A stretch of DNA of 28,867 nt from a virus, in the IMG/VR virus record IMGVR_UViG_3300029448_000296, positions 1 to 28,867 of that record, one strand, 5' to 3'. The notes beneath the pieces were generated by a model. That model was given only the letters and a program-made list of their open reading frames with translations, searched no databases and was not told where the DNA came from. This document shows positions 1 to 28,867 of this stretch, piece after piece; positions within the stretch are counted from its first letter, which is position 1, and each line of letters begins with the position of its first letter. The position numbers and the translations under genes are program-made.

Positions 1-462
1 AAATAGCCCGACTGTAAACTAGAAAGTTACAGGGTTGAGGCTTTCTGGTTGACATGGTTTTTTTGTAATTTTGTACGAGTATGCTATATATATACGGGTG
101 GGGTGGGTAGGTCACCTGCGTACCCCTAAGTAACTGCTTAGACTCTTCAGAGTCTTACAGTAGCTTACTTCGTAGACCTCCAAAATCCTTGCAGATTCTA
201 TCTAGTATTGAATAGAGTCTCATCAGTAGCAAAGATGTATTAAGTCAACCAACGCTACCTTGTAAAATAAAAAACATAAAGTAGGGTATGGAACTTTCCA
301 AAACTTGTCAAGGAGCTATAAATCTCCTCCTCTGACAAGTTACGGAGTACTATGGTACTCCTTTGTAAAGTTCCTCCCTAGTTTACAAAGTCTGTAATGT
401 TTTAAAGTGCTACTTAGTTACTCTATAAACTTATTATGTTTTTTATTTTACGGAGGTATCTT
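1..462 (+). promoter_or_regulatory. Non-coding structured leader and upstream region
   Basis: No credible gene is seen here. A TTGACA hexamer (49-54) sits in an AT-rich stretch and could be a -35 box, but no good -10 lies 16-18 bases downstream. From about 100 on, the sequence is a chain of inverted repeats: 133-161, 193-220, 226-258, then a large element enclosed by 262-279 and 434-451. A smaller 8-bp hairpin lies at 19-48. The density of stems just before the first gene suggests a structured 5' leader RNA. The promoter assignment is weak; the inverted repeats are directly visible. Confidence 0.6.
262..456 (+). ncRNA. Candidate multibranched leader RNA with 18-bp closing stem
   Basis: GTAAAATAAAAAACATAA (262-279) is the exact reverse complement of 434-451, giving an 18-bp closing stem. 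Inside are AACTTGTCA/TGACAAGTT (302-310/333-341) with inner AGGAG/CTCCT (311-315/324-328), GGAGTAC/GTACTCC (344-350/355-361, loop TATG) and CTTTGTAAA/TTTACAAAG (361-369/382-390). The GGAGG Shine-Dalgarno of the first gene (452-456) starts right after the closing stem. CCTCC in the last loop (373-377) and CTCCTCC (324-330) are complementary to it. It could be a cis-acting translation regulator, an RNase III-processed leader or a separate small RNA. The pairings are seen; the role is inferred. Confidence 0.55.
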
Positions 463-642
463 ATGGAAGACATGACACTAATACATCTTTATGACCCATC
501 TACTGATGAGACTCATGAGATGTATTCAATACTAGATGCAGAGGATTTTATCGAACAACATCCTTCAAGTCTATCGGTATTCTCAGACAATGAGGATGTA
601 ATTCAATATTTAAACTATATAATGGAGGTCTTAAATGACTAA
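463..642 (+). CDS. Small acidic early protein, 59 aa
   Basis: Function unknown. The product is acidic, starting MEDMTLIHLYDP and ending in a helical IQYLNYIMEVLND segment. The start at 463 is chosen over an upstream in-frame ATG at 436 because GGAGG at 452-456 is correctly spaced for 463, and because 436 lies inside the 18-bp inverted repeat of the leader. It is the first gene after the structured leader and overlaps the next gene by 8 bases, so the two are probably translationally coupled. Position, small size and acidity fit an early host-takeover protein, but that is inference from location only. Confidence 0.75.
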   Translation: MEDMTLIHLYDPSTDETHEMYSILDAEDFIEQHPSSLSVFSDNEDVIQYLNYIMEVLND

Positions 643-1015
643 TACTACTACTGAAAATAACTTACATGCTGAAATATCAGCAGTCAAAAACAGTCCAGCT
701 ACTGTTTCACAATGTAACTATCTTGTATCTTTATACAGACAAGAGCTTGTGAAAGCAGTTACTGATAAACATGAAAATATAAATGTAAGTCCTAGTAACG
801 ACTTTATCAACTTTCGTAAGAAGTTTGGTGGTCTTCAAGGTACTTTTGCAATGCATTTATACAACAGCTTCATTCCTAAAAATGGAGATAAATATCTCAA
901 GAATGAAGTTTCTAGACTTATCAGTGATGCATTGCATGGAAAGTTTAGTAAGCAATTCATAAATGCTTTTATTAAAAGTAAGAATGCTTATGTGAAACCT
1001 CAGAAAGAGAGTTAA
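635..1015 (+). CDS. Hypothetical early protein, 126 aa
   Basis: Function not recognised. The N-terminal 25 residues are polar. A segment near residues 24-36 (ATVSQCNYLVSLY) resembles the short T-x-x-Q-x-x-Y-L helix seen in assorted phage proteins. The C-terminal half is basic and helical (LISDALHGKFSKQFINAF, then KSKNAYVKPQKES), which would suit nucleic-acid or ribosome contact. It starts inside the end of the previous gene with Shine-Dalgarno GGAGG at 623-627. It is the last gene before the terminator at 1031-1071, so it and the 59-aa gene form a two-gene early unit. Confidence 0.8.
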   Translation: MTNTTTENNLHAEISAVKNSPATVSQCNYLVSLYRQELVKAVTDKHENINVSPSNDFINFRKKFGGLQGTFAMHLYNSFIPKNGDKYLKNEVSRLISDALHGKFSKQFINAFIKSKNAYVKPQKES

Positions 1016-1030
1016 CATATAAACTTTCCT

Positions 1031-1071
1031 AAAACTCTAGAGAGCTTCCGAGTTCTCTAGAGTTTTTTTTT
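1031..1071 (+). terminator. Strong intrinsic terminator after the early unit
   Basis: Left arm 1031-1046 (AAAACTCTAGAGAGCT, with one G-U pair) pairs with 1051-1066 around a TCCG tetraloop, followed by an unbroken T run to 1071. The A run on the left side means it could also stop transcription from the other strand. It separates the two early genes from the regulatory region. Confidence 0.9.
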
Positions 1072-1220
1072 ACCTTTGTGACCTTACCCATCCTAAGTAT
1101 TTATATATTATATATACTATATTTTATATAGAGTACATATTAGGGCGAGAGGAAAATATGGCGAGTGTTGAGGCAAAAATATGCGTATGGTTGAGGCATT
1201 TTTATACTTACATACATAAA

Positions 1221-1308
1221 AGGTACAAAAATACAGGTACAGATTAGAAAAAGGTACATTAATAAACCTGTACCTTTATTGTACCTTTATAGTATTAAAA
1301 CTGTACCT
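1221..1308. repeat. Array of three AGGTACA and three TGTACCT sites
   Basis: AGGTACA occurs at 1221-1227, 1235-1241 and 1252-1258. Its reverse complement TGTACCT occurs at 1269-1275, 1280-1286 and 1302-1308. All forward copies lie left and all inverted copies right, giving a roughly symmetric array. The two inner copies form a 9-bp hairpin (1250-1258 with 1269-1277). Possible roles are binding sites for a repressor or activator, origin iterons, or a transcribed hairpin. Confidence 0.8.
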
Positions 1309-1334
1309 TTATTCTTTTATAGAATATTCTAGGC

Positions 1335-1384
1335 TTGACAGGAGGCAAACAGTCGTGCCAAAATTTTAAAGGCTCGAGAGGGCA
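1335..1384 (+). promoter_or_regulatory. Promoter-like repeat element, copy 1
   Basis: TTGACA at 1335-1340 is followed, 19 bases on, by a conserved block at 1360-1384 that begins AAAATTTTAA and ends GAGAGGGCA. The same arrangement occurs at 1963-2011, with 23 of 25 block positions identical. A weak -10 (CAAAAT, 1359-1364) lies 18 bases after TTGACA, which would put transcription start near 1371. It precedes the 101-aa gene by about 40 bases. A host sigma-70-type promoter with a conserved early transcribed region is the simplest reading; a phage-specific promoter or operator is possible. Confidence 0.5.
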
Positions 1385-1423
1385 GATTTTTATAATAATT
1401 TTTTAAAAGACTACGGAGGTATT

Positions 1424-1729
1424 ATGTCTACTAAAAAAGCATATGAAACTAAAGATGACTATGATGATTACATGGTTGATATGGGTACTACGCATAGCTT
1501 GTTGGCTATGTATTTGATAGATAAGGGGGTTGCTACTACAAGAGCTAATGATTTAGCATTAGCCATAAAGTATTGCTTTGGAGCTATAACTCCGTTAGAT
1601 GAAAGGAACTTAAAAATATGTTCAGAGCTTCTGCCTGAAATGTTTACATTGGCTAAGTTCTACAATGATGTCTATGGTGATGGTACTTATCCATTTCACA
1701 GATTTGTTAAAAACACTAAGGAGGTATAA
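1424..1729 (+). CDS. Hypothetical protein, 101 aa
   Basis: No family recognised. The N-terminus is charged (KKAYETKDDYDDYMVD). A mostly helical middle follows (SLLAMYLIDKGVATTRANDL, then ALAIKYCFGAI), and the end is polar and aromatic. It reads like a small all-helical cytosolic protein. It starts after TACGGAGGTATT, almost the same ribosome-binding context as the first gene. It is the first gene downstream of the promoter-like element at 1335-1384 and overlaps the next gene by one base (TAATG), so coupled translation is likely. Confidence 0.8.
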   Translation: MSTKKAYETKDDYDDYMVDMGTTHSLLAMYLIDKGVATTRANDLALAIKYCFGAITPLDERNLKICSELLPEMFTLAKFYNDVYGDGTYPFHRFVKNTKEV

Positions 1730-1950
1730 TGAAAGAGTTAAAGAAAACTACTAAGTTTACTAGTGAACTTCAAGCTATGAATTACCTAAATACTATTAAG
1801 TGCTACTTAGTTTCTAGTAATAACTATAAAGCCGATAAGTTTAAAGTTTATAGAGGTGGTGGTAAGAAGTTACTATTAAGTACTTCATATGACTATCTAG
1901 CTAAAGATTCTATGGATATGGGAACTATTTGGCGAATAGATGAGTGGTAG
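1729..1950 (+). CDS. Small basic hypothetical protein, 73 aa
   Basis: Function unknown. The product is basic and Tyr-rich, with a helix-like N-terminus (ELQAMNYLNTIKCYLVSS) and a central KVYRGGGKKLLLSTSYDY stretch that looks like two short strands joined by a Gly turn. It ends in a Trp-rich IWRIDEW. It shares TAATG with the gene before it. Its stop is followed by the second copy of the promoter-like element, so it probably ends a two-gene unit unless transcription reads through. Confidence 0.75.
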   Translation: MKELKKTTKFTSELQAMNYLNTIKCYLVSSNNYKADKFKVYRGGGKKLLLSTSYDYLAKDSMDMGTIWRIDEW

Positions 1951-1962
1951 AATACTATGAGC

Positions 1963-2011
1963 TTGACGTGGCTCGAAAGGTGTGGAAAAATTTTAAGGGC
2001 TTGAGAGGGCA
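1963..2011 (+). promoter_or_regulatory. Promoter-like repeat element, copy 2
   Basis: TTGACG (1963-1968) is followed by a 25-base block at 1987-2011 that differs from 1360-1384 at only two positions (A to G and C to T). The sequence between hexamer and block is not conserved and is one base shorter. A weak AAAAAT -10 lies 17 bases after the hexamer. It stands about 30 bases upstream of the 120-aa gene. Two copies in the same position relative to a small operon support a shared regulatory function. Confidence 0.5.
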
Positions 2012-2042
2012 AAACAAAATTAACTAACTATGGAGATAGACA

Positions 2043-2405
2043 ATGATTAAACATTACTTGGAAGAGGTTCTTGATGGTATCTTAGGAGATGATTTGAGTC
2101 TGAGATATACCATTGAGTGTGAGGATATTGTGTTAACAGAGCCGACTAGAGATACTAATCTGTGTCATGGTTCAGTTCCTATTGAGTGTTCTGATGGTGT
2201 TAAGAAGTATGAATATTCTGGAGTAAATCAGACTGATGAATCTTACATATATATTCTCAAGGGCAATGATAGGATAGGGTGGCTATATTGGATAGCTAGT
2301 AATGACGGTGTAGAAAGATTATCCGACTGGACTGTTGCACTAGAAAAACTATTTAATATTCATTCTCATGCAGACAACTGGGAAGATAGATACGAACAAC
2401 TTTAA
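2043..2405 (+). CDS. Acidic hypothetical protein, 120 aa
   Basis: Function not recognised. The protein is acidic, with alternating hydrophobic strands (YTIECEDIVLTE, VKKYEYSGVN, SYIYILKGNDRIGWLYWIAS) and a helical tail rich in Trp, Asp and Glu (LEKLFNIHSHADNWEDRYEQL minus its last residue). Beta-rich folding with a negative surface would fit an inhibitor or DNA mimic, but nothing in the sequence proves this. Shine-Dalgarno GGAGATAGACA precedes 2043. It is the first gene after the second promoter-like element and is closely followed by the 59-aa gene at 2418. Confidence 0.8.
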   Translation: MIKHYLEEVLDGILGDDLSLRYTIECEDIVLTEPTRDTNLCHGSVPIECSDGVKKYEYSGVNQTDESYIYILKGNDRIGWLYWIASNDGVERLSDWTVALEKLFNIHSHADNWEDRYEQL

Positions 2406-2417
2406 TGGAGATAAATT

Positions 2418-2597
2418 ATGAATGAAATTAAAGTAACTAAAAAAAACTATTATGGTACAGATTTTTATTACCCCCATAATCCTCAAGCTGAGTTTATCAG
2501 AGAGTGTGGTGGTGGTAAGACTATACCCCTTAGAACTTTGAAGTTAGCTAAAGAAGCAGGTTATACTGTAACTTTAGTTGCTGAAGAATTTGAGTAA
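2418..2597 (+). CDS. Small hypothetical protein, 59 aa
   Basis: Starts MNEIKVTKKNYYGTDFYYPH and ends LAKEAGYTVTLVAEEFE. The C-terminal half looks like one alpha-helix followed by a beta strand (TLKLAKEAGYTVTLV). A CGGGKTIP stretch superficially recalls a P-loop, but the protein is far too short for an NTPase and no other motif is present. Shine-Dalgarno GGAGATAAATT precedes the ATG, and the gene follows the previous stop by 12 bases. It is the last gene before the hairpin-rich gap at 2598-2789. Confidence 0.75.
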   Translation: MNEIKVTKKNYYGTDFYYPHNPQAEFIRECGGGKTIPLRTLKLAKEAGYTVTLVAEEFE

Positions 2598-2789
2598 AGG
2601 TTGGGAAACAAGATTAAATTCGGACTAGGAAACCCCATTAAAATATTCCTAAACAACGCCTTTACAAGAACATAAAAGGTTTAACAGTACCTCTAGGTGA
2701 AAACTGTTGTGTTTTTCATAGGTGGTTAGTGTTTAACTCCGTAGGCATTAACCACCGCACTAAACTATACGGAATGGAGATACTATATT
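2598..2789 (+). ncRNA. Hairpin-dense intergenic element
   Basis: Four consecutive inverted repeats fill this gene-free stretch: TAGGAA/TTCCTA (2626-2631/2646-2651), CCTTT/AAAGG (2659-2663/2675-2679), AACAGT/ACTGTT (2683-2688/2703-2708, with inner ACC/GGT) and GGTGGTTAGTG/CATTAACCACC (2721-2731/2746-2756, 11 pairs with one G-U). TCCGTA (2738-2743, in the loop of the last hairpin) can also pair with TACGGA (2768-2773) near the next ribosome-binding site. No T run follows, so it does not look like a plain terminator. A structured leader or small RNA is inferred. Confidence 0.45.
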
Positions 2790-3008
2790 ATGGCTATACC
2801 AAATATAGAAAAAATAAAAAAGGGCACTCACTTACGAGTTAACAATGGACTGGGCGAATGTAATGCTTATGCATTAGAGTCTATCAAGCAAGGTAAAGGA
2901 TTTAAACAAACTTTACTTGTTGATATGAAGGCTAGTGAAGTTGGTTTCTTTGATGAGATGGGTAGTATTTATGTAACAGATATAGTGAGGGTTGTTGATG
3001 AAAGTTAA
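2790..3008 (+). CDS. Hypothetical protein, 72 aa
   Basis: Unknown function. The sequence alternates short strands (THLRVNN, QTLLVDM, SIYVTDIVRVVD) with Gly turns, suggesting a small beta-barrel or SH3-like fold. Shine-Dalgarno GGAG (2776-2779) is 10 bases before the ATG, in a TACGGAATGGAGATA context that resembles the leaders of the first and third genes. It heads a run of overlapping small genes that continues with almost no gaps to about 8016, and it overlaps the next gene by 11 bases. Confidence 0.75.
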   Translation: MAIPNIEKIKKGTHLRVNNGLGECNAYALESIKQGKGFKQTLLVDMKASEVGFFDEMGSIYVTDIVRVVDES

Positions 3009-3282
3009 AACACTTTTAGAGATACAGAAAGCTGTTCAAGATAAAAATCTTCCTGTTGATATTGAAGATGAGTTAACTAAGTTTAACGAGTCTAATCGCA
3101 ATAGTGATGTTTTTCTTTACTGGTCGAGAACTAAAGGCGAGTGGGTAAGTATATTTGATATGGATATTATCCATGTAGTACGAGCATTAAACCACGAGAG
3201 CCAACTAGAACTTCAAGACTACAAAGATAAAATCACTGGACAGTTGATTGACTACATCAAGGATTATAACTTTGATAGTTAG
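2998..3282 (+). CDS. Hypothetical protein, 94 aa
   Basis: Unknown function. Starts MKVKTLLEIQKAVQ. The sequence is amphipathic helical with a central WSRTKGEWVSIFDMDIIHVV strand segment and a charged helical end. The ATG at 2998 is preferred to a TTG six bases upstream because GAGG at 2987-2990 is spaced for 2998. It overlaps the previous gene by 11 bases and the next by 11, so translational coupling is expected on both sides. Confidence 0.75.
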   Translation: MKVKTLLEIQKAVQDKNLPVDIEDELTKFNESNRNSDVFLYWSRTKGEWVSIFDMDIIHVVRALNHESQLELQDYKDKITGQLIDYIKDYNFDS

Positions 3283-3466
3283 ATTTTATAACGCTTACGA
3301 ATTACGCAACGTACCTGCAGGACATAGATACTTTCGTGTGGGTACGATTGGTTATAAGTGGGTGAAGATTAAGGAATCTCATGCTCCACATTGGAAAAGA
3401 ATATCTTTGAAGAAGTGGCGAGAGATACAACAACTAAATACTTTTAAAATTATTAGAGAGGACTAA
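3272..3466 (+). CDS. Small basic hypothetical protein, TTG start, 64 aa
   Basis: Very basic and aromatic (VRFYNAYELRNVPAGHRYFR, then HWKRISLKKWREIQQL), suggesting contact with nucleic acid or another acidic surface. The TTG at 3272 is chosen over an upstream TTG at 3248 because AAGGA (3259-3263) is eight bases before it, leaving only an 11-base overlap with the previous gene. The function is not recognised. Its stop is followed two bases later by the next ATG. Confidence 0.65.
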   Translation: MIVRFYNAYELRNVPAGHRYFRVGTIGYKWVKIKESHAPHWKRISLKKWREIQQLNTFKIIRED

Positions 3467-3467
3467 T

Positions 3468-3734
3468 ATGACTTATTATACAAATGAAGAAACAAGTAAT
3501 AGAATTGATAAGGGATTTTTAGCTAAAGAAAAGCTAGATGAACTAGAAGATACTATTTTAAGACTATGTGATTTAAACTATCAAGAAGGTCAAATGAAAT
3601 TGCGAAAAGGAGTTACAGTTGAAGACTTTATAAGTGGTATAGCTATGACAATATGTGGCTACACTTCTAAGTGGGAAGCAATGCAAGTAATGAAAGAACT
3701 TGAAGATAAAGCATATGGAAAGGAGGAAGCATAA
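3468..3734 (+). CDS. Hypothetical helical protein, 88 aa
   Basis: Unknown. Charged and largely helical (LAKEKLDELEDTILRLCDLN near residues 19-38), then FISGIAMTICGYTSKWEAMQ and a KEEA C-terminus. The last residues are encoded by AGGAGGAAGC, which is also the Shine-Dalgarno of the next gene, a junction type repeated several times in this region. It overlaps the next gene by one base (TAATG). Confidence 0.75.
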   Translation: MTYYTNEETSNRIDKGFLAKEKLDELEDTILRLCDLNYQEGQMKLRKGVTVEDFISGIAMTICGYTSKWEAMQVMKELEDKAYGKEEA

Positions 3735-3910
3735 TGAATAGTTATGAAATGGAAAAGACTGAAGTTGTAAAAAAAGAGTTAGACCGCTTACAAAATTTAG
3801 TTATTGAAAAAGTAAATTTATACAATGCTACTCATGAAGATATAGAAAATTTTAACGAGTCTGTTTACTTTATGATAAATACTCTTAAAACAATTATAAT
3901 AAAAAATTAG
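3734..3910 (+). CDS. Small coiled-coil-like protein, 58 aa
   Basis: Unknown. Starts MNSYEMEKTEVVKKELDRLQ and continues as a charged helix with regularly spaced hydrophobics (NLVIEKVNLYN), then a second helix (YFMINTLKTIIIKN). It is probably a helical hairpin or short coiled coil. The start uses AGGAGGAAGC at 3721-3730 as ribosome-binding site and shares TAATG with the gene before. Confidence 0.75.
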   Translation: MNSYEMEKTEVVKKELDRLQNLVIEKVNLYNATHEDIENFNESVYFMINTLKTIIIKN

Positions 3911-3920
3911 AGGAGGAAGC

Positions 3921-4136
3921 ATGAGAAAACATCAACATAAACAAAAATTTAGTTGGTACGATACCACTACTTACATAATGTTCGAAGAGGATAACAGGGG
4001 TTACATATATGGAATCGCTGAGTGGTTTGGTTGCCCTAACTTAGATGAAATGTTAGAAGACCAGTCAGACTCTGTGTGTTGGTCTTGGTTTAAAACCGAA
4101 GAAGAAAGAGATAAAACATATGAGGAAATAATATGA
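3921..4136 (+). CDS. Hypothetical Trp/Asp-rich protein, 71 aa
   Basis: Unknown. The N-terminus is basic and His-rich (MRKHQHKQKFSWYDTTTYIM). The rest is acidic with many Trp residues (IAEWFGCPNLDEMLEDQSD, then VCWSWFKTEEERDKTYEEII). AGGAGGAAGC (3911-3920) directly abuts the ATG, a shorter than usual spacing. It overlaps the next gene by four bases (ATGA), implying reinitiation. Confidence 0.75.
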   Translation: MRKHQHKQKFSWYDTTTYIMFEEDNRGYIYGIAEWFGCPNLDEMLEDQSDSVCWSWFKTEEERDKTYEEII

Positions 4137-4270
4137 CGAATGGAGTTTTATTGTTATTCTGCATAGTTGTTTTTAGCTTTGCAGTTCTGACATTATTTTT
4201 TATAGAGCCACATCAAGAAAAGAAATTTGATAAGCAAGGTGTGGTAAAATATAACGATAATGATTATTAG
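4133..4270 (+). CDS. Single-pass membrane micro-protein, 45 aa
   Basis: The N-terminal segment GVLLLFCIVVFSFAVLTLFF (residues 4-23) is a clear transmembrane helix or uncleaved signal anchor. A charged tail follows (EPHQEKKFDKQGVVKYNDND). The family is not recognised. Small inner-membrane phage proteins in early clusters sometimes act in superinfection exclusion or depolarisation, but that is speculation here. Start overlaps the previous stop (ATGA). Confidence 0.75.
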   Translation: MTNGVLLLFCIVVFSFAVLTLFFIEPHQEKKFDKQGVVKYNDNDY

Positions 4271-4278
4271 GAGGTAGC

Positions 4279-4446
4279 ATGGTTAAAGTATATTTTGAAA
4301 GTAGATTTCATGCTGAGTTAGTAGCTATTTTTGATACAGAAGAACTATATGATTTATGTTTTCCTGTTCTAGAAAAAGAAGCTAAGAAGCATAGAATGAT
4401 AGTGACTGAAAGTATTGAAGATGAGAACATGAAGGAGGAAGCATGA
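4279..4446 (+). CDS. Hypothetical protein, 55 aa
   Basis: Unknown. A beta-then-helix pattern is visible: MVKVYFESRFHAELVAIFD, then ELYDLCFPVLEKEAKKHRM, a strand IVTESI and an acidic end with the recurrent KEEA C-terminus. AGGAGGTAGC (4269-4278) abuts the ATG. It overlaps the next gene by four bases (ATGA). Confidence 0.75.
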   Translation: MVKVYFESRFHAELVAIFDTEELYDLCFPVLEKEAKKHRMIVTESIEDENMKEEA

Positions 4447-4628
4447 CTCAATATAAAAAAGAAGTTGATGAGCAAAGACAACGCTTGAGGTTTGAGGAGG
4501 CAGACGATAACCTAGTATATTATTATTGGGAGGCAGGAGGCTTTCGCAGATACAAGTATGAATCTGGAAAGATTATTGAAACAGTAGATGACCAAGTAAC
4601 TTTAGTAACTTATGAAAAGGAGGTGTAA
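4443..4628 (+). CDS. Hypothetical protein, 61 aa
   Basis: Unknown. Charged N-terminal helix (KKEVDEQRQRLRFEEADDN), then strand-like YYYWEAGGFRRYKYESG and VTLVTYEKEV. Possibly a small beta-hairpin protein. The ribosome-binding site AGGAGGAAGC (4433-4442) abuts the ATG. The KEV end is encoded by AGGAGGTG, which serves the next gene; the two share TAATG. Confidence 0.75.
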   Translation: MTQYKKEVDEQRQRLRFEEADDNLVYYYWEAGGFRRYKYESGKIIETVDDQVTLVTYEKEV

Positions 4629-4813
4629 TGAAGGACTTTACTATTGAAAATCAGGGCACAGTTGTTTTGTTTACTATGCACACAGATGAGGCAAAGCAAT
4701 GGTGGGAAAGAAATGTTGATAGCAATTGTATGCAATGGGGCAAGAGTTATGTTGTTGAGCACAGGTATGCACAAGCTATCATTGATGGCTTATACGCAGG
4801 AGTAGACTTATGA
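4628..4813 (+). CDS. Hypothetical protein, 61 aa
   Basis: Unknown. FTIENQGTVVLFTMHTDEAK gives two strands, then a helix with adjacent Trp residues (QWWERNV) and a terminal helix (RYAQAIIDGLYAGVDL). A beta-alpha-beta-alpha arrangement is plausible. Shine-Dalgarno AAGGAGGTGTA precedes the ATG. Its stop overlaps the next start by four bases (ATGA). Confidence 0.75.
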   Translation: MKDFTIENQGTVVLFTMHTDEAKQWWERNVDSNCMQWGKSYVVEHRYAQAIIDGLYAGVDL

Positions 4814-4944
4814 GTATGACTATGAAAGAACATCTGTTAATGATGGAGAAAATTAGAAGGGCACAAGACCCCGACAAAGCAGTAACAACTAAAACAATCA
4901 GAACTAAAAAGAGGATAATCAATGGACGAAAAACAATTCGCTGA
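4810..4944 (+). CDS. Small highly basic protein, 44 aa
   Basis: Starts MSMTMKEHLLMMEKIRRAQD and ends in a Lys/Arg-rich tail (KTIRTKKRIINGRKTIR), so the C-terminus is likely to bind nucleic acid or an acidic partner. No Shine-Dalgarno is obvious, so translation probably relies on the ATGA overlap with the gene before. It overlaps the next gene by 23 bases in another frame, which lowers confidence slightly. Confidence 0.65.
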   Translation: MSMTMKEHLLMMEKIRRAQDPDKAVTTKTIRTKKRIINGRKTIR

Positions 4945-5101
4945 ATTTATACAGGTATTTCAAAACAGCATGGACTTAGTAGTAAACAAGCTAGTTGAAA
5001 TAGATGGTAAGATAAAGCTTTTACAAGAACATAATGAAGAGATGGAACGCATATCTGACATGATGTTCAAAGATGAAAATAAAGACATTAAATTAAATTA
5101 A
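4922..5101 (+). CDS. Small acidic helical protein, 59 aa
   Basis: Almost entirely helical and acidic: MDEKQFAEFIQVFQNSMDLV, then NKLVEIDGKIKLLQEHNEEM and a charged end. Heptad-like spacing suggests a coiled coil. AGAGGA lies just before the ATG, and the start is inside the end of the preceding basic micro-protein. An acidic helix next to a basic micro-protein could be a binding pair; this is speculation. Confidence 0.75.
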   Translation: MDEKQFAEFIQVFQNSMDLVVNKLVEIDGKIKLLQEHNEEMERISDMMFKDENKDIKLN

Positions 5102-5116
5102 TTATAGAGAGGGCTT

Positions 5117-5827
5117 ATGACTAATTTACTAACAATCAATGGTAACCCTAAAGTTATCAAAGGCGATAAATTAAATACTGAATGGCAAAGTGCTATCATG
5201 CATTTACATCCAAGCAGTACTAGGATTTGTCCTTATCAAGACATTGCTAAATGTAAAGACGCTTGTCTAAATACTTCTGGTCGTGGTGGTATCTTCAAGA
5301 AAGGTGAAACTACCAATGTAATACAAGAAGCTCGTAAACGTAGAACTAATATGTTCTTGGACACTCCTGATTTATTTATGGAGCAGTTGTACACAGAGAT
5401 TCTAAAGTTTGAGAACAAGTGCAAACGAGAAGGTAAACAACCTTGTGTCAGACTTAATGGTACTTCAGATATCCAATGGGAACATCACGAACTCGAAGGT
5501 GTCAATGTGTTTGATACTTTTCCAGAGATACAGTTTTATGACTATACTAAAATCCCTACAAGGAAAGTTAGTCACATAAAGAATTATCACTTAACTTGGT
5601 CGTACTCAGAAGCTAATGAAAAATATGCTTCTTGGTTTGACAAAGTGAGTTATAATATCGCTGTCGTGTTTAGTCACGCATTGCCGATGTGGTATAAAAA
5701 TCGCAGGGTAATAGATGGAGACGAATACGACATGCGATTTCTTGATGAGCCAAACGTAGTAGTAGGCTTGTCAGCAAAAGGTAAAGCTAAGAAGGATACT
5801 TCTGGCTTTGTAATATCAATTAACTAA
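5117..5827 (+). CDS. Cys-motif phage protein (GP88/DUF7227-like, possible radical-SAM-like)
   Basis: 236 aa, the largest product of the accessory region. A cluster near the N-terminus, C38-x7-C46-x3-C50 followed by LNTSGRGG, resembles metal- or Fe-S-binding loops. Downstream are RLNGTSDIQWE (near 113-123), EIQFYDYTKIP, YHLTWSYSE and a C-terminal GLSAKGKAKKDTSGFV. I recognise this set from a widespread phage family of unknown activity, often labelled gp88- or DUF7227-like; the order of motifs is compatible with a TIM-barrel enzyme. Its reaction is not established. Shine-Dalgarno GAGAGGGC precedes the ATG. Family assignment comes from memory of motifs, not a search. Confidence 0.7.
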   Translation: MTNLLTINGNPKVIKGDKLNTEWQSAIMHLHPSSTRICPYQDIAKCKDACLNTSGRGGIFKKGETTNVIQEARKRRTNMFLDTPDLFMEQLYTEILKFENKCKREGKQPCVRLNGTSDIQWEHHELEGVNVFDTFPEIQFYDYTKIPTRKVSHIKNYHLTWSYSEANEKYASWFDKVSYNIAVVFSHALPMWYKNRRVIDGDEYDMRFLDEPNVVVGLSAKGKAKKDTSGFVISIN

Positions 5828-5842
5828 ACTATGAGGAAACTT

Positions 5843-6154
5843 ATGATAAACTTTTTTAAACAATTATTTTCTGCTAACCCAGATGTCAAGGAAGATTTTA
5901 ATCTTACTTATTTAGATTCTAGGCTAGAGGAAACAACTCTTAGAATTGATGATACTGAATTTAGAATAGAGGAACTAGAAGGTCAAGACTTCTACGACCT
6001 TGAATCTAGGGTAGAATATTTAGAGGGTAAAGACTTCGATGACCTTGAATACAGAGTAGAAAACTTAGAAGGTCAGGACTTTTACAGTCTTGAGGAAAAA
6101 GTAGAAAACCTAGAAGAGACTATTCAACAACTATTAGAAAAGGAGGTAGCGTGA
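5843..6154 (+). CDS. Coiled-coil protein with 15-residue tandem repeats, 103 aa
   Basis: The ATG at 5843 is chosen over 5831 because GAGG at 5833-5836 is spaced for it. After a short hydrophobic N-terminus (MINFFKQLFS), residues 41-92 consist of three full and one partial copy of a 15-residue unit, for example RIEELEGQDFYDLES and RVEYLEGKDFDDLEY. The pattern R/K-V/I-E-x-L-E-G-x-D-F-x-x-L-E is regular and strongly acidic. It is probably a long helix or helical repeat used for oligomerisation. The C-terminal KEVA is encoded by the next gene's ribosome-binding site. Confidence 0.75.
   Translation: MINFFKQLFSANPDVKEDFNLTYLDSRLEETTLRIDDTEFRIEELEGQDFYDLESRVEYLEGKDFDDLEYRVENLEGQDFYSLEEKVENLEETIQQLLEKEVA
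5963..6118 (+). repeat. 45-base tandem coding repeats
   Basis: Three full copies and one partial copy of a 45-base unit encode the 15-residue repeat of the 103-aa protein. The copies are still similar at DNA level (GAAGGTCAAGACTT / GAGGGTAAAGACTT / GAAGGTCAGGACTT), implying relatively recent duplication compared with the virion-protein repeats. Confidence 0.8.
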
Positions 6155-6321
6155 GTAAAGATAGCATATATGAAAGTTTTACTTTAGCAGACAAGATTAA
6201 AATAATAGATGATGTCATAACGAGAGAAGTTGAATGGGCAGATGAGCCGACAGATGATATTCAAAATGCTTGGCTTGATATCAAAGATATAGTTGATAAA
6301 TCTTACAAGGAGGTAGCGTGA
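6151..6321 (+). CDS. Hypothetical protein, GTG start, 56 aa
   Basis: Starts SKDSIYESFTLADKIKIIDD after the initiator, then VITREVEWADEPTDDIQNAW and an acidic helical end with KEVA. Acidic and helical; function unknown. AGGAGGTAGC (6141-6150) abuts the GTG, which overlaps the previous stop by four bases (GTGA). An identical ribosome-binding block and GTGA junction follow at its own 3' end. Confidence 0.75.
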   Translation: MSKDSIYESFTLADKIKIIDDVITREVEWADEPTDDIQNAWLDIKDIVDKSYKEVA

Positions 6322-6560
6322 GCCACGAAGCTAATGACATGATGGCAGATACTATCAGAGATGGAGTAGCTGACATTTGGATGTTGCCTAATAGACCAGA
6401 CTTAGAAGACGATTGTGTTGAGTACATTTATAATTACTACATTGACTCTGAGCAAGGGGTAAGTTCTGGGGATATTCCAACAATGGTGATAGAGTTTCTA
6501 TCTAAACTTTGTAGTGACGCAATCTCGTCACAAGATATAGAATACATGGAGAAAAAATAA
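6318..6560 (+). CDS. Acidic hypothetical protein, GTG start, 80 aa
   Basis: Unknown. Acidic helical protein with EANDMMADTIRDGVADIWML, a Tyr-rich CVEYIYNYYIDSE stretch and a C-terminal helix TMVIEFLSKLCSDAI. The start uses AGGAGGTAGC (6308-6317) directly abutting GTG, and overlaps the previous gene by GTGA. Confidence 0.75.
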   Translation: MSHEANDMMADTIRDGVADIWMLPNRPDLEDDCVEYIYNYYIDSEQGVSSGDIPTMVIEFLSKLCSDAISSQDIEYMEKK

Positions 6561-6561
6561 T

Positions 6562-6681
6562 ATGATTGAAGAAAAAACTAAAAACAAAAAAGTTAAAGAG
6601 GAGTTCAAAAAAAATCTTGAAAAGAAGATTGAAAAAGAACTTGGTAAAGAAATGTTAAAGAAAGTAACAATTTTAACTTGA
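6562..6681 (+). CDS. Lysine-rich micro-protein, 39 aa
   Basis: Nearly half Lys and Glu: MIEEKTKNKKVKEEFKKNLE, then KKIEKELGKEMLKKV and a short hydrophobic end. Predicted as one charged helix. A GGAG lies 10 bases upstream. It is less certain than its neighbours because low-complexity A-rich DNA can give such ORFs by chance, but it fills the space between two genes exactly. Confidence 0.55.
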   Translation: MIEEKTKNKKVKEEFKKNLEKKIEKELGKEMLKKVTILT

Positions 6682-6689
6682 GGAGTAGT

Positions 6690-6824
6690 ATGTATCAACC
6701 AAGAGTAACTGTCGGCAGTATCCCTTATGATGAGGAAATACTGTGCGACATATGTAGAGAAAAGAAAGCTACACTAAGGCATAGTAATATCTTTAGTTGT
6801 GATGAGTGTTTGACTCGTGTCTAA
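6690..6824 (+). CDS. Cys4 mini zinc-ribbon protein, 44 aa
   Basis: Two Cys-x2-Cys knuckles (CDIC near residues 25-28 and CDEC near 38-41) separated by a basic loop REKKATLRHSNIFS form a plausible single zinc ribbon, which would make up most of the protein. Such mini zinc fingers bind nucleic acids or proteins such as RNA polymerase or nucleases; no specific family is recognised. AGGAGTAGT abuts the ATG. Its end overlaps the next GTG start. Confidence 0.7.
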   Translation: MYQPRVTVGSIPYDEEILCDICREKKATLRHSNIFSCDECLTRV

Positions 6825-6963
6825 GCATAAAGTATACATTGGTAATGTTCTCGTAGGAGAAATAGAAGACCAGACTAAAGAAGAAATAATAGAAGTTCTT
6901 TTAGATAACTCTAAAAAGTTTGTTGAAGATATGTTAAGTGAAGGAGTAATTTATATTGAATAA
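6817..6963 (+). CDS. Hypothetical protein, GTG start, 48 aa
   Basis: A strand-like KVYIGNVLVGEIED is followed by two helices (TKEEIIEVLLDNSKKFVEDM) and a short strand EGVIYIE. The composition is natural for a small alpha-beta protein. The GTG start at 6817 has no strong Shine-Dalgarno and overlaps the previous gene by eight bases, so reinitiation is assumed. Function unknown. Confidence 0.6.
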   Translation: MSKHKVYIGNVLVGEIEDQTKEEIIEVLLDNSKKFVEDMLSEGVIYIE

Positions 6964-7219
6964 CAGAAAAGTAAAACAGCTAAAAACTAGAATAAGAAAA
7001 ATACAATTTCAATGGTTGAAGACTTTGCTTCCAGAAGAGAATGCAAAAGAATTAACTATGGATAAGGTTGAGTCTATGTTGCCCGACCAAACACATGTAC
7101 GCAGTATCGCCAGAACTAATCTGTCTTTTATGACAGATAGATGGGTTTTAAAAATGTTGAAGCGATATCCAAATGTACATACTTACAAAGAATTACAGGA
7201 GAAAATAAATAATGTTTGA
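6956..7219 (+). CDS. Basic hypothetical protein, TTG start, 87 aa
   Basis: Strongly basic N-terminus (NNRKVKQLKTRIRKIQFQWL) followed by helices and a basic WVLKMLKRYPNVHTYKELQE end. A DNA- or RNA-binding role is plausible. AAGGAG (6941-6946) lies nine bases before the TTG, supporting this start, which overlaps the previous gene by eight bases. It overlaps the next gene by eight bases too. Confidence 0.7.
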   Translation: MNNRKVKQLKTRIRKIQFQWLKTLLPEENAKELTMDKVESMLPDQTHVRSIARTNLSFMTDRWVLKMLKRYPNVHTYKELQEKINNV

Positions 7220-7469
7220 ATTTATATGTGAGGTTGTCATTGATGATAGCCGAGAAGAAATAAAAACCTATGCAGAAAATGTTTATGAATGCATAGATAA
7301 CTTAGCGTGTATGCCTAGCGTAAATCATGTTATGACTATTACTAGGGTTGAGCCAGAACACAAGTGGAGCTTTGCCGGTGATATACAAAAGCTAAGAAGC
7401 ATAAGAGATAAAATAACAGACCAAGAACTAGTACAACAATTATTACAGGGGTTAAACATTGGCGACTAA
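7212..7469 (+). CDS. Hypothetical protein, 85 aa
   Basis: Begins MFEFICEVVIDDSREEIKTY, followed by ECIDNLACMPSVNHVMTITR and a C-terminal helix (LRSIRDKITDQELVQQLL). The strand-helix-strand order is reminiscent of small ferredoxin-like folds but no family is recognised. The ribosome-binding site AGGAG lies inside the end of the previous gene; the overlap with the following TTG-start gene is 11 bases. Confidence 0.75.
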   Translation: MFEFICEVVIDDSREEIKTYAENVYECIDNLACMPSVNHVMTITRVEPEHKWSFAGDIQKLRSIRDKITDQELVQQLLQGLNIGD

Positions 7470-7614
7470 AAAAGAAGTACAATTAATTAATCATGTTAAA
7501 AAAAGCACATCTCAGGGTAGAGGTGGTAGAGGTAGAAGAGTTAAGCTATCTACTAAGCACATGAACAAACACAGAAGAAAAAGTTACAAAGCATATCGAG
7601 GACAAGGTAGATGA
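7459..7614 (+). CDS. Small Arg/Gly-rich basic protein, TTG start, 51 aa
   Basis: Starts ATKKEVQLINHVKKSTSQ after the initiator, then an RGG-like stretch GRGGRGRRVKLSTKHMNKH and a basic end RKSYKAYRGQGR. Highly basic. I recognise similar short proteins with a K-x-Y/W-K-x-Y-R-G-Q-G-K/R tail from marine phage genomes, where they are uncharacterised. RNA or DNA binding is likely from composition. CAGGGG lies eight bases before the TTG. It overlaps the next gene by four bases (ATGA). Confidence 0.75.
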   Translation: MATKKEVQLINHVKKSTSQGRGGRGRRVKLSTKHMNKHRRKSYKAYRGQGR

Positions 7615-7856
7615 ATGTAGAACTAGCTTTAGTAAAAGACAAGAACAACGACAACCATTATGTTTATGGTAAGTATGAAGAGGTAGAGAGTTACGCTAAG
7701 TCTGTTGAGGGCTATGTGTTCCAGTACCTTAATCATGTTAATCCATCAACAGTTCAGGCTAACTTTAATTATGTTGGTAACGGACATGACCCTTATCAAA
7801 AAAGTAGAGGGTTTAGTTACGAGCTACAAAAAGTTATTGCAATTGAAAAATGGTAG
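7611..7856 (+). CDS. Hypothetical protein, 81 aa
   Basis: Unknown. Tyr- and Asn-rich, with strand-like VELALVKDKNNDNHYVYGKY, a helix around EEVESYAKSVEGYVFQYLN and a terminal strand ELQKVIAIEKW. The start overlaps the previous stop (ATGA). It is followed directly by the probable frameshifted gene. Confidence 0.75.
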   Translation: MNVELALVKDKNNDNHYVYGKYEEVESYAKSVEGYVFQYLNHVNPSTVQANFNYVGNGHDPYQKSRGFSYELQKVIAIEKW

Positions 7857-7868
7857 TGGTAAACTTAT

Positions 7869-8016
7869 TTGAAATGGAAAGAAGATATGGTAAACCGAGC
7901 AATCAAGTCACGAAGCCCTCTATCTCCATTCAAAAGATTTGGTTTGGTATAACCAAGGCTTTGAGAGTGGTCTGCTCAAAACTCTCACAAACATTAATAA
8001 GCTTAAATGGAGGTAA
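7869..8016 (+). pseudogene. Probable frameshifted small gene upstream of ssb
   Basis: Two frames give natural protein only when joined. Frame one from a TTG at 7869 reads MKWKEDMVNRAIKS. The frame displaced by +1, open from 7894, reads SHEALYLHSKDLVWYNQGF, then ESGLLKTLTNINKLKWR, and stops at 8014-8016. The C-terminal KWR codons overlap the GGAGG Shine-Dalgarno of ssb, the layout typical of this genome. No start codon with a ribosome-binding site serves the second frame alone. A sequencing indel, a genuine frameshift mutation or programmed +1 frameshifting between 7894 and 7949 could explain it. The join near 7905 is inferred. Confidence 0.5.
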
Positions 8017-8022
8017 ATCACT

Positions 8023-8439
8023 ATGGCTATATTAAATGGAATCGCCAAATGGGCGAGTATAACGACTCCTAACACAAAGTTTGAGCCAGTCTATACAGTT
8101 GACTTAATAGTTGACCAAGAGATTGCTGATGACTTTGCTGCTAGAGGTCATAAAGTAAAGCAACATGACGAAGGTCCTGCTTTAGTAATTAAAAGAAAGG
8201 TGAATGGTCCTAATGGTATGACCAGACCTGCACCTAGACTTTTAAATACTGAGAAGCAAGAAATTAATGTTGCTGTTGGTAATGGCTCTAAAGTTAGAGT
8301 TCAGTTTAATGAGTATAGTGGCGAGGGTAAGTTTGGTCCTTATCAAGGACTTGACCTACAAGCTGTACAAGTTACTGATTTAGTAGAATATAAATCTGCT
8401 GATGGCGAAGAGTTATTATCTGATGGTGAGGAGTTTTAA
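8023..8439 (+). CDS. Single-stranded DNA-binding protein (T7 gp2.5-like role)
   Basis: 138 aa. The core (GIAKWASITTPNTKFEPVYT near 5-24, then VDLIVDQEIADDFAARGHKV) matches the ssDNA-binding proteins of marine T7-like phages, an OB-fold family that coats single strands at the fork. The C-terminus is acidic and ends in Phe (ADGEELLSDGEEF), as in T7 gp2.5 and bacterial SSB, where the tail recruits polymerase and helicase. GGAGG at 8009-8013 precedes the ATG. It is followed without a gap by the 85-aa gene and then by primase-helicase and polymerase, consistent with a replisome operon. Identification is from motif memory and context. Confidence 0.85.
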   Translation: MAILNGIAKWASITTPNTKFEPVYTVDLIVDQEIADDFAARGHKVKQHDEGPALVIKRKVNGPNGMTRPAPRLLNTEKQEINVAVGNGSKVRVQFNEYSGEGKFGPYQGLDLQAVQVTDLVEYKSADGEELLSDGEEF

Positions 8440-8697
8440 ATGATTATCACTGTCAAAAAAGATGATGGCGAGTTAGTCTATGATGTTAATAAGATTGCTG
8501 ACGAGGGCAAACAGAACGAAGCCCGAGTCATCATATCTAAAGTTGGCAGTTTAGATATCATCACCGAAGCTTTAAGTTTTGCATCTGCTACCCATAGAGC
8601 TAATCTAGAAAGATTGCTTGAAGATAGTTCAGAGGCAATGGTTGAGGCTGAGATAGAGTCTGAAACTAAAACAATAGAAGAAGACTCTACCTCATAA
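8440..8697 (+). CDS. Acidic SSB-linked hypothetical protein, 85 aa
   Basis: Begins MIITVKKDDGELVYDVNKIA and ends in a long acidic tail (MVEAEIESETKTIEEDSTS). The ATG follows the ssb stop with no gap, and GAGGAG inside the last ssb codons serves as Shine-Dalgarno, so expression should track SSB. Position suggests a replication accessory role, but no domain is recognised. The acidic tail could compete with DNA for SSB or other replisome partners; this is inference. Confidence 0.8.
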   Translation: MIITVKKDDGELVYDVNKIADEGKQNEARVIISKVGSLDIITEALSFASATHRANLERLLEDSSEAMVEAEIESETKTIEEDSTS

Positions 8698-8710
8698 TTT
8701 AGTTAAATTT

Positions 8711-8755
8711 AGCTAGGCTAGGTTTTTTTATCCAATTTTTAACCCTAGTCTAGCT
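8711..8755 (+). terminator. Imperfect hairpin before the primase-helicase gene
   Basis: AGCTAG (8711-8716) pairs with CTAGCT (8750-8755), and CTAGG (8718-8722) with CCTAG (8744-8748). The loop contains two T runs. The T tract is in the loop rather than after the stem, so full termination is doubtful. It may attenuate transcription or process RNA between ssb and the helicase gene. Confidence 0.35.
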
Positions 8756-8772
8756 ATCTATTTGGAGATAGA

Positions 8773-10443
8773 ATGGAAGACAATAAATTTGTAAAACATA
8801 GATTACCCTGTCCGAAATGTGGAGGTTCAGACCCAGTATCTATGAACAAAGATGGCTCTGCATATTGCTTTAGTTGTTCAACTTATATGCGTAGCTACGA
8901 AGATGAAAGTGAGGGCACAATAGTGGAAACAACACCAAAGGCAAATAATACTTTTTTAGATTCTTACACAGGCATATATTCAGCTCTGACTGATAGAGGT
9001 ATATCAGAAGAGACTGCTAAGAAGTTTGGAGTAAGAGTAGTCAAGGATACACGAGGCAATATTACTCAACACATTTATCCTTATTACAATGGTACTGAGA
9101 TTGTTTGTACCAAAACTAGATTTACCAATACCAAAAACTTTGGAGTCAATGGTGGCTACGAAGGCACTGGATTATTTGGTGAGCAACTGTATCGAAATAC
9201 TGGCGGTAAGTATTTAACAATTACCGAAGGCGAGTGTGACGCTATGGCAGTTGATGAAATGTTTCAAGGTAAGTGGGCAGTAGTTTCTGTTAAAAGAGGA
9301 GCTGCAGGTGCAGTAAAAGACATAAGAGAAAGTATAGAGTTTGTTGAATCTTTTGAAAGTGTTGTGCTTTGTTTCGATAATGATAAGGCAGGTCGTGAAG
9401 CTACTAAAAATGTAGCGAGAATACTAAAACCCGGAAAGGTAAAAATTATGACTTTACCTAATGGTTATAAAGACGCTAATGATATGCACAATCAAAAGAA
9501 GTTTAGTGAGTTTACTAAATCTTGGTGGGATGCTAAGACTTATACCCCATCAGGTATCATGGAACTATCTGGACAAAAAACAGATTGGTTACATAGAGAA
9601 GTAAAAGAAAGTATTGCTTATCCTTGGGAAGGATTAAACAAGAAACTATATGGATTAAGACAGGGAGAACTGCTAACCTTAACTGGTGGTACAGGTCTTG
9701 GTAAGTCATCTGTCACTAGAGAGCTAGAGCACTGGCTTATCAAGACAACCAAAGACAATGTAGGTATTATTGCTCTTGAAGAAAACTGGCTTAGGACAGC
9801 AGATGGTCTAATATCTATTGAGGCAAACGATAGACTATACCTAAATGAAAAGCGTCAGCAATATACAGAAGAAGACTTGAATGCTTTGTTTGACAAAGTG
9901 ATTGAGAAGAACAGAGTATTTATTCATTCTCATCTTGGTGCAACAGACATTGATGAGATATTTGCAAAGTTACGATACATGATTGTAGGTTGCGAATGTA
10001 AGTGGGTAATAGTTGACCACTTGCACATGCTTGTCAATGTCTTAACCGAAGGTGATGAACGTAGAGGTATTGATACTTTAATGAATAGATTAAGAAGCTT
10101 GGTAGAAGAGACAAATGTTGGTATGATATTAGTATCACATTTACGTAGAGCTACAGGTGACCGAGGACATGAGAAAGGAGTCGCAGTGTCTTTAAGTCAC
10201 CTAAAAGGTTCTCAAGGTATTGCACAGTTATCTGATTGCGTCATAGCTTTGGAAAGAAACCAACAAGCTACTGACCCTAAAGAAGCTAACACAACTAAAG
10301 TAAGAGTGTTAAAGTCTAGGTATACTGGAGACACTGGATTAGCTTGTGCACTTGAGTATGATAATGACACTGGTAGATTGCATGAAGTAACTACCGAAGA
10401 TACCTTTGATAACGAAGAGGAAAGCTATGACCTCCCATTCTAA
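8773..10443 (+). CDS. T7-type bifunctional primase-helicase (gp4-like)
   Basis: 556 aa, close to T7 gp4 (566 aa). An N-terminal zinc-binding domain shows CPKC (residues 13-16) and CFSC (32-35). A TOPRIM fold follows, with TITEGECDA and VVLCFDNDKAG carrying the metal-binding acidic residues. The C-terminal RecA-like hexameric helicase has Walker A GGTGLGKS at 305-312, a Walker B-type WVIVDHLHML near 412-421 and a later SHLRR/GSQGIAQLSD region. It should lay RNA primers and unwind DNA at the fork with the downstream polymerase and upstream SSB. Shine-Dalgarno TGGAG lies just before the ATG. It overlaps the polymerase gene by 17 bases. All core motifs appear intact. Confidence 0.96.
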   Translation: MEDNKFVKHRLPCPKCGGSDPVSMNKDGSAYCFSCSTYMRSYEDESEGTIVETTPKANNTFLDSYTGIYSALTDRGISEETAKKFGVRVVKDTRGNITQHIYPYYNGTEIVCTKTRFTNTKNFGVNGGYEGTGLFGEQLYRNTGGKYLTITEGECDAMAVDEMFQGKWAVVSVKRGAAGAVKDIRESIEFVESFESVVLCFDNDKAGREATKNVARILKPGKVKIMTLPNGYKDANDMHNQKKFSEFTKSWWDAKTYTPSGIMELSGQKTDWLHREVKESIAYPWEGLNKKLYGLRQGELLTLTGGTGLGKSSVTRELEHWLIKTTKDNVGIIALEENWLRTADGLISIEANDRLYLNEKRQQYTEEDLNALFDKVIEKNRVFIHSHLGATDIDEIFAKLRYMIVGCECKWVIVDHLHMLVNVLTEGDERRGIDTLMNRLRSLVEETNVGMILVSHLRRATGDRGHEKGVAVSLSHLKGSQGIAQLSDCVIALERNQQATDPKEANTTKVRVLKSRYTGDTGLACALEYDNDTGRLHEVTTEDTFDNEEESYDLPF

Positions 10444-12169
10444 ACAAGTTGTATTTGATATTGAAGCTGATGGTCTTACACCAACAAAGATATGGTGTAT
10501 TGTTGCTAAAGATTTAAATGAATCTAGTCTAAGAACTTTTGGACCAGACCAACTAGAAGAAGGCATAGAATATTTACAGTCAGTCGATACTCTAATTGGT
10601 CACAATATTTTAGGTTATGACATACCTGTTATTGAGAAGCTACACAATGTTACATTACATGCTGATGTTATTGATACTTTAGTTTTATCAAGACTCTATC
10701 AGCCAGTAAGAGAAAATGGACACAGTTTAAAAACTTGGGGCTACCGAGTTAAGTCACCTAAACAAGAACAACCTGATGATTTTGATAACTACACTCCACA
10801 AATGCTTGAGTATTGCACACAAGATGTACTGTTAAATGAGAAAGTCTACTATGCCTTACAACAAGAGAGTAAAAACTTTTCTCAGGAAAGTGTAGATTTA
10901 GAACATCAAGTTGCATTAATTATGAATGAGCAAGAAAAGAATGGCTTTCTCTTTGATACAGAGAGAGCACTAAATCTTCTTAGCAGTTTAAAATACCGTA
11001 TGGCAGAAGTAGAAGATGAGGTGCAAGAAACATTCAAACCTAAATGGGTTGACGACAAAATGGTAACTCCTTACATTAAAAAGGATGGCGAGTTATCTTT
11101 ACGAGGCTTGACAGACGATGAGTACAATCGATGCATTGAGACTAATAACTTTGAACCATTTATGCGAAAGAAACTTGTTGAGTTTAATTTAGGTAGTCGC
11201 AAACAGATTGGCGAATATTTAACTGATTTTGGTTGGAAGCCAGAAAGATTTACTCCCACAGGTCAACCTATTGTTGACGAAGGAACGCTAAAAAAGATAG
11301 ACCATATACACGAAGCTCGGCTCATTGCCGAGTTTTTATTATTACAGAAACGTATTGCTCAGATATCATCTTGGGTAGATGAGTTACAGGGAGAACGTGT
11401 GCATGGTAAAGTTATACCTAACGGTACTATTACTGGCAGAATGACACATAGAAATCCTAACATGGCACAAGTTCCGAGTGTCCATAGTGAGTATGGTAAA
11501 GATTGTCGTGCTTGTTGGATAGTTCCTGAGGGATACAATTTACTAGGTATTGATGCAAGTGGACTAGAACTTAGAATGTTAGCTCACTATATGAACGATG
11601 ATAATTATATTCAAGAGGTATTACATGGAGATATCCACACAACTAATCAAGAACTTGCAGGACTTGAATCAAGAGATAAGGCAAAGACTTTCATCTATGC
11701 CCTCATATACGGAGCAGGAGATGAAAAACTTGGAAAGGTGGTTGGTTCGGATAGAAAAGCAGGTAAGGAACTTAGAACTCGTTTCCTCACCAACCTTCCT
11801 GCACTTGAAACTCTTACGAGAAGAGTTAGAGAAGCGTCAAGAAGAGGATTCTTGAAAGGACTAGATGGTCGTAAAATATATGTTAGAAGTGAACATGCTG
11901 CCTTAAATACTTTATTACAAGGCGGTGGTGCTATAGCCATGAAAAAAGCTATGTGTATATTTTATAATAAAATTAAATTAAATACACTGGATGCAAAGTT
12001 TGTAGCTAATATTCATGATGAGTGGCAGTTACAGGTTAAAAATAACATTGCTGAATATACTGGGCTATTAGGTGTGGAGTGTATAGAAGAAGCCGGAAGA
12101 CGATTCCAAATGCGGTGTGCATTAACTGGTGAATACAAAGTCGGAGGTGACTGGAGTGAAACCCACTAA
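10427..12169 (+). CDS. Family A DNA polymerase, T7 gp5-type with 3'-5' exonuclease
   Basis: 580 aa from the ATG at 10427, chosen over an upstream TTG (10406) because GAGGAAAG lies just before it. The N-terminal exonuclease has FDIEADG (D11, E13) and later a GHNILGYD motif. Polymerase motif A is GIDASGLELR (catalytic D376), motif B is R416-x3-K420-x3-Y424-x3-Y428-G, and motif C is HDE (530-532). The residue equivalent to E. coli Pol I 762 is Tyr, as in T7. It is shorter than T7 gp5 (704 aa), so the thioredoxin-binding loop may be reduced or absent. It replicates the genome with the adjacent primase-helicase. Confidence 0.96.
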   Translation: MTSHSKQVVFDIEADGLTPTKIWCIVAKDLNESSLRTFGPDQLEEGIEYLQSVDTLIGHNILGYDIPVIEKLHNVTLHADVIDTLVLSRLYQPVRENGHSLKTWGYRVKSPKQEQPDDFDNYTPQMLEYCTQDVLLNEKVYYALQQESKNFSQESVDLEHQVALIMNEQEKNGFLFDTERALNLLSSLKYRMAEVEDEVQETFKPKWVDDKMVTPYIKKDGELSLRGLTDDEYNRCIETNNFEPFMRKKLVEFNLGSRKQIGEYLTDFGWKPERFTPTGQPIVDEGTLKKIDHIHEARLIAEFLLLQKRIAQISSWVDELQGERVHGKVIPNGTITGRMTHRNPNMAQVPSVHSEYGKDCRACWIVPEGYNLLGIDASGLELRMLAHYMNDDNYIQEVLHGDIHTTNQELAGLESRDKAKTFIYALIYGAGDEKLGKVVGSDRKAGKELRTRFLTNLPALETLTRRVREASRRGFLKGLDGRKIYVRSEHAALNTLLQGGGAIAMKKAMCIFYNKIKLNTLDAKFVANIHDEWQLQVKNNIAEYTGLLGVECIEEAGRRFQMRCALTGEYKVGGDWSETH

Positions 12170-12374
12170 AGGTGAAGAGTATCAAATAATTATTGATATT
12201 TGCGAAAAAGTAGATGAGATGGTCGAACAGGTAGATGCTTTTTGTAAAATAAAATATGGACATAATAATTGGATTTTTACTGATGACCTTTCAAAACAAG
12301 AACTAAAAGAAATAGAAGATAAAAAACTCGGAGAAGTAATTCCAAGTATTGTTTTTTATTATAAGAAAATTTAA
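12156..12374 (+). CDS. Small hypothetical protein, GTG start, 72 aa
   Basis: Start at GTG 12156 is preferred over GTG 12129 because GGAGGTGA (12143-12150) is immediately upstream. The product is acidic and helical (QIIIDICEKVDEMVEQVDAF), with an aromatic YGHNNWIFTDDL loop and a terminal strand IPSIVFYYKKI. Unknown function. It is sandwiched between polymerase and nuclease genes and shares TAATG with the nuclease, suggesting a replication or recombination accessory role. Confidence 0.75.
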   Translation: MKPTKGEEYQIIIDICEKVDEMVEQVDAFCKIKYGHNNWIFTDDLSKQELKEIEDKKLGEVIPSIVFYYKKI

Positions 12375-12676
12375 TGAAACCTACTAAATCACATAGTAGA
12401 AAAGGAGACATTGCAGAATTAAAAGCAGTTACTTTTTTATTAGAAAAAGGTTATGAAGTTTTTAGAAACTGTGGTTGTGATGGACCAGTAGATATTGTAG
12501 CAATAGATGAAAAAAACAATGTTAGTTTAATAGATGTTAAAACTTTAGTGGGTAATTATGCTACTAAACAAAGAACACCTAAACAGAAAGTATTAGGAGT
12601 AAAAATATTAGGGTATAATCCAAAAACACAAAATATAAAATTTGTAAATCACAGGGGAGATTATAATGAGACCTAA
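12374..12676 (+). CDS. PD-(D/E)XK nuclease, Holliday-junction-resolvase-like, 100 aa
   Basis: The order E15 (KGDIAELKAV), GPVD40-IVAID and ID54-V-K56 is the PD-(D/E)XK signature: a helix Glu, a strand Asp and a D-x-K on the next strand. Size and motif spacing resemble archaeal-type Holliday junction resolvases or YraN-like nucleases. In this position it could resolve branched replication intermediates, the role of T7 gp3 endonuclease I. It shares TAATG with the gene before and overlaps the next by 11 bases. The exact substrate cannot be told from sequence. Confidence 0.8.
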   Translation: MKPTKSHSRKGDIAELKAVTFLLEKGYEVFRNCGCDGPVDIVAIDEKNNVSLIDVKTLVGNYATKQRTPKQKVLGVKILGYNPKTQNIKFVNHRGDYNET

Positions 12677-13100
12677 AAAAGAAGACAGAAAAAAGTTTGA
12701 TATTGATTTACAATATGGAACTATCCGAGAGGATAAAATAGCTGATTTATTTACTAACAAAAAGATAGAAGTAAAATCAGAAAAAGATATATGGCAGACA
12801 ACAGGTAATATAGCGATTGAATATCAGTCCTATAATAAACCATCTGGAATAAAGGCAACTGAATCAGATTACTGGTTTCATAATCTTTGTATCGGTGATG
12901 ACGAGTACTGCACATTAGTATTTAAAACAGATGTTCTTAGAAAGATTGTAGAACAACTTGATACATTTAAATCAGTAAGTGGTGGTGACCACAATGCCAG
13001 TAGAATGTTTTTAGTTAATTTACAAAAACTATTTTCTACAGATGTCATAAAAGCATTTAAGGAGTTAGACGATGCCGAGAAAGAAAAAGAAAAATCTTGA
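12666..13100 (+). CDS. Putative PD-(D/E)XK-type endonuclease, 144 aa
   Basis: After a basic start, residues 14-55 (GTIREDKIADLF, then KKIEVKSEKD with E35-V-K37) suggest a restriction-endonuclease-like core: conserved helix Glu, then E-x-K on a strand, followed by WQTTGNIAIEYQ. The second half (SDYWFHNLCI, then a helical, Lys/Glu-rich tail) has no assigned role. It lies between two other nuclease genes, overlapping both. It is probably active in host DNA breakdown or recombination; assignment is by motif pattern only and weaker than for its neighbours. Confidence 0.6.
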   Translation: MRPKKEDRKKFDIDLQYGTIREDKIADLFTNKKIEVKSEKDIWQTTGNIAIEYQSYNKPSGIKATESDYWFHNLCIGDDEYCTLVFKTDVLRKIVEQLDTFKSVSGGDHNASRMFLVNLQKLFSTDVIKAFKELDDAEKEKEKS

Positions 13101-13953
13101 TACGTTAATAGAAGATATTTACTCAGTCGTTGGTGAGTTGGGTGAAGGTAAAGCTATTGATGTAAGTGAAGAGGACTTAGACAAGTTTGGTGAGTTTATG
13201 CGACAAGCATTAAAAGATTGGTTAACTCCTAGAGCTAATAAGAAACCAACACTGCGTATGTCTAATATTGGTAGACCACAAAGACAACTTTGGTTTGATA
13301 TGAAAAGAGATAGTTATGCTGGAGGAGTATCACCACCAACTATGATTAAATTTTTATATGGTCACATACTTGAAAGGGTTGTGTTGTTCTTAACAGAACT
13401 TGCCGGTCATGAAGTTACTGATGAGCAGAAAGAAATAAAAGTAAGTGGCATACTAGGACATATGGATTGTAAGATAGATGGAGAGGTTATTGATATCAAA
13501 TCTGCCTCTGGTTTTGCATTTCAAAAGTTTGCTAATGGCACTTTGGCAGAGTCAGATGCATTTGGGTATATGGCTCAATTATCTGGTTATGAACATGCAG
13601 AGGGTACAAATAAAGGCGGATTCGTTGCTATCAATAAAGAGAACGGAGAACTTGCATTATTTCGACCAGAAGAACTTGACAAAGTAAATATAGAAACTAA
13701 AATTAGAACAGTCAAAAAAATAATTAAGTCAGACTCTCCACCTGAACTTTGTTACCAACCAATAGCCGATGGTGCTTCTGGAAACATGAAGCTCCCTAGA
13801 GAGTGCGGTTGGTGTCCACATAAATTTGAATGTCATAAAGATTCAAACGATGGTAAAGGTCTTCGTGTATTTCAGTATGCGAAAGGACTTACTTATTTAA
13901 CTAAAGTAGAAAAGCTGCCAAAAGTAGAAGAAATAACAGAGAAGTTTGTATGA
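13072..13953 (+). CDS. Cas4/RecB-like PD-(D/E)XK exonuclease with Cys cluster
   Basis: 293 aa. Motifs in order: basic N-terminus; GHILE101 helix; GHMD132 strand; EVID141-I-K143; and Q170 in an AQLSGY helix, the QxxxY-type motif of RecB-family nucleases. C227, C245, C248 and C254 (CGWCPHKFEC) form a four-Cys set like the Fe-S cluster of Cas4 and AddB nucleases. It probably supplies the 5'-3' exonuclease activity of T7 gp6 for primer removal, recombination and host DNA recycling. It overlaps the previous gene by 29 bases and the next by four. The Fe-S cluster is inferred from Cys spacing. Confidence 0.85.
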   Translation: MPRKKKKNLDTLIEDIYSVVGELGEGKAIDVSEEDLDKFGEFMRQALKDWLTPRANKKPTLRMSNIGRPQRQLWFDMKRDSYAGGVSPPTMIKFLYGHILERVVLFLTELAGHEVTDEQKEIKVSGILGHMDCKIDGEVIDIKSASGFAFQKFANGTLAESDAFGYMAQLSGYEHAEGTNKGGFVAINKENGELALFRPEELDKVNIETKIRTVKKIIKSDSPPELCYQPIADGASGNMKLPRECGWCPHKFECHKDSNDGKGLRVFQYAKGLTYLTKVEKLPKVEEITEKFV

Positions 13954-14219
13954 TGATTTGGAGTGACCAAGAATCTAAAGAAGAAATAAAAGAAGACGTA
14001 GTTAATAAACCTAAACACTATAATCAAGGTGGCATAGAGTGTATAGACGCTATTGAATCTATGTTAACTCATGAAGAGTTTGTTGGTTATCTGCGTGGTA
14101 ACTCATTGAAGTATAGATGGAGATTCCGTTATAAAAATGGTGTAGAGGACTTACGTAAAGCTGAGTGGTACGAAAATAAATTACTTGAAATATTGGAGGA
14201 AAAAGTAAATGGTAGATAA
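13950..14219 (+). CDS. DUF3310 protein (T7 gp1.7-related), 89 aa
   Basis: The stretch NKPKHYNQGGIECIDAIESM, then GYLRGNSLKYRWRFRYKNG and EDLRKAEWYENKL, matches the DUF3310 signature: HY-x2-GGIE-IDAIE, GN-x-IKY and EDL-KA-WY. DUF3310 is widespread in phages, and T7 gp1.7, a nucleotide kinase-like protein, is related. Location directly upstream of nrdA and after nucleases fits nucleotide metabolism. Two start codons (13950 and 13953) are possible. It overlaps nrdA by 11 bases. Confidence 0.85.
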   Translation: MMIWSDQESKEEIKEDVVNKPKHYNQGGIECIDAIESMLTHEEFVGYLRGNSLKYRWRFRYKNGVEDLRKAEWYENKLLEILEEKVNGR

Positions 14220-16101
14220 GAAAGGTGAGCTACCTTATCTAGGAATAATAATTAATTATGATAAAGATAAAAAGCTTGATAAATTTAGTAAAGATACAAT
14301 CAAAGATAGATATTTATGGGAAGATGAAGAAAGCCCTCAAGAAGCATTTGCTCGTGCCTCTGTCTATGTTAGTACATACAAAGGCGAAACAGATTATGAA
14401 ATGGCTCAAAGGATATACGATTACTCTTCTAACCATTGGTTTATGTTTAGCACACCTATTCTTTCTAATGGTGGCACTACTAGAGGTCTGCCTATTAGTT
14501 GTTTCTTAAATCATGTGCCTGATAGTAGACATGGTTTATCAGCTCACTACGATGAAAACATTTGGTTAGCTAGTTCTGGTGGCGGTATTGGTGGCTACTG
14601 GGGAGAGGTAAGAAGTGATGGTGTTTCTACTTCTAATGGTAGTAGGTCTACAGGGTCTATACCTTTTATGCATGTGGTTGACTCTCAAATGTTGGCTTTC
14701 AATCAAGGCACAACAAGACGTGGTAGTTATGCAGCTTATCTAGATATATCGCATCCAGAAATAGAAGAGTTTATGATAATGCGAAAAGAATCTGGTGGGG
14801 ATATAAATAGAAAGTGTTTAAACTTACATCATGGTATTAACATAACAAATGCATTTCTAGATGCTATTCGTAATGACGATGACTGGCGATTAATTGACCC
14901 TAAATCTGGTGATGCTGTTAAGATAGTCAAAGCTAGAGAGTTATGGTCTAAAATATTAGAGACTCGTGCAGAGACTGGTGAGCCTTATCTAATTAATATA
15001 GATACTTGTAACGACCACCTCCCTAAAGAACAAAAAGAATTAGGATTAGAAGTTAGGCAAAGTAATTTATGTTCAGAAATAACTCTACCTACAAACGAAG
15101 AAAGAACTGCTGTGTGCTGTTTGTCAAGTGTAAACCTTGAACACTATGATGAATGGTCCAAGGATAATCTTTTTATAGAAGATTTAATAACTATGCTTGA
15201 CAATGTTTTACAACATTTTATAGATAATGCAGTCGATACAGTACAACTTGGAGAATATAATGCAAACTTTAAAAGATTTAAAAACTACATTAAAGAAGAT
15301 AAAGAAGGATTTACAAAAGCAGCCTACTCTGCTTATAGAGAAAGGTCGATTGGTTTGGGTGCAATGGGTTTCCATTCTTACCTCCAATCTAAAAACATTC
15401 CTTTTGAAGGTATCTTTGCTACTGGATTTAATTATAAAGCGTTTAAGCACATTAAAGAAGCTGCGATGGAAGCATCTAAGAAACTGGCTGATAACAGGGG
15501 TGAAGCTCCTGACGTTTCTAACTCTGGTTACCGCAATGCTCATCTTCTTGCTGTTGCCCCTAATGCTAGTAGTAGTATCATATGCGGTGGTACGTCACCG
15601 TCAATAGAACCTGTTAGGGCTAATGTTTATACACATAAAACTTTATCTGGAAGTTATAAAGTAAAAAACAAATATTTAGAAAAATTAATAAATAAAAAAA
15701 TAAAAGACCCTAAAAAGAAAGAAAAACTTTGGCAAGAAATTAACGTAGCAAAAGGTTCAATACAAGATTTAAAACAATTTACTGACGAAGAAAAAGAAGT
15801 ATTTAAGACTGCAGATGAAATTAATCAAATCTGGGTGGTAGAACACGCATATAAGCGTCAAGAATTTATATGTCAGGCTCAGTCAGTCAATTTATTTTTT
15901 GTGCCTCCAGACTCCTCTATGGAGCAGGAAACGCATGATGAGTATTTACAGTATGTAAGTGATGTTCACTGGTATGCAATGAATACACTTAAATCACTGT
16001 ATTATTTTAGGTCTGATGCAGCAAAAGCAGCAGAGAATGTAAATGTTAAAGTTCCACGTATTAAATTAGATGAAGTGGAATGCATAGCTTGTGAGGGATA
16101 A
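14209..16101 (+). CDS. nrdA: Class I ribonucleotide reductase, large (alpha) subunit
   Basis: 630 aa, versus about 760 in E. coli. It converts ribonucleoside diphosphates to deoxy forms for phage DNA synthesis. Visible active-site features: C98 (ISCFLN), N286-L-C288-S-E290, redox partner C303/C304 (AVCCLSSVNL), the YY radical-transfer pair in LKSLYYFRSD, and a C-terminal thioredoxin/glutaredoxin-facing C625-x2-C628 tail. The N-terminal ATP-cone of allosteric NrdA is missing; the protein begins just before the ESPQEAFARA segment that in E. coli lies well inside. Shine-Dalgarno GGAGG lies upstream in the DUF3310 gene. nrdB follows after two small genes. Confidence 0.96.
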   Translation: MVDKKGELPYLGIIINYDKDKKLDKFSKDTIKDRYLWEDEESPQEAFARASVYVSTYKGETDYEMAQRIYDYSSNHWFMFSTPILSNGGTTRGLPISCFLNHVPDSRHGLSAHYDENIWLASSGGGIGGYWGEVRSDGVSTSNGSRSTGSIPFMHVVDSQMLAFNQGTTRRGSYAAYLDISHPEIEEFMIMRKESGGDINRKCLNLHHGINITNAFLDAIRNDDDWRLIDPKSGDAVKIVKARELWSKILETRAETGEPYLINIDTCNDHLPKEQKELGLEVRQSNLCSEITLPTNEERTAVCCLSSVNLEHYDEWSKDNLFIEDLITMLDNVLQHFIDNAVDTVQLGEYNANFKRFKNYIKEDKEGFTKAAYSAYRERSIGLGAMGFHSYLQSKNIPFEGIFATGFNYKAFKHIKEAAMEASKKLADNRGEAPDVSNSGYRNAHLLAVAPNASSSIICGGTSPSIEPVRANVYTHKTLSGSYKVKNKYLEKLINKKIKDPKKKEKLWQEINVAKGSIQDLKQFTDEEKEVFKTADEINQIWVVEHAYKRQEFICQAQSVNLFFVPPDSSMEQETHDEYLQYVSDVHWYAMNTLKSLYYFRSDAAKAAENVNVKVPRIKLDEVECIACEG

Positions 16102-16103
16102 AT

Positions 16104-16313
16104 ATGAGTATATATTCAGGAAGTAAGCTTTATGAAGCATTAAAAGCTAAATATGAAGCTGAGATTATGGAAGCAAAAGCTAACATAGAAATTTATTTAG
16201 ATAACAAAGTAGGTGTAGCAGAACATCCTAATGTTGTTGAATCATTAGATAAGTTAATAGAACAGTTAGCTAGTGCAGAAGATAAATTAAAAACTTTAAA
16301 ACAAAACTATTAG
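16104..16313 (+). CDS. Small coiled-coil protein between nrdA and nrdB, 69 aa
   Basis: Two helices (LYEALKAKYEAEIMEAKANI and VESLDKLIEQLASAEDKLKT) joined by a short loop with GVAEHPN, giving a likely helical hairpin. The start follows the nrdA stop by two bases. Similar small proteins occur in this position in marine podoviruses as I remember them, without known function. Co-expression with RNR is certain from spacing; an RNR-related role is inference. Confidence 0.8.
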   Translation: MSIYSGSKLYEALKAKYEAEIMEAKANIEIYLDNKVGVAEHPNVVESLDKLIEQLASAEDKLKTLKQNY

Positions 16314-16321
16314 GAGAAACT

Positions 16322-16471
16322 ATGAGAAACCCGTTTAACTACATTTTAATATTTGTAGGTTTATTTGTAGCGTTTGGATTGTATGTCAGCAGCGTCTACT
16401 CTAACTTAGACTATACAAATTATCCAGATAATCATTTATGTATTCAAGAATGTTGGGAGGATATAGGATGA
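16322..16471 (+). CDS. Membrane or exported micro-protein between nrdA and nrdB, 49 aa
   Basis: Residues 6-24 (NYILIFVGLFVAFGLYVSS) form a hydrophobic segment after MRNPF, typical of a signal anchor or signal peptide. The tail is polar with two Cys (CIQEC). Shine-Dalgarno TAGGAG lies eight bases before the ATG, and it overlaps nrdB by four bases (ATGA). No family is recognised. A membrane protein inside an RNR operon is unexpected. Confidence 0.75.
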   Translation: MRNPFNYILIFVGLFVAFGLYVSSVYSNLDYTNYPDNHLCIQECWEDIG

Positions 16472-17460
16472 GTTTATTAAGCACTAGAGAATATTATAAA
16501 CCGTTTGATTACGCATGGATGTTTGAATACTATGATTTACAAAACAAAATGCACTGGCATCCTATGTCTGTACCTTTACACACTGATGTCAAAGATTGGA
16601 ATGAAAAACTAACAGATTCTGAAAAGAATTTATTGACACAGATATTTAGATTGTTTACTCAGTCTGATGTAGATGTAGCGTCTGGTTATGTGGAAAGATA
16701 CATGCAGTTATTTAAATTACCAGAAGCACGTATGATGATGTTAGCTTTTGGTAACATGGAGGCTATCCATCAACATTCCTACAGCTTGTTATTAGATACA
16801 GTTGGTATGCCTGAAATAGAATACAAAGCTTTTTCTGAATATGAAGAGATGTCTAAGAAGCATGACTACATAACAGAACTTAAAACATTAAAGACTGATA
16901 AGAGAACTATAGCAAAAGCATTAGCAGTTTACTCTGCTTTTACTGAAGGCTTACAACTCTTTAGTAGCTTTGCAATCTTGATGAACTTCCAAAGGTTTGG
17001 CAAGATGAAAGGTATGTGTCAGATAGTAGCTTACTCTATACGTGATGAGAGTTTACACGTAGAAGCTATGACTAAACTATTTAGAGAATTTATAAAAGAG
17101 AATATCGACATATGGACAGATGACTTCAAAAAAGAAATCTATCAGATATGTAGAGATATGGTAAAACTTGAAGAAAAGTTTTTAGACTTAGTATTTGAGA
17201 TGGGAGATATTGAAGGGCTAACTAAAGAGGAAATGTATGCATACAATAAGTACATTGCCGACAGAAGATTGTTACAGTTGGGATTAAAACCTAACTACAA
17301 ACAAAAAGACAATCCTTTGACTTGGTTAGATGATGTGTTAGGTGTGGAGCACCAGAACTTTTTTGAAGGTAGGGCAACGTCATATCAAAAAGCCGGACTC
17401 AGAGGTGATTATGGAAAATTAACCTTTGCAGGATTTGATAATGAAAGCGAGACGAAATGA
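16468..17460 (+). CDS. nrdB: Class I ribonucleotide reductase, small (beta) subunit
   Basis: 330 aa from ATG 16468, which follows GGGAGG; an upstream in-frame ATG (16438) belongs to the overlapping micro-protein and has no ribosome-binding site. The diiron site is complete: an Asp near 67-69, E98-A-I-H101, E160 (FTEGLQLF) and E194-x2-H197 (RDESLHVEA). The radical Tyr is at the usual H+4 position (Y105). It should therefore be a standard tyrosyl-radical subunit pairing with the upstream NrdA. The C-terminal tail beyond the helical core (FAGFDNESETK) should dock on NrdA. Confidence 0.96.
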   Translation: MSLLSTREYYKPFDYAWMFEYYDLQNKMHWHPMSVPLHTDVKDWNEKLTDSEKNLLTQIFRLFTQSDVDVASGYVERYMQLFKLPEARMMMLAFGNMEAIHQHSYSLLLDTVGMPEIEYKAFSEYEEMSKKHDYITELKTLKTDKRTIAKALAVYSAFTEGLQLFSSFAILMNFQRFGKMKGMCQIVAYSIRDESLHVEAMTKLFREFIKENIDIWTDDFKKEIYQICRDMVKLEEKFLDLVFEMGDIEGLTKEEMYAYNKYIADRRLLQLGLKPNYKQKDNPLTWLDDVLGVEHQNFFEGRATSYQKAGLRGDYGKLTFAGFDNESETK

Positions 17461-17674
17461 AGCAAAACTTTTAAGTTATACTCTACTGTATGACAGGTCA
17501 GGAAAACTTGTCACAGAAAGAACTTCTACAGATATTACAGAGCTTAAAAAATATTTTACACTTGAAGAATACGAAACTCTCAAAACTATTATGAGAGAAG
17601 CTACTCAACAATTAGATACTGTTCATAATCATATAGAAGCATGTTTAAATGCTAGAATTATGAATAGTAAATAA
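17441..17674 (+). CDS. Hypothetical protein after nrdB, 77 aa
   Basis: ATG 17441 is chosen over TTG 17426 because AGGA (17430-17433) is spaced for it. Basic N-terminus (MKARRNEAKLLSYTLLYDRS), then a helical body (ELKKYFTLEEYETLKTIMRE) and a helix with HNHIEACLNAR. Unknown function. It overlaps nrdB by 20 bases and is the last plus-strand gene. Its stop codon abuts the stop of the opposing minus-strand micro-gene with no base between. Confidence 0.75.
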   Translation: MKARRNEAKLLSYTLLYDRSGKLVTERTSTDITELKKYFTLEEYETLKTIMREATQQLDTVHNHIEACLNARIMNSK

Positions 17675-17764
17675 TTAGAATGAGTTGAATACGGTGTAAG
17701 AGTAAGCCACTAAAAACCAGAAACTAAAACATAAAATACAGATTTCTTCTGTACCCCTTCCCAT
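17675..17764 (-). CDS. Membrane micro-protein at the convergent junction, 29 aa
   Basis: An ATG at 17762-17764 (minus strand) follows AAGGAGG with four bases of spacing, the same short spacing used by many small genes here. The product is MGRGTEEICILCFSFWFLV followed by AYSYTVFNSF; residues 8-27 form one hydrophobic helix. There is no lipobox. It lies 22 bases after the stop of the 116-aa membrane protein, at the end of the lysis block, so it may be a lysis modulator or spanin-like partner. Function inferred from location only. Confidence 0.6.
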   Translation of the reverse strand: MGRGTEEICILCFSFWFLVAYSYTVFNSF

Positions 17765-17786
17765 TTTTCCTCCTTGTGGGGAATTG

Positions 17787-18137
17787 TTAATCTTTACGTT
17801 TATCTTTTTGCTGTGCCTTGGCAATCTTATCTTTCTCAATAAGTTGTGGTGCTCCAAGGGCAGTTTTAAGAAAAACCTCCTGTCGTATGATTTCGTTGTC
17901 GACTGAACGTACTCGGTCTATGAGAGAAACAAGAATGTTCATCTGCGAATCCAGTTTAGCATCCAGTCTTTTTTCAACAGCAGTTAGACTCTCATTGATT
18001 TTGTCATCAACTACATCTATCTTCTGCTCCATTCCATTAATAATTTTATTCAGTAGCTTCCATACGAAAAAGCCCAATCCTAGTGTCATAGCAATAGGAA
18101 AGCCGACATCATTTATTAATGTAACAATTTCATTCAT
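17787..18137 (-). CDS. Single-TM coiled-coil protein, lysis-cassette (i-spanin- or holin-like), 116 aa
   Basis: Residues 10-31 (DVGFPIAMTLGLGFFVWKLL) form an N-terminal transmembrane helix. The rest is a long coiled coil (VVDDKINESLTAVEKRLDAK and on) with a Lys-rich end. This N-in single-TM plus coiled-coil plan fits either BhlA/XhlA-type holin-like proteins or an inner-membrane spanin. It sits just after the 3TM holin and a 25-codon ORF, with which it overlaps by eight bases. The precise lysis role is open. Confidence 0.75.
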   Translation of the reverse strand: MNEIVTLINDVGFPIAMTLGLGFFVWKLLNKIINGMEQKIDVVDDKINESLTAVEKRLDAKLDSQMNILVSLIDRVRSVDNEIIRQEVFLKTALGAPQLIEKDKIAKAQQKDKRKD

Positions 18138-18207
18138 TTTCTTCTGATTCTTCCCAAATATTTAGGGATTGGTCAACTATGTCTTGTATAGTCTTAGGTC
18201 TCTCCAC
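18130..18207 (-). CDS. Possible 25-aa acidic micro-protein in the lysis cassette
   Basis: A GTG at 18205-18207 overlaps the holin stop (TAGTG) and opens a 25-codon frame reading MERPKTIQDIVDQSLNIW then EESEENE, ending eight bases inside the next gene. It exactly fills an otherwise empty 69-base gap, and the sequence is natural for a small helix with an acidic tail. There is no strong Shine-Dalgarno, so it would depend on coupling. Confidence 0.45.
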   Translation of the reverse strand: MERPKTIQDIVDQSLNIWEESEENE

Positions 18208-18605
18208 TAGTTACCTTTTGTAACCTTTTCTTTCTTCTCAAAAGTTCTGAGACCTGCCATGCCAAGCATAGCCATTAAGATTGTAGATAATTGACTAAAG
18301 TCAAACTCAGGTAACTCAACTTGAATACCTGCTATACCTACAGCAAATTGAATCATAGGTGCAAGGATAAAGTGATACATCATGGCTAGACTACATACCC
18401 AACCAACTGAGGGTCTCCATCCTGCGACAAACCAATTTTTACTTGCAGCTTCTACTTTGTTAACTTCTATTTGTGCAAGGTTGGCGGTTTGTAATTGTGT
18501 CTTGAGTTCATGCTCAAGTTGCATTTTTAAGTTTTTATCTGCAACAAATTTACCAAGTACTTTACCTGCTATTCCCACTACAGAGTTAGTTATTGGGTCA
18601 GCCAT
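18207..18605 (-). CDS. Holin, 3TM family (GTA_holin_3TM-like)
   Basis: 132 aa. Core AASKNWFVAGWRPSVGWVCS (residues 53-72) followed by a hydrophobic stretch to FILAP and a third hydrophobic segment near 105-119 (QLSTILMAMLGMAGL) match the 3TM holin family found in gene transfer agents and phages, whose hallmark is W-F-V-A-G-W-R-P-x-x-G-W. It should permeabilise the inner membrane so that the M15 endolysin upstream in the operon reaches the wall. Shine-Dalgarno AAGGAGGAG lies within the end of the preceding gene, which it overlaps by eight bases. Confidence 0.88.
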   Translation of the reverse strand: MADPITNSVVGIAGKVLGKFVADKNLKMQLEHELKTQLQTANLAQIEVNKVEAASKNWFVAGWRPSVGWVCSLAMMYHFILAPMIQFAVGIAGIQVELPEFDFSQLSTILMAMLGMAGLRTFEKKEKVTKGN

Positions 18606-18858
18606 CTGTCTCCTCCTTTGTAAAATCTAAACTTCTTTCTAGTGTTTGATGTACTAAGTCTATGATGTGCTCAGATAACTCATCGGCTTTGTTCTGATAG
18701 TTTTTATCTAAGGCTCTAGTAAAATGCATGTCTAATAAACTTTCATAGACATTTCTAAATTGTTCTCTCTTTAACCAAGGCTCATTACCTTTAGCTCTAG
18801 CTTTACAATCTATCTTGTAAGCTTCATCAAGGTCTGATTCTCTATATAAAACTAGCAT
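18598..18858 (-). CDS. Hypothetical protein between endolysin and holin, 86 aa
   Basis: Helical and charged: MLVLYRESDLDEAYKIDCKA, then EQFRNVYESLLDMHFTRALD and a C-terminal helix ELSEHIIDLVHQTLERSL. It has no transmembrane segment or lipobox. It overlaps the endolysin stop by one base (TAATG) and the holin start by eight. Function unknown; co-translation with lysis genes suggests a role in lysis timing, though T7 places a small terminase gene in a comparable zone and that cannot be excluded. Confidence 0.75.
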   Translation of the reverse strand: MLVLYRESDLDEAYKIDCKARAKGNEPWLKREQFRNVYESLLDMHFTRALDKNYQNKADELSEHIIDLVHQTLERSLDFTKEETDG

Positions 18859-19223
18859 TAGTAACTCCAGATACGAGGAGAAGGTCTTGTGTCATCCATG
18901 TCTAAGTGAATAAACCTAGCACCGACATCGCCTTTCTGAGAAACACCTATTCTTTTAATACCAAATCGTAGAGCTACTTCAACAACTTTGTAAGCTTGTT
19001 CCATGTGTACAAGTATGTCTACAGCTTTACCAGAAGCATGTGCTCCGGGTCGAGACTTCTTAGCTTCTATTGGATGTTTAGGAGAACGGTAGCCACTTGT
19101 AATAACAAATGCAAAACCACACTCTGCTCTAATCTCATCTAAGACCTTCATAAAGTCTTTATCCATTTTACAGTCACCTGTGTGACTGCACTTTAATTCA
19201 TCTTCTGTAAAGTATTTATACAT
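18858..19223 (-). CDS. M15A-family peptidase endolysin, 121 aa
   Basis: The zinc-site motif H62-x6-D69 (GAHASGKAVDI) and H106 (RFIHLDM), together with TSGYRSPKHP near 42-51, identify an M15A (D-Ala-D-Ala carboxypeptidase or L-Ala-D-Glu peptidase-type) fold. It is a single-domain enzyme with no signal peptide, so it needs the downstream holin for export. It would cut peptidoglycan cross-links at the end of infection. It follows the 1343-aa virion protein by two bases. Confidence 0.92.
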   Translation of the reverse strand: MYKYFTEDELKCSHTGDCKMDKDFMKVLDEIRAECGFAFVITSGYRSPKHPIEAKKSRPGAHASGKAVDILVHMEQAYKVVEVALRFGIKRIGVSQKGDVGARFIHLDMDDTRPSPRIWSY

Positions 19224-19225
19224 TA

Positions 19226-22200
19226 CTATTTCATTCTTTTAAGATTTCTTTCTTTGTTCTTTATTATGTTTTCCATTTCTAAAAATTCTTCTTTTTGTTC
19301 TGGAGATAAACTATTAAATAGTTCTAATCGTTCTTGTCTTTTTCTGTTGTAATAATACTGGTCTTGAGGTATTCCAGATAATACTTTTACATCATTCATT
19401 AAATTAATTTCATTTTCAGTTAAAGCAACGATACCTTCTTTATATTCTTTTTTATCTAATGCTTCTAAAGCAACTTGAGCTAGTTTATTTTCTACTTCTA
19501 TATCTTCTAAAGTGTAAAATTGACTAGGTTTAAATGTTTTTAAATCTACTGTGTTTCCAGTTTTTACATAATTTGTAAGTTTTTTTACTGTTTTGTTATA
19601 ACCATCTTTAGTCTGTAACTCATTATTTAATAAAGTTAAAGCTTCTCCTTCATTATTAAAACCTAAGTCTTTAAAATCTAATGGAGTAAATATATTTTTT
19701 ATTTCAGGTTTATTATATTTTTCTGCTAGATTTAATTTAACTATTTCTCCCTTAGAAAAACCTATTCTTTCTTCTTCATCGTCTTCTAAAAAAGTTCCGG
19801 CTGTGTAAGGTTCGCCAGTTGCAGGATTAATACGGTCTGCAGGGTCCTCTATAGTATTAGGAACTTTTGGTCCCTTTACAAGTCCACCTTTAGAAAATGC
19901 TTCTCTTTCACCAAATATAAATCTATCTACTAATCTGTTTCTAGATTGGTCCAGTTGCCTACCAATACTTCTTACTTCTTTACGACCAAAAGGAATGTCT
20001 TCATCAATAAATTTAACTAAATCATAAGCACCATAAAAAGGTAAGTTAGCTGCTGCTTGTTCGCCAAAACCTTTTCTATATAAAATCATATCAACTACAT
20101 CTTGTGCCAGTGGACCTGTCGGAGTTTTTAATAATACTCCTAAATCTCCGCCACCTATTCTAGCATTTTCTGACCAACGTCTAACGTAATCAATCATGCC
20201 TAAACCACCCCATCTTTGGATACCATCTAATATTAATTCTCTTTGGTCACTAAATTCATCTAAATCTAAGTTTTCAACGTTTTTTCCATTACTACGAATA
20301 TAGTTACCTGCTACTGCAATACTAGTCATTAACATAGTTGTACCTAATATTTTTGGAGCAACTATATCAGGATTGTCCATTTCATTTACAAACCTTTTTA
20401 AAACTGTGTTATTAAATACAGTAGGATATCCTGCAAACTGAACTAGTAACTGACCTGCAGGACTAGAAAACCATAGAGGTCTATTAGCTTCCGCAGTGCT
20501 AGGATTTAATATAACCTCTTTTGTAAATCTATTAGCTGCAGGTAAATATGTTCTAGAATAAAAATCTTGATTCATAGACTTCGCAACATCAAATACACCG
20601 TCATCATTTAAAGAGTTTCTATACCAACTGATAGAAGCATTAGGGTCAACTCCTAATTCATTTAATTGTTTTTTAAAATAATTTTTTTTCCTATCTCCTA
20701 ATTTTACAACTCCATTAGCATCGTCTGATAATTTTTTAGATATATCACGTATCATTCTTTTACCAGTTGTAAATGATGCTAATTGAACTGCACTTGTCCA
20801 TTGTTGTAATAGATTAGCTTGGAAGAAAGCATTAGATAAAGTTTTAGCAACACTACCTGTTAAAGCTTCACCAGTTAAACCTTCAATTCTTTCTAAGACT
20901 GCCTGTTCCATTGCAAGACCAGTTTTATATATCTCAGCCCAAGTTTCATCATCAACATCTTTTAAGCCTTTTGTAGTTTTACCTGTTGTTACTCTGTAAG
21001 CAGCTCTAGCAGCTTTATTTACATTTTTAATTGTTTCTTTTGTTAAAGCTGTACCTATATCTTTTACTACTGCAGGAGTATCTGTTAAACCTGCTCTAGA
21101 TAGTAAAAGTAAAGGCTCAGTTATACTAGATAAAGTGGCTAAGGGTAAGTGTGCCATTTGTTGACTTAATCTACCCCACTCAGAAGCAGTCTGTCCAGCT
21201 TTACTAGCTACTTTAGTTCCTCCTAAAAATCCTGCTTCTTTATTTTGACCAGTAACTTTTAGATACATGTCTTCTAACTTTCCTGATAGTCTTTCAACAT
21301 CACCACGAGACATGCCTTTTTCTGTTAACTCTTCTTGTATTTTATCAATAAATCTATATCTAAATTGATATAAATTTTGTCCGAACTTATCACTTCTTTC
21401 TATGATTGCAGCAGCATTTACAAAGTAATCTTCTAAAACATTTTGCACATCACTGTCTATAAAAGGTCTTAGTTTTTCATCATCAATATCTGTAAATAAA
21501 CGATGCCTTAAAAAACTAGCACTACCTGAACCCGCATTTTGTTGACCATTAATTTCAAAAGACTGATATTTATATTCAAGCATATTATCAACAATAGCTT
21601 TAGCTTTCTTTCTTTTAGCAATGTCAATTGCTTCTTTAGTTGGATTTGCTATTGTAGGGTCTAAAAATGTTTTACCAAAAACATCTTCATCTACTGTTAA
21701 ATCTTTAACATAAACATCAACTTCTTGACCAGTTTCTACCGCAACTTTCTTAGCTTGTTCTATACTATTGATAGGGTCAGTGTGTTTTGAATTAAATAAT
21801 AATTCTTCAAATTCAGGTCTGTTTTGCTCTATAGCATCACGTTTAAATCTTCTTGGAAAATAGTTTGTAACTCTTCTAAACTTTTCAAAGATGCCTACTT
21901 TTTCTCCTGCTAAAAATGTATCATCAAGTATACCTTTTATATCATCACCTGCTTTAGCTATGTAATCTTTTATAGGTTTACCATTAACACTTTTTATACT
22001 TGGATTTTGTAAATATGCTATAAGTTGGTCATTATCTTCTTGAGTTAATTTAGCCCACCAACCAGTTCTATCAAGTTGTTTTATAGCTTTTTTAAATCTA
22101 AAAAGATAATCACCTTGTCTTCTAGCTGTAGCTAAACCATATGAGTCTTTACGTAATCCAGTATGACCCTTGTTTAAAAACATAACATCGTAGTCGTACC

Positions 22201-23257
22201 TAAACCTAGACAATAAATCATCGAGTGTTTTTGATTCAGCAGCTAACTGAACAAATCTAGTTGTAGGTTTTTCTGCCATTATTTGACTAATAAATTTAAC
22301 AGGAGTAATTAACAGCTTAGATTTATTTACTGTTGCTTCACTACTATCTTTTAAGTCAGCTCTTAAAGTTGGAAGATTTTCTGCATCTGAGATTTGTTTT
22401 CTTGTGCCTGATGCACTCCACCCATCAGTATCCCATTCATCATATTGTTTTATAATCGCATCTTCGTTACTAAATTTATACTTTTTAGCTAAGTAACCTG
22501 CTCCTGTTAATCCTATACCAACACCTGCACCTATTCCCCCACCAAGCAATCCTGTAGCAGCAACATTTTTCCAGTTAATACCATCGTTGTTTCCTAAACC
22601 AAAATCAATAGACTGATTAAAGTAATCATAACTACCACCCCAAGTAGCACCTTCAGCAGCTCCATAGATACCACCTTTTTTTATGTATTTTTTTACACCA
22701 TCTTGAGCTAAGTCAGCAGCAACTTTTCTAGCACCTATATTAAGAGCAGCAGAACCGCCCCCTGTGGCTGGAATAAATAGCAAAGATAAAATATTTAAAG
22801 GGTCAGCTACTACATCTATAGCTAGGTCTTTTGCAAAACCCATACGTTCACGAAAGCCCTCTAACTTTGCATTCCTAAAACTGTTCATTAAATAGTTATA
22901 GTCTTGTTTTTGTTCGTCAGTCCACTTACCTACTTGAAAAGAACGAACCATAGCCGACCCTAAACTATATTCAGAGTCTCTTAAATATTCAAAAATATTA
23001 TCATTCTCTCCGATACCATCTAAGAATCTTTTAGCTCTTTTAGCAAACTCAGGAGTGTTTTTGAGTTCTGTTAAAGATAGCTTTCTTTGAGGAGCATTTA
23101 AAGAAAATGTTGTGGGGAGATTTCCAGTAGAAAAGTTTTTACTATTATACATAGATGAATAACTAGGTATATGTGATAGATTAGTATTGTCTACTTTTTG
23201 TTCATCTGAGGGTTGATTAAAAAGGCTAGAAAAACCTTCTGTATTATAAATTGACAT
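19226..23257 (-). CDS. Large internal virion / DNA-ejection protein, 1343 aa
   Basis: Size, order (before the lysis genes) and composition fit the giant internal core proteins of T7-like podoviruses (T7 gp16, 1318 aa), which are ejected and help form the trans-envelope channel. Visible features: polar N-terminus; hydrophobic ADPLNILSLLFIPATGGG (151-168); Gly-rich membrane-like segment GLLGGGIGAGVGIGLTGAGY (236-255); long helical middle with YFPRRF; and a C-terminal region with paired motifs FSKGGLVK (1121) and FSKGEIVK (1167) around a Pro-rich linker. No lysozyme motif is seen here; that lies in the 861-aa neighbour. The start directly follows the previous stop by two bases. Confidence 0.8.
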   Translation of the reverse strand: MSIYNTEGFSSLFNQPSDEQKVDNTNLSHIPSYSSMYNSKNFSTGNLPTTFSLNAPQRKLSLTELKNTPEFAKRAKRFLDGIGENDNIFEYLRDSEYSLGSAMVRSFQVGKWTDEQKQDYNYLMNSFRNAKLEGFRERMGFAKDLAIDVVADPLNILSLLFIPATGGGSAALNIGARKVAADLAQDGVKKYIKKGGIYGAAEGATWGGSYDYFNQSIDFGLGNNDGINWKNVAATGLLGGGIGAGVGIGLTGAGYLAKKYKFSNEDAIIKQYDEWDTDGWSASGTRKQISDAENLPTLRADLKDSSEATVNKSKLLITPVKFISQIMAEKPTTRFVQLAAESKTLDDLLSRFRYDYDVMFLNKGHTGLRKDSYGLATARRQGDYLFRFKKAIKQLDRTGWWAKLTQEDNDQLIAYLQNPSIKSVNGKPIKDYIAKAGDDIKGILDDTFLAGEKVGIFEKFRRVTNYFPRRFKRDAIEQNRPEFEELLFNSKHTDPINSIEQAKKVAVETGQEVDVYVKDLTVDEDVFGKTFLDPTIANPTKEAIDIAKRKKAKAIVDNMLEYKYQSFEINGQQNAGSGSASFLRHRLFTDIDDEKLRPFIDSDVQNVLEDYFVNAAAIIERSDKFGQNLYQFRYRFIDKIQEELTEKGMSRGDVERLSGKLEDMYLKVTGQNKEAGFLGGTKVASKAGQTASEWGRLSQQMAHLPLATLSSITEPLLLLSRAGLTDTPAVVKDIGTALTKETIKNVNKAARAAYRVTTGKTTKGLKDVDDETWAEIYKTGLAMEQAVLERIEGLTGEALTGSVAKTLSNAFFQANLLQQWTSAVQLASFTTGKRMIRDISKKLSDDANGVVKLGDRKKNYFKKQLNELGVDPNASISWYRNSLNDDGVFDVAKSMNQDFYSRTYLPAANRFTKEVILNPSTAEANRPLWFSSPAGQLLVQFAGYPTVFNNTVLKRFVNEMDNPDIVAPKILGTTMLMTSIAVAGNYIRSNGKNVENLDLDEFSDQRELILDGIQRWGGLGMIDYVRRWSENARIGGGDLGVLLKTPTGPLAQDVVDMILYRKGFGEQAAANLPFYGAYDLVKFIDEDIPFGRKEVRSIGRQLDQSRNRLVDRFIFGEREAFSKGGLVKGPKVPNTIEDPADRINPATGEPYTAGTFLEDDEEERIGFSKGEIVKLNLAEKYNKPEIKNIFTPLDFKDLGFNNEGEALTLLNNELQTKDGYNKTVKKLTNYVKTGNTVDLKTFKPSQFYTLEDIEVENKLAQVALEALDKKEYKEGIVALTENEINLMNDVKVLSGIPQDQYYYNRKRQERLELFNSLSPEQKEEFLEMENIIKNKERNLKRMK

Positions 23258-23259
23258 AA

Positions 23260-25845
23260 TTATTTAGCCTTGACAACTTGTATATATCTACGAACTGAAC
23301 CAGCACCTGCTTCTGTATTGTAATTATTTTTCCAATACTTAGCTCTTGCTTTTAAATTAGTAGGAAGTTTATCTGTAAATCTCATTAAATAAAGTCTAGC
23401 AAATATAGCACTTAGTCCTCTACCATCTAATTCATCATAAGAAATATCTTTTAAATCTAAACCATTATCTTCCATAAATTTTTCATTATAGTCTCTTAAA
23501 GTTTGACCTTCTTCATCACTTCGTAGTCTTCTTTGTATTTCATCAAAAGCTATTTCATCAATTTGAAAGTGACCTTTTGAATCTGATTTTCCAAATGTGT
23601 TTGGAGCATTTCCATATTGAGATTCAACATTAGCTATTTCATTTAAAAATACTTTTGCTGTTTCTTTATCAGGACCATATTTTACTGCTAAATCTATTGC
23701 TTCATTTGTAGCTTCTTCTCCTGTTTGTTGGTCACTAAAAATATCAAAAGACGGTGCTAATAAAGGAGGTCTTACTGCTATTCTATCTACTGCATCTTCC
23801 GCTACAGTTACTGGTAAGTCTTCTGTAACAACTCTTGTTTCAGGTCCTCTTCCTCTACTAAATCTTCTTAAATTTAAACCTCCTGTAGGTTCAATATTTG
23901 CCGACCTAAGAACAGCTTTTTCTCTTCTAGATAATCTTTCACCGCTACTTTGTTTTTCCATTATAGCTAACATTTGCTCATCTGTTGAAGTAACAGGAGT
24001 AGTAGTAGGAGCATCAATAATGTTAGAAATTTCTTCTTCTTCTATTACATCAATATCTTCCTCTACTTGTTCTATATTAACAAGCTCTTCTAAGTCTGGA
24101 TTTGCACCATATTCTTCAGTATAAAAAGAATACAATTGTTTTCTTCCTTCTTCTGTTATAAATTTTGTAGCTACATTTATTAATTGTTTATTACCATTAT
24201 GATTTGTAAATACTGCATAGCCTGTTGCACCACTAGGAGGATTCATTAAAAACTCCGTAATAATTGTATCTGAAATTTCTTTTTCTTCCATAGTTTGTAA
24301 AACACCAGCATCCATGTCCCTTAAAGCATTTATTTGAAAATCAATAGCGTTAATTCTATCAAGCATTTCTTCTATTTGTTCTTCAGGTAATTGTCTACCC
24401 TCTGGACTTTTTAATTGCGAAAGTAAATTATTTCTTTCTGTAATCTTGTCTATTTCAGCATATCTTGCAATAGAAGGTGCTGTATTTATAAGTGCTTGTG
24501 CTCCTTTAGCTGATAAAAGCTCCGCAGCTTTATCAAATGCACTTATATTATTATTTTGTGCAACTAATTTTATTCTTTCTCTTACTTCATTAGGATTATC
24601 AACATATCCACTAAATAACTCTTTATAACCTCTAGTGCCATCTACTTGAATAAAACCTACTCTTTCAATAATTTCTTTACTAAGTCTTATAGCACCCTCA
24701 TCTGTAAGAGGCAGTACGTCTTGTCCTGAATTTAACGCTAGTTGATTGTCTTGTATAAGTAGACCTGCAATGATAGACATGTCATTTGTAACGGCTTCAT
24801 GAATGGTTTCTTTATTTGATTTATCCATGACAATTGTATTACCAACTTGTCTTACGAGTTGTATATTTTTAAATTTTTCTCTATCTAGAACTTGGTCATA
24901 TGTTGTATCTTCAATAAGCTTACCATCAATTGTAAATGCTCTTACATTCCCAGCTTTACTAGTTTCTGAAAATCTATCAGGTCTTATTCTATTTCCCTCG
25001 TACTTAGAAAATCTATCATATATTTTATCGTATAAACGATTAGCTACTTTTACATCAAATTCTTTTGATGAGTTTTTTAAATAATTATATACATCTCCAC
25101 TGCTTTTTGTTGAAAGATAAGTTAATTGATTAACTTGATTATCTTCAAAAGCTTTAAGGTCTGCATTAAATTTAGCATATTTAGGAAATAATTTGTCAAA
25201 AGCTAATTGTGCTTCTACTTCTGCTGCAGCCTTACCACTTACCCTATCACCTATAATACTGACTAAAGTTTCTGGAGATACATCTACATTATTAGCTATT
25301 CCTCTTCTAATATCTGACGTTAGTTCATAAAGTGGTGTATTGTAAGCTGGATTTAACTTTCTTTGTTTAATGTCATCATCTGCTTGATTATAAAACTCTC
25401 TATATAATTTGTTATAAGCTTCTTTACTTTCTGGGTCACTTTTATATATTCTAAAACCATCTTCTAATTTCCCTTCACCTAGTTCTAACAAATCATCTTG
25501 AAGAAGCAATTTAACATTTTCATTTGCTTTATTTTTTAAATATCTATCTGAACCTTTATCATACAATTCTATTTCAGGTATGTTTAACTTTCTTCTTTGT
25601 TCTTGATAGTCATAAGTAATCTTATCAACAGCATCTTGTCCTAAAAGTTCTATCTGTTTATTTTTTTGAAATTTTCTTTCGTTTACTCCTTGAATAGCAC
25701 CTTGAATAACAGCAGGAGCTAGTCCTAAAAATAAACTACCTAAAATATCTTTAAACTCTAATTGTCTATCAAAATCAAAATCTCTTTTTGATAAAAGATT
25801 GTTTACTGTTTTTTGATAATTACTTTGCGGGTCTTCAAAAATCAT
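23260..25845 (-). CDS. Internal virion protein with C-terminal lysozyme-like domain, 861 aa
   Basis: Most of the chain is polar and helical. The last ~130 residues resemble a lytic transglycosylase/lysozyme-like fold: FLNEIANVE741-SQYG supplies the candidate catalytic Glu, followed by a GHFQID motif (like G-L-M-Q-I) and a terminal ALKYW/N-x-N-like region. In T7 the transglycosylase is the N-terminal part of gp16; here it is at the C-terminus of a separate protein. It would open the wall locally during DNA entry. A long acidic, Thr-rich linker (near 590-640) precedes the domain. It overlaps the 237-aa gene by four bases. Confidence 0.78.
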   Translation of the reverse strand: MIFEDPQSNYQKTVNNLLSKRDFDFDRQLEFKDILGSLFLGLAPAVIQGAIQGVNERKFQKNKQIELLGQDAVDKITYDYQEQRRKLNIPEIELYDKGSDRYLKNKANENVKLLLQDDLLELGEGKLEDGFRIYKSDPESKEAYNKLYREFYNQADDDIKQRKLNPAYNTPLYELTSDIRRGIANNVDVSPETLVSIIGDRVSGKAAAEVEAQLAFDKLFPKYAKFNADLKAFEDNQVNQLTYLSTKSSGDVYNYLKNSSKEFDVKVANRLYDKIYDRFSKYEGNRIRPDRFSETSKAGNVRAFTIDGKLIEDTTYDQVLDREKFKNIQLVRQVGNTIVMDKSNKETIHEAVTNDMSIIAGLLIQDNQLALNSGQDVLPLTDEGAIRLSKEIIERVGFIQVDGTRGYKELFSGYVDNPNEVRERIKLVAQNNNISAFDKAAELLSAKGAQALINTAPSIARYAEIDKITERNNLLSQLKSPEGRQLPEEQIEEMLDRINAIDFQINALRDMDAGVLQTMEEKEISDTIITEFLMNPPSGATGYAVFTNHNGNKQLINVATKFITEEGRKQLYSFYTEEYGANPDLEELVNIEQVEEDIDVIEEEEISNIIDAPTTTPVTSTDEQMLAIMEKQSSGERLSRREKAVLRSANIEPTGGLNLRRFSRGRGPETRVVTEDLPVTVAEDAVDRIAVRPPLLAPSFDIFSDQQTGEEATNEAIDLAVKYGPDKETAKVFLNEIANVESQYGNAPNTFGKSDSKGHFQIDEIAFDEIQRRLRSDEEGQTLRDYNEKFMEDNGLDLKDISYDELDGRGLSAIFARLYLMRFTDKLPTNLKARAKYWKNNYNTEAGAGSVRRYIQVVKAK

Positions 25846-26555
25846 ACTCTTCTCTCTAATAAACTATCTATTTGTTCTGTTTTTTCTAATAAATTTTTAC
25901 GTGTTTCTTGAGGTAAAATGTTTTCGTTTCTTACACCTTTTTGTAAAGCAATTCTACTAATATCTTTTAAAATATTACTTTGCTCTATAGTGTCGTCTTC
26001 TTCGTTAGCATCCATATCCTCACTGCTAAATTTATAATCAATTCTAGCTTTTTCACCTATTGCCATAATCATAATTGCAGTAGGCTCATATACTTGTAAC
26101 ATAACATCTGGAGTATATTTACCTTCTTTAAAATCTTCATACAACATAGCACTTGTTAAATCTTCAACTGTGTATCCATTAACTAAAGCATTCATAGTTC
26201 CAACCATGCCCTCTTTAGTTAACAGTCTACTTTCAATATCATTTAAAGCATCAACAGGACTTGCAAACTGTGCAGGTCTTTCCCAAGGATATCTTTCATC
26301 TTTAGCTCTAGTTAAAGAAGCTCCCGGAATAGGATTACCTTTACTTTGTCGCTGAACAAAATCATTTATCGCATCTTCATCTACTTTTACATCTAATGGT
26401 TTTATTCTGCCCTCAGACCTATCACTATCCGTTCCTAGAAAGTTTAATACATCTTCTGTGCTAATATTATTTTCTTCAAGAAAATTTAAAGTCTGTTCAA
26501 TAGCTCCTGAAGCAGTATTAGATTTTATTTTTTGTAAGTCTCTTAATGTAGCCAT
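25842..26555 (-). CDS. Virion-block hypothetical protein, 237 aa
   Basis: Not recognised. Polar and acidic with a helical N-terminus (MATLRDLQKIKSNTASGAIE), a middle PWERPAQFASPVDALNDIES segment and a helical C-terminus ending in LLERRV. Sandwiched between internal virion protein genes, it is likely a structural or assembly protein of the internal core (position of T7 gp15), although it is much shorter. It ends in ATGA overlap with the 861-aa gene. Confidence 0.75.
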   Translation of the reverse strand: MATLRDLQKIKSNTASGAIEQTLNFLEENNISTEDVLNFLGTDSDRSEGRIKPLDVKVDEDAINDFVQRQSKGNPIPGASLTRAKDERYPWERPAQFASPVDALNDIESRLLTKEGMVGTMNALVNGYTVEDLTSAMLYEDFKEGKYTPDVMLQVYEPTAIMIMAIGEKARIDYKFSSEDMDANEEDDTIEQSNILKDISRIALQKGVRNENILPQETRKNLLEKTEQIDSLLERRV

Positions 26556-26563
26556 AATTTATC

Positions 26564-27046
26564 CTATGAGTATGCACCAAATCCAAATTCTAAGTTTCTA
26601 GCCATAGTTGGTCCTTCAACAGATAAAGGTTGTAATTGACCTCTTACTTCTGGTTCAGGCACTCTAAAAGGGTCTTCTCCAGTAACAGTCTTTTGAATAA
26701 CTTTTCCTCCCGCCTGAGTACCAGCAGTAGTTGCAACACTACCAGCTATGCCTTGAATAGCTGATGCTTGTATACCACCTATACTACCTGCTGCAGTTAC
26801 GTCTGCTGCTGCTTTACCTGCTGCAGCTAATTTTGATGCTTCAGTTGCAGCAAGACCTACTTTCTTTGCAAATAATCCTAGCTTACCAGCACCTTGCCAC
26901 CACCCTGCTACAGCTCCTCCAGTATATATAGTTGCACCAAGTATGGCTGCAGTTATTAAAGCTTTTTTATTTCTATAAACAAATCTTTTGAAAGGGTCAA
27001 TTATTTTCTTTTTTACCCCACCAACTATACTTTTAAATATATTCAT
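26564..27046 (-). CDS. Small Ala/Gly-rich internal virion protein (T7 gp14-like), 160 aa
   Basis: Basic N-terminus (GGVKKKIIDPFKRFVYRNKK), a hydrophobic segment (ALITAAILGATIYTGGAVAG, 29-48), then a long Ala/Gly-rich region and a polar tail ending GFGAYS. This is the profile of T7 gp14, the smallest ejection protein, which inserts into the outer membrane. Order (gp14-like, then larger core proteins) also agrees. No sequence motif proves it. Confidence 0.7.
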   Translation of the reverse strand: MNIFKSIVGGVKKKIIDPFKRFVYRNKKALITAAILGATIYTGGAVAGWWQGAGKLGLFAKKVGLAATEASKLAAAGKAAADVTAAGSIGGIQASAIQGIAGSVATTAGTQAGGKVIQKTVTGEDPFRVPEPEVRGQLQPLSVEGPTMARNLEFGFGAYS

Positions 27047-27050
27047 AATT

Positions 27051-28867
27051 TTATCCTGTCGATGCTTGTGTTATCTGTGCAATCCAATATGACAAAGATT
27101 TTTTACCCTCACTAGTATATCTTTTAGGGTCAGCAGCTACTACTGTTCCTATTAACTGAGAAGTTCTATTAGCATCATTCTCAGTTTTTCTAAAATCAAA
27201 GTCTGCTTGGTCTCTAAGTTCCTGCCATAAAAATGCTTGAGCTTGAGAAGTTAATTGGAATTGATTTTGTACGTTAACTCTATTTGCTTCATTTATAGCA
27301 GCAGTGTCTGCTAAATTAATTTGTCTTCGCCACTCAGCATTAGATTGTTCTACAAGTAATGCATTCTTAGCATTAAACTGGTCTCTTTCAAATTGTGCTT
27401 GAGCATTAAACTCTTTTGCTTGTTGAGCTAGTTGTGTATTAATTCTTTCAAACTCAGCTTCGTTATTAAATCTTCTAGCCTCTGCAGCATTTAAAGCTGA
27501 TGCATTAAATTCTTTAGTAGCATTCATTTGCTGTACGTTAAATTTATTTATATCTGCTGCTAGTCCTGCCATAAACTGATTAGTTTGATTAACACTACTT
27601 GCGTTAAACTGTGCTGCAGCATTTTCGGCAGCTTGATTAGATAATAATCTTTGTTGTTCTTGTTGTGACTCTAATATTATAGCTTGTTGTTGATTACTTA
27701 AATTAGCCATGTCCATTTGCAAGAATGCTTGAGCATTTTGTATTTGTGCTCTTTGATTTAAATTAGCTTCTGCTAAATTAGCTTGTGACATAAGAACTGC
27801 ATTCTGTACAACTGACTGTTGGTCAAACTGAGCTTCTGCTAAAGTAGCAGTTTGTAAAAACTTACTATTTGAAAGAGCAGTTTGTTGGTCAGCACTAAAC
27901 TGAGCTAAATTTAATTTAAATACATTATTAGCATTAACAAGAGCAGCTTGTTGACTTAATTCAGCATCTTTTATATTTCTTTGTGCTTCTAAACTTCTTT
28001 CTTGAACAACAGCAGCTTGAATAGCTTGTGCATTGCTTTGTGCTAATGGAATAGCAGATTGTATAACAGCATTAAATAGAGCATCTCTACCAACACTAGA
28101 AGCACTTAAACCTCTAGCAGCTAACATGTTTTCTACTGCACTAACAGCAGGTCTAGCCCATGCAGGTATCTCACCTTCTTCAATACCTTTTAGTAATGTA
28201 TCTAATTGATTACTAACTAAAGCTTCTTCTGGTAATCCTTCAATAACTCCACGTTCTTCTTCAGATAAATCCATAAGAGCAGCTTCTAAAGCTTCTGGGT
28301 CATTACCTAGTTCAGCTATAACACTTTCAGAAATACCTGCTCGTCTTAATTGTTTTTTTGCTCTAGTAACTTTACCTAAATTACTTCCTGCTACAACAGA
28401 AGCTTTAGCTTTAGCATCATCAGTTAGTGAACCTACAACTCTTTGAGCTAATGCACCTTCTTGTATTTCTACATCTGCACCTTCAATCGGAGCAACTCTT
28501 TCAACTCCAGCAGCTTGTGCTATTGCATTATCACTAACTTGACCTTGTGCTGCTTCAATAGATACATCAGGAGTAACACTAGTAACTTGAGCTAACTCAG
28601 TAGTAATAGGTTGAGGAGCATCTGCTTGAACAACATCAGTTATTTGAGTTACTTGTTCGGGGGCAATACCTTCTAATGAAGCTTGTTCTGGAGTTATAGT
28701 TGGAGCAGGAGTAGTCATTTGACCTGTTCCTGCAGCTAACATCCCTTCAGCTTTTTCTTCGTCTGAAAGCATAGTTGGAACAACTTGTGGGGTAGCACTC
28801 TTTCCTGCATCATCTATTATAGCTTGTGCACCTTCTCTTGCACCTTGTTGAGCTTTTTCTAGTTCTG
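27051..28867 (-). CDS. Repetitive Gln/Asn/Ala-rich virion protein, 5' end outside window
   Basis: The frame stays open from the internal ATG at 28772 to the window edge (codons there read ELEKAQQGAREGAQAIIDDA), and that ATG has no Shine-Dalgarno, so the true start lies outside. At least 605 codons. Numbering from the internal Met: acidic, Pro-rich first ~110 residues; then a helical part; five consecutive 22-residue repeats at 266-375; an 11-residue F-N-A-based repeat zone at about 400-490; and a polar C-terminus. The product is probably a long coiled-coil tail or internal virion protein. It is the first gene of the visible virion block. Confidence 0.75.
   Translation of the reverse strand, partial: ELEKAQQGAREGAQAIIDDAGKSATPQVVPTMLSDEEKAEGMLAAGTGQMTTPAPTITPEQASLEGIAPEQVTQITDVVQADAPQPITTELAQVTSVTPDVSIEAAQGQVSDNAIAQAAGVERVAPIEGADVEIQEGALAQRVVGSLTDDAKAKASVVAGSNLGKVTRAKKQLRRAGISESVIAELGNDPEALEAALMDLSEEERGVIEGLPEEALVSNQLDTLLKGIEEGEIPAWARPAVSAVENMLAARGLSASSVGRDALFNAVIQSAIPLAQSNAQAIQAAVVQERSLEAQRNIKDAELSQQAALVNANNVFKLNLAQFSADQQTALSNSKFLQTATLAEAQFDQQSVVQNAVLMSQANLAEANLNQRAQIQNAQAFLQMDMANLSNQQQAIILESQQEQQRLLSNQAAENAAAQFNASSVNQTNQFMAGLAADINKFNVQQMNATKEFNASALNAAEARRFNNEAEFERINTQLAQQAKEFNAQAQFERDQFNAKNALLVEQSNAEWRRQINLADTAAINEANRVNVQNQFQLTSQAQAFLWQELRDQADFDFRKTENDANRTSQLIGTVVAADPKRYTSEGKKSLSYWIAQITQASTG
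27648..27977 (-). repeat. Five tandem 22-residue (double hendecad) coding repeats
   Basis: Each 66-base unit encodes 22 residues, for example NLAQFSADQQTALSNSKFLQ-TA and NLAEANLNQRAQIQNAQAFL-QM. A Q-Q/R-x-x-x core and N/T-L-A opening recur. The 11-residue sub-period indicates right-handed hendecad coiled coil. The repeats have diverged at DNA level, so this is an old duplication under structural constraint. Confidence 0.7.

Follow-up and report, generated by a model that had tools for sequence, protein, structure and literature searches.

What structure does the perfect 18-bp inverted repeat beside the first ribosome-binding site of this viral DNA belong to? The window, meaning the whole 28,867-nt stretch of DNA that was analysed, covers positions 1 to 28,867 of the IMG/VR virus record IMGVR_UViG_3300029448_000296. 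The initial annotation had taken positions 262-456 for a self-contained, multibranched leader RNA of ~190 nt, either riboswitch-like or processed. We found instead that this region is the apex of a far longer self-complementary unit, whose pairing takes in coding sequence of one gene or of two. The annotated boundaries were too narrow, the structure reaching outward at least to 174/631 and probably to 99/1095.

The window encodes a primase/helicase, a family A polymerase and a ribonucleotide reductase. By helicase, the nearest named phages are the Pelagibacter phages HTVC103P, HTVC104P and HTVC115P (45-47% identity), which infect SAR11. Judged by this gene content and helicase identity, the window is placed near the pelagiphages.

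We examined the pairing around the 18-bp repeat. Positions 262-279 and 434-451 are exact reverse complements (18/18), as annotated. The 28.9-kb window has only two other perfect inverted repeats of 15 nt or more whose arms lie no further than 600 nt apart (200-214/523-537 and 215-229/500-514), and both nest outside this one. The annotated inner stems are likewise present in the sequence: 303-311/333-341 (9 bp), 311-315/326-330 (5 bp), 344-350/355-361 (7 bp) and 361-369/382-390 (9 bp). The last of these, which makes a CCTCC loop, has a competitor, 290-297/367-374 (8 bp), that the minimum-energy fold prefers. The Shine-Dalgarno sequence does lie at the end of the closing stem, and its connection goes beyond mere adjacency, as GAGGTA at 453-458 pairs with TACCTT at 256-261. 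The expectation of a strongly non-random fold that sequesters the first ribosome-binding site was thus borne out: the fold of 255-470 reached -71.5 kcal/mol, compared with -40.2 +- 3.8 for shuffled sequences (z -8.3).

Longer segments gave z -12.4 (190-545) and z -11.0 on the plus strand and -13.7 on the minus strand (85-660). Outside 262-451, further perfect stems of 12, 15, 15, 8 and 8 bp run into coding sequence. In all, the partners of the leader (about 99-279) are ORF1 (463-642), the ORF1 and ORF2 Shine-Dalgarno sites and a stretch beyond the terminator (Table 1). The leader-ORF2 pairings within 129-165 are the weakest part of the window's structure. The whole-arm alignment score of the window (119) is at background, though its nested stems and shuffle z-scores are not. 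The window's unit is a reduced form, comprising the ORF1 part plus the ORF2 ribosome-binding site.

Table 1. Coordinates of the self-complementary unit and adjoining elements in the window.
Feature	Position	Strand	Remarks
Possible -35, TTGACA	49-54	+	Seen in the sequence; putative function
AT-rich TATGCTATATATATACGG block	80-96	+	3' of TTGACA; aligns with a promoter-like block conserved in relatives (L062 alignment; 50 loci); putative function
G-rich conserved element GGGTGGGGTGGGTAGGTCACCTGCGTACCCC, outer closing element	95-125	+	99-115 pairs with 1078-1095
Leader segments facing ORF2	129-165	+	129-139/753-763 (11 bp), 157-165/697-705 (9 bp); from the minimum-energy fold of the whole unit
Anti-Shine-Dalgarno AGACCTCC	174-181	+	Pairs with 624-631 (GGAGGTCT, ORF2 Shine-Dalgarno), 8 bp
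Leader arm facing ORF1 codons	182-242	+	182-189/542-549 (8 bp), 200-214/523-537 (15 bp), 215-229/500-514 (15 bp), 231-242/479-490 (12 bp)
Leader arm	256-279	+	256-261/453-458 (ORF1 Shine-Dalgarno); 262-279/434-451 is the 18-bp stem
Apical branched region	280-433	+	Holds the inner stems; recurrent motif CTAGTTTAC at 378-386
ORF1, 59 aa, conserved small protein, no family match	463-642	+	3' arm made up of its start and first ~30 codons
ORF2, 126 aa, conserved small protein, no family match	635-1015	+	42-48% identity to D-type relatives
Intrinsic terminator 3' of ORF2	1031-1066	+	16-bp stem and T-run
Right closing element GTGACC..TACCCATCCTA	1078-1095	+	Complementary to 99-115, beyond the terminator

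The two arms of the unit differ in coding status. Differences in the ORFs fall mostly at third codon positions and are overwhelmingly synonymous; for ORF2, single third-codon-position differences comprised 6133 synonymous and 587 non-synonymous changes. In seven loci, every frame of the leader's minus strand is interrupted by stops. By this pattern of substitutions and stops, both ORFs are coding and the mirror arm is non-coding. A divergent coding duplicate, that is, an inverted gene duplication with two coding copies, was ruled out, since the leader minus strand is without ORFs in those seven loci. Neither ORF1 nor ORF2 gave a credible match in PHROGs, Pfam, the phage collection or cellular genomes. 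For ORF2 of the MENTFDIN type, AlphaFold predicted an all-helical protein (pLDDT 78) with no PDB or BFVD match, and the model of the window type was poor. The window's own ORF1/ORF2 type occurs at 34-48% amino-acid identity in L079/L080, L096 and L130, where local hairpins in the second half of ORF1 take the place of a rod.

We compared the unit with that of related phages. A helicase search, a DNA motif upstream of the unit in relatives and ORF2 searches together yielded about 200 further loci; many of these overlap, being pieces of the same contigs. About 50 marine phage contigs have a common layout, consisting of a 25-nt motif, an AT-rich/G-rich block, a leader of 400-800 nt, ORF1 (~60 aa), ORF2 (90-126 aa) and a terminator, and the unit sits between the terminase and the early genes. 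In most of these contigs, the leader mirrors both ORFs as a reverse complement with interruptions, and the resulting rod is about 1.2 kb long. Whole-unit folding, in which the minimum-energy folds of ~1-kb RNAs are models, yielded a single rod in 20/20 loci examined. In L088, for instance, the leader is joined to ORF1, ORF2 and the terminator by some 35 colinear long-range helices, each of 6-22 bp. A multiple-displacement chimera artefact was ruled out by the many independent assemblies and by the arms, which are only 65-80% complementary where a chimera would be near-perfect.

At the corresponding locus, which they retain, the isolates HTVC103P, 104P and 115P have neither ORF1/ORF2 nor a rod; they provide a natural negative control. 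No leader DNA similarity was found in named phages. As the initial annotation had stated, the structure belongs to no known class: Rfam searches of both strands of the window and six relatives gave no match at the gathering score. The helicase of one relative, L006, is 99% identical to that of the window, yet L006 carries another ORF1/ORF2 pair and another unit, with a rod score of 462 against a median of 108. The early region has therefore been exchanged between near-identical phages.

Several short motifs recur around the unit. CTRGTTWAC was found in the window at 14-22 (minus strand) and 378-386 (plus strand), in the 25-mer of L086-L136 and in the apex of relatives. It is also present in the spacer of the leftward terminase promoter of HTVC115P (L137, near 42251). 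This motif alone is not above chance in the window; recurring at regulatory places (the 25-mer, the apex adjoining ORF1, the left promoter), it looks like a putative operator. Boxes of GGTTGAGGC/GGTTGAGGGC, often in two copies, flank the unit on the early-gene side, at 33-42, 1165-1174 and 1189-1198 in the window and downstream of the unit in L097, L101 and L116. Clustered direct and inverted copies of AAAGGTAC/GTACCTTT lie at 1212-1313 in the window, with similar copies at 1385-1485 in L006. In L141-L211, a conserved apex of ~130 nt lies 5' of ORF1, and in several of these loci it holds a sigma70-like TTGACA-N17-TCTAAT/TTTAAT element set in a palindrome; therefore, a mirror-image -35 points left. 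Several CTGTGGATAAC repeats were found in AT-rich DNA about 250-450 nt past ORF2 in L097, L088, L116 and L120. These DnaA-box-like repeats, absent from the window, point to a possible replication origin next to the unit in B-type phages. A search of six related contigs for a T7-like RNA polymerase gave nothing, and the control likewise gave nothing.

To what extent does the leader follow its own operon? The symmetric reverse-complement score of the leader against its own ORFs was 302-644 in 41/41 distinct MENTFDIN-type loci and 399 in L006. The controls scored 114 (shuffled; maximum 151) and 121 (same-sense), and leaders swapped between lineages below 50% ORF similarity scored 135-181. D-type units, at 119-178, are near background in this whole-arm alignment test. 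When synonymous codons were shuffled with the leader fixed, the native fold was better by 31-128 kcal/mol in 11/11 loci (z -5.0 to -12.0), and the window gave z -7.8.

Compensatory changes in the stems of related phages, which the initial annotation had proposed as a check, were looked for and found. Starting from Watson-Crick faces in one sequence and passing to a relative, a change of the ORF base was accompanied by a change of the leader base opposite it in 68% of cases; where the ORF base was unaltered, the leader base differed in 21%. Watson-Crick pairing was restored in 55%. When one sequence alone supplied the structure, pairs altered on both sides were still paired in 44-73% of cells, compared with 31-50% in slid controls; with L117 as the reference on the plus strand, such pairs were not above the slid control. 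The equivalent of the window's closing stem is altered on both sides in L101, L115, L116 and L080, and is matched base for base in L101 (GGAGTGGTC/GACCACTCC), L115 (GGAGTGGGC/GCCCACTCC) and L116 (GGTATGGTC/GACCATACC). Members of one lineage share ancestry, so the counts in all these comparisons of leader and ORFs are of non-independent events. Overall, one-sided changes are seldom retained as wobbles. Mismatches near compensated pairs are healed more often than elsewhere (44% vs 12-36%, by group), which is also expected from partial gene conversion, and gene conversion may be a contributor. Taken together, the sequence comparisons describe a self-complementary unit made of a two-gene plus-strand operon and an upstream non-coding mirror, an interrupted reverse complement that includes the ribosome-binding sites. 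By the same comparisons, the mirror co-evolves with its operon across many marine phage lineages.

We then asked which strand carries the structure. Both strands of 42 loci were folded, and the minus strand was more stable in 38/42, by 85 kcal/mol on average and by up to 231. After correction by dinucleotide shuffling, the excess on minus and plus was -331/-164 in L178, -240/-174 in L006 and -246/-199 in L151; the two strands had the same or almost the same excess in the window (-117/-117), L080, L141 and L164. Control genes in this strand-specific test lay between +6 and -29. The minus-strand RNA of L197 is predicted to fold at -634 kcal/mol with 540 pairs, in near-continuous helices of up to 88 pairs. 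Isolated plus-strand mismatches comprised 125 A.C and 23 G.T, about 5:1, where A.C on the plus strand is G.U on the minus strand. Adjusted for composition, both counts are near expectation (A.C 125 vs 108, G.T 23 vs 21, ratios near 1), so much of the asymmetry reflects a general shortage of G at mismatched plus-strand positions. The A.C faces are evenly spread over codon positions, and the non-coding arm is therefore the side that moved.

The preference differs among lineages. In lineage A and most of B2, the G.U share of rod pairs was ~10% on the minus strand and ~2-3% on the plus strand, and 29-46% of one-sided changes stayed paired on the minus strand compared with 18-23% on the plus strand. 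No strand preference is seen in lineages B1, C and D, the window belonging to D. Neither strand has much wobble in these three lineages or in L088, the pattern to be expected if the structure has to form in both polarities or is maintained as DNA. Since the minus strand folds better in 38/42 loci and A.C faces outnumber G.T 5:1, the selected molecule in the strand-biased lineages is probably a minus-strand RNA. No convincing leftward promoter was demonstrated at the right edge of the unit.

Our leading explanation, put forward tentatively, is that a minus-strand RNA, antisense to ORF1-ORF2, folds onto its own mirror. The mirror would be kept because RNA of the region must fold into a long rod. 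In the wobble-polarised lineages, the rod RNA would be a minus-strand transcript, an antisense of ORF1-ORF2 that carries its own partner. Two modes of action can be envisaged. The mirror arm might lock the antisense RNA, so that the early genes are not silenced until the RNA is opened or processed; or the stable ~1.2-kb rod RNA might itself be the effector. A self-folding antisense RNA tied to a two-gene early operon is a serious contender and, to us, the best reading. It is possible, and here we are more reserved, that the unit represents a new class of phage RNA: a giant minus-strand rod antisense RNA of ~1.2 kb and up to ~540 bp, half of it antisense to the operon and half a non-coding locking mirror, compensated base by base against coding sequence, with a G.U/A.C asymmetry that strengthens the rod in one polarity and weakens it in the opposite one. 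Literature searches, which covered open-access literature, gave no phage precedent for such a mirror unit. If this reading is true, two whole protein genes of a DNA phage evolve under a second, RNA-level code, in which a non-coding arm hundreds of bases off constrains many of their synonymous choices. It would also be the DNA-phage counterpart, in shape, of the obelisk and delta rods, and would suggest early-gene control or double-stranded RNA production by abundant marine phages.

Another explanation is a cis lock on the plus strand, in which transcripts from an upstream promoter carry the leader, the leader pairs with the ribosome-binding sites and coding sequence to silence ORF1-ORF2, and a promoter-like sequence in the apex gives a leaderless, translatable mRNA. 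A trans effect of the free leader, on a second phage of like type, is also conceivable. We consider a cis lock possible and rather less likely than not. The ORF1 Shine-Dalgarno is paired with the leader in 29/29 loci and that of ORF2 in 11/29; a sigma70-like TTGACA-N17-TCTAAT/TTTAAT lies closely 5' of ORF1 in several loci, and a sigma70-like promoter lies 5' of the unit in L080 and L062. In the window, the leader pairs with both Shine-Dalgarno sites, and in 4/4 D-type units it pairs with the ORF1 Shine-Dalgarno and much of the first ~30 ORF1 codons, so for the window this lock remains attractive. However, selection on the plus strand should tolerate G.U and avoid A.C, and lineages A and B2 show the reverse, with G.U at ~2-3% on the plus strand. 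The strand bias of other lineages is left unexplained, and the pairing spans whole genes, far beyond the needs of a ribosome-binding-site lock.

The arms could also descend from an inverted duplication of the operon at the DNA level, kept alike by template switching or gene conversion, with an RNA hairpin that has no function. The matches in B1, C, D and L088, which are almost purely Watson-Crick with wobble in neither polarity, agree with such copying, as does the more frequent turning of mismatches into matches near compensated pairs. However, 56% of the mismatches beside compensated pairs persist, and compensated pairs are mostly single. Symmetric copying would not give the strand-biased A.C faces of lineages A and B2. 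In addition, arms with a complementarity of only 65-80% have persisted in compact phage genomes over deep divergence, and we regard this origin as unlikely.

Quite improbable, in our judgement, is a single-stranded DNA structure that folds at replication, injection or packaging and serves as an origin, a hairpin promoter or a packaging signal. The place of the unit between terminase and early genes would suit it, as would the repeats and the DnaA-box-like CTGTGGATAAC sequences 3' of the unit in some relatives. However, DnaA boxes in the window are not above chance, DNA is expected to give only a weak G.T preference, and HTVC103P, 104P and 115P keep the locus while lacking ORF1/ORF2 and the rod. 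Despite a good local fold (z -8.3), a self-contained riboswitch-like or processed leader RNA at 262-456 is very hard to credit, as the pairing runs on outside on both sides, Rfam gave no match, RNAalifold gave no consensus structure for the apex of A-C-type relatives, the strand-preferring lineages favour the minus strand, and the near-identical phage L006 has a different apex and unit.

The favoured reading, a self-folding antisense RNA, was compared with known systems, and the unit belongs to neither the c4/CI type nor the obelisk/HDV type. The c4 RNA is encoded within the leader of its own target, and the CI RNA of phage P4 is of like kind; both are short RNAs (~80 nt) that pair over two short stretches. 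In phages P1/P7, c4 acts as an antisense RNA: by pairing with the ribosome-binding region of a gene that lies downstream, it controls an early or immunity decision (PMC12197685). The unit resembles c4 of P1/P7 and CI of P4 in having a leader RNA complementary to the downstream ribosome-binding region (29/29 loci for ORF1). However, the mirror here spans one or two whole genes, co-evolves over hundreds of nucleotides and favours the polarity of the opposite strand. There is also no short conserved unit in the leader, and no sequence relation to c4 or CI.

Obelisks are RNAs of about 1 kb that form a rod over their whole length, with protein-coding sequence on one arm, and are widespread in the ocean; their protein Oblin-1 has ~200 aa (PMC11922315). 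The likeness to obelisk and HDV-like rods goes no further than shape, a full-length rod that bears an ORF on one arm, and we claim no membership. Those rods are circular RNA replicons, whereas the unit here lies in a dsDNA tailed-phage genome, is flanked by phage genes and has an intrinsic terminator. It encodes neither Oblin-1 nor delta antigen but proteins of 59-126 aa with no Pfam/PHROG family and, for ORF2, no PDB fold match. GOLLD, ROOL and riboswitches are non-coding multi-stem RNAs and not mirrors of coding genes. They share with the unit a large folded RNA in a phage genome, and differ in that there is no Rfam match here. Finally, ordinary cis-encoded antisense RNAs are likewise antisense to phage genes and have no second arm, whereas the antisense strand described here carries its own complementary partner.

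Follow-up and report, generated by a model that had tools for sequence, protein, structure and literature searches.

Iteron origins of theta plasmids and ori-lambda carry sites for a Rep or O protein; in the parts of PMC10797057 that treat them, they combine several short repeats with A/T-rich DNA, helical spacing matters, and DnaA boxes are sometimes present. For E. coli, sections of PMC6070618 describe low-affinity DnaA 9-mers spaced 2 bp apart, and oriC appears there and in sections of PMC4980987 as 9-mers at a pitch of about 11 bp, arranged in two opposed sets. The virus studied here shares related TerS and primase-helicase proteins with the HMO-2011-type phages and the pelagiphages HTVC103P, HTVC104P and HTVC115P described in part of PMC9038755, and has the divergent gene layout of HTVC115P. 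The words "DnaA", "intergenic" and "promoter" are absent from the main text of PMC9038755, and the portions covered do not mention an origin or an intergenic hub. No description of an AGGTACA array was found in the literature searched, nor was one found of the replication start in SAR11 phages that have T7-like replication genes but in which no RNA polymerase was recognised among the ORFs scanned.

The DNA that we analysed (the window) comes from an uncultured marine virus and is the entire 28,867-base IMG/VR record IMGVR_UViG_3300029448_000296. Its rightward early block encodes a ssDNA-binding protein, primase-helicase, family A polymerase and ribonucleotide reductase, and its structural block runs leftward. 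Judged by ribonucleotide reductase, Pelagibacter phage HTVC115P is the nearest annotated isolate (63.7%), so the host is probably a SAR11-type bacterium. Unlike HMO-2011-type phages, whose polymerase motif is given as CXXCXGXG in part of PMC9038755, the window polymerase lacks this motif. No RNA polymerase was recognised among the ORFs scanned. A GP88-family protein (PF17338, E 1.5e-37), homologous to HTVC115P gp03, is encoded at 5117-5827. Noncoding positions 3-99 are 94% identical to positions 12275-12369 of a longer relative, G001, and the HTVC115P hub holds a look-alike of this stretch (TTGTAYGAGTATG...TATAT, with a G-rich run).

Six copies of AGGTACA start at 1221, 1235 and 1252 (plus strand) and at 1269, 1280 and 1302 (minus strand), and motif counting thus bore out the original prediction of three direct followed by three inverted copies in 1221-1308. 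The site is longer than AGGTACA, as the 9-mer AAAGGTACA is found in five of the six copies. Site 1 is AAAGGTACA at 1219-1227 (plus). Site 2 (1235-1241, plus), where C replaces A as the preceding base, opens a conserved three-site core that continues with AAAGGTACA at site 3 (1250-1258, plus), 17 bp away, and ends with the convergent, reversed AAAGGTACA of site 4 (1269-1277, minus) after another 17 bp. Site 5 (1280-1288, minus) follows at 11 bp and site 6 (1302-1310, minus) at 22 bp, in the same 11-bp register. The arrangement had been called symmetric, which holds for orientation but not for the spacings of 14, 17, 17, 11 and 22.

Such a cluster was also claimed to be too regular for chance, and the counts agree. 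First-order Markov resampling of the window, repeated 400 times, never placed more than two AGGTACA copies within 88 bp, against six observed, and in 30 resamplings heptamers with at least three G/C never exceeded three copies per 88 bp. Outside the array the other 28.8 kb holds only three copies, with 3.8 expected in the whole window.

Left of the array lie a small ORF (635-1015, plus) with a homologue at the same place in several relatives, an intrinsic-terminator-like hairpin followed by a T run that ends the left-hand gene (1031-1066, plus), and, as originally noted, an A/T-rich block at about 1091-1133. The array therefore has at least three copies of one short repeat in about 100 bp adjoining A/T-rich DNA, as an iteron origin does. 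Two 23-bp direct repeats at 1153-1198 (plus) both finish in TTGAGGCA and contain TTGAGGC at 1168-1174 and 1191-1197, a variant of the TTGAGGG element discussed below. To the right, 26 bp from the array, a promoter-like match for the early operon (TTGACA-18-CAAAAT, 1335-1364, plus) agrees with the consensus, on which alone it was called, at 10 of 12 bases. The neighbouring promoter-like element of the original prediction is thus present, but matches of that quality number seven in the window against 8.2 in shuffles, and by itself the match is not significant. A promoter-like block (GCTTGAC...AAAATTTTAA.GGCT.GAGAGGGCA) occurs twice, at 1331-1385 and 1961-2010, each time before a successive early gene, and is possibly a shared early promoter. 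Further right are a 101-aa ORF (1424-1729, plus; model pLDDT 64) and a 73-aa ORF (1729-1950, plus), whose family sits just right of the hub whether or not an array is present. The model of the 73-aa protein (pLDDT 83) has one helix and five strands, and no PDB match was obtained at E <= 0.001.

Conservation was assessed by a neighbour-anchored search with the 101-aa protein, which returned 23 loci. An array of at least three sites lay 136-1867 bp upstream in 20 of these, and of the other three, one had a pair, one a decayed copy and one no site; the query alignment was built mostly from array-bearing relatives, and several of the 23 loci are near copies. A search of relatives for the array at the same position, as had been proposed, was therefore positive, and the array persists in close relatives whose surrounding genes are intact, where its absence had been named as evidence against it. 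In G001, and likewise in another six relatives whose terS is in reach, the divergent hub that separates terS from the early genes contains the array.

Hubs were also collected through TerS, using the best 80 of 540 matches to a query in which seven of ten rows came from array-bearing genomes. Among the 57 hubs with at least 2 kb upstream, 14 had three or more sites and nine had a pair. By their hub DNA they fall into 40 types, with arrays in 7, pairs in 7, TTGAGGG in 25 and none of the motifs in 12; DnaA boxes occur in 8, three of which also have an array or pair. These shares vary with the query, whereas the position of the peak described below does not. Clusters of at least two sites numbered 23 in 73.9 kb of hub DNA versus six in 389 kb outside it. 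When all 420 anagrams of AGGTACA were scored for such clusters, the word and its one-base shifts ranked first (23 of 57 hubs); the next word unrelated to it, GGATAAC, is part of the DnaA box. Chance as the origin of the window array was ruled out by the Markov resampling together with this anagram comparison.

The comparison with G001, the closest relative, was informative. Flanking DNA and neighbour genes are 87-99% identical, and over the array nothing is alignable except 27 bp at the TTGAGG repeat. Both genomes nonetheless have six AGGTACA sites at the same spot, oriented >>><<< in one and ><<<<< in the other. As the sites were kept while the DNA between them was replaced, this indicates that selection acts on them as putative binding sites. 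The array is a real, conserved element, and its repeats are held at the same locus in relatives, a property of iteron origins. The isolates HTVC103P, HTVC104P, HTVC033P and HTVC115P had no AGGTACA array within the stretches examined.

Across 97 sites from 20 arrays, the word again extended to AAAGGTACA: the two extra positions were A in 97% and 82% of sites, and the search itself fixed the seven seed bases. The number and orientation of sites are variable, and orientation relative to the early genes differs by lineage (>>>< versus ><<<<<). Of the 12 arrays that have a convergent junction, 10 contain a three-site core, > 17-18 > 17-19 <. In the remaining two, L096 and L139, the corresponding gap measures 36 and 35 bp, equal to both steps summed, and L096 shows a decayed middle site. 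Of 77 neighbour spacings, 17 were 11-13 bp, 37 were 15-19 bp and 15 were 21-24 bp, counts in which related arrays enter separately and one array supplies eight of the nine spacings of 11. Descriptively, these classes are close to 1, 1.5 and 2 turns of the helix. In one array (L124), ten tandem sites are spaced almost perfectly at 11 bp, and in five (L313, L341, L351, L371 and L279) all sites point one way.

We then compared where different motifs fall within the 57 TerS-anchored hubs. AAGGTACA, the DnaA box TTATNCACA and TTGAGGGC all peaked in a single 500-bp bin, at 2000-1500 bp from terS. This bin lies between the packaging/structural operon, which runs leftward, and the early operon, which runs rightward. 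Densities there were 2.74, 0.91 and 1.54 per kb, respectively, and most other bins were close to zero; the three words used as controls were low in the shared bin. Near arrays, TTATNCACA occurred at 0.66 per kb (21 in 31.7 kb) versus 0.018 elsewhere (6 in 325.7 kb). All 21 copies came from nine of 27 loci, representing three hub types (L095-type, L100/L139-type and G004-type), and 18 of the 27 array loci had none within 600 bp of the array, among them the window, G001, G003, G005, G007 and G008. A DnaA box adjoins four further arrays (L313, L351, L363 and L371).

The slot is also periodic. Pooled over 28 slots, the window included, a 170-bp stretch immediately right of TTGAGGG had an 11-bp period (identity 0.41 versus 0.317, z = 12), with further signal at lags 22 and 32, and the controls within terS and further along the hub had none. 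This period matches the pitch of 9-mer DnaA boxes with 2-bp gaps. By eye, the repeats are tandem 11-mers resembling TGTGGATAACT or TTATGTGAAAT. The signal of the window itself is weak (z = 1.9). TTGAGGG is directional, with 69 of 72 copies pointing to the early genes. Hubs of five phages without AGGTACA sites (L398, L406, L415, L423 and L433) contain 11-bp periodic repeats.

To place the motif more widely, one-direction AAGGTACA triples were scanned in viral and genome contigs, and only matches that proved kin were used. Many spacings among the viral matches listed were multiples of 9, as in coding repeats, and 157 of at least 214 AAGGTACA clusters lay inside ORFs; a cluster was called intergenic when no ORF of at least 60 aa, closed within the contig, covered it. 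Pelagibacter was named in none of the 80 genome matches listed. The triple is unlikely to be a common host motif, judging from its presence in 0 of 114 other Alphaproteobacteria genomes, a set in which Pelagibacter was not identified and the 115th was the matching centre. One alphaproteobacterial MAG (L202, 1145-1178) has three AAGGTACA copies at 13-bp steps. Two unrelated phages also carry AGGTACA clusters: G009, between a primase-like ORF and terS/terL in the pattern ++---++- (L127 3031-3145; also L091 and L094), and G011, in both orientations near an integrase gene (L102 12023-12234).

On balance, we think it somewhat probable that the array is the iteron-like, initiator-binding part of a replication origin that the phage carries in its divergent hub. 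This reading follows from a slot occupied by DnaA boxes or AAAGGTACA, the helical pitch, the A/T-rich side and the location before the replication operon. The hubs of relatives hold true DnaA boxes, as oriC does, and AAAGGTACA appears to join or replace host DnaA boxes in the slot. From the observed position, conservation, phasing and slot sharing, we infer that a protein would bind AAAGGTACA at several helically phased sites and would wrap or oligomerise there; the A/T-rich DNA beside the array would then be opened and the phage primase-helicase loaded on it. The GC skew of G001 changes sign at the hub, a point that coincides with the transcription flip.

The known systems differ from the array in several respects. 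Relative to iteron origins and ori-lambda as presented in parts of PMC10797057, the window repeats are 9 bp and point both ways, and no Rep- or O-like gene was found; relative to oriC, AAAGGTACA is not a DnaA box and no such box is near in the window. This lack of a nearby box, the weak 11-bp signal of the window, the 12 of 40 hub types free of the motifs and the isolates with no array in the stretches examined count against an origin, as does the search for an initiator: scans of a subset of the 58 window ORFs brought up no recognisable initiator gene. The family that best fitted array presence was a 48-aa acidic protein (6817-6963), found in eight of ten array genomes and 0 of 11 without it, several contigs being incomplete; its residues do not suggest a DNA-binding protein, and the families compared for co-occurrence yielded no DNA-binding candidate. 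A further possibility, less likely than not, is a phage origin whose recognition has switched: in one helically phased slot some lineages would recruit host DnaA and others, including the window, would use the phage 9-mer with an unrecognised phage initiator, with mixed forms between.

Regulation of the early promoter is the main rival, a possible reading to which we give a minority weight. Here a phage or host regulator on AAAGGTACA would switch the early operon, the array being an operator or enhancer of the promoter at 1335-1364. DnaA boxes can regulate promoters too, and origin and operator roles can coexist. The short distance from array to promoter-like match, the intergenic position ahead of the early operon in relatives and the direction of TTGAGGG all fit an operator. 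The inverted orientation that some lineages show with respect to the early genes does not, nor does a slot shared with DnaA boxes and an 11-bp pitch, and the ORFs scanned included no regulator with a known DNA-binding domain, small ORFs of no assigned function remaining.

The cosB R sites of lambda are the model for a packaging site bound by TerS, and repeats facing both ways some 1.3-1.95 kb upstream of terS, with a similar array directly before terS in the unrelated G009, could suggest a pac or cos site. The TerS tree makes this unlikely: over 62 rows, presence of at least two sites needs at least eight changes, of which starred branches force at least three, and site presence does not track TerS lineage. 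The near-identical TerS pair L446/L453 has one member with sites and one without, TerS proteins merely 62-64% identical to that of G001 share the array, and the HTVC115P TerS (53%) goes without it. A site for partition or recombination, or some other structural element such as a cruciform formed by the inverted sites, is less probable again. The fold of the window strand is better than that of 200 shuffled versions (z = -4.8), but it is not general, because the one-direction arrays cannot make these arms. An Rfam search gave no match. The suggested recombination or partition role drew no support from the window ORFs scanned (the same subset of the 58), among which no ParA/ParB or recombinase was named. 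As for chance or neutral repeat expansion, the ten tandem sites of L124 are what local duplication would produce; the resampling, the shared-bin peak, the sites kept in unalignable DNA and the anagram test make this the least credible explanation. Among the three roles first offered, the origin iteron set gained most from the slot common with DnaA boxes, the 11-bp phasing and sites kept as spacers change.

If the array is part of an origin, this conserved and easily searched element would mark where to seek a replication peak in these phages and supply a motif with which to fish for the initiator. The natural series from DnaA box to AAAGGTACA could also let a switch of initiator be followed.
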